NCBI GenBank assembly: GCA_018334055.1
Contig: JAGXSS010000077.1
Coordinates: 1-56,316, forward strand
Source of the DNA: Peptococcaceae bacterium
GTDB taxonomy: Bacteria; Bacillota; UBA994
Direction of reading: 5' to 3'
Length of the DNA stretch: 56,316 nt
The notes beneath the pieces were generated by a model, which was not told the DNA's origin, did no database searches, and saw only the letters and a program-made list of their open reading frames with translations. Positions 1 through 56,316 of this stretch are shown one piece after another. The translations under genes were made by a program, and so were the position numbers. Every line of letters begins with the position of its first letter. The stretch's first letter is position 1.

Positions 1-112
1 CGCCGTCCCCGCCGAAGAAACCCCGAGCATGCTCCCCTATGCCTTAGCTGGCGGACTCGCCACCGTGGCCCTAGGAGCCGGTCTCATCCTCGTCAAACGC
101 AAGAAGCGCTAA
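1..112 (+). CDS. C-terminal fragment of a membrane-anchored surface protein
   Basis: The reading frame is open from the window edge (first full codon at base 2) and stops at TAA 110-112, giving 36 residues. It shows a Pro/Glu-rich stretch, then about 20 hydrophobic Ala/Gly/Leu residues, then the basic tail VKRKKR. This is the layout of a sortase-type or simple C-terminal membrane anchor. A good LPXTG box is not visible; the nearest sequence is MLPYAL just before the hydrophobic segment. The rest of the protein lies outside the window, so its function cannot be stated. Confidence 0.6.
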   Translation, partial: AVPAEETPSMLPYALAGGLATVALGAGLILVKRKKR

Positions 113-131
113 TTGACCGCTCACTCTCAGT

Positions 132-176
132 ATAACCGAAGGGCTGCCCCAAGCACAGGGGCAGCCCTTTGGTTAT
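132..176. terminator. Bidirectional terminator between convergent genes
   Basis: A 10-bp perfect stem (GGGCTGCCCC 141-150 with 158-167, 7-nt loop) is extended by flanks ATAACCGAA / TTTGGTTAT with one mismatch. It separates the rightward gene ending at 112 from the leftward gene whose stop (173-175) lies inside the hairpin flank. A-rich and T-rich flanks suit termination in both directions. Confidence 0.75.
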
Positions 177-724
177 AGCCCTAGCTCTTCCGCCCGCGGC
201 TGCATAGCCGTGAGGGCGAGAGAGATAAACTCGGCGAGAGAAAGACCGATCTCGCGGCAAGCGGCAATGGTCTCACGGTTCGCTCCGCGCGCAAAGCTCT
301 TCTCGTGGTAACGGTTTAAGACAAATTCGGTATCGATGGCGGCAAGCTTCTTGGTAGGGTGAATGAGAGCTCCGGCGACTATGAGCCCGGTCACGGGGTC
401 ACTACAGTACAGGGCCCTCTCTAACATGCTGTCTCGGGGCAGGCCATGCCATTCATTATGGGCCCGCACGGCGTTCACCACCGAGCTTGGCAACCCATAG
501 TCCGCCAACATCTCAGCCCCCATCAGGCTATGGACCGCGGGTTTATCCGCCGTTAGGTCATAATCGATGTCATGCAGCAGCCCAGTCAAACGCCAAAGGG
601 CGACATCTTCGCCAAAGCGCGCCGCCAAACCACCCATGACCATTTCCACAGCCAGCATGTGCTTTTGCAAATTCTTGTTCTTGACATGTCTCTTTACCAA
701 ATCAAGGGCCGCACTACGCTCCAC
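173..724 (-). CDS. HD-domain hydrolase
   Basis: This is a small cytoplasmic HD-superfamily protein, a predicted metal-dependent phosphohydrolase. With the start used here (183 residues) the metal-binding pattern is visible: His22 in the first helix, His51-Asp52 in GLLHDIDYD, His65, His89 and Asp109 in YCSDPVTGL. I chose the GTG at 724 because GGGGGAG lies 5 nt upstream; a TTG at 742 would add six residues but would place that Shine-Dalgarno sequence inside the gene. It is transcribed alone, leftward, between the hppA region and the terminator at 132-176. The substrate cannot be inferred. Family assignment is secure, specific function is unknown. Confidence 0.85.
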   Translation of the reverse strand: MERSAALDLVKRHVKNKNLQKHMLAVEMVMGGLAARFGEDVALWRLTGLLHDIDYDLTADKPAVHSLMGAEMLADYGLPSSVVNAVRAHNEWHGLPRDSMLERALYCSDPVTGLIVAGALIHPTKKLAAIDTEFVLNRYHEKSFARGANRETIAACREIGLSLAEFISLALTAMQPRAEELGL

Positions 725-822
725 AAAAGCTCCCCCTTTCAAGTAAGAAGGGCGGCTGGCAGCAGTACAACGCTACCAACCGCCCATGAGTGGTTAATAT
801 AGGAAACCGTCCCCGTGGTCGT

Positions 823-2901
823 CTAGACGAATAAAGGAGCGAAAACGAGGGCTACAATGGCCATGAGCTTGATGAGGATATTCATCGAAGGGCCGGAGGT
901 ATCCTTGAAAGGATCGCCCACGGTGTCGCCGACGACTGCGGCTTGGTGAGTCGGAGTACCCTTGCCGCCGTACTTACCGGCCTCGATGTACTTTTTGGCA
1001 TTGTCCCACGCCCCACCGGCATTGGCCATCATGATGGCCATCAGTACCCCCGTGACTAAGGACCCGGCAAGCAAGCCTCCCAGCGCTTCCTTGCCTAGGA
1101 AGAGGCCGGTGGCCAGCGGGGCAATGACGGCGATTAACCCGGGGATGATCATTTCCTTGAGGGCCGCGGAGGTGCTGATATCGACACAACGGGCATAGTC
1201 GGGGCGTCCCGTGCCCTCCATAATTCCAGGAATCTCTTTAAACTGACGGCGCACTTCGCCAATCATTTGGAAAGCGGCGCGACCAACAGCCTGCATGGTC
1301 AAAGCGGCGAAGAGGAAGGGCAGCATACCACCCAAAAACAACCCGATAATGACATCTGAAGATAGAATATTAATGGTTGTGAGCTGCACCACCGTGGCAT
1401 AGGCCGAGAACAAGGCCAACGCCGTGAGCGCGGCCGAGCCAATGGCAAAACCCTTGCCGATGGCGGCGGTGGTGTTACCGACGGCGTCGAGGTTGTCGGT
1501 AATTTTGCGCACAGATTTGTCCAGGCCGGCCATTTCAGCTATGCCGCCGGCGTTATCGGCGATGGGACCATAGGCGTCTACCGCCACCACCATGCCGGTC
1601 GTGGCCAACATGCCCACCGCGGCAATGGCAATGCCCAAGAGTCCGGCGAAATACACGGAGATAGAGATGGCAATGGCGATGACGATTATGGGCGCGGCGG
1701 TGCTGAGCATGCCTACCGCCAGACCGGTAATAATGGTAGTCGCCGGGCCGGTTTGGGCTGCAGCGGCAATGCTCTGTACGGGTTTATTTTCGCCCGAAGT
1801 GTAATACTCGGTGATTTGTCCGATGGCCACGCCAGCGACCAAGCCGGCCACCATAGCGTAGAAAACGCCAATATCTACATTTAGAAAGCGAATCATCGCG
1901 AAAGCGCCGGCCACAGTAAGGGCCCCGGCTACGTAGGTGCCGTTGCTTAGGGCGCGTTGCACATTCACACCCTCGCGGGCGGTGACAAAGCGCGAGCCAA
2001 TGATCGAGGCGATGATGCCAATGCCGGCTAAGAGCAAAGGCACTAAGACAGCATGCCAGGGGTTGTCCCGGAGAGGATTAGTCGCTAGGGGGACGATGCC
2101 TATGGCCATAGCCGCAACTATTGAGCCGACGTAGGATTCAAAGAGATCGGCACCCATGCCCGCCACGTCACCGACATTGTCGCCGACATTGTCCGCGATG
2201 ACGGCGGGGTTTCTCGGGTCGTCTTCGGGAATGCCCGCTTCGACTTTACCTACTAAGTCAGCACCGACATCGGCGGCCTTGGTGTAGATACCGCCGCCCA
2301 CACGCGCAAAGAGGGCAATGGAGCTCGCGCCCAAGGCAAAACCATTGACCATGGAGAGTAGCACGGTGAACGCACCGGTGGGGCTGGCGTCAATGGCCGC
2401 GCAAGCGGGACAATGCGCCAAGGGGTCAAGGATGACCATGCCGGCATGCACGATGCGAAATGCTATAAAGAGAACGCTGATACCGATTAACCCGAGTCCG
2501 ACCACCGACATGCCCATGACGGCACCGCCGGAGAAGGCCACGGAAAGGGCTTTATTCTGCCCATGCTGGGCGGCGGCGGCGGTGCGCACATTGGCTTTCG
2601 TGGCCACCGTCATGCCAATGTATCCGGCAAGCATCGAGCTTACCGCGCCATAGAGGAAGGCTACAGCCGTGGATAGATTGATTTGCCAGGCAATAGCGAT
2701 AAACAATACCAAAACAAATATAGCCAAACTCTTGTATTCTCGGCGTAAAAAAGCCATCGCACCCTCTTGAATGGCCTGGGCTATTTCTTTCATGCGTGAA
2801 TTTCCGGCATCTTGGCGCGTAACTTGATCTGCCAAAAACCACGCAAACAACAGCGCCAGCACGCCCGCCGCGGGAGCTGACCAGAGTAACAACTCTTCCA
2901 T
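823..2901 (-). CDS. hppA: Membrane-bound ion-translocating pyrophosphatase
   Basis: This integral membrane enzyme (692 residues, normal length, about 16 membrane segments) hydrolyses pyrophosphate and pumps H+ or Na+. The pyrophosphate/Mg site is present as [11 protein letters not shown] (residues 211-221) and DNVGDNVGD (237-245), with a second acidic cluster near the C-terminus ([12 protein letters not shown]). GNTTAA at 475-480 has Ala rather than Lys at the diagnostic position, which in this family marks the K+-dependent subclass; many of those pump Na+, but the ion cannot be settled by eye. GGAGGT precedes the ATG. A hairpin at 2943-2967 separates it from secG, so it probably has its own promoter. 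It likely conserves energy from pyrophosphate made in biosynthesis. Confidence 0.97.
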
Positions 2902-2942
2902 ATCTCTACCTCCTGTTCTAACTGCAACCCTAACTACAAGAA

Positions 2943-2967
2943 GGGCAGCCGCGACTGCGCGCTGCCC
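2943..2967 (-). terminator. Terminator of the glycolytic operon after secG
   Basis: GGGCAGC pairs with GCTGCCC, and GCG/CGC continue the stem after a one-base bulge; on the minus strand it is followed by TTCTTGT. It lies 9 bp beyond the secG stop and before the hppA ribosome binding site. Confidence 0.65.
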
Positions 2968-2975
2968 TCATACCC

Positions 2976-3197
2976 TTATTGCACTACGGCGATAGTTAAC
3001 GAAATCACCATAAACGCAATGCCCAGCCCAATGGTCAGCTTATTAAAGAATGCATCCATGTTCTTCTTACGCCCAAATAGTGTTTCCGCCCCACCAGCTA
3101 TAGCGCCTAGACCAGCGGCGCGGCCGCTCTGCATGACTATCGAGACGATAACGCCGACAGCGATTAGGCCTTGTATTATCTTTAGAACGATGAGCAA
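2976..3197 (-). CDS. secG: Preprotein translocase subunit SecG
   Basis: This small SecYEG subunit has two hydrophobic segments flanking the conserved loop MQSGRAAGLGAIAGGAE and a short basic stretch (GRKKN). It assists protein export at the membrane. I chose the TTG at 3197 (73 residues) because a run of G followed by AG ends 6 nt upstream; the frame also allows GTG 3218 or ATG 3215 (80 or 79 residues), but these lack a Shine-Dalgarno and would place the G-run inside the gene. It is the last gene of the gapA-pgk-tpiA-gpmI-eno run, an arrangement seen in other Bacillota. Confidence 0.9.
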   Translation of the reverse strand: MLIVLKIIQGLIAVGVIVSIVMQSGRAAGLGAIAGGAETLFGRKKNMDAFFNKLTIGLGIAFMVISLTIAVVQ

Positions 3198-3272
3198 CTT
3201 GCTCTCCCCCCCCATCACATAAACTCAACTGATTCTAGCACAGCCCACCTTGCTTGACAACCAAAGCCGAGA

Positions 3273-6074
<2,802 letters not shown>

Positions 6075-6082
<8 letters not shown>

Positions 6083-6833
6083 AGGTCTTGCTCCCCGCAA
6101 GGCTGGCAATTTGGGCGAAGCTTTCGCCCTTTAAGCTCACCCCGCCAGCGAGAACTCCGCCAACAAACTCCGCTGCCAAGAAACCAGCCGCATTCTCGGG
6201 GGTGACGCTCCCACCATAGAGCAGTCGCACTTGCCCCGCCGGCACCTTGTTACGTGCCAGTTGGTAGATTGCCCTGAGCATTGATGAAGCCTGCAAAGGG
6301 GTTGCAGCCTGCCCTGTACCGATGGCCCAGATCGGCTCATAGGCGATGGCAATTTCTTTGACCTCTCCCTCAAGGAGGGACAACCCCGCCATAAGCTGGG
6401 CGAGGACATAGTCTTCGCCCCGATTAGCACGGCGCGTGGCGAGTTCCTCCCCTACGCAGAGCACTGGGGTCAGACCATGCCTCACTGTGGCCGCCACTTT
6501 TTTAGCGACAGAGGCATCGTTTTCGCCAAAATACTGCCGCCGCTCCGAGTGCCCCACGAGGACATACTGACAACCGAATTCTTTAAGCATGGGCAGAGAA
6601 ACCTCGCCGGTGTAAGCGCCGCTGTCCTCGTGGTACACATCTTGCGCGCCGAGTTTGATCTCGGTTGCGGCAAGCAAGCTGCCGACATGAGATAACAGGG
6701 TAAATGGCGGGCAAATGCACAAATCCACCTCGCCTTGCGCATCTGGTGCACTCCGGATGCTCCGGATGAGTGCTTCGCTCCCTTTGAGCGAGCCGTTCAT
6801 TTTCCAGTTGCCGATAATTAAAGGCCGGCCCAA
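6075..6833 (-). CDS. tpiA: Triosephosphate isomerase
   Basis: This enzyme interconverts dihydroxyacetone phosphate and glyceraldehyde 3-phosphate. The TIM barrel is complete (252 residues) with GNWKMN near the N-terminus (substrate Lys), the catalytic His region HSERRQYFGE, the catalytic Glu in AYEPIWAIGTG and the phosphate loop YGGSV. I chose TTG 6833 because GAGGTG lies 6 nt upstream and because the protein then begins LGRPLIIGNWKMN, matching the family start; an upstream TTG at 6851 would overlap pgk by 17 bp. Confidence 0.96.
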
Positions 6834-6834
6834 A

Positions 6835-8034
6835 TTATTCACCTCGGCCAACCCTTTCGGTCAGGGCGGCCACGCCAGGCAACACCTTACCCTCAAGAAA
6901 CTCGAGCGATGCGCCGCCACCGGTGGAGATATGAGTCATTTTTTCTGCCAGCCCCGCCTGTTCGACGGCCGCGGCACTGTCGCCCCCACCTACAACCGTA
7001 ACCGCGCCGGAGCCAGCCAATGCCTCCGCAACATCGAAGGTGCCCACCGCAAAAGCGGGGTTCTCAAAAACCCCCATGGGGCCATTCCACAGTACCAAGC
7101 GGGCAGCAAGAACGACCTTGGCAAATTGCTCAGCGGATCTTGGGCCAATATCCACAATCATCTTGTCCGGCGGTATATCCGCTACCGCGACAATAGTCCC
7201 GGAATCATCAGAGATTGCATCGGCGACCACTACGTCCTCGGGCAAGTAAATGCTGATATGCGCCCTCTCCGCCATATCCAAGAGCTCCGAAGCCAGCTCC
7301 AAGCGCTCCGGCTCTACTAAGGACTTGCCGATTTCGTACCCCTTGGCCTTAAGGAAGGTGTTGGCCATGCCGCCCCCGATAATGAGGCTATCGACGCGAG
7401 TGAGTAGCTGCTCGATGACCTTTATTTTGTCGGAGACCTTGGCCCCACCCAAGATGGCAAGGAAGGGGCGCCGCGGATTTTCTAGCACGCCGCCAAGAAA
7501 ATCAAGTTCCTTTTGCATGAGTAGGCCTGCCACCGCAGGTTTGAGAAACTGCGTGACGCCGGACACCGAAGCGTGGGCGCGATGGGCGGCCCCGAAAGCG
7601 TCGTTAACGTAGAGCTCGGCAAGCTTGGCTAGCTCGGCCGCAAAAGCAAGGTCATTCTTTTCTTCTTGGGCGTGAAAGCGCAAATTCTCAAGGAGCACCA
7701 CCTCGCCATCGGCCAAGCGCAGGGTGGCAGCCAGCACCTCCTCACCAATGCAGTCGGGGAGGAGGCGCACCTCCTGCCCAAGTAGCGACGAGAGGCGAGC
7801 TGCGACCGGGGCCAGACTGTAACGCAGGTCCCGCTTGCCGCTGGGCCGGCCAAAGTGGCTCGCCAAAACGACCTTCGCCTTTTTCTCGCACAAGTGCAGA
7901 ATGGTCGGCAGCGCCGCCCTAATGCGGGTGTCGTCGGTAATCCGCCCCATTTCGTCCAAGGGCACATTAAAGTCGACCCGCACCAAGACGCGTTTGCCGG
8001 CAACGGCAATATCTTTAATGCTGAGTTTAGCCAT
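6835..8034 (-). CDS. pgk: Phosphoglycerate kinase
   Basis: This enzyme transfers phosphate from 1,3-bisphosphoglycerate to ADP. The 399-residue protein is full length, with the N-terminal substrate region RVDFNVPLD, the arginine-rich site [15 protein letters not shown] and the nucleotide-binding GGGDSAAA near the C-terminus. The ATG at 8034 gives the standard MAKLSIKDI start; 23 extra in-frame residues upstream overlap gapA and are not credible. It starts 2 nt after the gapA stop, with only a weak Shine-Dalgarno (CAGGT), so it probably relies on coupling to gapA. Confidence 0.98.
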
Positions 8035-8036
8035 GA

Positions 8037-9044
8037 CTATACCTGTGCATAGTGGTCGGCGATGAGGGACAATACATCGACCATACGGCAGGAGAAACCC
8101 CATTCATTGTCATACCAAGCGCATACCTTGGCCATGTTCTCGCCGATAACCATGGTTAGGGCTAGGTCGATGATGGAGGAACGAGGGTCCCCCACATAGT
8201 CAACCGAAACTAATGGTTCATCGCTAACTCCGAGGATGCCCTTCATGGGTCCATCGGCGGCGGCCCTAAAGGCAGCGTTAATCTGCTCGGCGGTCGCCGG
8301 CCTCGCCAGTTCCACGGTCAAATCTACCACGGACACGGTGGTGGTGGGCACACGCAAGGCAAAACCATTGAGTTTGCCCTTGAGCTCCGGCAGAACGAGC
8401 CCTATGGCCTTCGCCGCGCCGGTGGTGGAGGGGATGATAGACTGACTGGCAGTGCGGGCGCGACGCAAATCAGGGTGGATCTGATCGAGAATGCTTTGGT
8501 CGTTGGTGAAGGCATGGATCGTGTTCATAAGACCCTTGACGATACCAAATTCATCGCTCAGCACCTTGGCCATGGGGCCGAGACCATTGGTCGTACAAGA
8601 GGCATTCGAAATAATATGGTGTTTGGCATGATCATACTTGTCCTGGTTGCAGCCGAGGACCAAAGTTAGGTCTTCGCCGGTAGCGGGAGAACTAATGAGC
8701 ACTTTCTTTGCTCCCGCTGTGATGTGTTTGCCGGCGGTGTCACGCTCTTTGAATTTACCGCTACACTCTACGACCACATCGACCGCCATTTCACCCCAGG
8801 GCAAACGCAGAGGGTCTTTCTCGGCAAACACCTTGATGAAACGACCATCGACCACAATGCCGCCCTCGCCAAGGGAGACCTCCGCGTCAAAACGGCCATA
8901 GTTAGAGTCATACTTGAGTAAGTGAGCCAGCCCTTTAGCGTCGGCTAAGTCGTTGATGGCTACAATCTCTAGGTCGCTCCGTTGGTGAGCTATGCGAAAT
9001 ACCTGACGTCCGATCCGCCCAAACCCATTGATGGCTATTTTCAT
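8037..9044 (-). CDS. gapA: Glyceraldehyde-3-phosphate dehydrogenase, NAD-dependent
   Basis: This enzyme oxidises glyceraldehyde 3-phosphate to 1,3-bisphosphoglycerate. The 335-residue protein has the NAD-binding GFGRIGR at the N-terminus, an Asp after the second beta strand (AINDLAD) that favours NAD over NADP, the catalytic Cys in SNASCTTN and the C-terminal WYDNEWG. The residue after SCTTN is Gly rather than the common Cys, which is not catalytic. AAGGAGGG precedes the ATG. It is the first gene of the operon and lies directly behind a good sigma-A promoter. No cggR-type regulator is present next to it. Confidence 0.98.
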
Positions 9045-9085
9045 AGGTACCCTCCTTGTGCTCTAGGCCTAAGCCAATTTGTTAC

Positions 9086-9114
9086 ATTATAACATTGAAG
9101 TCCTCGCGCTGAAA
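9086..9114 (-). promoter_or_regulatory. Sigma-A promoter of the gapA operon
   Basis: On the minus strand, -35 TTTCAG (9109-9114) and a consensus -10 TATAAT (9086-9091) are separated by exactly 17 bp. The -10 lies about 40 nt upstream of the gapA ATG. No other good promoter is visible before gapA. Confidence 0.7.
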
Positions 9115-9283
9115 GCCCAACAACCGCAACCTCGCCGCTCGCTCGGCAGGACAAAGGCCTTGCCGCAGCGAAAACTAAAAAACACTGACGTTAATCTTTT
9201 GTACCACAAAGTGACGAGGGACACAACCGTGATACGTCTGCTTTAACCCTTGGCCCGTGTGGGTTGTTGCGGCTGATTATGGA

Positions 9284-9304
9284 CAACGCACCGGTGGTGC
9301 GTTG
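9284..9304. promoter_or_regulatory. Perfect 9-bp inverted repeat upstream of pepF
   Basis: CAACGCACC and GGTGCGTTG flank a 3-nt centre (GGT) in the 325-bp divergent gapA/pepF intergenic region. No T-run follows, so it is not an evident terminator; it may be an operator or a leader hairpin for pepF. Apart from this and the gapA promoter I see nothing else definite in 9045-9369. Confidence 0.4.
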
Positions 9305-9369
9305 CTGCGGCGAGGAGTGATGGGCGTTGCGACGGCGTTAACATCATCGATAAAAGAGGAGGCAAGAAC

Positions 9370-11166
9370 ATGGCGAAACGTCTCACCCGCGAAGAAGTTC
9401 CAGTGGAACAAACGTGGAACATCGGTGATATTTTTCCGAGTCTAGAGGAATGGGAAGCAGCGCTCACAGCACTGCCTGAGCATACTGCTCGAGTGACCAA
9501 GTTTAAAGGGCAACTCGACCAGGGGCCGCAGGAATTGCTGCACTGTCTGGATGCCCTGGAAGCCCTGCAAATTCGTGCCGCAAGGGTGATGGCCTATGCC
9601 TCGCTCAATCAGTCTGGCGATGGCACGAACCCGCAGCACACGGCCAACGCCAGCCGTGCCGCTTCAATGTCGGCCTTCATGCAAGCCGAGACCAGTTTTG
9701 TGCAGTCTGAAGCCCTCGCGCTACCCGAAGGTACCCTACCAAGCTACCTCGCCGCCGAGCCTGCTCTCGCGCCCTACCAATACACCCTTGAGAAGTGGAT
9801 AGCGAGCAAACCCCACCTTTTAAGTCCGGAATCAGAAATGGTTCTGGCCGCTTTAAGCGAAGTGTTAGATACCCCCGTCAATATCTATGAGCGCTCTCGC
9901 ACCGCCGACATGGCCTTTTCACCGGTGACGAACAGCAAGGGAGAGCCTTTACCCATGGCTTTTGCGCGCTACGACGGGGATGCCGACCTTGTGCTCGGTC
10001 GGAACGCCTACCACGAATTTACTAAGAGCCTTAAATCTTATCACCAAACCTATGGCACGGCTTGGGGGGCCGAGGTCAAGAAGAATGTGGTTTTAGGTAG
10101 GCTGCGCCGGTATGATAGTGCCATCCACATGTTGCTCGACCGCCAGGAAGTCACTGCCGATATCTATCACAACATTCATGATGTAATCTTGGCCGAGCTG
10201 GCGCCGCATATGCGTAGGTACGCCAGACTGCGAAAGCGGGTGCTCGGCTTAGACCAAATGTTCTACTGCGACCTTGAAGTCCCGCTTGACCCCACCTTCA
10301 GCCCTTCCACCACCTATGGTGAGGCCAAGGAGCTACTGCTGGCGGCGCTTGCCGTGCTCGGGCCCGAATATAGCGCCATCATGGAGAGCGGCCTGCAAAA
10401 TCGCTGGGTGGACCGCGCCGACAATATTGGTAAACGCACCGGGGCTTTTTGCAACTCGGTTTACGGCGTACACCCCTATATCAGCATGAGTTGGACCAAC
10501 CGTATGCGCAATGCCCTGACCTTGGCCCACGAATTGGGGCACGCCGGTCAAGGGGTGTTGGCACAGCGCTATCAACGACTCGCCAACACTAGGCCGACCA
10601 TGTTTTTTATTGAAGCCCCCTCAACCATGAATGAGATCCTCGTCGCGGACTATATTCTCTCCCAGAGCAAGGACACCCGCATGCGGCGCTGGGTCATCAT
10701 GCAGCTACTTATGACCTACCACCACAACTTTGTGCGCCACTTAATCGAAGGCGAACTGCAGCGGCGGACTTATGCCTTGGCCGAACAAGGCCAGCCGATT
10801 ACCGCTAATGTTTTAGATGAGGTTCAGGGCGCCATTCTCGAGGAGTTCTGGGGTGGTGAGGTGCAAATCGACGAGGGCGCGCGGCGTGTATGGATGCGCC
10901 AGGCCCACTATTACCGCGGCCTGTACCCCTATAGCTACGCTGCGGGGCTCACGATTGGCACCGCGGTTGCCAAGGCCATTCGCGAGCAGGGACCTGAGGC
11001 TGCCAAGACTTGGGTGGAAGTGCTTAAAGCCGGTGGCACCAAGAAACCGTTAGAACTGGGAAGGATGGCGGGCGTGGATATGCAGAGTCCCCTGCCCATC
11101 CGCGAGGCGGTCGCCTATGTTGGGTCTTTGGTGGACGAGGTAGTGACTAGCTTCGACCAGGAATAG
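9370..11166 (+). CDS. pepF: Oligoendopeptidase F (M3 family)
   Basis: This cytoplasmic zinc metallopeptidase cleaves short peptides. The 598-residue protein has the expected length and the HEXXH zinc motif HELGH at residues 387-391, with the third ligand Glu in the downstream helix (IEAPSTMNE). The ATG is preceded by GAGGAGG. The gene is 12 bp upstream of abfD, so pepF-abfD-CoA-transferase may be one transcript, which would link peptide breakdown to amino-acid or 4-hydroxybutyrate fermentation; that link is inference. Confidence 0.95.
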   Translation: MAKRLTREEVPVEQTWNIGDIFPSLEEWEAALTALPEHTARVTKFKGQLDQGPQELLHCLDALEALQIRAARVMAYASLNQSGDGTNPQHTANASRAASMSAFMQAETSFVQSEALALPEGTLPSYLAAEPALAPYQYTLEKWIASKPHLLSPESEMVLAALSEVLDTPVNIYERSRTADMAFSPVTNSKGEPLPMAFARYDGDADLVLGRNAYHEFTKSLKSYHQTYGTAWGAEVKKNVVLGRLRRYDSAIHMLLDRQEVTADIYHNIHDVILAELAPHMRRYARLRKRVLGLDQMFYCDLEVPLDPTFSPSTTYGEAKELLLAALAVLGPEYSAIMESGLQNRWVDRADNIGKRTGAFCNSVYGVHPYISMSWTNRMRNALTLAHELGHAGQGVLAQRYQRLANTRPTMFFIEAPSTMNEILVADYILSQSKDTRMRRWVIMQLLMTYHHNFVRHLIEGELQRRTYALAEQGQPITANVLDEVQGAILEEFWGGEVQIDEGARRVWMRQAHYYRGLYPYSYAAGLTIGTAVAKAIREQGPEAAKTWVEVLKAGGTKKPLELGRMAGVDMQSPLPIREAVAYVGSLVDEVVTSFDQE

Positions 11167-11178
11167 GGGGATGAACCG

Positions 11179-12651
11179 GTGGCGCTCATGACGAGGGATG
11201 AATATATAGCCAGCATGAAAAAGCTCAGGCTCAAGGTTTACCTTCTGGGAGAGCTGATCGAAAACCCAGTCGAACACCCCATCATTCGCCCTTCACTAAA
11301 CTCCGTGGCTGCCACCTATGAATTAGCCGAGCAGGCAGAGTACCAGAGTATTATGACGGCGACCTCTTCTTTGACGGGGGAGAAAATAAATCGCTTCTGC
11401 CACTTGCACCAAGGAACGGACGACCTATTGCAAAAAGTGAAGATGCTCCGCTTGCTCGGCCAAAAAACCGCGGCCTGTTTTCAGCGCTGTGTGGGCTTAG
11501 ATGCCTTTAATGCGCTCTACGCAACCACCTTTGAGCTAGACGCCAAGTATGGCACAGAGTACCACGCGCGGTTTGTGCAGTACCTAAAGTATGTGCAAAA
11601 GCATGACCTGACAGTGAACGGTGCGATGACCGACCCGAAGGGAGATCGCTCCCTAGCACCGCACGCGCAGGAGGACCGCGACCTGTACCTGAGGATAGTC
11701 GAGGAAGGCGAAACCGGCATAGTCGTGCGCGGGGCCAAGGCCCACCAGACTGGGGCGGTCAACTCCCACGAACATTTGGTCATGCCAACCGCGGCCCTAG
11801 GTCAAGAGGATCGCGACTACGCCGTATCTTTCGCCGTGCCCTCGGACAGCCCCGGCATCATCATGATCTACGGTCGCCAGAGCTGTGACACCCGCAAGTT
11901 AGAATGTCAGTCGGGCGTCGACTTAGGCAATGCCCAGTATGGCGGACACGAGGCCTTAGTCATTTTCGACAATGTCTTTGTGCCTTGGGAGCGAGTCTTT
12001 ATGTGCCGTGAGTATGAGTTTGCGGGCATGTTAGTCGAGCGTTTTGCCGGCTACCACCGCCAAAGCTATGGCGGTTGCAAGGTAGGGGTGGGCGATGTGC
12101 TCATTGGCGCCGCTGCTTTAGCCGCCGACTACAACGGAGTCATAAACGCGCGCCACGTTAAGGATAAACTTATCGAAATGACTCATCTCAACGAGACTCT
12201 CTACGCCTGCGGTATAGCCTGCTCGGTCGAGGGGCGACCCACGGCGGCCGGCAATTACTTGGTGGACCTGTTGCTCGCCAATGTCTGCAAGCAAAACATC
12301 ACCCGTTTTCCGTATGAAATTGCCCGTCTGGCCGAGGACTTGGCAGGGGGGCTGATGGTGACCATGCCCGGGGAGCAGGACCTGAGAAGCCCCGAAATCG
12401 GCCACTGGGTGGATAAGTACCTGCGCGGCCGCTCCGGCATCAGTACCGAAGACCGCATGCGTGTTCTCAGGCTCATCGAAAATATCACTCTGGGCGGCGG
12501 CGCAGTGGGTTACCGCACCGAGTCCATGCACGGAGCCGGCTCCCCCGAGGCGCAGCGCATCATGATAGCGCGCCAAGGAAACCTAGAATTTAAGAAAGCT
12601 TTGGCGCGAAAGATCGCCCAAGTAGAAGCAACCATAGATGGAGGGGCATGA
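11179..12651 (+). CDS. abfD: 4-hydroxybutyryl-CoA dehydratase / vinylacetyl-CoA isomerase
   Basis: This FAD and [4Fe-4S] enzyme dehydrates 4-hydroxybutyryl-CoA to crotonyl-CoA and isomerises vinylacetyl-CoA. The 490-residue protein resembles the Clostridium aminobutyricum enzyme along its whole length as I recall it. All four cluster ligands are present: Cys100, Cys104 (CFQRC), His293 and Cys300 (YHRQSYGGC). Related 4-hydroxyphenylacetate monooxygenases lack this set. The GTG at 11179 follows GGGGGA by about 7 nt; an ATG at 11188 is the alternative. The stop overlaps the following CoA-transferase start. It suggests fermentation through 4-hydroxybutyrate (from succinate, GABA or related compounds) to crotonyl-CoA and butyrate or acetate. 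Confidence 0.93.
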   Translation: MALMTRDEYIASMKKLRLKVYLLGELIENPVEHPIIRPSLNSVAATYELAEQAEYQSIMTATSSLTGEKINRFCHLHQGTDDLLQKVKMLRLLGQKTAACFQRCVGLDAFNALYATTFELDAKYGTEYHARFVQYLKYVQKHDLTVNGAMTDPKGDRSLAPHAQEDRDLYLRIVEEGETGIVVRGAKAHQTGAVNSHEHLVMPTAALGQEDRDYAVSFAVPSDSPGIIMIYGRQSCDTRKLECQSGVDLGNAQYGGHEALVIFDNVFVPWERVFMCREYEFAGMLVERFAGYHRQSYGGCKVGVGDVLIGAAALAADYNGVINARHVKDKLIEMTHLNETLYACGIACSVEGRPTAAGNYLVDLLLANVCKQNITRFPYEIARLAEDLAGGLMVTMPGEQDLRSPEIGHWVDKYLRGRSGISTEDRMRVLRLIENITLGGGAVGYRTESMHGAGSPEAQRIMIARQGNLEFKKALARKIAQVEATIDGGA

Positions 12652-13847
12652 TGAAGAAGCAATACCCTTTAGAAGGACTCCGCGTGCTCGACCTTTCGCG
12701 CGTGCTAGCCGGGCCTTACTGCACCATGATGCTCGGCGATTTGGGCGCAGAAATCATCAAGATTGAAGCTCCCGGGGTAGGAGATGATGCCCGGGCCTTC
12801 GGACCATTTGTCGGCGAAGAAAGCGCCTACTTCATGAGCCTCAACCGCAACAAAAAAAGCCTGACCCTCAACCTCAAAAATGAGGCTGGTAAGGAGATTT
12901 TTAAGCAATTGGTGCGGCAAGCCGATGTGGTGGTGGAGAACTACCGCCCCGGCACCATGGAGAAACTGGGCCTTGGATATGACCTGCTCGCGGCTCTTAA
13001 CCCCCGGCTCATCTATGCCGCCATATCCGGCTTTGGCAACACCGGGCCCTACCGCCAGAAGGCTGCCTATGATGTCGTAGTGCAGGGCATGGGGGGCATC
13101 ATGAGCATCACGGGCTTTCCCGATGGCCTACCGACCAGGGTTGGAGCTTCCATCGGTGACATCAATGCCGCCTTGTTCGGCACCATCGGCCTCTTGGCCG
13201 CGCTCAACAGGCGCAATATAACCGGGCTGGGGCAGATGGTTGATGTGGCCATGCTCGACTGCCAAGTAGCGATGCTCGAGAACGCTATCACCCGGTACGA
13301 AGTCACCGGGGATGTGCCCAAACGCTTAGGCAATCGCCACCCTTCGATAACGCCCTTTACTGCCGTTGCCGCTCTGGACGGGCACATGGTACTGGCCATC
13401 GGCAACGACCACCTCTGGGGGCAATTCTGTACCCTAGTAAATCGGCCGGATTTAGTTACTGACCCGCTTTACCGGAACAACAGAGCGCGTACCGAAAACT
13501 GGACGACGCTAGAGCCATTGCTCGAAGTAATCTTCAGGCAGAGAACCATCGCCGAATGGATTGCCGCTCTCGAATCTATTGGCGTGCCCTGTGGGCCAAT
13601 CAATACCATCGACAAGGTTTTGCAGGACCCGCAAGTGCTCGCCCGTAATATGATTGAAGAAGCCGTGCACCCCCTAGCCGGAAAAATGCGCATGGCCGGG
13701 TCCCCCATCAAGCTATCCGATGCGCCCGAACTGGTAGTGCGCGAACCCGCGCCCACCCTCGGACAACACAGCGCCGAAATATTGACAGAGTTGCTCGGGC
13801 TAGATGCCGCAGCTATCCGCATTTTGCAAGAGAAAGGGGCGATCTAG
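12648..13847 (+). CDS. Class III CoA-transferase (CaiB/BaiF family)
   Basis: The 399-residue protein moves CoA between carboxylic acids through an aspartyl mixed anhydride. The catalytic Asp is Asp171 in GASIGDINA; N-terminal LRVLDLSRVLAGPYC and the N-N-K region LNRNKKSLTLNL are typical. Its start overlaps the abfD stop (ATGATG), so the two are translationally coupled, which makes 4-hydroxybutyrate, crotonate or vinylacetate plausible substrates. That is inference: family III members differ widely in substrate. The known partner of AbfD in C. aminobutyricum is a class I transferase, so this pairing is different. The stop codon shares CTAG with the convergent rpoN stop. Confidence 0.88.
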   Translation: MMKKQYPLEGLRVLDLSRVLAGPYCTMMLGDLGAEIIKIEAPGVGDDARAFGPFVGEESAYFMSLNRNKKSLTLNLKNEAGKEIFKQLVRQADVVVENYRPGTMEKLGLGYDLLAALNPRLIYAAISGFGNTGPYRQKAAYDVVVQGMGGIMSITGFPDGLPTRVGASIGDINAALFGTIGLLAALNRRNITGLGQMVDVAMLDCQVAMLENAITRYEVTGDVPKRLGNRHPSITPFTAVAALDGHMVLAIGNDHLWGQFCTLVNRPDLVTDPLYRNNRARTENWTTLEPLLEVIFRQRTIAEWIAALESIGVPCGPINTIDKVLQDPQVLARNMIEEAVHPLAGKMRMAGSPIKLSDAPELVVREPAPTLGQHSAEILTELLGLDAAAIRILQEKGAI

Positions 13848-15109
13848 TGCTTTCTTTGTCCTCGCGGCAAGATGCTTAGTACCTCGCGGTACTTGGCAAC
13901 GGTGCGCCGCGCGATGCTGATGCCTTCTGCGGCCAGCCTTTTTTTCACGTCCTCATCGCTCAGGGGGGTGAGTTTATCTTCTTGACTGATGAGCTGGCTG
14001 ATTCTCTCTTGTACGGCCCGTGACGCCACTCTGCCGTGGAGCGCCTGCACATGAGCAGAGAAGAAGTCCTTGAGCGGCAGAACCCCGCGCGGAGTCAGGG
14101 CATACTTGTGGCTCACGGCGCGGCTCACCGTAGATTCATGCACCCCGACCTCACTCGCCACTTCCGCCATGGTGAGGGGCCGTAAATATGCCTGCCCGTG
14201 CTCCAGGAAGGAGGACTGCCATGTAGCCAGGACACCCGAGATGCGTAGCAGCGTATCCCGTCTCTGTACTACCGCCCGCGCGAGCCAGCGCCCCTGTTGG
14301 TAGCACTCGCGCAGGTATTTCTTGGCATTCCGGTCGGCCTCGCCTAACAACCTACAATAAAGACTATCCATCCTCCGCTCGTTGATGAGCGGTTGTTTTA
14401 CTTCGGCGTGAAAGACATCTGCCACTTTGGTGAAACAAACATCGGGGAACACCGAGCCGGTACCGGCATATTGCCACGAGGCGTACCTGCCCCCAGGCGA
14501 GGCATCGCAAGTTTTTAGCTCCGCGAGCACCGCCTGCACCTCCCTCCTGGAGATGCCGGTTAGGCTGGCCACCCTGTCCGCACTGGGCTTAGCCTCGGCA
14601 AAATAAGTCCTGATGATTTTTTCTCTGGCCTCGGTCAGTAAGTCGCGATTGGCCATCTGCAGGAGGAAACTCTCACACCAGCTTTCTGCCGCAAAACCAG
14701 GGGGCCCCAAGGCCTGTAGCAGCCATTTGCCCAGCCGGAGTGTCGCCCTGGCAATGCCCAGTTCGCGCGCCAGGTTTTCGTCAATTGACGGCAACAATCC
14801 GCGGTCGTCTAAAGAGTCCACAAGCGCGATTGCGGCTCGCTTGACAAGGGGCGGGGCGTCGCTCAATCTAATTTCGGTGCGAAGTTCATCCCTAGGGTCT
14901 ACCGCCATACTTTGGCTCGTCCTTGGCCAGAACCGCCCCTCCCAGGGAATAGTTTTTATTTCTAAAAGGGGGTTTTCGGCGGCCTGGTTTAGTAAGTAGC
15001 TCTCAAGTTCGGCATTCGTCATGGGCAAGAGTAAGATGGCCTGCTTGAGCTTGGCCGTCATGACGATATCGCCGCGGAGAATCGGTGTTTGCTCAAGCAA
15101 TGGCCGCAC
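13844..15109 (-). CDS. rpoN: RNA polymerase sigma-54 factor
   Basis: This alternative sigma factor needs AAA+ activators and reads -24/-12 promoters. The 421-residue protein shows region I (KLKQAILLLPMTNAELESYL, then NPLLE), the core-binding region, a helix-turn-helix (EVASEVGVHESTVSRAV) and the RpoN box ARRTVAKYRE near the C-terminus. The GTG start follows GGAG by 7 nt. It is the last gene of a whiA-HPr-like-rpoN unit; no sigma-54 activator with a GAFTGA motif is encoded in the window. The gene overlaps the convergent CoA-transferase by 4 bases with no terminator between them. Confidence 0.95.
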   Translation of the reverse strand: MRPLLEQTPILRGDIVMTAKLKQAILLLPMTNAELESYLLNQAAENPLLEIKTIPWEGRFWPRTSQSMAVDPRDELRTEIRLSDAPPLVKRAAIALVDSLDDRGLLPSIDENLARELGIARATLRLGKWLLQALGPPGFAAESWCESFLLQMANRDLLTEAREKIIRTYFAEAKPSADRVASLTGISRREVQAVLAELKTCDASPGGRYASWQYAGTGSVFPDVCFTKVADVFHAEVKQPLINERRMDSLYCRLLGEADRNAKKYLRECYQQGRWLARAVVQRRDTLLRISGVLATWQSSFLEHGQAYLRPLTMAEVASEVGVHESTVSRAVSHKYALTPRGVLPLKDFFSAHVQALHGRVASRAVQERISQLISQEDKLTPLSDEDVKKRLAAEGISIARRTVAKYREVLSILPRGQRKH

Positions 15110-15130
15110 AGCGGAGCTCCTCTCTATCTT

Positions 15131-15424
15131 CTACTCATGGTTGATGTTGGTCTGAGCTTCGCCCAACCCGTCTTGAATAAAAGCAACTATGGTTTCTAGG
15201 GCGGAGGATGGGTCGACTGATGAGCGCACCACCACCTCGATTTCGGCTCCACGGGTTAGTTCCCAGCCGATAAGGGCGAGCAGGCGCGTAATGGGCAGTA
15301 CCTCTCCCTTGTACCCGAGCAAGAGTTCCACATCCAGCTTGCCCGCTAGTTCCCTAAGACGCGCAAAGGGGCGGAAATGCAGCACTGCATTGACGATTTG
15401 TACCTTGACCCGAACTTCTCTCAC
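15131..15424 (-). CDS. HPr-family protein with altered phosphorylation sites
   Basis: The 97-residue protein has HPr length and layout. Aligned with HPr, the catalytic-His segment is VLHFRPFARL, keeping His16, Arg18 and Pro19, so phosphorylation by enzyme I is possible. The regulatory Ser46 segment (normally KSIMGLL) reads TRLLALI here, with Arg at the Ser position, so HPr kinase could not use it. This is the reverse of Bacillus Crh, which keeps the Ser and loses the His. It starts with GTG overlapping the whiA stop (GTGA) and lies just before rpoN. I infer a regulatory role rather than sugar transport; no PTS enzyme is nearby. Confidence 0.75.
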   Translation of the reverse strand: MREVRVKVQIVNAVLHFRPFARLRELAGKLDVELLLGYKGEVLPITRLLALIGWELTRGAEIEVVVRSSVDPSSALETIVAFIQDGLGEAQTNINHE

Positions 15425-16362
15425 CCTGGTGCTACCCCCCCATAACCTAACTCTTTGGCGAGCTCCTCTATTTTGCGCAAACGATGGTTCACCGCTCCTT
15501 TGCTGAGGGGCGGACTAAAGTACAAGCCGAGCTCCTGCAGACTGGCCTCGGGATGCTTGGCACGCAGCTCGGCCGTCAGGCGCAAATTCGGCGAGAGATT
15601 ATTTGTGCCCAACACTTGGTCGACATACCTAATGCATTCTATATGCCGCCAAGCCGTTGAAATGGTCTTATTAAGATTGGCCGTTTCGGCATTGACCAAG
15701 CGATTGACTTGGTTGCGCATGGATTTACGCACGCGCGCATCTTCCACCTTAAGCAGGCTGGCATGAGCACCAATCAAGTTAAGAAAGTCAACGACCTGCT
15801 CGCCTTCTTTAAGGTAGACCACCAAGAGCTCCTTGCGCCGGGTGAGGCGCGGCGAGAGGCCACAGTCCTCTAAGACTTGCCGCAAGTAATCCGCAGTCTC
15901 TTGGTACTCGCAGACCATCTCGAGGTGATAACTAGCCTTTTGGGGGTCACTCATGCTCCCTGAAATAATAAACGCTCCCCTTAGGTAAGCGCGGTTACAA
16001 CACTCACTCTCGGGCGTGTCCAGATGCGTAAAGAAACTGCTGGCTTCGCCGTCCCACAGCCCGACTTCTAGGAGAAGTTTATCGGCCTTCGGGGCAAATA
16101 GCAGGTACATGCGGTTCTTGCGAAAGGCGGAGCGCCGACGGATAAAGACCCTGGCCTCGGGCTGGCGTTCCTTCAGGAGTTGCAAGACAAGCCGCGCCAC
16201 CGCCGGGTTTTGGGTATGAATATTAAGCCCCATACCACCGGCGCGCGAGAGCTGCAAGATACCGCCGTGACGAATGATGGCGGCTAATTCGCGCCGACGA
16301 CAGCAAGGCTCACTATCGATGATGCGCACCAGCTCTCCCTTGACATCCTCCGTAAAGGTCAC
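15421..16362 (-). CDS. whiA: WhiA sporulation/division regulator
   Basis: WhiA is a DNA-binding protein with a degenerate LAGLIDADG-type N-terminal domain and a C-terminal helix-turn-helix. Visible are VTFTEDVKGELVRI at the N-terminus, the homing-endonuclease-like YLRGAFIISGSMSDPQK and a C-terminal HTH (RAKHPEASLQELGLYF, then SKGAVNHRLRKI). I chose GTG 16362 (313 residues) because AGGGGGGAG lies just upstream and the start matches the family; 34 more codons are open upstream without homology. In Bacillus whiA usually follows yvcJ-yvcK; here those two genes are 27 kb away. Confidence 0.95.
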   Translation of the reverse strand: MTFTEDVKGELVRIIDSEPCCRRRELAAIIRHGGILQLSRAGGMGLNIHTQNPAVARLVLQLLKERQPEARVFIRRRSAFRKNRMYLLFAPKADKLLLEVGLWDGEASSFFTHLDTPESECCNRAYLRGAFIISGSMSDPQKASYHLEMVCEYQETADYLRQVLEDCGLSPRLTRRKELLVVYLKEGEQVVDFLNLIGAHASLLKVEDARVRKSMRNQVNRLVNAETANLNKTISTAWRHIECIRYVDQVLGTNNLSPNLRLTAELRAKHPEASLQELGLYFSPPLSKGAVNHRLRKIEELAKELGYGGVAPG

Positions 16363-16448
16363 CGCGCTCCCCCCTAGCTTTGCTCCTGCTCTAGCCTTAA
16401 TAATTCGCCTCGCCACCCTCATTCCCTGCCGCCGCCAGCCACAAGACA

Positions 16449-16481
16449 AGAAGGGCCCCCGCATTTAGCGGTGGCCCTTCT
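16449..16481 (-). terminator. Terminator after glnA
   Basis: AGAAGGGCC pairs with GGCCCTTCT, and inner CCGC/GCGG closes a 5-nt loop after one mismatch. It lies 5 bp beyond the glnA stop and before the whiA leader, separating the two units. Confidence 0.7.
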
Positions 16482-16485
16482 ACGC

Positions 16486-17811
16486 TTAATGAATCGATAA
16501 ATACCGTTCTAACTCCCACGGATGAACCGCCATTTCATGCAGGCGGCATTCAGCTCTCTTGGCGGCAATGAAACGGGTGAAGATGTGCTCGCCTAATGCT
16601 CCACGCATCAACTCACTTTGGGAAAAATGGTGCAGGGCTTCCTGGAGGCTCCCCGGCAGACTGGTAATCCCTGCGGCCAAGCGGTCTTCTTCACATAAAT
16701 GATAGATATTGCAACCCATGGGTGAAGGAGGGGTGAGCCCATCCTTTATCCCCTGCAATCCGGCTGTGAGCGCTACGGCAAAGGCTAGGTAGGGATTGCA
16801 AGAAGGATCGGGGCTACGCAGTTCTAGGCGGGTGCCATTGCCACGGCGCGCCGGAACCCGGATGAGCGGGCTGCGGTTGCGCTCTGACCAAGCGATATAG
16901 ACAGGCGCTTCATACCCCGGCACCAAGCGCTTGTAAGAGTTGATGAGCGGGTTAGTGATGGCCGTAAACTCTAAGCAATGGCGCATTAACCCCGCTAAGT
17001 AAGACATGGCTATGCGGCTCAACTGATGGGGCGCATGTTGGTCATAGAAGGCATTGCAACCATTGACAAAAAGGGATTGATTTATATGCATGCCGCTGCC
17101 CGCCTCGCCAAAAAGGGGCTTGGGCATAAAGGTAGCGTGCAGCCCATGCTGCATGGCCACGGTGCGCACCACCAATTTAAAAGTGGTGACGTTGTCGGCG
17201 GCCGTTAGGGCATCGGTATACCTAAAATCAATCTCGTGCTGTCCGGGGGCACATTCATGATGCGAGGCTTCCACATGAAAGCCCATCTCCTCCAGGGTCA
17301 GGACGATGTCCTGACGAGCATCCTCGCCGCGGTCGATTGGGGACAAATCAAAGTACCCACCGCGGTCATTGGTGATAGTGGTCGGCCCCCCATCAGGGTC
17401 GCGCTTGAACAGAAAGAACTCGGCCTCGGGTCCCACCTGCATGACATACCCCATTGCTTGCGCTTCGGCCACTGCTCTCTTTAAAGTGCCCCGCGGGCAG
17501 CCACTAAAGGGGGTGCCATCAGGATTCAACACATCGCAAATTAGGCGAGCGGTCGGCGCCTTATCCTTGGTCCAGGGAAAGACGGCATAGGTGGCGGGGT
17601 CGGCTTTAAGGAGCATGTCCGACTCTTCAATGCGGGCAAAACCCTCGATGGAAGACCCATCAAACATCAATTGTCCGTCTAGGGCGGTTTCGATTTCATC
17701 GACTGAGATGGCTACATTCTTGTTCACCCCGAGGATGTCCGTAAATTGGAGGCGAACAAACCGCACCTTGTCTTCCTTCACTCTCGCTAATACATCTTGT
17801 TTCGTAGCCAT
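16486..17811 (-). CDS. glnA: Glutamine synthetase type I (alpha)
   Basis: This enzyme makes glutamine from glutamate, ammonia and ATP. The 441-residue protein has the short GSI-alpha length, without the insertion or adenylylation loop of GSI-beta. Motifs visible are FTDILGVNK, MFDGSSIEGF, the metal/glutamate site GPEAEFFLF, HHECAPGQHEIDF and RVPARRGNGTRLELR. It is a single-gene unit with its own promoter at 17844-17872 and terminator at 16449-16481. GSI-alpha enzymes are usually controlled by feedback and by GlnR-type repressors; the palindrome in this promoter differs from the GlnR consensus I know. Confidence 0.97.
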   Translation of the reverse strand: MATKQDVLARVKEDKVRFVRLQFTDILGVNKNVAISVDEIETALDGQLMFDGSSIEGFARIEESDMLLKADPATYAVFPWTKDKAPTARLICDVLNPDGTPFSGCPRGTLKRAVAEAQAMGYVMQVGPEAEFFLFKRDPDGGPTTITNDRGGYFDLSPIDRGEDARQDIVLTLEEMGFHVEASHHECAPGQHEIDFRYTDALTAADNVTTFKLVVRTVAMQHGLHATFMPKPLFGEAGSGMHINQSLFVNGCNAFYDQHAPHQLSRIAMSYLAGLMRHCLEFTAITNPLINSYKRLVPGYEAPVYIAWSERNRSPLIRVPARRGNGTRLELRSPDPSCNPYLAFAVALTAGLQGIKDGLTPPSPMGCNIYHLCEEDRLAAGITSLPGSLQEALHHFSQSELMRGALGEHIFTRFIAAKRAECRLHEMAVHPWELERYLSIH

Positions 17812-17843
17812 GCCCTACACCCTTTCCGAACTATAATGGCCTA

Positions 17844-17872
17844 ATATTACACGAATATTCGTGCCCTGTCTA
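17844..17872 (-). promoter_or_regulatory. glnA promoter with a perfect 14-bp palindrome in the spacer
   Basis: On the minus strand, -35 TAGACA (17867-17872) and -10 TAATAT (17844-17849) are 17 bp apart. The palindrome CACGAATATTCGTG fills 17850-17863, directly beside the -10, where a bound repressor would block polymerase. The gerKA gene runs away in the opposite direction from here. Confidence 0.6.
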
Positions 17873-17977
17873 GGCAAATTCCTTGGCTCATTCCCTGCTG
17901 AGATGATTTCGCCGGTGCGAGCAAGAACGCATGTTGGACCTATAAATGGAGAGCCTACCAATGTAGGGAGTGAGCGA

Positions 17978-19459
17978 GTGGACAACTGGTGGGACCTCCT
18001 CAAGAGCTTTTTTATGGCAGAAGATGCTACACGCAGTACGCATAACGCGATCCCCTCACGCGGTTTTCAAGGCAATCTTGCCTATCTGCGGGAGCGCTTT
18101 AGCAATGCCCATGATTTTAGTGTGAGGGAGTTGCAATTAGGGGGCGACGGGAAAAAAGCGGCCGTAATCTACCTAGAGAGCCTGACTAACCCTGCCAGAA
18201 TCGCCGAAGAAGTACTCATCCCGCTCGGCAGTTTCATCGGCATGGCCGAGAGGCCGCAAGCAAAAGTGCGTCCCTTGTTGGCTAAACAATTCCTTTCATC
18301 CTCCAACCTAGAAGAAACAACGGATTTAAAGCAGGCCGAAGGACTGCTGCTCGACGGCTGGACCATCATCCTGATGGATGGGCTAAACACCATTCTCGCG
18401 GTTGGCACTCAGTCTAACCCCGGACGTGCGGTGACCGCGTCTGAAACAGAAACTTCTATTTTTGGCCCTAAGCAGGCCTTCGTGGAAGCGCATACGGTCA
18501 ACTTGGCCCTGCTGCGGCAAAAACTTAAAACCCCCAAACTCAAATTAGAGGAATTCCGTTTAGGGACCAAGTCCCCCACCGGCGTTATGTTCGTGTATCT
18601 TGAAGGAACTGCGCCGGACACTTTTGTCCGCGGGGTTAGAGAACGTTTAGCGAACATCGAGGTGGAGGTGCTCATCGAGAGCTCCTATCTCGAATCCCTG
18701 CTCGGAATAAGCACACTCTCTCCATTCCCGCAGGCCATTTACACCGAGCGCCCCGACAAGGTCACCGCAAACCTCCTCGAGGGCAGAGTCGCCCTAGTAG
18801 TTGACGGCTCCCCTGATGTCTTGGTGTTACCAACGGCTTTTCCTGACCTGTTTCAAGTTGCTGATGACTACTACCAGCGTACACTCCCCAGTTTGCTCAT
18901 TCGCGTCCTCAGGGTGATCGCATTTTTCCTTGCCACCACCCTGCCCTCGTTGTATGTTGTGCTCATCAGTTTCAATTACGAAGTTCTACCCACCAACCTG
19001 ATCATACCGGTGGCCATTTTCCGCAGCGGCGTGCCCTTCCCCCCGTTCATCGAGCTGTTCGGCATGCTCCTCATCGTCGACATACTGCAGGAAGGAGCCA
19101 CTCGGCTGCCCTCCAAGGTGGGCCAGACAATAGGTGTCGTGGGCGGTTTCGTCCTAGGACAGGCCGTCATTGAAGCCGGGCTGATCAGTCCGCTGTCGCT
19201 AATCACGGCTGCGCTTTCCTTTATCGGTTCCTTTGCCATTCCCGACTACAGGGTAGTTGGCCTGGTACGCATCCTGCGCTATGCGCTATTGCTGGGGGCA
19301 AGCCTACTTTCTGGGGTTGGCGTGGTGGCCGTGTGGCTCGCGGTATTTATCCATATCGCTTCGCTGGAAGTGCTTGGGGTGCCTTACTTGCGCCCGATAG
19401 CTCCCCTTTCTAAAAAAAGCCTGGGTGACTTTATCTTGCATCGAAAGAAGGATGAGTGA
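17978..19459 (+). CDS. gerKA: Spore germinant receptor subunit A
   Basis: GerA-family subunit of the receptor in the spore inner membrane that senses germinants. The protein (493 residues) has a soluble N-terminal domain and a C-terminal membrane part with about five hydrophobic segments from residue 300 on, including the conserved IPVAIFRSGVPFPPF region and a PSKVGQTIGVVGG motif. I chose GTG 17978 because GGGAG lies 7-8 nt upstream; an ATG at 17861 would add 39 residues that overlap the glnA promoter. First gene of gerKA-KB-KC. It shows the organism makes endospores. Confidence 0.93.
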   Translation: MDNWWDLLKSFFMAEDATRSTHNAIPSRGFQGNLAYLRERFSNAHDFSVRELQLGGDGKKAAVIYLESLTNPARIAEEVLIPLGSFIGMAERPQAKVRPLLAKQFLSSSNLEETTDLKQAEGLLLDGWTIILMDGLNTILAVGTQSNPGRAVTASETETSIFGPKQAFVEAHTVNLALLRQKLKTPKLKLEEFRLGTKSPTGVMFVYLEGTAPDTFVRGVRERLANIEVEVLIESSYLESLLGISTLSPFPQAIYTERPDKVTANLLEGRVALVVDGSPDVLVLPTAFPDLFQVADDYYQRTLPSLLIRVLRVIAFFLATTLPSLYVVLISFNYEVLPTNLIIPVAIFRSGVPFPPFIELFGMLLIVDILQEGATRLPSKVGQTIGVVGGFVLGQAVIEAGLISPLSLITAALSFIGSFAIPDYRVVGLVRILRYALLLGASLLSGVGVVAVWLAVFIHIASLEVLGVPYLRPIAPLSKKSLGDFILHRKKDE

Positions 19460-19462
19460 GCC

Positions 19463-20572
19463 ATGCCGAGACAGCCTCGAGTCACGCACTGGCAGTACTT
19501 CACTCTAATTTCTGGCGTTCTCATCGCTAACGGTATAATGTCTATGCCGCGCGCAGTTGCCGCTGATGCCGGACGGAGCGCGTGGCTGGTAATACTCCTT
19601 GTTGGATGCATCGTCGCGGTGCTCACCTGGCTAGCGCACCTTGTCGCCAGCCACTTCCCTACGCGCGATGCGGCGGAATGGCCAAAGACTTTGCTCGGGC
19701 CAATTTTGGGGCGAATCTGGATGATGGCCTACTTACTGCGCGCCATCATCTTCTTATTACTTACGGCCCAACTATACGCCGGGTATTTATCGGTGCGCTT
19801 ATTTCCTAGAACCCCCACCCATGTCTTCGCCCTCTTAGTCTTGGCACTGTCACTACTGGCGGTGCTCGCAAAAGTCCGCGGGTTCGCTCGCTTTTCAGAG
19901 GTAGCCTTCTATATGTCTATCCCTCTTATTCTATTTATCATCATCCCTTTCACCAAGGGAAACACCTTGCACCTCTTGCCCCTTGTGGGGGACACTCCGC
20001 CCTCTGACTTACTGAAGAGCGCCTTAGCAGCCTCCTACAGCTATGCTGGTTTTGATTTCTTGTGGTTCGTTTATCCTCATCTTCGTCGCAAGGCCTCTGC
20101 CGGCACTGTAGCCTTTGGAGCTGTGCTGCTGACCGCAATAGTCTACGCTTTTGTGACTGCCACCACCATCATGTACTTCGGCCTAGAAAAATTAGGCCTC
20201 ATCTTCCTGCCAACGTTAGCGGCGCTTCGCGGCATCGAGATGGTGCTTTTTGAGCGCATCGACAGCCTGATGATGTTTGCGTGGCTTTCAACGGTGGTGG
20301 TAACTGCGGCCGCCCAACTGTACACCGCTACCCGCCTAGTGCAGGGCTTGGCCAATGGGCTTTCGTTTCCTAAAGTTGCCGCAGGACTCAGCGGACTTTT
20401 CTTTATTGTAGCGTATAGCGTAACCGACCTGCCACTATATCAAACCATTGCTATTTCAGATATTTTTGGCATTTTTGACCTGTCTTTCTTTGTCACCAGC
20501 ATTTTTGTGTTCTTAATATTGGCTTTGGTACGCAACCGCAAGGGAGACAAGTGCGATGAACCGGCAGATTAA
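19463..20572 (+). CDS. gerKB: Spore germinant receptor subunit B (permease-like)
   Basis: The 369-residue integral membrane protein of the GerAB family belongs to the amino-acid/polyamine permease superfamily and has about ten hydrophobic segments. It begins with the typical ISGVLIANGIMSMPRAVA region. In the receptor this subunit is thought to bind the germinant. It starts 3 bp after gerKA and overlaps gerKC by 17 bp. Confidence 0.94.
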   Translation: MPRQPRVTHWQYFTLISGVLIANGIMSMPRAVAADAGRSAWLVILLVGCIVAVLTWLAHLVASHFPTRDAAEWPKTLLGPILGRIWMMAYLLRAIIFLLLTAQLYAGYLSVRLFPRTPTHVFALLVLALSLLAVLAKVRGFARFSEVAFYMSIPLILFIIIPFTKGNTLHLLPLVGDTPPSDLLKSALAASYSYAGFDFLWFVYPHLRRKASAGTVAFGAVLLTAIVYAFVTATTIMYFGLEKLGLIFLPTLAALRGIEMVLFERIDSLMMFAWLSTVVVTAAAQLYTATRLVQGLANGLSFPKVAAGLSGLFFIVAYSVTDLPLYQTIAISDIFGIFDLSFFVTSIFVFLILALVRNRKGDKCDEPAD

Positions 20573-21755
20573 ATTGTTCATCTTAGTGGCGCTATCGTTG
20601 TTGCTCACAGGTTGCTGGGATTCAATGCCAGTTGAAGACAGAAACATCGTTTTGGCCGTAGGAGTAGACTATATGCCTGATGCGCCCCACTACCTGATCA
20701 CTTTGGTCGCCCCGATTATCGCAGAACAGCGCACGCAGCCAACGCGAGTGCAAAGTTTCCGGGCCACGGGCCTCGCGGAGGCCTTGGCCATGGCCGGTCA
20801 TGCCGATGGGCAGATCTATTCTTTTGGGAAACTACTAGCGGTGGTCTTCGGCGAAAACGCTGCCCGCCAAGGGGTCTCGACAGCGCTAAACGACCTCTTT
20901 ATGCACCCTAACCTGCGCATCCAAAGCTACGTGACGGTAGCTCTAGGAACCGCCCATCAACTCCTCACCGTGGTCCCACCTGAAGGGCAAAGTGTCGACA
21001 CCTACCTCAAGGATATGTTGGACCGCGCCAAGATGAGGCGCGATGCCCCCCCTATTACCCTAGATCGCTTTACCTCCTCCGTGGTCACCCCCGGCATTGA
21101 TGCGAGCACTCCCCTCCTTGCAGCCATCGGTACCACCGACCCGCGCCCACTTGAGCAAAGGGGGGCGGATGGAGGACGCGGGATAATGTTCGAAGACATC
21201 CAAATAGTCGGTAAAGCGACCTGGCAAGGTGACCGCATGGTCGGCACCATGACCCTAACGGAGCTACAATACCTCTCTATTGCCCAAGGAACCTCGCACG
21301 ATTTATTGATGCAGGTGCTCCTTCCACCCAACACCCCTTTCACTCCCGAAAACAATCGCCTGATCATCCGCTTGGAAAAGACCAGGTCATCGTGGCAGAC
21401 TCAAGTAATTGACGGCAAATTTCATTTCAATCTAAAAACAGAAACAGTGCTTAGCCTCATCAACTACCAAGGGAAAATTGATCTAACCAAGGAGGAGAAC
21501 GCCGAGAAACTCGCCGAGATATTTGCCACGGTCATCAAGCAGGGCATTACGAAATCATTGCAGGAATTATTCTCGTTTGGCAGCGACCCCATTGGCCTAG
21601 GCCAAATGGTGCGGGTTAAGCACCCTTTGGCCTGGGATGCCAAGACTTGGACAGAAGCACTGCAGAAAGCGACCTATAGTGTGAGTGTCAAGATCCAAAT
21701 CAGAAACATTGGTTTGACCATAACCCGTTTTGAGCCCCAAGGCAAAAATCCGTAG
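20556..21755 (+). CDS. gerKC: Spore germinant receptor lipoprotein subunit C
   Basis: This Ger(x)C lipoprotein has 399 residues. The signal peptide ends in the lipobox LLTG-Cys with Cys at residue 19, followed by the family start CWDSMPVEDRNIVLAVGVD. The rest is a soluble multi-domain receptor subunit exposed outside the inner spore membrane. It is the third gene of the operon. The 56 bp to the convergent ABC ATPase gene hold no clear terminator. Confidence 0.94.
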   Translation: MNRQIKLFILVALSLLLTGCWDSMPVEDRNIVLAVGVDYMPDAPHYLITLVAPIIAEQRTQPTRVQSFRATGLAEALAMAGHADGQIYSFGKLLAVVFGENAARQGVSTALNDLFMHPNLRIQSYVTVALGTAHQLLTVVPPEGQSVDTYLKDMLDRAKMRRDAPPITLDRFTSSVVTPGIDASTPLLAAIGTTDPRPLEQRGADGGRGIMFEDIQIVGKATWQGDRMVGTMTLTELQYLSIAQGTSHDLLMQVLLPPNTPFTPENNRLIIRLEKTRSSWQTQVIDGKFHFNLKTETVLSLINYQGKIDLTKEENAEKLAEIFATVIKQGITKSLQELFSFGSDPIGLGQMVRVKHPLAWDAKTWTEALQKATYSVSVKIQIRNIGLTITRFEPQGKNP

Positions 21756-21811
21756 CGCAACTAGGATGTAGGCCCCATGTAGGCACTCAATCACGTTGCC
21801 CGCGCACGGAC

Positions 21812-22825
21812 CTAATAAACATTAACCGCCGACGGCAGCACCTCTAAGAAGATCTCTTCGCCAACGAAAAAGTCATGCCGGGCTGAAAAGACGTTTAGGG
21901 TGTGACCGCGCTCTATTGTTACCGTGTAGTAGGTGGCCTTGCCGGCATAGGACTTCGCCGCTACTCTGCCTTGGTGCGGTCCTGCCTCGCGCGTCAAGGC
22001 CAACTGATCCCACCTGAACCTGCCTACGGCATTGGCGCTGTCGGGAGCATTGACGGCAAAGATGCCTAGAGCACAGTAGAAGTTCCCTCCTTGCACTCTA
22101 CCGTCTAGGTAATTAGCTTCACCGAGAAAATCAGAGAGTTTCTTAGTGAGGGGCTGTGTGAAAATTGCCTCCGGTGTATCAACCTGCTGCAAGCGGCTAT
22201 CGACGATGACGGCGACTCGCCGCGACATCATGAAGGCCTCTTCTTTGTCGTGAGTGACCAAGATGCAGGTAAACCTCAATCTTTCCTGGAGCGCAGCCAC
22301 AAAGTCACGCATGCTTTGCCGAAGCCCGGTGTCCAAGTTGGAAAATGGTTCATCAAGGAGTAGGACTCTAGGTTCCAAAACACAGGCGCGCGCTAAGGCT
22401 ACGCGCTGTTTTTGCCCCCCTGACAACTCTCCGGGCAGGCTGTGTTGCCGATCTTTAAGATGCACCAAGCCGAGAATGTCGTGCACCTTGCTCTCTAGTG
22501 CCACTCGCGGCACCCCCCCAGCCCGGAGGCCAAAGGCTATGTTTTGCCAGACGGTCAGATGGGGGAAGAGGGCATAATCTTGAAAGACAATAATGGCCTT
22601 ACGGCGCTGAGCTGAAACATGGGTAAAATCGGCATTGTTAAATATCACCTTGCCGGCACTGGGCGCTTCTAGCCCGGCTATAAGGCGCAAAAGCGTGGTC
22701 TTGCCGCTGCCTGAGGGGCCAAGGAGGGCAAACATCTCCCCGTCGTCGATCTCCAAGGACACATCCGCTAAAACCTGTTGCTCCCCGTAAGACTTGTAAA
22801 CATGTTCAAGCCTGATATTTGCCAC
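21812..22825 (-). CDS. ynjD: ABC importer ATPase, YnjD/PotA type
   Basis: The 337-residue nucleotide-binding subunit has Walker A GPSGSGKTT, signature LSGGQKQR, Walker B LLLDEPFSNLD, the switch His in VTHDKEEA and a C-terminal TOBE-like extension (from about residue 240) seen in polyamine, iron and molybdate importers. It is the last gene of a leftward cluster with two permeases and a binding protein. The start is GTG with AGAGAGG upstream. The symbol is used by analogy with the E. coli ynj locus because the whole gene set matches; substrate unknown. Confidence 0.85.
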   Translation of the reverse strand: MANIRLEHVYKSYGEQQVLADVSLEIDDGEMFALLGPSGSGKTTLLRLIAGLEAPSAGKVIFNNADFTHVSAQRRKAIIVFQDYALFPHLTVWQNIAFGLRAGGVPRVALESKVHDILGLVHLKDRQHSLPGELSGGQKQRVALARACVLEPRVLLLDEPFSNLDTGLRQSMRDFVAALQERLRFTCILVTHDKEEAFMMSRRVAVIVDSRLQQVDTPEAIFTQPLTKKLSDFLGEANYLDGRVQGGNFYCALGIFAVNAPDSANAVGRFRWDQLALTREAGPHQGRVAAKSYAGKATYYTVTIERGHTLNVFSARHDFFVGEEIFLEVLPSAVNVY

Positions 22826-22856
22826 GTCGCTACCTCTCTCTTTGTTGGCGCAAGCC

Positions 22857-23660
22857 CTAGGTTTGCAAGAAATAAGCGCCCTTGTAGAATTTCCGCACTA
22901 TACCCTCCATCAACGCAATCGACGCCAAAGTGCTCATGATAAACAACAGACTGTAGACTGCCGCGACCTGGATTTCCCCACTTTGCAAATGTGGCACCAG
23001 CAATAATGGGACAGTCAAGATGCGCCCTCCCCCGATGAAGAAGGTAGTGATGTACTGTGAAAAGGAAACAATAAAACTCATAATCGCCGCCGAAAGCAAC
23101 CCGGGCATAATCATGGGGAGAGTCACGTCGGTTAAGATCATCCGGGGCGACGCCCCGAGCATGGCGGCCTGCTTTTCATATTTTTCCCCCACCAGCTCGA
23201 AGACATTGATGAGTACCCTGGTCGCATAGGGCAAAGTGAAGACGGTGTGCACTACCACCACCCCGGCAATGCTCCCGGCCAAACCCAGATGAATTAGGGT
23301 TAGGTGCATGCCCATGGTGACGGTTATGCCGGGCACCATGAGTGGTAGCAGCACCAATAATTTGACGGCTTGCCGGCCACGAAATTGATACAGGCCCAAG
23401 GCTTTAGCTGCCGGTACGGCCAGTAACAAGGTCAGTGCCGTTGTCAACGCCGCGATGAGGGTGCTGTTAATGAGGGCCTCTGCTGTCCGTCTATCCTGAG
23501 CAAGCACCGAAACCAGGTAGCGCCAACTGAAAACTGTCGGCAGGAGGCTGGGATATCTCCATGCCGCCGACACCGTCAAGACCACCAGAGATAAGACGGG
23601 AGCACTGGTGGCGAACAGAAACGAGTAGAAGATTATGGCTCTCAGGCGAGGAAAACGCAT
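22857..23660 (-). CDS. ABC importer permease 2, YnjC C-terminal half type
   Basis: The 267-residue permease has about six hydrophobic segments and the cytoplasmic EAA-type loop (KYEKQAAMLGASPRMILTDV) that docks the ATPase. AGGAGGTGAG precedes the ATG, which immediately follows the stop of the first permease. In E. coli YnjC both permease halves are fused in one chain; here they are separate adjacent genes. Confidence 0.87.
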   Translation of the reverse strand: MRFPRLRAIIFYSFLFATSAPVLSLVVLTVSAAWRYPSLLPTVFSWRYLVSVLAQDRRTAEALINSTLIAALTTALTLLLAVPAAKALGLYQFRGRQAVKLLVLLPLMVPGITVTMGMHLTLIHLGLAGSIAGVVVVHTVFTLPYATRVLINVFELVGEKYEKQAAMLGASPRMILTDVTLPMIMPGLLSAAIMSFIVSFSQYITTFFIGGGRILTVPLLLVPHLQSGEIQVAAVYSLLFIMSTLASIALMEGIVRKFYKGAYFLQT

Positions 23661-24596
23661 TTAACGCTCACCTCCTTCTGTCTGTCGCTGGATCAGCGCT
23701 AAAATGTGGCCGTAGGCAATGGCAAACCCCAAAGAAATAACAGTTATGAGCACATTGATGACCATGGATGAAGCTCGATAAGTCAAGTCCGGCCTCATAT
23801 AGTAAAAAAACGCTTTTACGGGGAGCGTGTTCCAGGCGGGGGTGCCGATCAAAAATGGTACTTCGAAAGCCCCAAAGGTAAAAGCGAAGGTGATTAAGAA
23901 TACCGACAAAATTGTTGGCATCAGTAAGGGTAGCAATATTTGCGTGCACAACTGGAGCCTACCCGCGCCGAGGTTGTAGGCTACCTCCTTGAAGCGGGCA
24001 CTGATATTTTCTAAGGTGCCGGCCACAATCATGGTGGCGAAGGGCACCTGTTTGTAGAGATAAACCAGCACAATGCCTATACCCAGACGGTCGAACACGA
24101 GCAGGGGGAACTGATTAGGGTGTGTAATACAACCAAGCCAATAGGCCAAACGCGAAGCAACCCCTGTTTGCGAAAATAAGTGAAAAACAAGTACTATTAC
24201 CACCAGATGAGGGATGACAATGGGAACTTGGTACAACAGCCTCTGCCACTTGGGTCGCTGGCCCATACTGAGCATGACAAATGCCACCATGACCCCCAAC
24301 AAGTTAGAGAGCAGTGTGGCTACTAAAGCGATATAAATGGTATAGGAGAGCGATGTCAAAAAATCGCTCTCCAGCAGCACCTCGCGGTAAAACCTTAGGG
24401 TCAAGACATTGGCCGCCGCTCCGGGAACGAAACCCAGACTCTGCAGGACAGCGCTTCCCAGCGCCAGTACAAAGGTCAGGCCCATAAATGTAACTAGGGG
24501 CGCGACCAAAATGTAGGGTCGCCAGGTAGCGTATAGCCTACCGGCGCAGGACGTGTTCTTGCCACAGCTCTTCAATAATGGCGATTTTTCTTGCAT
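23661..24596 (-). CDS. ABC importer permease 1, YnjC N-terminal half type
   Basis: This permease has about six hydrophobic segments beginning RPYILVAPLVTF and an EAA-type loop (RFKEVAYNLGAGRLQLCTQI). The start is uncertain. The frame is open to 24737 inside the binding-protein gene, but only the segment from RPYILV on resembles permeases. I give the ATG at 24596 (311 residues), which overlaps the upstream gene by 59 bp; its Shine-Dalgarno (GGAGGAG) is 14 nt away, which is too far to be convincing. Confidence 0.83.
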   Translation of the reverse strand: MQEKSPLLKSCGKNTSCAGRLYATWRPYILVAPLVTFMGLTFVLALGSAVLQSLGFVPGAAANVLTLRFYREVLLESDFLTSLSYTIYIALVATLLSNLLGVMVAFVMLSMGQRPKWQRLLYQVPIVIPHLVVIVLVFHLFSQTGVASRLAYWLGCITHPNQFPLLVFDRLGIGIVLVYLYKQVPFATMIVAGTLENISARFKEVAYNLGAGRLQLCTQILLPLLMPTILSVFLITFAFTFGAFEVPFLIGTPAWNTLPVKAFFYYMRPDLTYRASSMVINVLITVISLGFAIAYGHILALIQRQTEGGER

Positions 24597-25758
24597 GGAC
24601 TTCAGGTAGTCTCCTCCTGAGAAGTTCATCCACCGGGAGAACCCCTCTGCCGCTATCCACTCCTTGGAGTCTAGTCCTTTCCTCGGCGGTAAGTCTGGCG
24701 AGATCGAGAACCGGCAGGTCGCCCCAATTATTGACATCTAGCTTCTCGGCCTGCATGGCGACACTGATCAACTGGTGGATTAGAACCAAGGCCGCGTCCT
24801 TGGCGGGGGCATTAAAGGGCATAGCCACATAATGGGTGTTCCCAATGTTGCCGCGCTCAAAGAGGAAGGTCTGAGCGGTAGGCGGAAACTCGTTGTTGGC
24901 TATTTTTCGCGCCGCGTACAGGGGGGTGTAGCTCATTGTCCAAAGGAGCTGCCCTTCGGCGAACATCCTACTGAGTGTGGGGGTATCGGCGGGGTAGGTT
25001 CGCCCCTCCTCCCAAAGGTACTTCTCAAGCTCGTTTAAAAAGTCTAACGCCGGCCTGATGACATTGTAAATGGCCTCTTTCTCGGCGGGCGCATTGTTGA
25101 TGGCGTCGAAACCCACTATTTCGTAGATAATGTTTCTCACAAAGGCACTGCCCGTAAAGTCCGGAGGGGCGGCGTAGGTAAATTGACCGGGGTTAGCGCG
25201 GGCGGCCGCAAGCAGGGCCTGGGCACTCGCAGGGAAAACCGGCAGACGAGCGGTGTCAGATACAAAGACCAGTTGCGCTCTGCCTAGCGGTACGGACATA
25301 CCCTCAATCGGCACGCCAAAGTCAAAGTTTGTGTCCGGTGCCTGGGGGTCTATTAGTCGGGTAAAATTTTCTACGCGGCTGGCGAAGGGACCGTAGAGCA
25401 ACCCTTGGGTCTTCGCTGTATAGAAATTCTCGCCGTTTATCCAGATGACGTCGATATCTCCGCGCAGCTTGTTGGCTTGTTTTTCGGTAGTCAACTTGTT
25501 TAAGATTTCATCGATATTCATGGGCACACGGCGCAAGGTTATCCCATGCTCGGCTTGGAGGGCGGGGGCAACCACATTGTCAAACCAACTGTTGACCGCG
25601 GTGCTGCCACCCCAACCGTAAAAAGTCACGGTTTTGCCGCGCGCCGTGCGCAAGGCATCGGCAAAATTGTTCGGGGCGACGGTCGCCGTAGGCCTGGCAC
25701 AAGCGGTGAACAGCACCACCGACAAGACTGCCGCCAAAAATATTATTGGTTTTTTCAT
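24538..25758 (-). CDS. ynjB: ABC importer substrate-binding lipoprotein, YnjB family
   Basis: This 406-residue lipoprotein has signal peptide and lipobox LFTAC (Cys20). The mature part begins with the strand TVTFYGWGGSTAVNSWFD and contains DIDVIWINGENF, both close to E. coli YnjB as I recall it. It is the capture protein of the adjacent ABC importer. GGAGGATGG precedes the ATG. Distant relatives bind thiamine, iron or polyamines, but the substrate of the YnjB branch is not known to me. It follows the CDP-alcohol phosphotransferase gene by 92 bp. Confidence 0.87.
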   Translation of the reverse strand: MKKPIIFLAAVLSVVLFTACARPTATVAPNNFADALRTARGKTVTFYGWGGSTAVNSWFDNVVAPALQAEHGITLRRVPMNIDEILNKLTTEKQANKLRGDIDVIWINGENFYTAKTQGLLYGPFASRVENFTRLIDPQAPDTNFDFGVPIEGMSVPLGRAQLVFVSDTARLPVFPASAQALLAAARANPGQFTYAAPPDFTGSAFVRNIIYEIVGFDAINNAPAEKEAIYNVIRPALDFLNELEKYLWEEGRTYPADTPTLSRMFAEGQLLWTMSYTPLYAARKIANNEFPPTAQTFLFERGNIGNTHYVAMPFNAPAKDAALVLIHQLISVAMQAEKLDVNNWGDLPVLDLARLTAEERTRLQGVDSGRGVLPVDELLRRRLPEVHARKIAIIEELWQEHVLRR

Positions 25759-25850
25759 AGGCCATCCTCCACTTCTTCCTTCACTTCTTCCTTGGGCAGC
25801 GTTTTCCCTGCTGGAGCCTTTGCTAAGTTACAACCCCACTGGTAGGGCGG

Positions 25851-26444
25851 TCAGTTCTTGGTCCGGAGCAGCCTTACCGCCTCGGCAAATCTTTGCAGAG
25901 CCGTAAAGAAAATCAGCGCGGCAAAAACCACTAGGACCAAGGCCCGCCACTCGGCCAGCAGCACGGCAAGGCTGATCATAATAAAGCCCTCCGTCCGCTC
26001 CACCAAGCCAGGCTGGTAGTAAAAAGACTTATTGCCTGTTTTCTCAGCCACGGCTCCCACCGTCAAGAACACGGTCATCGAGAGGATGATGCTCGCAAAA
26101 ACCAATGCTGTGCCTACCCCCAACGAGGGATAGGCTATGGTCAGAGCCAGCAAGACCAAGATTTCGACCAGTCTGTCGAAAACTATGTCCATGACGGTGC
26201 CGATGGCGCTAGAAGATTTTGTCAGACGGGCGATGGTGCCATCAAGAACATCGAAGAGGCCAGAAAACCAAAGCAGGGCAACACCACCGAGATAAAACCC
26301 TCCCCAAACCGCTAGCGCTGCCGCTATGCCGAGGCCCAAGGCAACCAAAGTTGCCCCGATTGCCCCTAGGCCTAGCTTAGTGAGCGTGGCGGCGAGTTGC
26401 TCAAATAGCGGTTGTAAGTGCCGCCTGGCCTTAGTGTCTAACAT
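25851..26444 (-). CDS. ynjF: CDP-alcohol phosphotransferase, YnjF-like
   Basis: This membrane enzyme transfers a phospho-alcohol from a CDP-alcohol. The full family signature DG(x2)AR(x8)G(x3)D(x3)D is present: Asp68, Gly69, Ala72, Arg73, Gly82, Asp86 and Asp90. Several hydrophobic segments cover the 197 residues. GGAGGAGAGG precedes the ATG. It sits between the rhodanese gene and the binding-protein gene. A housekeeping phosphatidylglycerol-phosphate synthase role is possible, but this context matches E. coli ynjF, whose substrate is not known to me. Confidence 0.9.
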   Translation of the reverse strand: MLDTKARRHLQPLFEQLAATLTKLGLGAIGATLVALGLGIAAALAVWGGFYLGGVALLWFSGLFDVLDGTIARLTKSSSAIGTVMDIVFDRLVEILVLLALTIAYPSLGVGTALVFASIILSMTVFLTVGAVAEKTGNKSFYYQPGLVERTEGFIMISLAVLLAEWRALVLVVFAALIFFTALQRFAEAVRLLRTKN

Positions 26445-26464
26445 GGCCTCTCCTCCCTCAGCTA

Positions 26465-27904
26465 CTACCTAATTTCGCCCCTATTGTCAGTCCAAAGCTC
26501 GGTCAACGTACGCACCTGAATTTGCAGTCCGGAAGGAACGTGTCCGGCACTCACTTCAGATGCCACATAGGACCATTCGATCCAGGACCCATCATAGTTA
26601 AAGACGTTTTGGTGCCCGAGCACATCGCGCAAAACCACTAGGGTGTGCGAAGAACGAACACCGGATTGGCAGAACACGATGACATTACGGCCGCGAATGG
26701 TTTCGGCAAAGATCGCGGCCATCTCTTCGCGGGTCTTTAGAGTCCGGTCGGCGGCATTGGCATTGACCCAGTCAATGTGGACCGCGCCTAAAAGCCTGCC
26801 GGTACCAAAGGCGCCACGGGAAGAGGCAGTGGAGCGACCGGCAAACTCGTCGGGACTGCGGGTGTCAATAACCACCCATTCGCGCGGGTTAAGTAGCGCA
26901 CTGACGACCATCTGTATCGATGCGTTGCCACGGGTGGCGTCGAAGTTGGGCGCACGGTAGCCGGTTAGGACGGGCTGCTCGGCCAGGCGCGCAAAACGCC
27001 CCGTGGGGAAGCGTGCGGCCTGCCAGGCATTCAAGCCTCCATCTAGGTACCTGACATCGCGATGTCCGAGCTGCCTGATTTGCCACATAAAGCGTGCAGC
27101 ATCATGCAGGGCATCGGCGGCGTAGACGACGATCATGGACGAGGGCGTGGCCCCTGCACGGGATAGGAGGTCCTCCATAACCTCACGGGAAAAGGCCATG
27201 CCGGAAACGGCGGGGGCAATCGCAGTTGGTGCATTGGTCCCAGAGTAATCCGGACGCCATACGGCAAAAGTACCGTCAATGGGAGAACGGGCTGGGTTTA
27301 GGGGGATTAAGGCCGAGGTAGGGTTCAAAACCCCAATGACCACTACGTCCCGCTCATTGCGCTCCCGCAACATATTGAGCTCGGCGGGGCTGATAAAAGC
27401 GTCTTGGTTAGCATAGGCAGCCAGTTTCTGGCTTTGGGCATTGCCCTCGATGCGTACTCTTCTAATGGCAACCGGCCTAACTACCACTACGGTGCGGGCT
27501 GCTTCATCCCAGCTCACTTCGGCACCAAGATTCTCAGCGACAAAGCGCAGGGGCACGAGGGTGCGCCCGGTGAGGGCAAAGGGGGCTACATCGAGAGTGA
27601 CATTGCGACCGTTGACAGTCGCCACATTGCGCCCGAGGACCAAGGCAATGGTGGTGTCGCCTCTCTGCCCGGTGACGGTTTCGGTCGCGGCGTCCCAACC
27701 TACGGTAGCACCGAAGGATTCGAACAACGCTCTAAAAGGTACGAGCACTCGCCCGGCCCGAATGACCGGCGCGACATCAAGCTGCATGGGTTGACCATCA
27801 ATCAAGATGCGGATTACCGCGGCGGCGTCGAGCGACGGTTGGTAGGCCACGAGGCTGCCGAGCACCAAGGTAAGGGCTAAAACCAGACCGGCTAATTTCT
27901 TCAC
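26465..27904 (-). CDS. ynjE: Exported stalk-rhodanese fusion, YnjE-like sulfurtransferase
   Basis: The 479-residue protein has a signal peptide (about 1-28), then a copper-amine-oxidase N-terminal-type stalk domain (about 30-150: ILIDGQPMQLDVAP, GRTLVPLRFVAENLGA), then two rhodanese domains. The first (about 190-310) has no Cys at the catalytic position and is probably structural. The second carries the active loop CQSGVRS with Cys412. So it is an extracellular or cell-wall sulfurtransferase. E. coli YnjE is also an exported multi-domain rhodanese, but without this stalk; the stalk may hold the enzyme at a Gram-positive surface. GTG start with AAAGGAGAG upstream. Confidence 0.9.
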   Translation of the reverse strand: MKKLAGLVLALTLVLGSLVAYQPSLDAAAVIRILIDGQPMQLDVAPVIRAGRVLVPFRALFESFGATVGWDAATETVTGQRGDTTIALVLGRNVATVNGRNVTLDVAPFALTGRTLVPLRFVAENLGAEVSWDEAARTVVVVRPVAIRRVRIEGNAQSQKLAAYANQDAFISPAELNMLRERNERDVVVIGVLNPTSALIPLNPARSPIDGTFAVWRPDYSGTNAPTAIAPAVSGMAFSREVMEDLLSRAGATPSSMIVVYAADALHDAARFMWQIRQLGHRDVRYLDGGLNAWQAARFPTGRFARLAEQPVLTGYRAPNFDATRGNASIQMVVSALLNPREWVVIDTRSPDEFAGRSTASSRGAFGTGRLLGAVHIDWVNANAADRTLKTREEMAAIFAETIRGRNVIVFCQSGVRSSHTLVVLRDVLGHQNVFNYDGSWIEWSYVASEVSAGHVPSGLQIQVRTLTELWTDNRGEIR

Positions 27905-27951
27905 TCAGATCTCTCCTTTATTCTTTCGCTTTCTCGTTTGGCTGACCAAAG

Positions 27952-28656
27952 CTACTTGCCGATGTTGATGCCTTGCTTTTTAGCTATGTACTTAGGGATG
28001 AGCGACACCCCAAAGAGAATAAAACCGGCGGCCGCAAACTGCAACAAGAGGTTAAGGCTTACGCCATGGGTGACTATTTCTCCGGCCATGTAGGCGTAGA
28101 TGAAGGCCCCGGGCGCCATGGTCAGCAAGGAAACCACCGCGAAAGTAGATAGTTTCATCGGCGTGACCCCATAGGCGTAATTTTGGATATTGTAGGGGAA
28201 CACCGGCACCAGCCTAGTCAAGATAAGAAAGCTTGTTCCGTTCTCCTTCACTCCATTTTCAATCCGCTTGAAGATGGGGTTCTGCCCAAACTTAGCGACA
28301 ATCGTGTCGCGCGCGATGTACTTGCCGATTAGGAAGGCGACCGATGCCCCCACCGTGGCTGAGACCAAAGCCAAAGCACCCCCGACCACCGAACCAAAGG
28401 TGATGCCCGCGACAATAGTTATGGCCGAGGCGGGCAACATAAAGACTGCCGCTACGATGTACAAAAGCACATAGGCGAGGTAGCCAACCACGCCAAGGCC
28501 TTGAATCCAGGCTCTGAGGCCTTCTACGTCTTGCAACACATCAAGTAGACCCAGCTGCCCCGCCGCGAAGACTACCACCACTAGGACCAACACTGCCACT
28601 ACTATTGGTAACAAACCGCCCTTGGCCTTTTTCTTATCAGCGCTGATAACGGACAC
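27952..28656 (-). CDS. TVP38/TMEM64 family membrane protein, YdjX/YdjZ-like
   Basis: This 234-residue protein of the DedA/VTT superfamily has about six hydrophobic segments, with the conserved AITIVAGITFG and VPVFPYNIQNYAYG regions typical of TVP38 proteins (lipid or solute carriers of uncertain role). It is the first gene of the leftward cluster, 47 bp before the rhodanese gene. E. coli has two such genes (ydjX, ydjZ) directly upstream of ynjABCDEF, which supports the locus match. The GTG start abuts its AAGAGG, so the true start could be a few codons downstream. Confidence 0.88.
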   Translation of the reverse strand: MSVISADKKKAKGGLLPIVVAVLVLVVVVFAAGQLGLLDVLQDVEGLRAWIQGLGVVGYLAYVLLYIVAAVFMLPASAITIVAGITFGSVVGGALALVSATVGASVAFLIGKYIARDTIVAKFGQNPIFKRIENGVKENGTSFLILTRLVPVFPYNIQNYAYGVTPMKLSTFAVVSLLTMAPGAFIYAYMAGEIVTHGVSLNLLLQFAAAGFILFGVSLIPKYIAKKQGINIGK

Positions 28657-28691
28657 CCTCTTTCTATATTACTCTAGGCTCGATCTGTCGC

Positions 28692-28717
28692 AAACAAAAA
28701 GACACGTCCCTTTTGTT
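28692..28717. repeat. Copy 1 of a 26-bp dispersed element (GACACGTCCC core)
   Basis: This 26-bp sequence recurs exactly at 54381-54406 in the same orientation. AACAAAA/TTTTGTT arms flank the core GACACGTCCC; on the minus strand the RNA can form a roughly 10-bp stem using G-U pairs. Here it lies between the TVP38 gene start (28656) and the stop of the CCG-domain gene (28722). Confidence 0.75.
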
Positions 28718-28721
28718 GGAG

Positions 28722-29489
28722 CTAGGTGATTTGGCGCTTTATCACCACCTTGGACTTGTAACGGTTGATCCAGGCCTTGACGGGGCTGGCGAGCACATTC
28801 TCGGGCGGTTGCGAAGCCTTAGTCACCACCGGCCCCCATAGGAGGTCAAGGAGATGCCAAGCCTTACCACCCCCCATGAGCATGGAGGAACGACAAGCAG
28901 CACAGTAAACCACTATTTGTTCGGTAGGCATGTCCTTGATGCGACGCTCCATAACTCGCTTCGCTAAATCGGGGTTCGCGGGCACAATCATGCCCCCGAA
29001 ACCGCAGCAACGGGTGCGTTCTCGCGTGCAATCAGGTTCAACCGTTTTGTAGCCGAGTTCCTGCATCACCCAGCGCACGCCATCATGGATGGCCGTTTCT
29101 TGACGGACGGGGCAGGAATCATGAATGGAAATGACGGCATCGCTCCCGGCGGCCTTGCCCCGGAGCTCTTTGGGCAGACCGATTTTTGGCATTATTTCCC
29201 ACAAACTAACTGTCTTAAATTCTTTAGATTCGCGGAGCATGTTGAGGCAGTTTTGGCAAGCTACGATCATCTCATCGATTTCGCAGTCCTTGATGTCTTG
29301 GACTAGGCTGCCAAACCGCTGCTTGAGTAAATCCACCTGTCCCAAAGCCTTGGTGGGCTTGCCGCAGCACTTTTGTATCACCGACAATTCTGGATATGTA
29401 TTCTTTAGATACTGCACAGTCTTAGATATGTTTTCTGGGCTGTAAGAAGGCAAAGAGCAACCAGGCATGAAACCCCTTCGTAGAGCCAT
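28722..29489 (-). CDS. CCG-domain (HdrB/GlpC-like) Fe-S oxidoreductase subunit
   Basis: This 255-residue protein has two cysteine-rich CCG domains: QKCCGKPTKALG with Cys in the preceding PGCSL, and RCCGFGGM with Cys in the preceding HDSCP. In heterodisulfide-reductase-like proteins such domains bind an unusual Fe-S cluster or a quinone/thiol site. I chose ATG 29489, one base after the stop of the upstream flavoenzyme (TAA T ATG). The frame is open to 29765, but that part is the opposite-frame shadow of the flavoenzyme. The two genes look like one electron-transfer enzyme split in two. Confidence 0.88.
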   Translation of the reverse strand: MALRRGFMPGCSLPSYSPENISKTVQYLKNTYPELSVIQKCCGKPTKALGQVDLLKQRFGSLVQDIKDCEIDEMIVACQNCLNMLRESKEFKTVSLWEIMPKIGLPKELRGKAAGSDAVISIHDSCPVRQETAIHDGVRWVMQELGYKTVEPDCTRERTRCCGFGGMIVPANPDLAKRVMERRIKDMPTEQIVVYCAACRSSMLMGGGKAWHLLDLLWGPVVTKASQPPENVLASPVKAWINRYKSKVVIKRQIT

Positions 29490-29490
29490 A

Positions 29491-31278
29491 TTACTTACGC
29501 CCCTTTCGCTTAATCGTGAACATCTTGGAGAAGGACAGCTTTTGGTGGATGTCAATGGCCCCATGCCCCTTGATGGGGGATTTACCATGGTTGGCCTTGA
29601 CCATATCTTTGCGCATGCCGGCAAAAATGTCGGCCATCTTGTACTCTTCCGGACAGACCAAGGTGCATTGGTTGCACATATTGCAGGAATAGGGGACGAT
29701 AGGCTCGATATCCCCCTTGCCGAGGAAGGTGCCAAAGAGTTCCCCCGGGCAGCGAGTGAAATCATTGAGCATGAGGCACTCGATCATACACTTTTTGCAC
29801 TCACACTGCAGGCAGCGCTGGGCTTCGGCCAGGGCGTCTTCATCGTCAAAACCGAGGTCACACTCGGCGAAGGTCTTCGTGCGTTCGTCGGCACTAAGCA
29901 CTTGCGTATGGACACGCTTGATGTTTTCCGTCCCCGCCTCAAGCGGCACTTTGAACTTGCTTTCATAGGTATACTCGCTTTTGAAGTCCCTGCCGGCGGT
30001 CAGATCCTGCCCCTTGAGATACCTATCAACCGAGAGCGCCGCCTTACGCCCGAGGGCCATGGCTTGAATGACGATGGTGCTGCCTGCGGCATCGCCCGCC
30101 ACAAAGACGCCGGGGATGGCGGTGGCTAGAGTATCGCCATCAACCACGTAACGCCCGCCGTTGGTCTGGGCCATTGCTCCTCCTGAAATGTCCTCCACCC
30201 GCTGGCCGGTAGCAAAGATAACGGTGTCACAATAAATCTCCGTGTCTTGGTCGCCCAGGCGTGGATTAAACTGCCCGTTTTCGTCTTTGACGGAGCGACA
30301 GTCTTTGAGCCTGAGCGCGCTGACGCGCCCACCCTGGCTCACAGTCTCTTCGAGGCACCAACCGCAGCGAAAAACCACACCCTCTTCGCGCGCGCCTTCC
30401 TGTTCATGCGGGCTGGCCGGCAGTTCATTCTCTTTTTCCAAAGTTACGAGTTGCACCTCTTCGGCACCGGCCCTCAGTGCCGAACGAGCACAGTCGATGG
30501 CCACATCGCCACCGCCGATGACGGCGACCCTTTTTCCCAGCACCTTGCTCTTGCTCGTCATGGCCAATTCGCGCAAGAAGTCAACCGCATTGGTGATGCC
30601 ATCGCATACTGCCCCATTGACATTGGGCATCAGTCCCTTGTGCGCACCATGGGCTAGCACCACCGCATCGTAGCTCAAACTGAGGTCAACTAGCGAAACC
30701 TGTTTGCCCACCTCGACGCCCATCTTATATTCAACGCCCAGCTTGGTGAGGTAGGTATATTCAAAATCAAGGACGGCGTCGGGCAGGCGATAATTGGGGA
30801 TGCCAACCCGCAGCATGCCACCCACTACGGGCAGTTTTTCATAAATGGTCACGGCGTGGCCGGCCTTGCGCAAATCGACGGCGGCTTGTGCCCCGGCCGG
30901 GCCGGAACCAACTATAGCCACTTTTTTGCCGGTGGGCTGGCCGACGGCAAGGTCCCAAAGCTCCTCTTTGTCGGCCTTGTCGGCGGCATATCGTTTCAGG
31001 GCGGCAACGGCAATGGGCTGACCAAATTCAGATTCTCGCCGACAAACGGCTTCACAGGGATGAGCACAAACCCGGCCTAAAGTGCCAGGCAAAAAAACCC
31101 TCTCTCTAATCTTACGCACCGCATCGTCGAGTCTGCCCTCGCCCACTAAGCGAACATACCCCATGGCATCCGTATGCATGGGACATTCCGCACTGCAGAA
31201 AGGCGGTTGCAAACCTTGACACCCGGTGGCGACCTCGGTACTGATTTTTAATACTTGCTCCGTGTATTGAACTGCCAC
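29491..31278 (-). CDS. GltD-like FAD/NAD(P) oxidoreductase with C-terminal ferredoxin domain
   Basis: The 595-residue protein has an N-terminal Cys-rich Fe-S domain (CSAECPMHTD, then CAHPCEAVCRR), an FAD-binding Rossmann site (VGSGPAGAQAA), a second NAD(P) site (VIGGGDVAIDCA) and a C-terminal module with Cys clusters CLQCECKKCMIEC and CNMCNQCTLVC. It is not the glutamate synthase small subunit in context: no gltA/gltB-like gene is near. The C-terminal ferredoxin part resembles the start of HdrD/GlpC-type chains, and the following gene supplies the CCG part. A role in NAD(P)H-linked electron transfer to a disulfide or quinone acceptor is inference. Confidence 0.9.
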   Translation of the reverse strand: MAVQYTEQVLKISTEVATGCQGLQPPFCSAECPMHTDAMGYVRLVGEGRLDDAVRKIRERVFLPGTLGRVCAHPCEAVCRRESEFGQPIAVAALKRYAADKADKEELWDLAVGQPTGKKVAIVGSGPAGAQAAVDLRKAGHAVTIYEKLPVVGGMLRVGIPNYRLPDAVLDFEYTYLTKLGVEYKMGVEVGKQVSLVDLSLSYDAVVLAHGAHKGLMPNVNGAVCDGITNAVDFLRELAMTSKSKVLGKRVAVIGGGDVAIDCARSALRAGAEEVQLVTLEKENELPASPHEQEGAREEGVVFRCGWCLEETVSQGGRVSALRLKDCRSVKDENGQFNPRLGDQDTEIYCDTVIFATGQRVEDISGGAMAQTNGGRYVVDGDTLATAIPGVFVAGDAAGSTIVIQAMALGRKAALSVDRYLKGQDLTAGRDFKSEYTYESKFKVPLEAGTENIKRVHTQVLSADERTKTFAECDLGFDDEDALAEAQRCLQCECKKCMIECLMLNDFTRCPGELFGTFLGKGDIEPIVPYSCNMCNQCTLVCPEEYKMADIFAGMRKDMVKANHGKSPIKGHGAIDIHQKLSFSKMFTIKRKGRK

Positions 31279-31368
31279 TCAGGACTACCCCCTTAACATT
31301 GCAAGTTTCCATAAAATTTTATTATTCAATGCAGGCTAGCCCCATTGTATCATAATGAACAGAAGCGA

Positions 31369-31402
31369 AAAAGTAATGTGATATTTTCATCACATTACTT
31401 TT
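31369..31402. terminator. Perfect 14-bp hairpin after ppiB
   Basis: AAAAGTAATGTGAT (31369-31382) is exactly repeated inverted at 31389-31402 with a 6-nt loop. A/T runs at both ends suit bidirectional termination. It lies 52 bp beyond the ppiB stop and about 90 bp upstream of the flavoenzyme start. Much of the remaining 31279-31454 is AT-rich and may hold the flavoenzyme promoter (a TACAAT at about 31348-31353), but the -35 is poor. Confidence 0.7.
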
Positions 31403-31454
31403 AAAGTCTTTCACATATAACCGCGCGAATGAATCTCTTCGGCAAGCATAGGTT

Positions 31455-31922
31455 TTATTCTTGTGGTGTGTTCGAGCTGTCCGCCGCAGCAACCATTCTG
31501 ACGCAGAGCATGCGGTCATTTTGCTCGATGGCATCGACTAGGTCGACATTGTCAACTACTTGCCCAAAGACGGTGTGCTTGCCATCGAGGTGGGGCTGGG
31601 GCTGTCTGACGATGAAGAACTGGCTGCCGCCGGTGTCCTTGCCGGCATGAGCCATGCTGAGGGAGCCGCGCAGGTGCTTATGGGGGTTGCCGGCCGTCTC
31701 ACACTTAATTTGATAACCGGGGCCGCTACGGCCGCTGCCATCGGGGCAACCGCCTTGGATGACGAAATTAGGCAGGCAACGATGGAAAGTCAACCCATCA
31801 TAAAACTTAGCGTTAATGAGTTTGATGAAATTTTCTACTGTGCCCGGGGCCGCCTCGGGGAAGAGCTCGATAGTGAAATTGCCTTTTTCGGTTTCGATGA
31901 TTACTAGTTCTTTGTTTTGCAT
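31455..31922 (-). CDS. ppiB: Cyclophilin-type peptidyl-prolyl isomerase
   Basis: This 155-residue cytoplasmic cyclophilin isomerises prolyl peptide bonds. It has GNFTIELF at the N-terminus, the catalytic Arg region [19 protein letters not shown], and [12 protein letters not shown] near the C-terminus. No signal peptide. It is divergent from the M42 peptidase gene; the shared 105-bp interval contains a 10-bp palindrome, GCCACGTGGC, at 31978-31987 that might be an operator. Confidence 0.95.
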
Positions 31923-32027
31923 ACCGCACCTCCGCTATTTTTTTGGGACAAACTCGCCGTAGTGAAAGGAATAGCTGGCCACGTGGCTAATTCATATGTG
32001 GCACCTGATTAACAAGGAGGAACAACC

Positions 32028-33074
32028 ATGACGACGACGATAGACAAAGACTACATTGTCGACCAACTAGTGCGCCTAGCCACCACCCCCAGCCCGGTTG
32101 GCTATACAGACGAAGTACTAGGGCACATTCAGGCCGAGTTCGAACGCCTGGGGCTCACTGCTCGCCTGCTCCGCAAGGGTGGTCTTATTGCCACCTTGCC
32201 GGGCAAAAACACTAAGGAGCAGCGCACCCTGAGCGGACATGTCGACACTCTAGGGGCCATGGTCAAGCAGATTAAGGCTAGCGGTCGCTTAAAATTCGCC
32301 AAAATAGGCGGCTACACCATGAATTCGGTGGAGGGTGAGCACTGTACCATTATAACCTCCGGCGGACAAAAATACAGCGGCACAATCCTCACCACCAAGC
32401 AATCGGTCCATGTTTATGGACCCGAGGCCGGCAAACAGGAGCGCGACGAGGACAATATGGAAGTGCGCCTGGATGAAGTCGTCAAGAGTAAGGATGATAT
32501 CGAAAAACTGGGCATCAGGGTGGGTGATTACATCGCCCTTGACCCTAGGACTACGGTGACGGCCTCTGGCTTTGTCAAATCACGCCACCTAGATGACAAG
32601 GCCAGTGTGGCGGTGCTGCTCGGCGTGGCCAAGCACTTGGTTGAATCTAAGGCGGAGCTACCCTACACCACCAACATCTTCATTACCGCCTACGAGGAGA
32701 CGGGTCATGGCGCCAGCTACGGCACTCCCCCGGAGACGGTCGAATTCTTAGCCGTGGACATGGGCTGTATCGGCGAGGGCCTCTCTTGCACCGAATTTGA
32801 TGTCTCTATCTGCGTCAAGGACTCGAGCGGGCCCTATGACCTTGACATGCGCAAGAAACTTGTGGCCTTGGCCGAACGAGAAGGCCTGCCCTACGCTCTC
32901 GATGTCTACCCTTATTACGGCTCTGACGCCGGCGCTGCCCTGCGCGCGGGGGCCAATGTACGCACCGCCCTAGTTGGGCCCGGCGTAGATGCCTCGCATG
33001 CCCATGAGCGCACCCATGTGCAGGCGCTCGAAGCTACCGCCAAGCTTTGTCTGGCCTACATCCTCTCCCCATGA
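32028..33074 (+). CDS. M42-family metallo-aminopeptidase
   Basis: The 348-residue protein belongs to the M42 family of large tetrahedral aminopeptidases. Metal and catalytic residues are in SGHVDTLG, HLDDKASVAV, YEETGHGAS, VDMGCIG and the C-terminal SHAHERTH. AAGGAGGAAC precedes the ATG. It is cytoplasmic and works on peptides released by endopeptidases. Its stop overlaps the start of a truncated glycerate kinase gene (ATGA), suggesting that an operon once continued here. Confidence 0.92.
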   Translation: MTTTIDKDYIVDQLVRLATTPSPVGYTDEVLGHIQAEFERLGLTARLLRKGGLIATLPGKNTKEQRTLSGHVDTLGAMVKQIKASGRLKFAKIGGYTMNSVEGEHCTIITSGGQKYSGTILTTKQSVHVYGPEAGKQERDEDNMEVRLDEVVKSKDDIEKLGIRVGDYIALDPRTTVTASGFVKSRHLDDKASVAVLLGVAKHLVESKAELPYTTNIFITAYEETGHGASYGTPPETVEFLAVDMGCIGEGLSCTEFDVSICVKDSSGPYDLDMRKKLVALAEREGLPYALDVYPYYGSDAGAALRAGANVRTALVGPGVDASHAHERTHVQALEATAKLCLAYILSP

Positions 33075-33148
33075 AAATCTTATTAGTCCCAAATACCTTC
33101 AAAGGCAGCCTCACCGCCACAATGGTGGCTAGCTCGAACTGGCTTTAA
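33071..33148 (+). pseudogene. Glycerate kinase remnant (first ~20 residues only)
   Basis: An ATG overlapping the M42 stop (ATGA) opens MKILLVPNTFKGSLTATMVA, which matches the N-terminus of glycerate kinases (pattern MKI..(A/V)P(D/N)(S/T)FKGSL(T/S)A). The match ends after about 20 residues and a stop follows at 33146-33148. The rest of a roughly 370-residue gene is missing. The gene was probably the operon partner of the peptidase and has been deleted. A short genuine peptide is unlikely. Confidence 0.7.
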
Positions 33149-33452
33149 CCAAGTATGCGGCAATAATACTCTTGAATCAGTGCGCTAATGTAGATATAGT
33201 CTCCGGTGTTGACGCTTTCGGTCTCGGGCCTAATCTGCTGCGGATGCTCTAACGTCAGCACAAGTTTGTCACCGCTGTAGCCGTAGGCGATGTGCCGATT
33301 ATTAGGCGGCGCACCCCTAGGCGCAAATCCTCCCCCGCTAAACTATTCCGCTTATTCCCGAATCTACATCGATTGCCCGCCGAAGCTGTGCGTACATCAT
33401 TATGCATCGAAGAGGCACAGCGGACAACCATTTCACATGCATACTTTTGGCA
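33149..33452. other. Interval without a convincing gene
   Basis: No reading frame here resembles a protein family that I know. The leftward frame from about 33340 to 33144 is open for about 65 codons but has no start codon with a ribosome site and no recognisable motif. This may be decayed sequence next to the glycerate kinase remnant. Confidence 0.4.
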
Positions 33453-33489
33453 AAAAGAAATTGACAATTACTATTTGTCAATTTCTTTT
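33453..33489 (+). promoter_or_regulatory. 15-bp perfect inverted repeat upstream of the NSS symporter gene
   Basis: AAAAGAAATTGACAA (33453-33467) is inverted at 33475-33489 around a 7-nt loop. On the plus strand it ends in a T-rich run, so it could terminate upstream transcription. It also overlaps a possible promoter for the symporter (TTGTCA 33475-33480, 17 bp, TACACT 33498-33503), so it may equally be an operator. The gene starts about 80 bp downstream. Confidence 0.5.
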
Positions 33490-33570
33490 CTTTACTATAC
33501 ACTACAAGTGTGCTTGCCAATTAGCGCTGTGTGTGGTGGCAAGTGCGAAATAAGTAAGGGAGGTTAGAGC

Positions 33571-35088
33571 ATGACAGCAAAAAAAGAACAATGGGGTAGC
33601 CGCTGGGGTTTTCTTATGGCCGCTATCGGCATGGCCATCGGAACAGGCAACATCTGGCGCTTCCCCCGCGTCGCGGCTGCAAACGGTGGCGGTCCTTTTA
33701 TCATCGCTTATACAATCGCGCTGTTTCTCTGGGCCATTCCGCTACTGATCGGCGAAATGGTCATCGGCAAGAAAACTGGTTTGGGCCCTATCGGTGCATT
33801 TCGTGACTTTATGGGCAAGAAGTTCACATTTATGGGAACGTGGCTCACGGCCGTATGCTTACTTATCATGTTCTACTACTCTGTCGTAATGGGCTGGTGC
33901 GTTAAGTATTTCGTGCTGGCCGTTTCAGGCGCGTTCCAGCCATCTCTAGACACGGCGGCGACGACCGCCCTGTGGAACACTTTTACGACCACGCCTGTCG
34001 AGACCATTCTGTATCATTTTATTTCTATGGCTATAGCTGGCTTCATCGTTTACCGTGGCGTCAAAGCGGGTATAGAACGAGCCAGTAAAATCATGATTCC
34101 AGTTCTGTTTGGGTTGCTCGTCATCGCTCTGGTGCGAGTACTCTTTTTACCCGGCGCATTACAAGGCTTAGAGTACTTATTCAGCCCCCGCTTCGAGATG
34201 CTTGCCCATCCCAGAATATGGCTTAACGCCTTCACGCAAACGGCCTGGTCCACGGGAGCCGGGTGGGGTTTTATCATTACCTATGCCGTTTATACTAACT
34301 ACAAGGAAGATATCGCCGGTAACTGCATGATTATGGGCTTTGGCGACCATATCGGCGCCTTAGTAGCTGGCATGACTGTACTGCCCGCCGTCTTTGCTTT
34401 GTCCCCATCTCTAGAATTTGCCCAGCAAGCATTAGCTTCCGGGAATACGGGTCTAACCTTTATTTACTTGGCGCAGCTCTTTGGCACCATGCCCTTTGGC
34501 AACATCCTCGCGGCAGTGTTCTTCCTGGCTATGGCGGTCGCCGCGCTGACCTCTCTTATCCCCATGATTGAAGTAGGCGTGCGCAACCTCATGGATGCGG
34601 GTTGGGAACGTCCGCGCGCCGCCAAGTTTGTCATCGTCGCCGGCCTGCTCTTAGGCATCCCTTCCGCTTATAGCCTTAACTTCTTAGATAACCAAGACTG
34701 GGTTTGGGGTGTCGCGCTCTTGGTGAGCGGCTTGTTCGTGGCCATAGCCCTGATGAAATTTGGTCTTGAAAAGGCTAGGACAGAGATCATCAATCACGCA
34801 TACGCTGACTTTCACATCGGAAAGTGGTGGAACGTTAGCATTCGACTTTTCCCCGTGCTATTTGTGGTCATCACGGGGTGGTGGTTCATGCAATCTGTTT
34901 CCTGGTATCCAGAGACTTGGTGGCATCCTTTTGAAGTGTTCAGTACAGGGACCATAATCTTGCAGTGGGCGGTGCTGCTTGTGCTTGCCCTCGTGACCAA
35001 TAACTGGCTAGCCAAAATGATCGGCGGATCGGCTAGCGAAACAGATTTGCCTGTCGCAACCCACTCCCTACCGGGCCAAGGAGGTTAG
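33571..35088 (+). CDS. Sodium-dependent amino-acid symporter (NSS/SNF family)
   Basis: This 505-residue LeuT-fold transporter takes up an amino acid with Na+. The sodium and substrate region AIGMAIGTGNIWRFPR in the first membrane segment is characteristic, followed by about 11 more segments. The loop between segments carries GKKTGLGPIGAFRD. AGGGAGG lies upstream of the ATG. The gene is followed after 4 bp by a 34-residue single-span gene, as in two-component methionine/alanine importers of this family. The substrate is inferred only from that resemblance. Confidence 0.93.
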   Translation: MTAKKEQWGSRWGFLMAAIGMAIGTGNIWRFPRVAAANGGGPFIIAYTIALFLWAIPLLIGEMVIGKKTGLGPIGAFRDFMGKKFTFMGTWLTAVCLLIMFYYSVVMGWCVKYFVLAVSGAFQPSLDTAATTALWNTFTTTPVETILYHFISMAIAGFIVYRGVKAGIERASKIMIPVLFGLLVIALVRVLFLPGALQGLEYLFSPRFEMLAHPRIWLNAFTQTAWSTGAGWGFIITYAVYTNYKEDIAGNCMIMGFGDHIGALVAGMTVLPAVFALSPSLEFAQQALASGNTGLTFIYLAQLFGTMPFGNILAAVFFLAMAVAALTSLIPMIEVGVRNLMDAGWERPRAAKFVIVAGLLLGIPSAYSLNFLDNQDWVWGVALLVSGLFVAIALMKFGLEKARTEIINHAYADFHIGKWWNVSIRLFPVLFVVITGWWFMQSVSWYPETWWHPFEVFSTGTIILQWAVLLVLALVTNNWLAKMIGGSASETDLPVATHSLPGQGG

Positions 35089-35092
35089 AAAG

Positions 35093-35197
35093 ATGTCACC
35101 TGAATCCATAGTAATGATGGTCGTTACGCTTGCCTTTCATCTCGGCGCAGTCTGGTGGCTAGCAAACCGTGCCTTTGCTTCTAAGTCAGAAAAATAA
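35093..35197 (+). CDS. MetS-like small subunit of the NSS transporter
   Basis: This 34-residue gene has an excellent ribosome site (AAGGAGG, 6 nt before the ATG). The product has one hydrophobic helix (about residues 6-24, ending in WWL) and a short basic tail (SKSEK). Length, single span and position directly after an NSS symporter match MetS of Corynebacterium glutamicum MetPS, needed for transport activity. It overlaps the antisense cwlD remnant frame by 12 bp. Confidence 0.82.
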   Translation: MSPESIVMMVVTLAFHLGAVWWLANRAFASKSEK

Positions 35198-35397
35198 GCT
35201 TGGAGCCGTTACCGCCACAAACCTCCCTATCCCCCTGTAGATAGCTAGCGCCACCCGGCGGGAAAGGTCCTGCCGCTTGCGGCGCGAGTACTGATGCCCT
35301 AAACTTGCGTCACTGAGATCGGTGTCTGTCTCGCGCGTCATGGCGACCCTCGCCCCGCTTAACTCAAGTAGAGAGCGGAGCTTCTGCGCTATACCCT
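35186..35397 (-). pseudogene. cwlD: cwlD (spore cortex amidase) remnant with internal deletion
   Basis: On the minus strand the frame reads IAQKLRSLLELSGARVAMTR, then ETDTDLSD, then YSRRKRQDLSRRVALA, which matches the middle of CwlD (MTRESDTDL and YSRRKAEDLRQRV in B. subtilis). It then jumps straight to IYRGIGRFV, matching the C-terminal SIYKGILRYF. About 90 residues, including the catalytic core after the RRV helix, are missing. The N-terminal part with the zinc-binding DPGHGG is also gone: the frame runs into the IS element boundary at 35398. The gene is therefore dead at this site. Confidence 0.8.
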
Positions 35398-35425
35398 GAC
35401 TTTTGCAGTTCCCGCAAAAATTTAG

Positions 35426-35466
35426 GCCGCTAGGTCCTTGTAGAGCAAGGGTTTTGCGGCTTTTTT
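35426..35466 (+). terminator. Rho-independent terminator inside the IS remnant
   Basis: GCCGC/GCGGC form the outer stem and CCTTG/CAAGG the inner stem, followed by six T (35461-35466). It faces rightward and would stop transcripts from the symporter operon from running into the antisense genes. Confidence 0.6.
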
Positions 35467-35475
35467 GCTTTACAT

Positions 35476-35780
35476 TTAGTTGTTGTAGAACAAGGCCTTT
35501 TTCGAGGCCCCTAAAATCTTTTTGATGTCGCCTAAGCTGAGGTATTTGCGGCTTAGGTCTATGATTAGGGTCGAGGAAACCGCTCGAGTGATCTCGTCGG
35601 CGTGGTCAAAGACATACCAGTTTTCTTCTAACCGACTGCCGGAAGCTTTGTTGAGGCTCTCTACTATCTCGGCGATTGAGTATTTGTTCTGTGTTTGACC
35701 TTCTTAGTGACGGGATCTCGGTAGCCGTGAACGATAGACAGATATTGACGTCCTCTGCTCTTGCCAACATGCAAATACAT
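35476..35780 (-). pseudogene. IS1634-type transposase remnant (ends joined, middle deleted)
   Basis: From ATG 35780 the frame gives MYLHVGKSRGRQYLSIVHGY and RDPVTKKVKHRT, the typical N-terminus of IS1634-family transposases. At about 35690 the homology jumps, in another frame, to KYSIAEIVESLNKASG, NWYVFDHADEI and LSRKYLSLGDIKKILG, the typical C-terminus, ending at TAA 35476-35478. The catalytic DDE core is absent. GGGAGG lies upstream of the ATG. Confidence 0.8.
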
Positions 35781-35950
35781 TGCCGCACCTCCCTTTACGC
35801 ATCACTACATCGTAGACAGCAATGTTCCACAACTATATTAGTCCACAAACTTGACAAAAAATTACCCTGCAAGCTAGTGCCTGCAAGGCTCTCTGGGATT
35901 CATCTCTTAAAGGGAACTGCAAAAGTCGCGAGACGGCCATGCGCCTAAAT

Positions 35951-37243
35951 CTAATCCTCCTTCGCGCTGATATTCACGCCTTGCAAGGCTAGGTAGGGGT
36001 AGCAGGTGTTGCCGCGCCAAATTTGCTCTCGACTGAGGGCCGAAATGTTGTCCCTGAGGTCAGTGAAAGCGTTGACCGAAAACATGCAGTCCTTGACACG
36101 CCCTACCAATCGACCCTTTTCAATCTTATACCCTAGGGAGATGTTCCCGCTCACCTGCCCACCGTAGGGATTGCCGGCCCACGCACCCATGCTCCCTTCA
36201 ATGAGGATGCCTTCATCAATGCCGGCGAGCATTTCGTCATAGCTCGATGAGCCGCCGGGGATGATGATGTTGTTAGGCACCGGGCCACCGGTGCTGCCGT
36301 TGCCTGTGGGGGCAAGATTTAACTCCGCCGCAGTCTGCAAGTCTAGCAGGTAACTCGCAATGGTGCCACGCTCAATCAAGGCCCACTTAGAGGTGGGTGT
36401 TCCTTCGCGGTCAAAGGCCTTGCTGCCCACCGCTCCGTTGGCGGTGGCATCGTCGATAATGCTGAGGCGCGGGTCAAAGCCTAACTCGCCCAGACGGCCT
36501 TTGAAGGGCGAGAAGCCGCGCGCGACGGCCCTGCCATTTAAGCAGGCCAGCAGTGGGCTGACCACGGAGCCTACTTCGCTGGGAGCAAAGATGACCGGGT
36601 ACTGCCCGGGCTTAATCGTGGCGATGCTTCGTGCTAAGCGAAAACTCTCGATAACCCTACTTTTTAATAAGTCGGTCTGCCCCTCGTAATCCGTGCCGGC
36701 AATGTAATCGTGCACAAACAAGAAGCCGTCGCGCTCGCTGACGAGCTCGCCGCCGAACCCGAGCAACCAGGTGGTGTACTCGCAGACCGCAGAAAAACCG
36801 GCCGAATTGGCGAGGGCATAGGTCCCTCTCTGCTTGGCAACTTCGACCATGGCCTTGATATTCGGGTCATAGGCATGGAGAGCGCTGACTAGGTCAGTCG
36901 CCATATCGAGCATTTCCTGCTGAGTAACTCGCGTGACACGGGCGTCATAGACGCTCGGTTGCGCCAACTGGGTTGCCCCGGGAAATTTATAGCTCACGCT
37001 GCTCCCGTACTTCAGGGTGTTAGTGGCATAGTTAAGCAAAGTGTCTTCGCTCTGTGGCTTAGTGACGGTGGACGAACCTAGCCGCCCTTCCTTAATCAAA
37101 CGCAAGGTAGTGCTCTGCTCTTCGGTCGAGGTGATTTCCTTGAGTTTGCTCGACTCAAAACTGACGGCCTGCCTTTCGGCATTGTACTGAAAGAGCTCGG
37201 CCTGTTCGGCGACTGTGGCGGCCCTACTAAGTAAGTCCTTCAC
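35951..37243 (-). CDS. pmbA: TldE/PmbA-family metalloprotease subunit
   Basis: The 430-residue protein of the TldD/PmbA family lacks the zinc motif and pairs with the zinc subunit TldD. It contains the conserved SSGSSYDEML-like region (PGGSSSYDEMLAGIDEGI) and the C-terminal GNISLGYKIEKGRLVG. I chose GTG 37243, which overlaps the tldD stop (TAGTG); an ATG at 37333 would place 30 residues inside tldD with no homology. TldD/E heterodimers degrade unfolded peptides and process some modified peptides; no ribosomal-peptide precursor is visible nearby. Confidence 0.92.
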   Translation of the reverse strand: MKDLLSRAATVAEQAELFQYNAERQAVSFESSKLKEITSTEEQSTTLRLIKEGRLGSSTVTKPQSEDTLLNYATNTLKYGSSVSYKFPGATQLAQPSVYDARVTRVTQQEMLDMATDLVSALHAYDPNIKAMVEVAKQRGTYALANSAGFSAVCEYTTWLLGFGGELVSERDGFLFVHDYIAGTDYEGQTDLLKSRVIESFRLARSIATIKPGQYPVIFAPSEVGSVVSPLLACLNGRAVARGFSPFKGRLGELGFDPRLSIIDDATANGAVGSKAFDREGTPTSKWALIERGTIASYLLDLQTAAELNLAPTGNGSTGGPVPNNIIIPGGSSSYDEMLAGIDEGILIEGSMGAWAGNPYGGQVSGNISLGYKIEKGRLVGRVKDCMFSVNAFTDLRDNISALSREQIWRGNTCYPYLALQGVNISAKED

Positions 37244-38619
37244 TAATTGGCACCCCCAATGACGACTTTCTGGACGCGAACATGGGGCGAGCCCTCGGAG
37301 GTCGCCAAGGGGGATTGACTGCCCTTGCCACACCCGCCGGCATTATTATCGTAGAGGTAGTCGTCACCCACCATGTCTATATTGGCCAGGGTGGTGAAGA
37401 CATTGCCCGTCAAAGTGACATCCTTGACGAGTTCCGCGAGTTTCCCTTGGCGAATCATGTAGCCGTGACTGGCCGTAAAGGTAAACATCTCCCCATTGGT
37501 CTCGCCACCGTACCCGCCCACCGCATAGATGCCAAGCTCAATATCCTGTAGCATTTCGGCGAAAGAGCTACTGCCCCGGCCAATGCAGGTGGTGCGCATA
37601 CGTACAATAGGTGGGAAGCTGTAATCTAGGGCCCGCGCCGAACCGGTGGGTTTTTCACCCATCTTCGCGGCACTTTCGCGCGAATGGAGCCGCCCCACCA
37701 ATACCCCTTCTTTAATGAGGTCTGTTCTTTCGGTGGGCACGCCCTCATCGTCATAAAGTGAGGAACCCCTGTTGCCTCGCGCCAGTCCCGTATCGTAGAT
37801 GTTCAGGATTTCACCCCCGAAACGCTTGCCGAGGGTCATTATTTGGCGCATCTCTTCGTTTTCGGTGATACTATCGGCCTCGCTTAAGTGGCCAAAGGCC
37901 TCATGCACAAAGAGACCCGCCATGCTGGGATCAAGGATGACGGTATATTCCCCGCCCTTGACCGTCGGAGCAGCCAAAAGGTCGACGGCCAACTGGCAGG
38001 CCTTACGCAGTTCGTCCTCCTTGCCAAGCACACAAGCAAAATCGTTGCTGCTGCCGGTGCTCACTCCTTCTTGCACGGTGATACTGCCTCTGGTGGCGAT
38101 GGCGCGCATGCCACAGCCTATATCGACTTTTTCCTGGGAGATATAGGTTCCATCGGTGTTCGCAAAGAATATCTGGGTAGAGCGATCGAAGTAGCGCACC
38201 AAGGAGCTGGTTATGGATGGGTGATACCCTAGAATGATGTCGTTGTAACGAGCGAAGATGTTGACTTTTTCTTCTAGGGTGATGCCCTTGGGGTGGGTCA
38301 GCACCTCCGCGGCAATTTCCTGTACCACCACCGCAACATCGGCCATGTGGCTTTTCTCATTTTTTACCGCCCCGATAGCCGCCGCCTGCTCGCAGGCCAA
38401 GCGTACTTTTTGTTCGAGGTCAGCTAGACTGTTAAAGGAAACAAAGCCCCAACCTCCGTCCTTCTGAGCCCGCACATTGCCACCAAAGTTTAGGCTTTGC
38501 GCAATGTCATCGAGGTTGCGGCCCCGGTAGACAAGAGAGGTCTGGTGCGTTTCCTCGATGCGGATTTCGCAGTAATCTGCGTTGGCTCCCTCAAGGGCGC
38601 GAAAAACTAACTCCTTCAA
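37243..38619 (-). CDS. tldD: TldD zinc metalloprotease
   Basis: The 458-residue catalytic partner of PmbA has the zinc motif HEAFGH preceded by GLFVHEA, and the family segments YDDEGVPTERT and GGYGGETNGEMFTF. The start is TTG at 38619, 7 nt after a run of six G; no ATG fits better. It is the first of the two-gene tldD-pmbA operon. A 12-bp inverted repeat with a 20-nt loop lies upstream at 38639-38682. Confidence 0.93.
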   Translation of the reverse strand: MKELVFRALEGANADYCEIRIEETHQTSLVYRGRNLDDIAQSLNFGGNVRAQKDGGWGFVSFNSLADLEQKVRLACEQAAAIGAVKNEKSHMADVAVVVQEIAAEVLTHPKGITLEEKVNIFARYNDIILGYHPSITSSLVRYFDRSTQIFFANTDGTYISQEKVDIGCGMRAIATRGSITVQEGVSTGSSNDFACVLGKEDELRKACQLAVDLLAAPTVKGGEYTVILDPSMAGLFVHEAFGHLSEADSITENEEMRQIMTLGKRFGGEILNIYDTGLARGNRGSSLYDDEGVPTERTDLIKEGVLVGRLHSRESAAKMGEKPTGSARALDYSFPPIVRMRTTCIGRGSSSFAEMLQDIELGIYAVGGYGGETNGEMFTFTASHGYMIRQGKLAELVKDVTLTGNVFTTLANIDMVGDDYLYDNNAGGCGKGSQSPLATSEGSPHVRVQKVVIGGAN

Positions 38620-38638
38620 TTATTTACCCCCCACCAAA

Positions 38639-38682
38639 GATAATCTTCTGGTATCTATTATTTGCCACCGCAGAAGATTATC
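38639..38682. terminator. 12-bp inverted repeat between the DUF4349 gene and tldD
   Basis: GATAATCTTCTG (38639-38650) is exactly inverted at 38671-38682 with a 20-nt loop. It begins 12 bp after the DUF4349 stop and ends 20 bp before the tldD start. No T-run follows, so it may be a weak terminator or an operator for tldD. Confidence 0.4.
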
Positions 38683-38694
38683 CTGCCGGGAGCA

Positions 38695-39576
38695 CTATTT
38701 TTTGTAGCGGCGATATACCATGAGCGCTAATAAGAGTACAGGGACAATGAGCACCAACAGCGGCAGCATGGTTGTCACGAAAACCAACACTCCGGAAACT
38801 ATCTCAACCACTGTGTTGAGCCCCTGCCGATAGGCCGCGCTCAATCTGGCCCCTAGCCCGGCGAAGCCCACCGGCTTAGGAAGGACTGTGCCCCGCTCGG
38901 GGGTGAGCCGAAGCGACAGGGTCGCCATGTCCACGCTATGGGTCAGGAACTTGAGCCGTCCGGTGGTCTGCTCTATCTCGGTACGCACCCTCGTCAGGTG
39001 GCTTTCGACCTTAAGGAAGTCATCGATGGTATTAGCGCGGCGCAAGAGTTCAAGCAGGCGGGTTTCTTCCTGGCGCATGACGCTGAGGCGAGCTTCTAAA
39101 TCCATAAATTCCTCAGTGACGTCCTGGCGATTGGTGCTGCTGCTATCGAGAGTGCCTAGGGCAGAAAAAGACTGCATGGCCTCGGCTGCTTGGTCACTGG
39201 GGATGCGCACGATAAAATCCCAGAATTGATTTTCGGGGTGACTGTTAAAGTTGGCGCTCTGCACATAGCCCCCAAGCGCGGTGACAATCTCTAGGACCCT
39301 AAGCTGAGCGGCGTCGAGCTTAGGCACGGTGACGGCTAATTGGGAGTGCGTGACCACCTTGCGGTCGATGGCCTCGCTCGCGGCGAGGGTTCGTACCGCA
39401 TCGGTGGCGACAAAACCCTTGCTCCCGGTAACGGGGGGCGCCCCTGCCTCGCGGCCCCCGACCGTGCCTTGCTCCGTTGTACTGCCGAATGGGGTCAGGG
39501 CCATCAATAGACCCACAGTGCCAAGAGCAATGACGACTACAGCCACAGCGACAACGGGGATAACTTTAGAGCGCAT
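38695..39576 (-). CDS. DUF4349 membrane protein
   Basis: The 293-residue protein has one N-terminal membrane segment (about 5-28), a large extracytoplasmic domain and a C-terminal membrane segment followed by YRRYKK. The central part has the DUF4349 pattern: GGYVQSANF, a degenerate strand pair, DVTEEFMDLEARLSVMRQEE with predicted coiled coil, and VESHLTRVRTEIEQ. I chose the ATG at 39576 because GGAGGT lies 6 nt upstream; an upstream start adds 20 residues. The function of this family is unknown; it follows mtnN by 60 bp. Confidence 0.85.
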   Translation of the reverse strand: MRSKVIPVVAVAVVVIALGTVGLLMALTPFGSTTEQGTVGGREAGAPPVTGSKGFVATDAVRTLAASEAIDRKVVTHSQLAVTVPKLDAAQLRVLEIVTALGGYVQSANFNSHPENQFWDFIVRIPSDQAAEAMQSFSALGTLDSSSTNRQDVTEEFMDLEARLSVMRQEETRLLELLRRANTIDDFLKVESHLTRVRTEIEQTTGRLKFLTHSVDMATLSLRLTPERGTVLPKPVGFAGLGARLSAAYRQGLNTVVEIVSGVLVFVTTMLPLLVLIVPVLLLALMVYRRYKK

Positions 39577-39636
39577 ATCCATACCTCCATCTGTCTTTCC
39601 CTTATTGACGTTTGGCGCAGAACTTTGTTCCCCCAC

Positions 39637-40332
39637 TCAGTCTATGGCCTGCCTAGCCGCAATCATCTGCAAAATAACCGCACTCATGTTCTGCACTGCC
39701 AGATTCAAAAACTCACTGAAGACCTTGGCGGCCTGGCCATCGGCTTGATCGGAGATGCTGCGCAGCGCCACCCAAGGCACCTTGAACAGCAGGGCCACTT
39801 GCGCCCAGGCAGCAGTCTCCATGTCGACGCAGTCCCCATGAAAAAGTTCCCTGAGCCTCACGCCCTCTGCTCCGGCTACGAATCTATCTCCCGAGAGGAC
39901 AGTACCCGAGCGCACTTTAATGGTTAATCCCGCGTTTTCTCCGGCCTGCAGGGCCTCGCGCACCAAATTTTGGTCGGCGCTAAATAACTTCTTCCCTAGG
40001 ACGGGCACCATGCCCACTTCGTAGCCAAAGGCCGAGGCGTCCATGTCATGCTGCAGCGCGCCGCTACAAACAACCACATCGCCCAGCTGCAAATCCCTCG
40101 CGATGGCTCCCGCCACCCCTACGCCAATAACGGCCTTGAGGGGATGTAGAGAGAGCAGGTGGGCGAGCGCGGCGGCCGCGTTAACCTTGCCCACACCACA
40201 AACTACGGCCAAAATGTCATGCTTTCTAGCCCTATAGATAGTCCAGGGGCCACCGAAGTCGGTCGGTTCAAGGTCTAAGGCAGTGCGCAACCCCTCGAGC
40301 TCGGAGTGCATGGCGCAAACAATCCCTAACAT
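39637..40332 (-). CDS. mtnN: 5'-methylthioadenosine/S-adenosylhomocysteine nucleosidase
   Basis: This enzyme hydrolyses methylthioadenosine and S-adenosylhomocysteine to free adenine in the methyl cycle. The 231-residue protein has the N-terminal MLGIVCAMHSELE with catalytic Glu, GVGKVNAA, the substrate-binding VDMETAA and the catalytic Asp in SISDQAD. The ATG at 40332 lies 6 nt after GGGAGG; a TTG two codons upstream is less likely. It follows tnaA by 18 bp, so the two are probably co-transcribed. Confidence 0.94.
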   Translation of the reverse strand: MLGIVCAMHSELEGLRTALDLEPTDFGGPWTIYRARKHDILAVVCGVGKVNAAAALAHLLSLHPLKAVIGVGVAGAIARDLQLGDVVVCSGALQHDMDASAFGYEVGMVPVLGKKLFSADQNLVREALQAGENAGLTIKVRSGTVLSGDRFVAGAEGVRLRELFHGDCVDMETAAWAQVALLFKVPWVALRSISDQADGQAAKVFSEFLNLAVQNMSAVILQMIAARQAID

Positions 40333-40350
40333 GGTCAACCTCCCTAGCCT

Positions 40351-41733
40351 CTACTCGGCCATGCGTCTAAATTTGGCGGTAAAGTGGCGCAAAATAGGGG
40401 CCTCATACGTAAATTCAAGCCCGGCAATGTCGCTGCGGCGATCCCATACATTGGCGCAGGCCACAGCAATGACATCCATATGGCGATCGGTATAAACGCG
40501 CCGCGGTATGGTCAGGCGCAGCATTTCTAGCTTTGGGTAGTCGTGGTCATTGGTCGCTGGGTTTCGCCCGGCCAGGCAGGTGCCGATTTCTACTCCGCGC
40601 ACCCCGCCCTCGATGTAGAGCTCGACCCCGAGTGCCTGCGCGGGGAATTGACACTGCGGCAAGTGCGGCAAAAAACGCCGCGCATCGAGATAGACCGCAT
40701 GACCACCCACGGGCTCAATTATCGGCACCCCATATTTTAGGAGTAAGTCGCCGAGGTACTTGACTTGCCCCACACGGTAGGCTAAGTAATCTTCGTCGAT
40801 GACCTCACGCAATCCTCTCGCTATGGCCTCCATGTCGCGACCCGCCAAACCACCGTAGGTGGGAAACCCTTCAAATAGGACCGCCAAGCCGCTGGTCTGT
40901 TGATAAAGAGCGGCATCGCGCAGGGCGAGGAAGCCGCCGATATTGACGAGGGCGTCTTTCTTGGCGCTCATGGTGCAGCCGTCGGCGTAGCTGAACATCT
41001 CCCGCACAATTTCGGCCACCGTCTTCTCGCTATAGCCTGCCTCCCGCTGTTTTATGAAGTAGGCATTCTCGGCAAAACGACAGGCATCTATAAAAAAGGG
41101 TTTGTTAAATTTCTTGGCAACGGCACTGACACCACGAATATTACTCATGGAAACCGGCTGCCCGCCACCGCTATTGCAGGTGATGGTGAGCATCACCAGA
41201 GGTACTTTGGCGCTATGTTCGGCCAAGAAACTCTCTAATCTATCGAGGTCCATGTCGCCCTTAAAGGGATAAGGTGAGGTCGGATCAAAGGCCTCCTGCC
41301 GCACTAGGTCGACCGGTACCCCCCCCTTGTGCAGGACATGGGCCTTGGTAGTGTCAAAATGCATATTGTTAGGCACGAAATTGCCCGCGCGCAACAAGGT
41401 GTACAGCAGTAAATTCTCCGCCGCCCGACCTTGGTGGGTGGGAACAACGTGCGGAAAACCAAAAACATCCTCTACCGCGGATAACAAATTGTAGTAATTC
41501 TTGCTGCCGGCGTAGGCTTCGTCACCCAGCATAATGCCTGCCCATTGGTTGTCACTCATGGCGGAGGTGCCGCTGTCAGTCAAGAGATCAATATACACAT
41601 CTGTCGACTTTAAACCAAAGAGGTTGTAACCGGTGGCTTCTATTTTACGGGCTCTCTCTTCTCTGGTGGTCATGGTCACGGGTTCTACCACCTTGATGCG
41701 AAATGGCTCTGCTTGGGGTAATGGCCTAGTCAC
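40351..41733 (-). CDS. tnaA: Tryptophanase (tyrosine phenol-lyase family)
   Basis: This PLP-dependent beta-lyase degrades an aromatic amino acid to pyruvate and ammonia. The 460-residue protein is full length. PLP Lys is Lys259 in SAKKD. Tryptophanase and tyrosine phenol-lyase differ at known positions: Asp127 (NMHFDTTKAH) and Ile383 (GVEIG) match tryptophanase, where the phenol-lyase has Thr and Arg. So indole from tryptophan is the expected product, although much of the remaining sequence is equally close to the phenol-lyase. The start is GTG with GGAGGAG upstream. Three 22-bp repeats separate it from yvcK. Confidence 0.86.
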   Translation of the reverse strand: MTRPLPQAEPFRIKVVEPVTMTTREERARKIEATGYNLFGLKSTDVYIDLLTDSGTSAMSDNQWAGIMLGDEAYAGSKNYYNLLSAVEDVFGFPHVVPTHQGRAAENLLLYTLLRAGNFVPNNMHFDTTKAHVLHKGGVPVDLVRQEAFDPTSPYPFKGDMDLDRLESFLAEHSAKVPLVMLTITCNSGGGQPVSMSNIRGVSAVAKKFNKPFFIDACRFAENAYFIKQREAGYSEKTVAEIVREMFSYADGCTMSAKKDALVNIGGFLALRDAALYQQTSGLAVLFEGFPTYGGLAGRDMEAIARGLREVIDEDYLAYRVGQVKYLGDLLLKYGVPIIEPVGGHAVYLDARRFLPHLPQCQFPAQALGVELYIEGGVRGVEIGTCLAGRNPATNDHDYPKLEMLRLTIPRRVYTDRHMDVIAVACANVWDRRSDIAGLEFTYEAPILRHFTAKFRRMAE

Positions 41734-41750
41734 GATGCATTCTCCTCCAC

Positions 41751-41816
41751 TTGTTTACTCTACTCTTATCTATTGTTTACTCTACGCTTATCTATTGTTT
41801 ACTCTACTCTTACCTA
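41751..41816. repeat. Three tandem 22-bp repeats between yvcK and tnaA
   Basis: The units are 41751-41772, 41773-41794 and 41795-41816, each beginning TTGTTTACTC; unit 2 and unit 3 differ from unit 1 by one base each. The last unit contains the yvcK stop codon. The 22-bp period is two helical turns, so bound proteins would line up on one face of the DNA. It lies just upstream of the tnaA ribosome site on the transcribed side. Confidence 0.9.
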
Positions 41817-43112
41817 TCTGCTGCGCCGCTTGGCAGGCAGCGTGCGCATAATGACCGCACGCATCAGGCGCCGCGCCAGCTTCTTAGAATCATGGTGCAA
41901 GAGGCTCCCCCCCTCGAGTAATTCACCCGTCACTACCTTGACCCCTATTTGCTGTAACCGGCTGTGGTCTATGGTTACAGGCAGTGATTGGGCCTCGCGG
42001 TACTTCGCGGCAAGTTCCGGCTTGATGGGTTCCGCATTGACCACGATATAGTCAATGATTTTTCCCCCGACGAATTTATGGATGGTGGCCACATGGTCGG
42101 CGGCGGTCAAACCGGTGGTCTCCCCCGGCTGGGTCATGATATTGCACACATAGACGATTATGGCCGGAGTTTCTAACAGAGCCTGGCTGACGCCCTTCAC
42201 CAAGAGATTAGGGATGACCGAGGTATACAGGGAACCGGGACCCAAGATAATGGCATCGGCTTCCCGAATGGCCCGCAAAACCTCGGGCAGGGGCAAGGCA
42301 TCCGCGGGCTCAAGGAACATGTCCACAATCTGCCCATTGCACTGCCCGACCTTGGTCTCGCCCACCACGCGGCTGCCATCCTTGAGCAAGGCATGCAGCT
42401 GTACGGGAGAATCGGTGACGGGTAGCACCTGTCCCTTAACCGCCAGAACCTTGCCAAACTCCTTGACCGCCACTTTGAAATCCCCGGTGATGCTGGTCAT
42501 GGCCACAATAAGCAAATTTCCAAAACTATGTCCCGCCAGCTCTCCCTCCGCAAAGCGGTACTGAAAGAGCTGTTCGAGCAATGGCTCGGTATCGGCTAGC
42601 GCCAGCACGCAGTTCCTGATGTCCCCCGGCGGCAGCACCCCAAGGTCGCTCCGCAATCGCCCCGAGCTCCCCCCATCATCCGCCACGGTAACCACGGCAG
42701 TGATATTGCTGGTGTACTGCTTTAAGCCGCGGAGCAGCACCGCCAGTCCCGTGCCACCACCAATGGCCACCATGCGGGGTCCACTTTGCCGCAAACGGCG
42801 CTCAAACAACACATCGATGAGATGGTTGTCATGCTCTGGGGCTAAGGTGTGGAGTATCGTAACCATGATTGACCTGATAGCTATGAGGACAAAGATAAGA
42901 CCCACTGCCATTAACGAAAAACCCCAAAACATCGGTGGCGGACCGCCATAGATGAATCCTAGAAAAAGCAAGAATTTACTCTCCACATAACCGACAATCT
43001 CTCTTCCCCATAGCAACCCAAGCCCCGTCACAAAGAAAAAAAGGCCAAGTAACGCCAAAAAAACCCACCGCTTGATGCAGAGCCCGGGGTACAACCACTT
43101 CCAAAGCCGCAA
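41814..43112 (-). CDS. yvcK: YvcK/CofD-family gluconeogenesis factor with membrane anchor
   Basis: The 432-residue protein has two N-terminal hydrophobic segments (about 17-36 and 58-80), then the CofD-like nucleotide-binding fold: AIGGGTGLAVLLRGLK, VTVADDGGSSGRLR, PPGDIRNC and ILGPGSLYTS. YvcK binds UDP-sugars and affects cell-wall metabolism and growth on gluconeogenic carbon. The long form with membrane segments occurs in Clostridia. It follows rapZ by 2 bp, as in Bacillus, but whiA is not next to it. Confidence 0.94.
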   Translation of the reverse strand: MRLWKWLYPGLCIKRWVFLALLGLFFFVTGLGLLWGREIVGYVESKFLLFLGFIYGGPPPMFWGFSLMAVGLIFVLIAIRSIMVTILHTLAPEHDNHLIDVLFERRLRQSGPRMVAIGGGTGLAVLLRGLKQYTSNITAVVTVADDGGSSGRLRSDLGVLPPGDIRNCVLALADTEPLLEQLFQYRFAEGELAGHSFGNLLIVAMTSITGDFKVAVKEFGKVLAVKGQVLPVTDSPVQLHALLKDGSRVVGETKVGQCNGQIVDMFLEPADALPLPEVLRAIREADAIILGPGSLYTSVIPNLLVKGVSQALLETPAIIVYVCNIMTQPGETTGLTAADHVATIHKFVGGKIIDYIVVNAEPIKPELAAKYREAQSLPVTIDHSRLQQIGVKVVTGELLEGGSLLHHDSKKLARRLMRAVIMRTLPAKRRSR

Positions 43113-43114
43113 GG

Positions 43115-43993
43115 CTAAACCCCCTCGCTGATGTGGCGATGCTCAACCAGCACGCGATGACGACCCTGGTGCAGTACCTCGCGCAGACTCTCCACCATGG
43201 CCACCGAGCGGTGCCTGCCCCCCGTGCAACCTAGGGCCACTACCACCTGCGCCTTGCCCTCCTTGATGCAGTGAGGAAGGACAAAGACCAAGACCTTGTA
43301 GATTAAGGCCACGTACTCAGCCGCGTGAGGGTCTTTCATCACAAACTCGCGAATGGCAGCATCTAGTCCGGTGAGGTGCTTGAGCTCTGGCACATAGAAT
43401 GGGTTCGGCAGGAAGCGGCAGTCAAAAACAAAATCTGCGTCTAGCGGGAGGCCATGTTTATACCCAAAAGAAACTGCTCGCACGAGACAGCTTTGGGCAT
43501 CATCCCCCTTAAGAAACAAAGATTGCAACTCATGTTTAAGCTCCGCCGGTTTTAAGGCCGAAGTATCGATAACTTTATCTGCCCTCTCGCGCAGTGGCTT
43601 AAGGGCCTCTCTTTCCTGCCTTATCCCATCCTGAATGCTGCCTTCGCCGCTTAAGGGGTGGCGCCGCCGCGTCTCTTTAAACCGACGGATGAGAACTTCA
43701 TCCGTCGCCTCGAGGAAGAGCACCTCGTGCGGCCATTCGTGGTAGCGCAAGTAGGCCAGCGCATCATGCAGCGCACCAAAAAACTCCCCGCCTCTGATAT
43801 CCATGACGAGGGCGACCTTGGTTATTTTGCCACCGGATTGCGCACAGAGCTCAGCAAACTTCGGCACTAAGGCTGGGGGAAGATTATCGACGCAAAAGTA
43901 TTCAGCATCTTCGAGTAGGCGGATGGCCTGCGACTTGCCGGCACCGGAAAGACCAGTGATGATGACAAACTTAACGCCCTGCTTCACACCCAC
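43115..43993 (-). CDS. rapZ: RapZ/YvcJ nucleotide-binding adapter protein
   Basis: This 292-residue P-loop protein begins with VKFVIITGLSGAGKSQAIRL (Walker A) and has the C-terminal RapZ domain ending in CTGGRHRSVAMVESL. In E. coli the homologue guides RNase E to small RNAs; in Bacillus the role of YvcJ is less clear (competence, nucleotide hydrolysis). I chose GTG 43993 because GGGGGT is 6 nt upstream; the frame is open 11 codons further into the PHP gene. It lies between the PHP and yvcK genes. Confidence 0.93.
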   Translation of the reverse strand: MGVKQGVKFVIITGLSGAGKSQAIRLLEDAEYFCVDNLPPALVPKFAELCAQSGGKITKVALVMDIRGGEFFGALHDALAYLRYHEWPHEVLFLEATDEVLIRRFKETRRRHPLSGEGSIQDGIRQEREALKPLRERADKVIDTSALKPAELKHELQSLFLKGDDAQSCLVRAVSFGYKHGLPLDADFVFDCRFLPNPFYVPELKHLTGLDAAIREFVMKDPHAAEYVALIYKVLVFVLPHCIKEGKAQVVVALGCTGGRHRSVAMVESLREVLHQGRHRVLVEHRHISEGV

Positions 43994-44006
43994 AGCCCTA
44001 CCCCCT

Positions 44007-44744
44007 TTATGCCAACAGCGAAGCAAATCTCTTCTTGCCGCGCTTAGCTAAAAATTTGCGTACGCCATCCGCTGTATGGTTAAGAATCTGTTCGGGCAAG
44101 ATGCCGCAACTTGTGGCCAGAGCAAAGGCGTGGCTGACATCCCCCACCTGCCACGGAGTATGGGCATCGCTACCGAGCACGATGGGGACCCCGTACTCCA
44201 AAGCCAGTGCTCCCAACTCTTGACAATTAACCTCGCTCCCGCGCCGATAGGGAGAAACGAGGGAGGAGTTGTTCATTTCCATGGCCATGCCGGCCTCGGC
44301 GAGAGCCTCAACAAAGGCCCGATGGTGGATTGGGAAGCGCGGATTGCCGGGGTGGACAATGACATCTGCTAAACCGGAATGGATGGCGCCGAGCAGGGCC
44401 GCCGTGTTCTCGTCGCGCGACCGCGGCGCCCAGCAGTCATCATGCAGACCCACCGCCACCCAATCGAGCATCTCGAGAAAATGGGGCTCTAAATCCAAGG
44501 ACCCATGCTCATCAATAATGTTCGCTTCAATTCCGCGCAACACCTCCACCCCCTCAATAAAAGGCGGCAGCCACACCAAGGTGGTGAAATAATATTTGTG
44601 GGGCCCCCCCGGCAAAGCGGGACCGTGGTCAGTAATGATGATCAGGTCCAGATCTTTACTACTGGCGGCTTTCGCCATCTCCCAGATTGTACCGCAGGCA
44701 TGTCCGCTGCTAATGGTATGCATGTGGGTATCGGCTTTAAACAC
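44007..44744 (-). CDS. PHP-domain phosphoesterase, YcdX-like
   Basis: The 245-residue protein has the PHP trinuclear metal site: DTHMHT at the N-terminus, TDHGPA, EANI, H in GLHDD, HPGNP and the C-terminal GSDAH. The segment GHACGTIWEMAKAA is typical of the YcdX branch, a zinc phosphatase of unknown natural substrate. It starts an operon with rapZ and yvcK. A TATAAT (minus strand) occurs about 30 bp upstream, but without a good -35. Confidence 0.9.
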   Translation of the reverse strand: MFKADTHMHTISSGHACGTIWEMAKAASSKDLDLIIITDHGPALPGGPHKYYFTTLVWLPPFIEGVEVLRGIEANIIDEHGSLDLEPHFLEMLDWVAVGLHDDCWAPRSRDENTAALLGAIHSGLADVIVHPGNPRFPIHHRAFVEALAEAGMAMEMNNSSLVSPYRRGSEVNCQELGALALEYGVPIVLGSDAHTPWQVGDVSHAFALATSCGILPEQILNHTADGVRKFLAKRGKKRFASLLA

Positions 44745-44870
44745 ACAATCACCCCCAAGTTAATCTTTCTGCCTACATTATAACCCATTGTCCATTTTTT
44801 TGCTCTCGTTAGTTTGACCGCCACTCATCGATAGGAGGGGCCAGAAACCTATGAAGCGTAGGGCTTTTAG

Positions 44871-44926
44871 GTAGCGGCGTGACAACCCAAGAACCGCGAG
44901 GTCGCCGGCTTTTGTGCCGGCGCTAC
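44871..44926. repeat. REP-like palindromic element
   Basis: GTAGCG at 44871-44876 and CGCTAC at 44921-44926 bound a 56-bp block with an internal hairpin CGCCGGC/GCCGGCG (44903-44909 and 44916-44922). A related hairpin followed by CGCTAC occurs at 55044-55066. The rest of the 316-bp interval 44745-45060 shows no gene; an imperfect repeat of TGTCCATTTTT occurs at about 44789 and 44933. Confidence 0.4.
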
Positions 44927-45060
44927 AGCATCTGTCCATTTTTCGCTCGCGCATCTTTGCCGGTGCCTAATATTCCGAAAAGTATGTGTGTTTTTTGCGG
45001 CATTATGATATTATTTATTTCAAAGAATTCTTTCTACATAAAACAAAAGGGAGGCCTGTC

Positions 45061-46011
45061 ATGAAACGCATTCTATTCGTCGCCCTCGCCTTGGTTATCG
45101 TACTGTCCGTCATGCTCACCGGCTGTCAACCTCAGGCTCAGTTCCTCACTATCGCCACCGGGGGCACCGCCGGGGTCTACTTCCCATTAGGGGGAGCACT
45201 GGCCCAGATCCTCAACCAGAACATTCGAGGCATGGAGGCCAATGCCCGCTCCACCGGCGCCTCGGTCGCCAATGTCAACCTGATGACGGCCAAAGAAGTT
45301 GAAGTTGCCTTCATGCAAAATGACATCGCCTACTACGGTTTCACCGGAACAGAAATGTTTGTCGGCAAAAAGAACGACCAACTGCGCGGCATCGCCTCGA
45401 TCTACCCCGAAGTAGTCCAGATCATTGCCACCGAGGCCTCCGGCATTCGCTCCATTGCCGACCTTAGGGGCAAGAGAGTGAGCGTGGGTGCTGCCGGTAG
45501 CGGAGTGGAGGCGAATGCGCGGCAAATTCTCAATGCCTTTGGCATCCAGTACGCCGACCTATTAAAAGCTGATTTTCTCTCTTTTGCTGAAGCCAGCGCC
45601 AACATGCGCGACGGCCACCTCGATGCCGCCTTTGTCACCTCAGGCGTGCCCACCGCCGCCGTCATTGAAATGGCAACTTCGCTTCCGGTTAGGCTAATCC
45701 CCATTACCGGACCGGAAGTACAAGCCTTGCGCACCCAGTTCCCCTTCTACATGGAGACCAAGATTCCGGCTGGCACCTACGCCGGGCAGACTGCAGAAGT
45801 GCCAACTCTCGCCGTTAAGGCCTTGCTCGTAGTCAGGGCTGATCTCAGCGAGCGCTTGGTGTACGACATCACCAAGGCTCTGTTCAACAATTTGCCAGCC
45901 TTTGGGGCCGCCCACGTCCGCGGCAAGGATCTCGCTATCGCCACAGCCCAAGAAAACATGCCCATACCTTTGCACCCCGGGGCCATTAAATTCTACCGGG
46001 AAAGACGGTAG
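45061..46011 (+). CDS. TAXI-type TRAP transporter solute-binding lipoprotein
   Basis: This 316-residue extracytoplasmic binding protein has lipobox VMLTGC (Cys near residue 21) and the TAXI family signature IATGGTAGVYFPLGGALAQI. It also has ADLRGKRVSVGAAGSGVE. Start at ATG 45061 with AAAGGGAGG upstream; 25 codons further upstream are open but precede the signal peptide. Members bind carboxylates such as glutamate or related acids; substrate here unknown. It is the first gene of the transporter operon; its stop overlaps the next start. Confidence 0.94.
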   Translation: MKRILFVALALVIVLSVMLTGCQPQAQFLTIATGGTAGVYFPLGGALAQILNQNIRGMEANARSTGASVANVNLMTAKEVEVAFMQNDIAYYGFTGTEMFVGKKNDQLRGIASIYPEVVQIIATEASGIRSIADLRGKRVSVGAAGSGVEANARQILNAFGIQYADLLKADFLSFAEASANMRDGHLDAAFVTSGVPTAAVIEMATSLPVRLIPITGPEVQALRTQFPFYMETKIPAGTYAGQTAEVPTLAVKALLVVRADLSERLVYDITKALFNNLPAFGAAHVRGKDLAIATAQENMPIPLHPGAIKFYRERR

Positions 46012-46526
46012 TGCTCGAAAAAGCAGGGGCGTCGCGGCGCGGCGCCCCTCCTTACTTGCTCTACGCTTCATCTTTGGTATTTATTGCTCTGGCTACCGCT
46101 CTGTTCCCCTGCCTGCGCATCTTAATTATCACCGCAGATGGCAACACTCTGGCGGCACAAGTGGCCAACTACGGCGACGAGGTGGTATATAGCTACCTTC
46201 ATTCCGTGGAGAAAACGCGCGTGCGTGAGTTTTTCCGCGTAGAAGGGGATAAGCTGCGCTTAGTGAAGGTCGAAATGTCTTCGGTCGGGGCCGGACTACC
46301 CGCCACGAACAGGGCGGGTTTCGCCTTTGTAGATGGCAGGTTTGTCGTAAAAATGGACCAGATTATGCGCGAGATTCCACTCCTACTCCATCCAGCCACT
46401 TTGCCGACGTTGACCGTGCGCGATGCCCATTTTGACCTCGCGACCTATCCCGCCGGCACAGAGGTGATGGTCAAGTTTGTGCGGCGCCCCTTACTTTGGC
46501 TATATTTAAGGAGGATTATGCCTTGA
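46011..46526 (+). CDS. DUF1850 protein of the TAXI-TRAP operon
   Basis: The 171-residue protein has one N-terminal hydrophobic segment and an extracytoplasmic beta-rich domain with YSYLHSVEKTRVREFFRV, then VEMSSVGAGLP, which is the DUF1850 pattern. Such genes regularly sit between the TAXI binding protein and the fused permease, so an accessory role in transport is likely, but unproven. It begins with GTG overlapping the preceding stop (TAGTG) and ends overlapping the next start. Confidence 0.88.
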   Translation: MLEKAGASRRGAPPYLLYASSLVFIALATALFPCLRILIITADGNTLAAQVANYGDEVVYSYLHSVEKTRVREFFRVEGDKLRLVKVEMSSVGAGLPATNRAGFAFVDGRFVVKMDQIMREIPLLLHPATLPTLTVRDAHFDLATYPAGTEVMVKFVRRPLLWLYLRRIMP

Positions 46527-48520
46527 ATGACACAACCAGACCGGCCAGCATAGTGACGCCAGAAAATGTGAATGTGGAAGAACTACTCGAAAAATACGAC
46601 AGCGAGTCAAACTACCGTAAGTATGCGGGGCCTCTCGGTCTCATCGTCGCCTTGATTGCCATAGCCATGTCTCTGTTTCACTACTACACCGCGGGGTTTG
46701 GCATCTTGGTGGCCATGCAACAAAGGACGGTCCACCTAACTTTCGTCATGGTGCTCGCCTTCCTCCTGTGGCCGGCCTCGAAGAAGCTAAGCCGCTTTAA
46801 GTTGCCCTGGTACGATATCGCGCTTGCGCTGGCTGGCTTGGGTGTAGGCGTCTACCTTTTAGCAAATTACCAAGCCCTACTGCTGCGGGCGGGCATGCCC
46901 ACACCCCTCGACGTTGCCTTTGGCATTGTCGCCATTATCTTAGTGCTCGAAATAACCAGGCGCACTATTGGGCCGGAACTACCGCTAGTGGCTACCTTCT
47001 TTCTTTTCTATGCCTACCTGGGGCCTTACTTCCCGCAGCCCTTAACCCATCGCGGATACAGCATTCGCAGCATTGTGGAGCATCTCTTCTTGACCACGGA
47101 GGGGATTTTTGGCATCCCGCTCGGGGTAAGCGCAACTTTTGTCTTTCTCTTCATTCTCTACGGAGCCTTTCTCGAAAAAACCGGGGTGGGGCAGTTCTTT
47201 ATTGACCTCGCCTTTGCCGCGACCGGCCATATGCGCGGCGGACCCGCCAAAACCGCCGTCCTCGCCTCCGGCCTGATGGGCTCTATTTCGGGCTCTTCCG
47301 TGGCTAACACGGTGACCACCGGTGCTTTTACCATCCCGGCTATGAAAAGAGTGGGTTATAGCCCGGAATTCGCAGGCGCGGTAGAAGCCGCCGCCTCTAC
47401 CGGAGGGCAAATTATGCCCCCGGTCATGGGCGCTGCCGCCTTCATCATGGCGGAGATGACCGGCATTCCCTACTTGCAGATTGTTAAAGCGGCGGCCATC
47501 CCAGCCATTCTATACTACTTGGCTGTAGGCACCATGGTGCATTTTGAAGCTGTCAAGACCGGGCTGGTCGGTCTGCCCAGACACCTCTTGCCCCAGGCCG
47601 GCGCCACCCTCCGCCGCGGCTGGCACTTAATCATCCCATTGGTCGCCATCATGTACTTTCTCATGGCTGGGCGCTCCCCTTTTAGGTCAGCTTTCTACAG
47701 CATTAATATCGCGGTAGTCGTAGCCATTGTAGGAGCGCTAATAAGAAAAGAAAGGCCCATGGGAGTGAAGGATATCCTCAAGGCCTTGGAGAATGGCGCT
47801 CGCAGCGCCGTCGGCGTGGCCTCAGCCTGCGCCTGCGCCGGGATTATCGTTGGCGTGGTTACGCTCACCGGACTTGGGCTCAAATTCTCATCATTGATCT
47901 TATCGGTGGGGGCAGGCAATATAGTGCTGACCCTTTTTCTGACCATGATTGCTTCGCTTATTCTGGGAATGGGACTCCCCACCACTGCTAAGTACATTGT
48001 CCTGGCCACCATGGCGGCCCCGGCGCTGGTGACCCTAGGGGTACCCCTCATCGCCGCTCACCTCTTCATCCTCTACTTTGGCGTGGTGGCTGACGTCACC
48101 CCACCGGTAGCCTTGGCCGCCTATGCCGGCGCCGGCATCGCTGGGGGCAACGCCATGAAGACTGGGGTCATGGCGCTCAAATTGGCCCTCGCAGGCTTTC
48201 TTATCCCCTATATCTTTGCGCTCTCGCCAGCCCTTCTACTCGTTGATGTTACGTGGCTAGAAGCCGTGCACAACATTATCACCGCCACATTGGGCATCGT
48301 GGCGCTCGCTGCCGCGGTACAGGGCTTCTTTATTACGCACACCCGCCACTACGAACGGGCCTTGCTACTCATCTCCGCCTTTGCCCTAATTGATCCGGGC
48401 TTATTGACCGACCTTGTTGGTGTAGGTTCCCTCGCCATTGTCTACCTAGCGCAAAAGGCACGTCGGGCTACTGCTAATCCCCTTCCACCCGGACGCGGAT
48501 TACCCCCGACCCAATCGTGA
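46523..48520 (+). CDS. TAXI-type TRAP fused permease
   Basis: This 665-residue integral membrane protein fuses the small (DctQ-like) and large (DctM-like) permease parts, about 16-18 hydrophobic segments. Landmarks are GVGQFFIDLAFAATGHMRGG, GLMGSISGSSVANTVTTGAF and the second-half repeat LGMGLPTTAKYIV. I chose TTG 46523 (AAGGAGG 9 nt upstream), overlapping the DUF1850 stop; the frame is open 9 codons further upstream but that includes the ribosome site. Its 3' end overlaps a convergent gene by 47 bp. Confidence 0.94.
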   Translation: MNDTTRPASIVTPENVNVEELLEKYDSESNYRKYAGPLGLIVALIAIAMSLFHYYTAGFGILVAMQQRTVHLTFVMVLAFLLWPASKKLSRFKLPWYDIALALAGLGVGVYLLANYQALLLRAGMPTPLDVAFGIVAIILVLEITRRTIGPELPLVATFFLFYAYLGPYFPQPLTHRGYSIRSIVEHLFLTTEGIFGIPLGVSATFVFLFILYGAFLEKTGVGQFFIDLAFAATGHMRGGPAKTAVLASGLMGSISGSSVANTVTTGAFTIPAMKRVGYSPEFAGAVEAAASTGGQIMPPVMGAAAFIMAEMTGIPYLQIVKAAAIPAILYYLAVGTMVHFEAVKTGLVGLPRHLLPQAGATLRRGWHLIIPLVAIMYFLMAGRSPFRSAFYSINIAVVVAIVGALIRKERPMGVKDILKALENGARSAVGVASACACAGIIVGVVTLTGLGLKFSSLILSVGAGNIVLTLFLTMIASLILGMGLPTTAKYIVLATMAAPALVTLGVPLIAAHLFILYFGVVADVTPPVALAAYAGAGIAGGNAMKTGVMALKLALAGFLIPYIFALSPALLLVDVTWLEAVHNIITATLGIVALAAAVQGFFITHTRHYERALLLISAFALIDPGLLTDLVGVGSLAIVYLAQKARRATANPLPPGRGLPPTQS

Positions 48521-49016
48521 TGGCATCAATTTGCCGCACTGCCCCCCTCTTTTGCACCACCAAACGCCCCGACCGCGGATGCACCTGTATGTAATCCCCC
48601 AGGTTGGCCGCGTGCAAAGCCGTCAACATGACGGGAACACTAATCGGCACTCGGCCTACGCGCAAGCGCTCGATGTCTAGGACGACATGTTCTCCGGCAA
48701 CATAGGCGGTAAAGGTCACTTCCGGCCTGACCGTCATGTTCATTACCCTAAGATCAGTGACGATGCTAATAGTAGAACCCCGAATCGCCACACTGCGAGG
48801 GGTGGCCGATACCTTGGTCGTATCGGCAAAGAGCACCTCTGCCCCCGCATTTAATAGCACCAATGCTTCACTTTCGCGAAAGACGAACTCTCCGCTTCTA
48901 CCGCGCAGCAAAGACCCAACAAATTGGCTGTACCTTCTCTCTCCGGGGGTAATGGCAAACACTCCCGAAGACACCAAGGTCAGCAGCAGAGCTATAGCAG
49001 TCATCCTCTGTAGCAC
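48474..49016 (-). CDS. Exported protein of unknown function
   Basis: I do not recognise this gene with certainty. The product (180 residues) has a signal peptide (MTAIALLLTLVSSGVFA region) and a beta-rich body with alternating hydrophobic residues, resembling LmeA/YpmS-type lipid-binding folds: an Ala/Leu-rich helix, VTFTAYVAGEHVVLDIERL, then LPVS-like RVPISVPVML. No membrane anchor beyond the signal. I chose GTG 49016, 8 nt after AGGAGG; TTG 49019 or ATG 49034 are alternatives. The convergent overlap of 47 bp with the permease gene is unusual but both frames look real. Confidence 0.6.
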   Translation of the reverse strand: MLQRMTAIALLLTLVSSGVFAITPGERRYSQFVGSLLRGRSGEFVFRESEALVLLNAGAEVLFADTTKVSATPRSVAIRGSTISIVTDLRVMNMTVRPEVTFTAYVAGEHVVLDIERLRVGRVPISVPVMLTALHAANLGDYIQVHPRSGRLVVQKRGAVRQIDAITIGSGVIRVRVEGD

Positions 49017-49086
49017 CAAGAACACCTCCTGCATTTAGTATCAGCAAATGTGCCCCTGGTATTAGTAGAATAATTTACCACTTTCC

Positions 49087-50955
49087 TTAGATGGTTTCGA
49101 CCACCGGAACCGTCTCCGAGATCCTCATGGTCGTATCGTTGAATTGCCCATCATAGAGTTTCCGGTAAAGGCCACCCTCGCTTTGCATCAGCTCAGCATG
49201 GGTGCCTTTTTCTACTATGCGCCCTTCGTTAATTACCACGATGCTGTCGGCATGGCGAATAGTGGAGAGGCGGTGCGCGATTACTATCGCTGTGCGCCCT
49301 CTAAGCAAGGTTTCGAGAGCCCTTTGAATGAGGACTTCGGTATACGCATCCACCGAGGAGGTGGCCTCGTCGAGAATTAGGATGCGGGGGCGACAAAGCA
49401 AGGCACGGGCAAAGGCTATCAGTTGCCTCTGGCCAAGGGACAGACGTGCCCCTCTCTCCCCGACTTCGGTGTCGTACCCAGCCGGCAGGCGCAAGATAAA
49501 CTCATGGGCGTTCACATCCTGCGCGGCGGCGATGATCTCGGCTGAGCTAGCCGTGGGACGCCCGTAACTGATATTGTCCCGCACTGTGCCACTAAAAATA
49601 AAGCTGTCTTGCAGCACCATACCTAGTTGTTCATGGAGCGACTTTTGCGTGTATCGACGTAAATCACAACCATCAATCGTTATTGCGCCGGCGGTGGGGT
49701 CGTAAAACCTAGCCAGCAAATTGATCATGGAACTCTTGCCCGCACCGGTTGGACCCACGAGGGCCACCACCTTCCCCTCCGGAATGTCGAGGTTTATCTG
49801 GTGCAAGATGGGAAGGGCCGGGTCATACCCAAAGTCAACCCCGACAAACCGAATATGCCCCTTGAGGGTGGGTAGATCGCAAGCATCGGGGGCGTCCTCT
49901 ACGGTGGGCACCTGATCTAAAAGCTCAAAAATGCGGTCCACGGAGACCGTCGCCGCCTGCCAAACATTATAGACTTGGCTGAGATCGCGGATGGGCATGA
50001 AGAACCTGCCCACATAGCGCAAGAAAGCAAACACCACCCCAAAGGTTATCTCTCCCCTCTGGAGCAGCGCCCCTCCGTACCAGATGACGATACTTACGCC
50101 GAGCGCGGCAAGTATCTCCATGAGGGGGCCAAAAGCAGAGTTCAGCTGGGCAGCCTGCATATTCGCCTGCATATTGTCCATATTGTGCTCATCAAAGCGC
50201 TGCGCATTCTGCCCTTCGCGCACGAAAGATTGGGTGACCCGCACCCCTGAAATGCTCTCGGCCAGATTGACATTGACGGTGGCCGCCTTGCGCCTAACCT
50301 CATGATAGGCGCGCTGCATGCGCCCACGAAAACGCGTGGCCACATACAGCATCAGGGGAAAAGTGGTGAAGGTGAGGAGGGCTAAGCGCCAGTTGAGGCT
50401 ACTCATGATGAGGACAATGCCCCCGAGCATGAGCGCATCATTGATGACATTGAGAATGCCCGAGGAGATGAACTCGCTCAGGGCGTTGACATCATTCGTC
50501 AGCCGCGTCATGATGCGGCCTGTTTCCGTCTTATCGAAAAAACTGAAGGATAATTTCTGCAGGTGAGCAAACATTTTTTGCCGCAACACATAGATGACTT
50601 GTTGTCCGGCGATTGCCACCAACAGCGTCTGCGCGTAGCTAGAGAGCCAGATGACAATATTTAGCCCGAGGTAGATGAGGGCCAGGCGCAAAATCCCAGT
50701 TAGACGGGCAGTCCCATCTAACTGCCCGGCATTAAGGATGTACCTGTCGATGGCCACCGCCTCAAGGTAGGGCGTGATTAAGCCACTGATGGTCACGAGT
50801 ACCATAGCGAATAAAGCCGCCAAGAGATGCCATAAATAGGGGCGCACATAGGGTATGATGCGCGCTATGACTTTATACTCAACCTTAACCTCTACCGCCG
50901 CTGTGTCGAGCCTATGGCCCATCGGCCCCGGCCCGCCTACCGTCCCTCCGCGCAT
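49087..50955 (-). CDS. Heterodimeric ABC exporter subunit (consensus ATP site)
   Basis: This 622-residue half-transporter has six N-terminal membrane segments (about 30-320) and an ATPase domain: Walker A GPTGAGKS, signature LSLGQRQL, Walker B ILILDEATSSVD and switch His in IAHRLS. The signature has Leu in place of the usual Gly, while Walker A/B and His are intact, so this chain forms the active site together with the LSGGQ of its partner. GGGGGGGAAAGG precedes the ATG, which overlaps the upstream partner gene by 19 bp. It likely exports a drug, lipid or peptide. Confidence 0.93.
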   Translation of the reverse strand: MRGGTVGGPGPMGHRLDTAAVEVKVEYKVIARIIPYVRPYLWHLLAALFAMVLVTISGLITPYLEAVAIDRYILNAGQLDGTARLTGILRLALIYLGLNIVIWLSSYAQTLLVAIAGQQVIYVLRQKMFAHLQKLSFSFFDKTETGRIMTRLTNDVNALSEFISSGILNVINDALMLGGIVLIMSSLNWRLALLTFTTFPLMLYVATRFRGRMQRAYHEVRRKAATVNVNLAESISGVRVTQSFVREGQNAQRFDEHNMDNMQANMQAAQLNSAFGPLMEILAALGVSIVIWYGGALLQRGEITFGVVFAFLRYVGRFFMPIRDLSQVYNVWQAATVSVDRIFELLDQVPTVEDAPDACDLPTLKGHIRFVGVDFGYDPALPILHQINLDIPEGKVVALVGPTGAGKSSMINLLARFYDPTAGAITIDGCDLRRYTQKSLHEQLGMVLQDSFIFSGTVRDNISYGRPTASSAEIIAAAQDVNAHEFILRLPAGYDTEVGERGARLSLGQRQLIAFARALLCRPRILILDEATSSVDAYTEVLIQRALETLLRGRTAIVIAHRLSTIRHADSIVVINEGRIVEKGTHAELMQSEGGLYRKLYDGQFNDTTMRISETVPVVETI

Positions 50956-52709
50956 GGCCTTTCCCCCCCTATGCCAATACCGTCCTCTTGCGAGCGAAAC
51001 TGCAGATTATAAATTTCCTTGTACACTCCATCCGTCGCGAGCAGCTCCCCATGCCTGCCGCGCTGAATCACCCGACCGTCTTTAAGGACAATAATCTGGT
51101 CGGCTCTCTTGATTGTGGAGAGTCTTTGAGCGACCACAAAGGTTGTGCGGTTCTGCATGAGAACATGCAAAGCCTGCTGGATGAGGTGCTCTGTCTGAGT
51201 ATCCACACTGGAAGTCGCCTCGTCTAAGATCAGGATACGGGGGTTCATGAGCAAAGCGCGGGCAATGGCGACTCGTTGCTTTTGCCCCCCCGAGAGCCCC
51301 ACCCCGCGCTCACCAACCGCGGTATCATATCCTGCCGGCAGGCTGACAATAAACTCATGAATGCGGGCGGCTTTGGCAGCGGCAATAATGTCCGCCTCCT
51401 TGGCATGGCTCTGACCGTAGGCGATATTGTCCTTCAGGCTCGCTGAAAAAAGAAAAGTCTCCTGCAGGACAATGCCAATATTGGCCCGCAGGCTTTGGAG
51501 AGTGACATCCCTAATATCTAGGCCGTCCACGGTCACTCGGCCGGCAGTTACATCGTAAAAGCGCGGGATCAAGTTGATGATGGAGCTTTTCCCGGAGCCG
51601 GTAGCACCCAGCAGCGCCACCGTCTGTCCGGCCGGGACATCAAGCGATAGTCCCTCGAGGACCTCGGTCTTTCCGTCATAGCTAAAGTTAACGCTCTCAA
51701 AGCGCACATGCCCCTTAACTCGTTGCAGGACCTTGGCCCCGGGCTTTTCTTTGACCTCAGGGGCAGTATCAAGCACCTCATAGACCCTTTGCCCGGCCGC
51801 TGAGGCTTGGGTAGCCATATTGACCAGCCAACCAATCATGCGGATGGGCATGATAAGTTGCATGAGTAAGGTTTGAAAGGCGACCATCTGACCCATGGTC
51901 AACTCACCGCGCACCACTTGCGACCCCCCGTACCAAAGGATTACGGTGCTCCCTAATCCGCCGAGCAGGGCCATGAGCGGGAAGTAAAAGGCCCACAAAC
52001 GCACTGCCGCAATGTTTAGGTCAAGATATCGCTGGTTTTCCCGACGAAAACGCTCAATCTCCCTCTCCTCTTGCGCATAGGCGCGCACCACCCGCACGCC
52101 GGAGATTGCTTCTTGCAGTACATTGGTTATGTCCCCTAGCTGCTGCTGAATGAGGCGGTAGCGTGGCCGCACCCGTGTGGCGAAGTGCCACACGGTGCCG
52201 ATGAGCACCGGCATGGTCGCCAGAGAGACCAGCGTTAGCCGCCAGTTCATGGAGAATAAGAGGACCATGACCACCACCAAGGTCAAGATGCTGCCAACTA
52301 GGCGCAACACGCCAAAGCTTAAGAAGCGGCGCAAGGTCTCGACATCCGCAGTCGCGCGGGACATGAGCTGCCCCGTCTCAGCCTTATCATAAAAACTAAA
52401 AGACATCGTCTGCAGATGCTGGTAAACGGCATTGCGCAAATCGTATATGGTGCGCTGCGCCACCCATTCCATGGAAATGCGCTCATAATAATTGATAGCC
52501 GCCCGAACTACGGTAGCGAGGACAATGGCCAAGGCAATAGGGAATAAGAGCGCCCACTCGCCCCCCTGAAAGACGCGGTCGACAGCCTGCTGAATGAGCA
52601 TTGGCTGTACGGCTACTAAGGCGGTGCCGACAAACATCATCGCCACCGACCAGGCTATGCGCCCATAGTAAGGCCTTACTTGGACCACCAGACGACGGAT
52701 TGTGCCCAT
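50937..52709 (-). CDS. Heterodimeric ABC exporter subunit (degenerate ATP site)
   Basis: This 590-residue half-transporter has six membrane segments and an ATPase domain: Walker A GATGSGKS, signature LSGGQKQR, Walker B ILILDEATSSVD, but the switch segment reads VVAQRLST, with Gln in place of His. That marks it as the degenerate-site partner, as in TM287/TM288-type exporters. It is co-transcribed after the AbrB-type gene (12 bp away) and before the second subunit (19-bp overlap). Confidence 0.93.
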   Translation of the reverse strand: MGTIRRLVVQVRPYYGRIAWSVAMMFVGTALVAVQPMLIQQAVDRVFQGGEWALLFPIALAIVLATVVRAAINYYERISMEWVAQRTIYDLRNAVYQHLQTMSFSFYDKAETGQLMSRATADVETLRRFLSFGVLRLVGSILTLVVVMVLLFSMNWRLTLVSLATMPVLIGTVWHFATRVRPRYRLIQQQLGDITNVLQEAISGVRVVRAYAQEEREIERFRRENQRYLDLNIAAVRLWAFYFPLMALLGGLGSTVILWYGGSQVVRGELTMGQMVAFQTLLMQLIMPIRMIGWLVNMATQASAAGQRVYEVLDTAPEVKEKPGAKVLQRVKGHVRFESVNFSYDGKTEVLEGLSLDVPAGQTVALLGATGSGKSSIINLIPRFYDVTAGRVTVDGLDIRDVTLQSLRANIGIVLQETFLFSASLKDNIAYGQSHAKEADIIAAAKAARIHEFIVSLPAGYDTAVGERGVGLSGGQKQRVAIARALLMNPRILILDEATSSVDTQTEHLIQQALHVLMQNRTTFVVAQRLSTIKRADQIIVLKDGRVIQRGRHGELLATDGVYKEIYNLQFRSQEDGIGIGGERPCAEGR

Positions 52710-52721
52710 GCTTTTCCCTCC

Positions 52722-52976
52722 CTAGCTTTGCTCCTCGTCCTTGGCGGCTTGCTTGAGTAGTTCCTCGAGCGTGGTAGCCTGGGACAAAGTTTCGGAAAGC
52801 AACTCAGTAACTGTCTCGGCCTTGAGCACGAGAAGTCCCCGCCCATGAGCAAAGACCATGACCTTATCACCAAATTCGATGTTCTGCTCTTTGCGAGCCT
52901 CGGCCGGAATGACAATTTGCCCGCGTTCTCCTACTGTCGCCGCCCCAAAAAACGTATTCTTGCTCCATCTTGGCAT
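52722..52976 (-). CDS. AbrB/SpoVT-type transcription regulator
   Basis: The 84-residue protein has a swapped-hairpin AbrB DNA-binding domain (GERGQIVIPAEARKE, then FGDKVMVF) and a C-terminal helix rich in Glu/Leu (TVTELLSETLSQATTLEELL), probably for multimerisation. It is the first gene of the exporter operon, so it is probably its regulator and self-regulated. The upstream interval contains nested inverted repeats and a TATAAT box. Confidence 0.88.
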   Translation of the reverse strand: MPRWSKNTFFGAATVGERGQIVIPAEARKEQNIEFGDKVMVFAHGRGLLVLKAETVTELLSETLSQATTLEELLKQAAKDEEQS

Positions 52977-53029
52977 CTCATCTACCTCGCTCTCTATGCT
53001 CTATGATGGCCACTTACACAGGTGCTGTA

Positions 53030-53089
53030 GGGCAATCATAGAAGTATGATTTATATGTTTTATTATACAACACGAGGACTGTATTGCCC
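53030..53089 (-). promoter_or_regulatory. Putative AbrB-operon promoter flanked by inverted repeats
   Basis: A minus-strand TATAAT lies at 53062-53067. GGGCAAT (53030-53036) and its inverse ATTGCCC (53083-53089) flank it at nearly equal distance, and a smaller repeat ATCATA/TATGAT lies at 53035-53050. The -35 is not clear. The layout suggests an operator for the AbrB-type protein encoded just downstream. Confidence 0.4.
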
Positions 53090-53103
53090 ACTGAAAATAG
53101 GCA

Positions 53104-53128
53104 TAAAAAAAATTGGCCTGCGGCCAAT
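53104..53128 (-). terminator. Terminator of the DUF2089-PspC-YvlD operon
   Basis: On the minus strand ATTGGCC/GGCCAAT form a 7-bp stem with a 3-nt loop, followed by eight T. It lies 14 bp beyond the yvlD stop. A textbook rho-independent terminator. Confidence 0.9.
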
Positions 53129-53141
53129 GAGAAAATTATGG

Positions 53142-53498
53142 CTAGTAACTGCGCTCCCGCAGGAAGGTGTCGAGCAGGAAGCTAATCAAACTGAGTAATA
53201 TTGACCCCCACACGGCCGTCCAAAACGAGGCGATAAAAAAGCCGGGAACGACCAAAGCGACCAGCGAGAGCATTGCGCCGTTGATTACCAAGGTCAAAAG
53301 CCCCAAAGTCAACACATTCAAAGGTAGGGACAAAATGACGACAATGGGTCGCACCGTGGCATTAACTAACCCTAGGACCAAGGCTGCCAAGAGCAGCGCC
53401 ACCATGTTCTCCACCCGAATACCAGCCACGAGGAACTCAGCCACTATCCAGAGCCCTAGGGCGTTGAGCGCAACTTTTAGAAGAAACGGCTTACGCAC
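53142..53498 (-). CDS. yvlD: YvlD-like membrane protein (phage holin family 4 superfamily)
   Basis: The 118-residue protein has four hydrophobic segments. The conserved LVNATVRPIVVILSLPLNVL marks the YvlD family. I chose GTG 53498, 8 nt after GAGGG; it overlaps the pspC stop by 8 bp, while the longer frame to 53552 lies within pspC. In Bacillus subtilis yvlC and yvlD are neighbours in an operon controlled by envelope stress, which fits this context. The molecular function is unknown. Confidence 0.88.
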   Translation of the reverse strand: MRKPFLLKVALNALGLWIVAEFLVAGIRVENMVALLLAALVLGLVNATVRPIVVILSLPLNVLTLGLLTLVINGAMLSLVALVVPGFFIASFWTAVWGSILLSLISFLLDTFLRERSY

Positions 53499-53733
53499 TC
53501 TGAGGTCCCTCGGGCATGATAACCCAGGCCGCAATATAGAAGAGGAGCCCACTGCCCATAGCCAGGACCATTAACAATACCAACAACCGGATGACGGTGG
53601 GGTCGGCATTGGCATACTCGGCAATGCCCCCACACACGCCACCTAACATGCGACTAGAACGTGACCGATACAAGCGCTTTTCCATAACAATCGCCTCCCA
53701 GTGCTTTTTTTCATTATAGCACCATTCGTCCAC
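53491..53733 (-). CDS. yvlC: PspC-domain envelope stress protein
   Basis: The 80-residue frame contains the PspC domain: LYRSRSSRMLGGVCGGIAEY, then a long hydrophobic helix and IMPEGPQ. The first 15 or so residues (MDEWCYNEKKHWEAIV) are probably not translated: an ATG at the MEKRLYRS position, about 53685, follows GGAGGCGA and gives a 64-residue protein typical of the family. It is a membrane-anchored stress protein, between the SHOCT-like gene and yvlD. Confidence 0.88.
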   Translation of the reverse strand: MDEWCYNEKKHWEAIVMEKRLYRSRSSRMLGGVCGGIAEYANADPTVIRLLVLLMVLAMGSGLLFYIAAWVIMPEGPQSA

Positions 53734-53754
53734 GGTGACGACAGTTGTTCCCTG

Positions 53755-54108
53755 CTACTCAACCGTAATTTCAACCGTGGCTTCCTCGGCGACCACCTCA
53801 AGCAACTTGCCGGTTGCACCCTGTTTGACGGCCGTTAACAAGGCTGGAATGTCTATTTCTGGCAGTTCATCTTTGGGGATAAATTTCAGCCCCATGCTGA
53901 CCGCCACATCAAGCAGCGCAATGGGCAAATTGATGCTTACCAGATTGCCGTCCGTCTGTACACGCACCCGCAACCACTTAGCTGGGGTTGAAGTACTGCC
54001 ATCGGCGCCGCGCTGTTCAACCGCTTGTAAAAGTCTGGCTCCCTCCTCTGCACTGACCTTGCCGTCCTGAACCAACTTAAGGATTTGGAATTTTTCGCTC
54101 TCCATCAT
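53755..54108 (-). CDS. SHOCT-like domain protein (YvlB N-terminal type)
   Basis: The 117-residue protein begins with a helical SHOCT-like module (EKFQILKLVQDGKVSAEEGARLLQAVE reads as residues 4-30), then a beta-rich part (WLRVRVQTDGNLVSINLPIALL) like YvlB/DUF4097-associated proteins. The same module occurs at the C-terminus of the DUF2089 protein upstream. GGGGGAG precedes the ATG pair. It has its own sigma-A promoter at 54161-54189 and leads yvlC and yvlD. Probably a cytoplasmic partner or sensor; unproven. Confidence 0.8.
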   Translation of the reverse strand: MMESEKFQILKLVQDGKVSAEEGARLLQAVEQRGADGSTSTPAKWLRVRVQTDGNLVSINLPIALLDVAVSMGLKFIPKDELPEIDIPALLTAVKQGATGKLLEVVAEEATVEITVE

Positions 54109-54160
54109 TAAACTCCCCCTTCATAATATTAAGGCATCGCCTTATTGTGTCTTTAGGGAC

Positions 54161-54189
54161 ATTGTATCAGCCAGATATGCGCTCGTCAA
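54161..54189 (-). promoter_or_regulatory. Sigma-A promoter of the SHOCT-yvlC-yvlD operon
   Basis: Minus strand -35 TTGACG (54184-54189), 17-bp spacer, -10 TACAAT (54161-54166). The leader of about 50 nt contains a small hairpin, TAAGGC-GAT-GCCTTA, before the ribosome site. Confidence 0.8.
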
Positions 54190-54248
54190 GCAGTACCTTT
54201 AATATTCTTATTTTCGCTTTAACAACCTTAATAATGCTGGGCGCATAC

Positions 54249-54557
54249 TTAAATAAATTTAATCAAGACATGAACCCCTTGCTGCGATCGCACCTCGAGC
54301 AAGGTGTATGAACCAGACATCCTAATCTTGTGCCAGGCTCTCTGTGCGGTTTGCAAAGCCAGGGGCAGGGTCGCGGCTGAAAACAAAAAGACACGTCCCT
54401 TTTGTTTGAGCCCCCGCGGTAGTGGTACTAGCCACAGGAAACTGCCGAGGGAGTCAAGAAGCTCGTCGACCAAGAATATGGGCAAGGGGATGATGAGGGG
54501 GAGCCGCCGCCCAGGGAAGCGCACAGTGCACAGCAAGAAAAAATTAGGCAGGCGCAT
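54249..54557 (-). CDS. Small protein of the DUF2089 operon carrying an in-frame repeat element
   Basis: The 102-residue frame starts 4 nt after the DUF2089 stop with no ribosome site, so translation would depend on coupling. The N-terminal half (VRFPGRRLPLIIPLP, then FLVDELLDSLGSFLWLV) and the C-terminal half (RAWHKIRMSGSYTLLEVRS) look like one conserved small protein. Between them lies GLKQKGRVFLFS, which is the translation of the 26-bp dispersed repeat at 54381-54406. So the repeat has entered the gene without breaking the frame. Family not recognised by name. Confidence 0.6.
   Translation of the reverse strand: MRLPNFFLLCTVRFPGRRLPLIIPLPIFLVDELLDSLGSFLWLVPLPRGLKQKGRVFLFSAATLPLALQTAQRAWHKIRMSGSYTLLEVRSQQGVHVLIKFI
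54381..54406. repeat. Copy 2 of the 26-bp dispersed element, inside a coding frame
   Basis: Identical over 26 bp and in the same orientation as 28692-28717. Here it lies within the 102-residue gene. The next bases (TGAGC versus GGAGC after copy 1) are also similar, so the element may be slightly longer. Confidence 0.75.
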
Positions 54558-54561
54558 GGTA

Positions 54562-54945
54562 CTAGCTCAGCGAACGCAGGAGCTTCACGGCTTCATCGGC
54601 CGAGAGTTCGCCCCGCGAAAGCGATTCCAGTATGTCTTTGCGCTTTTGGGGCAGGTCGGCCCTCTCATCGGTAGCGTCGACCCTAAAGCCTAAGGCGACC
54701 AAGACATTGTCGAGACGACTACGCACCGTGGGGTAAGAGATGCCGAGCTCGCGCTCCACGTCTTTGATATTGCCGCGACTCTTAATAAATACCTCGAGAA
54801 AAGATTTGTGCTCATTGGTCAACGCACAAAAGCGGCAGGGCTCAAAGTCCCCGCTCAGGCTGCTTTTACACCGATGACAGTCAAGCTTGGCCACATGAAA
54901 TTTTTCGCCACATACAGGGCACAGCCCAGGAGCCTGCTTACGCAT
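54562..54945 (-). CDS. DUF2089 zinc-ribbon regulator
   Basis: The 127-residue protein has two zinc-ribbon pairs (CPVCGE, CHRCKSS, with C-x2-C repeated in CRFCALT), a helix-turn-helix (KDVERELGISYPTVRSRLD) and a C-terminal SHOCT-like module (KRKDILESLSRGELSADEAV). It is most likely a transcription regulator. I chose ATG 54945, with GGAGGAGG upstream; the longer frame to 54996 is within the promoter region. It has a near-consensus promoter. It probably controls the stress operon that follows. Confidence 0.87.
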   Translation of the reverse strand: MRKQAPGLCPVCGEKFHVAKLDCHRCKSSLSGDFEPCRFCALTNEHKSFLEVFIKSRGNIKDVERELGISYPTVRSRLDNVLVALGFRVDATDERADLPQKRKDILESLSRGELSADEAVKLLRSLS

Positions 54946-54984
54946 GGTAGATCCTCCTCCGAAATTGCATTTTGCTCTACGACA

Positions 54985-55013
54985 ACTGTAATACATGCAG
55001 GTAACCTTGTCAA
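54985..55013 (-). promoter_or_regulatory. Sigma-A promoter of the DUF2089 gene
   Basis: Minus strand -35 TTGACA (55008-55013), exactly 17 bp, -10 TACAGT (54985-54990), about 40 nt upstream of the ATG. AT-rich sequence upstream (55015-55043) may act as an UP element. Confidence 0.82.
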
Positions 55014-55043
55014 ATGCTAAATGATAGTTTAATAATATTAAAA

Positions 55044-55062
55044 CGGCAGTTTTTACCTGCCG
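55044..55062 (-). terminator. Hairpin stopping leftward transcription before the DUF2089 promoter
   Basis: CGGCAG/CTGCCG with a 7-nt loop, followed on the minus strand by TTTTAATATT. It would insulate the DUF2089 promoter from the remnant gene upstream. Confidence 0.55.
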
Positions 55063-55091
55063 CTACGCATATATTTTTCGAACGGACAAAA

Positions 55092-55122
55092 GGAGAAAAA
55101 AGGGACAGGCCCTTTTTTCTCC
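55092..55122. repeat. Perfect 13-bp hairpin related to the 26-bp element
   Basis: GGAGAAAAAAGGG (55092-55104) is exactly inverted at 55110-55122 with loop ACAGG. The design (A-rich arm, GGGAC centre, T-rich arm) resembles the two 26-bp copies, although the arms differ. It could also act as a terminator in either direction. Confidence 0.7.
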
Positions 55123-55197
55123 TCGGTGGACCCCCCAGGTGGCCTTGATATTCTTCGAACCGATAAAGGTCTTAGGTTCTCGACCTGCTGATAGTAG

Positions 55198-55583
55198 TTA
55201 GCGGCCTAATAGGATGGTGATTTTTTTGCCCTCCGGCTCGCTCTCCCCGTTTTTACTAGACCAAAGGAGCCCAACAATAAAACCCCGCGCTGTCGCCGGT
55301 TGTTCGAAGGCTAATTCAGTTTCAGAATAGTGGTAGGTTATGTTGAAATGCGAGATTTCGCGCAGCCACAGCTCCGCCGGAACCTTATTGTTGGCGTCAA
55401 CAACTCGCAGTATCCCGCCCCCATAATGATTTGTTCTGTGCCGGAGTCGTACCCGGACCGGGCTGGTAACGAATTGCTCAGCCTGTTAGTGGCGAAAGCA
55501 TCTTGCGTGTCGCGACCCTCCGTCCCTGCGGGTCATTACCTGTCGAGGTCCTGCCCCGACTTTTCCTTAACGCTCACCACCAT
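55198..55583 (-). pseudogene. Frameshifted gene remnant of unknown family
   Basis: Three adjoining minus-strand frames each read like protein: MVVSVKEKSGQDLDR from ATG 55583, then TEGRDTQDAFATNRLSNSLP and SGYDSGTEQIIMGAG, then VPAELWLREISHFNITYHYS and ARGFIVGLLWSS, ending KKITILLGR at the TAA 55198-55200. They need two frame changes, near 55530 (in-frame TAA TGA) and near 55410. I do not recognise the family. Either a decayed gene or sequencing error. The rest of 55014-55688 holds hairpins and no intact gene. Confidence 0.5.
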
Positions 55584-55688
55584 GGCTCTTGACCACACTA
55601 GCTTAAGGTAAATTGAAACTGCCGAGCATAGGAAAAGATGGTGCAGTCCTTCTTCGTCAAGTAGAAAAGCGCGCCAAGAAAAGAATCG

Positions 55689-56316
55689 CTAGAATAGTCG
55701 TTCTATCATCCGCACATCCTTGAGAACCCTGAGGGAGTGCCACCCTAGTATGACGGCCATGACAAGCACCACTAAGAGCGACAATCTAATGTCAATTATG
55801 GCCGCAAAGCCCAGATGGGGCCTGAGTACATTAACCGCATGAGTGGCCGGATTGAGGAGCATGAGCATGACTACTAGGCGTGGTAAATTGTTGGTGGCGA
55901 AGTAGATTGGGGCGGTCAGTAACATCAGCCAAGTCACCAAAGGGAAAACACCCTGCGCTTTGAAGGGGTTTCTTACTAATATGCCCAGAAAACATCCGAA
56001 GGCTGCCATTGCGAGCAAGGCAAGGAACATGCCAAGGAAGGAAAGAGCCAGATTGGGCTCGATAACGCGCCAAGCTGCCACGCCGAAGAAAAATGCTATT
56101 TGAGGCAACACTAGCAGGGTATAGGCCCCAACAATGCCCAAGACTGCCTGTGACAAATGGACAGGCAGAACAGCGTAGAGTTCCAGCACTTGAGGCTGCA
56201 TTAGGTTACTCACTCTCATGGCAACGACATTGCAGAAGACACCAATCAGAGATGCCACCACCAACCCCGAAAACACGAAAGCCACATTGTCAGTAGCCCC
56301 GCCTAGTAGTACAACA
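55689..56316 (-). CDS. ABC-2 type permease, C-terminal part (5' end outside window)
   Basis: The frame is open to the right edge (VVLLGGATDNVAFVFSGL upstream of the first possible GTG at 56285), so the gene continues beyond the window. About six hydrophobic segments are visible in 209 residues, with the ABC-2 family pattern: long helices, then PLVTWLMLLTAPIYFATNNL and LMLLNPATHAVNVLRP. It is probably the membrane part of an exporter whose ATPase gene lies upstream, outside the window. Confidence 0.82.
   Translation of the reverse strand, partial: VVLLGGATDNVAFVFSGLVVASLIGVFCNVVAMRVSNLMQPQVLELYAVLPVHLSQAVLGIVGAYTLLVLPQIAFFFGVAAWRVIEPNLALSFLGMFLALLAMAAFGCFLGILVRNPFKAQGVFPLVTWLMLLTAPIYFATNNLPRLVVMLMLLNPATHAVNVLRPHLGFAAIIDIRLSLLVVLVMAVILGWHSLRVLKDVRMIERLF

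Follow-up and report, generated by a model that had tools for sequence, protein, structure and literature searches.

The ydjXYZ-ynjABCD, ynjE and ynjF genes of E. coli K-12 represent the closest known locus to the one described here. Both E. coli units are activated by FNR (PMC3688515), and YnjBCD, corresponding to COG4134-4136, was still listed as ‘uncharacterized’ in a 2022 paper (PMC9207381), which agrees with the first-pass annotation of our sequence, where the function of this locus had been considered unsettled. YnjE is annotated as a molybdopterin synthase sulfurtransferase. In our search of the literature we found no paper joining these parts or giving them a joint function. The gene families and the existence of the E. 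coli locus are already known, but ydjX-ynjF has no settled function even in so well studied a genome; the evidence for a conserved system presented here gives it a first concrete and testable context. The second system of relevance is that of ArsS, the radical SAM enzyme responsible for arsenic adenosylation in the synthesis of oxo-arsenosugars (PMC12159101).

The sequence analysed, hereafter the window, is a stretch of 56,316 nucleotides from a spore-forming Peptococcaceae bacterium (contig JAGXSS010000077.1), whose genes were placed in families using Pfam and NCBIfam profiles. It contains an operon of nine genes on the minus strand, at positions 21812-31278 (Table 1). The first-pass annotation had described seven leftward genes at 21812-28656; all seven lie on the minus strand at these coordinates and belong to the families it named. 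The boundary was drawn too early, however, because the genes encoding the CCG and FAD/Fe-S proteins, which had been overlooked, extend the operon upstream to 31278, at intervals of 65 and 1 bp. Three members of the same family (L056, L059 and L062) have these nine genes in the identical order. A cyclophilin gene lies upstream of the operon. Note that the listed open reading frame of permease 1, running to 24737, is too long and overlaps the gene for the binding protein.

Table 1. Genes of the window operon, given from the first to the last gene.
Gene product	Position	Strand	Remarks
FAD/Fe-S pyridine-nucleotide oxidoreductase (first operon gene)	29491-31278	-	N-terminal half of NF045663-like protein
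CCG (HdrB-like cysteine-rich) protein, 255 aa	28722-29489	-	C-terminal half of NF045663-like protein
TVP38/VTT membrane protein, YdjX-like	27952-28656	-	Pfam
Exported rhodanese (signal peptide, PF07833 domain, two rhodanese domains)	26465-27904	-	catalytic loop CQSGVR
CDP-alcohol phosphotransferase, YnjF-like	25851-26444	-	full catalytic motif
YnjB-family substrate-binding lipoprotein	24538-25758	-	NF008633
ABC permease 1	23661 to 24596 or 24629	-	Pfam
ABC permease 2	22857-23660	-	Pfam
ABC ATPase with TOBE domain	21812-22825	-	Pfam

The TVP38 and the rhodanese of the operon are the sole VTT/TVP38 protein and the sole rhodanese-domain protein of the genome, and the nearest solved relatives of the CDP-alcohol enzyme are PI-phosphate synthases. 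A role of TVP38 as a thiol relay is unlikely, since the window protein has zero cysteines. In the rhodanese, the domains are preceded by a PF07833 (copper amine oxidase N-terminal) domain, a fusion also seen in the family relatives. Elsewhere in the window, a convergent three-gene gerA-type spore germination operon adjoins the locus (17861-21755, plus strand), and a fragment of a group II intron (RF01999, 50.5 bits) is located at 55538-55652 on the minus strand.

What the window and the E. coli locus have in common is the YnjB family, TVP38, an exported rhodanese, a CDP-alcohol enzyme, an ABC permease and an ATPase. The E. coli locus also carries YdjY, YnjA and a second TVP38, none of which was found in the window locus, and the fused YnjC is replaced in the window by two separate permeases, as originally proposed. 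Moreover, the window ATPase has a TOBE domain, unlike that of E. coli, and while YnjE is a three-domain protein with the loop CGTGWR, the window rhodanese is a two-domain protein whose loop differs (Table 1). The window adds the FAD/Fe-S and CCG genes, and its CDP-alcohol gene is on the same strand as the rest of the operon, whereas in E. coli ynjF points in the opposite direction. Thus, with YdjY, YnjA, the second TVP38 and the fused permease absent here, the window locus is a relative and not a complete copy: the co-occurrence of the YnjB importer, TVP38, rhodanese and CDP-alcohol enzyme that had been pointed out is real, but the term ‘complete’ has to be abandoned, also because the rhodanese is not of the YnjE type.

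The binding protein matched the YnjB model NF008633 with 443.8 bits (cut-off 203) across positions 4-395 of 397, confirming the original assignment. Together with the two permeases and the ATPase, it forms, by sequence and gene order, an ABC importer of a separate family. Among the best 25 models listed for each protein, all the window components scored below the curated cut-offs of the NCBIfam equivalogs for polyamine, iron, sulfate, phosphonate and thiamine importers. The structural model of YnjB (pLDDT 92) has the fold of a type II binding protein. The fold comparison was uninformative about the ligand because binders of sugars, phosphonates, iron and polyamines are all close. Compared with these type II importers, the YnjB system has a common fold and transporter superfamily, but it forms a distinct family, and its components scored below the cut-offs of the models for these substrates, sugars included. 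Most of the invariant YnjB residues are aromatic, Gly, Asn, Asp or Glu, a composition that would speak for an organic ligand more than for a small anion, such as an inorganic sulfur anion.

Is this gene mix a local accident? A scan of GTDB genomes revealed at least 583 places encoding a YnjB relative, and the best 80 of these were mostly from Bacillota, plus Spirochaetota and Thermodesulfobacteriota. In a phylum sample of 398 genomes, YnjB scored over the cut-off in 29. Twenty of 25 ynjB genomes have a VTT gene no more than 10 kb away from ynjB, where the numbers of family members in each genome would lead one to expect 0.50; for a CDP-alcohol gene, 17 of 25 were observed and 0.49 expected; kinship between genomes is only partly accounted for in these and the other association statistics. 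Judging from gene neighbourhoods, the mix is neither accidental nor confined to this genome, being found again elsewhere in Bacillota, in Spirochaetota and in E. coli. This bears out the proposal of one system conserved across phyla; the situation that would have spoken against it, components of an ordinary polyamine or iron importer with partners in a single genome, is not what we observed.

The partners were counted in 72 full loci, defined as having at least 7 kb on either side of ynjB: TVP38 was present in 54, the CDP-alcohol enzyme in 42, rhodanese in 28, a FAD oxidoreductase in 22 and a CCG protein in 17. Thus the importer occurs with no rhodanese nearby in 44 of the 72, and nine loci lack TVP38, the CDP enzyme, rhodanese and the glycosyltransferase alike, which counts against the explanation that we favour below. 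In the Thermodesulfobacteriota loci examined the importer was found without its usual partners, and the Bacilli loci have no rhodanese and a lipoamide-dehydrogenase-like reductase. All the cluster rhodaneses whose start lies inside the fetched DNA open with a signal peptide or a lipobox. Some ynjB loci also carry a flippase-like protein. In a Planococcus locus (L088:7416-9308), a lipoamide-dehydrogenase-like FAD reductase fused to DUF1499 adjoins ynjB.

Many of the loci without the CDP-alcohol enzyme carry an alternative to it, a module composed of a TIGR04283 glycosyltransferase, an APH-family kinase, a TIGR04282 protein and a nucleoside hydrolase. The CDP enzyme and the glycosyltransferase were never found together in the 72 full loci (42 with the former, 17 with the latter, 13 with neither; p = 9e-9). 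Moreover, the nucleoside hydrolase, of the inosine-uridine type, was present in 16 of the 17 glycosyltransferase loci and in none of the 42 CDP loci. By gene content, therefore, the CDP-alcohol enzyme and the glycosyltransferase/kinase/nucleoside-hydrolase module replace each other. Both modules occur together just once, in the partial locus L039, which carries a second ynjB gene. A quick tree of YnjB requires at least seven changes of module label, so that the swap is not a single old split; an independent-pairs test of the swap, which has low power, gave p values of 0.125-0.5. In genome G086, the ynjB locus (L035) keeps just the APH kinase of the module, and the glycosyltransferase pair is located on another contig (L193), without a radical SAM gene.

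The glycosyltransferase also connects these loci with ArsS. TIGR04283 proteins over the cut-off were detected in 25 of the 398 genomes of the phylum, 19 of which have no ynjB. The islands of these 19 contain TVP38 in 14 cases, and hold exported rhodanese, TIGR04282, flippase-like, C-GCAxxG-C-C, YdjY and AhpD-like proteins as well. A radical SAM gene, either ArsS or one of two other types, was present in 16 of these 19 glycosyltransferase islands lacking ynjB, but all 21 glycosyltransferase-bearing ynjB loci lack one (Fisher p = 3e-8, calculated using 0/20). Read most simply, this pattern would mean that the importer supplies the product otherwise made by the radical SAM enzyme, and thus seems to replace a synthesis step. 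ArsS (TIGR04167, cut-off 300 bits) scored 387-443 bits in the four proteins checked from ynjB-less islands. The synthesis of arsenosugars in the ynjB genomes themselves was rejected, because none of the 15 ynjB genomes searched, including that of the window, had ArsS above the cut-off. The best TIGR04283 match in the window genome (E 3.1e-15) was also below the cut-off of 182 bits, which proteins of other ynjB loci pass. Note that a radical SAM gene is nevertheless encoded at one ynjB locus, L075, in which both finishing modules are missing; this again counts against our preferred explanation. The islands with ArsS or the other two radical SAM types are L174-L192, and these two types look like uncharacterised ArsS alternatives.

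The ynjB genomes were also associated with selenium. SelD was over the cut-off in 27 of 29 ynjB genomes, compared to 234 of 369 others (p = 8e-4, kinship ignored), the exceptions being G169 and G268. Of 47 named ynjB genomes, 34 have SelB; among the 17 Bacillales-type ynjB genomes the number is 9, compared to 84 of 399 in the reference class (p = 0.005); the relation between SelB and the presence of rhodanese at ynjB loci was not significant (p = 0.09). In a Defluviitaleaceae genome that has SelB, the cluster rhodanese contains an in-frame TGA (L064:2067, plus strand; VFUQGGVR) at the position occupied by the catalytic cysteine in 26 of 31 relatives. Split YedE halves are found in eight full loci, usually together with TusA, and eight loci encode a LysR regulator of the selenium type. 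Strict selenium dependence was nevertheless rejected, since several genomes without SelB or SelD retain the core; with 13 named ynjB genomes lacking SelB and two lacking SelD, selenium is a frequent partner of the system and not its definition. The several ynjB genomes devoid of SelB or SelD, and of a rhodanese at the locus, also speak against the explanation preferred below. A GrdB/PrdB-like gene near ynjB in L126 (8867-9652), L127, L128 and L133, all from Bacilli with SelB, has a conserved in-frame TGA within a UxxC motif (NPGUYICHQ), and probably encodes an undescribed Bacilli selenoprotein. Finally, the FAD/Fe-S and CCG genes of the window jointly cover NF045663, the model named ‘dicluster-binding protein near Sec’. 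A fused relative at ynjB locus L036 passes its cut-off (569 bits, cut-off 530), while the window version, split in two, scores 243 and 200 bits, both under it.

How these parts work together we can propose just tentatively. Our favoured explanation, possible but held at clearly less than even confidence, is that the operon represents a variant, supplied by import, of a broader set of envelope islands centred on TVP38 and an exported rhodanese, in which a sugar- or nucleoside-like compound with sulfur, selenium or arsenic would be imported, reduced and linked to lipid. The nucleoside hydrolase, kinase and glycosyltransferase modules and the parts common to the ArsS islands suggest that the substrate is sugar- or nucleoside-like and may carry S, Se or As. 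Also in favour of this explanation are the co-occurrence of the genes far beyond expectation, the mutual exclusion of the finishing modules, the selenocysteine codons and other selenium associations, and the proximity of the CDP enzyme to PI-phosphate synthases. We infer each chemical step from a gene set and from swaps documented by sequence and gene order. YnjBCD would import a small organic compound of this class, built around an S, Se or As centre, such as other bacteria produce for themselves using a radical SAM enzyme. The cytosolic FAD/Fe-S/CCG reductase would use NAD(P)H to reduce this centre, and the core would be attached in phospho-alcohol form to a lipid, which in this operon would be the work of the YnjF-type enzyme acting on CDP-diacylglycerol. 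TVP38 could move the lipid product or the carrier to the other side of the membrane, and outside the cell sulfane sulfur or selenium would be dealt with by the exported rhodanese.

Another possibility, which we consider rather doubtful, is that the locus remodels phospholipids or the envelope, with the import of a plain phospho-alcohol, polyol or cyclitol, from which the CDP enzyme or the glycosyltransferase would make a head group, TVP38 acting as a scramblase and the rhodanese and reductase in thiol repair. TVP38 and the CDP enzyme are indeed the most frequent partners, the latter being closest to PI-phosphate synthases, and the flippase-like protein of some loci and the Bacilli loci devoid of rhodanese are also consistent with this. 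However, it accounts neither for the recurrence of the rhodanese and the presence of CCG/FAD or lipoamide-dehydrogenase-like reductases nor for the selenocysteine variants and the likeness to the ArsS islands. The exported rhodanese, TusA, split YedE, the selenium-type LysR, the selenocysteine at the rhodanese active site and the association with SelD and SelB would rather suit the simple scavenging of sulfur or selenium, in which YnjB takes an oxyanion or a small organic thiol, the rhodanese frees sulfane sulfur and the reductase feeds selenocysteine or Fe-S synthesis. This is near the original idea, and we regard it as unlikely: the core persists where SelB and rhodanese are lacking, no role is left for the CDP enzyme, the glycosyltransferase, the kinase or the nucleoside hydrolase, and the invariant YnjB residues look organic-ligand-like.

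The E. coli ynj importer genes presumably carry a thiamine or related-vitamin annotation in KEGG, the thiamine-binding structure 2qry is among the fold matches of YnjB, and the best model for the APH kinase, far below its threshold, is thiamine kinase. An importer of thiamine or a related vitamin is nonetheless very improbable, since the window proteins stay below the ThiP and ThiQ cut-offs, the recurrent neighbours include no thiamine synthesis genes and a search of seven loci and of the window gave no TPP riboswitch at the gathering threshold, although not every thiamine importer has one. Least credible of all, and hardly tenable, is the sulfuration of the molybdenum cofactor, implied by the name of E. 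coli YnjE and compatible with the FNR activation: every cluster rhodanese with a readable start has a signal peptide or a lipobox there, and no Moco genes recur among the neighbours.

Overall, the initial interpretation is partly supported. The exported rhodanese gains support from the relative with selenocysteine at the catalytic position, but the import of a ‘sulfur compound’ is weakened by the loci without rhodanese, the YnjB residues and the exchangeable modules; it had overlooked both redox genes, the exchange of modules and the connections with selenium and ArsS. New here are the limits of the operon, the mutual exclusion of the two finishing modules, that of importer and radical SAM genes, and the selenocysteine variants. 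The swappable parts, and those common to ArsS islands and selenoprotein users, narrow the substrate options. A more specific proposal, speculative and distinctly unlikely at present, is that YnjBCD, that of E. coli included, imports an organoarsenic, -selenium or -sulfur nucleoside or sugar of the kind made by ArsS-type radical SAM enzymes, and that bacteria without the synthesis step use the product, detoxify it or incorporate it into lipid. If true, the ydjX-ynjF locus would be the salvage counterpart of arsenosugar or arsenolipid synthesis. As regards the ArsS islands (TIGR04167, TIGR04169, TIGR04282, TIGR04283), they have TVP38 and the exported rhodanese in common with the window, and TIGR04282 and TIGR04283 in common with its ynjB relatives; the window, in contrast, has an importer and no ArsS, and a CDP-alcohol enzyme where the islands use glycosyltransferases.
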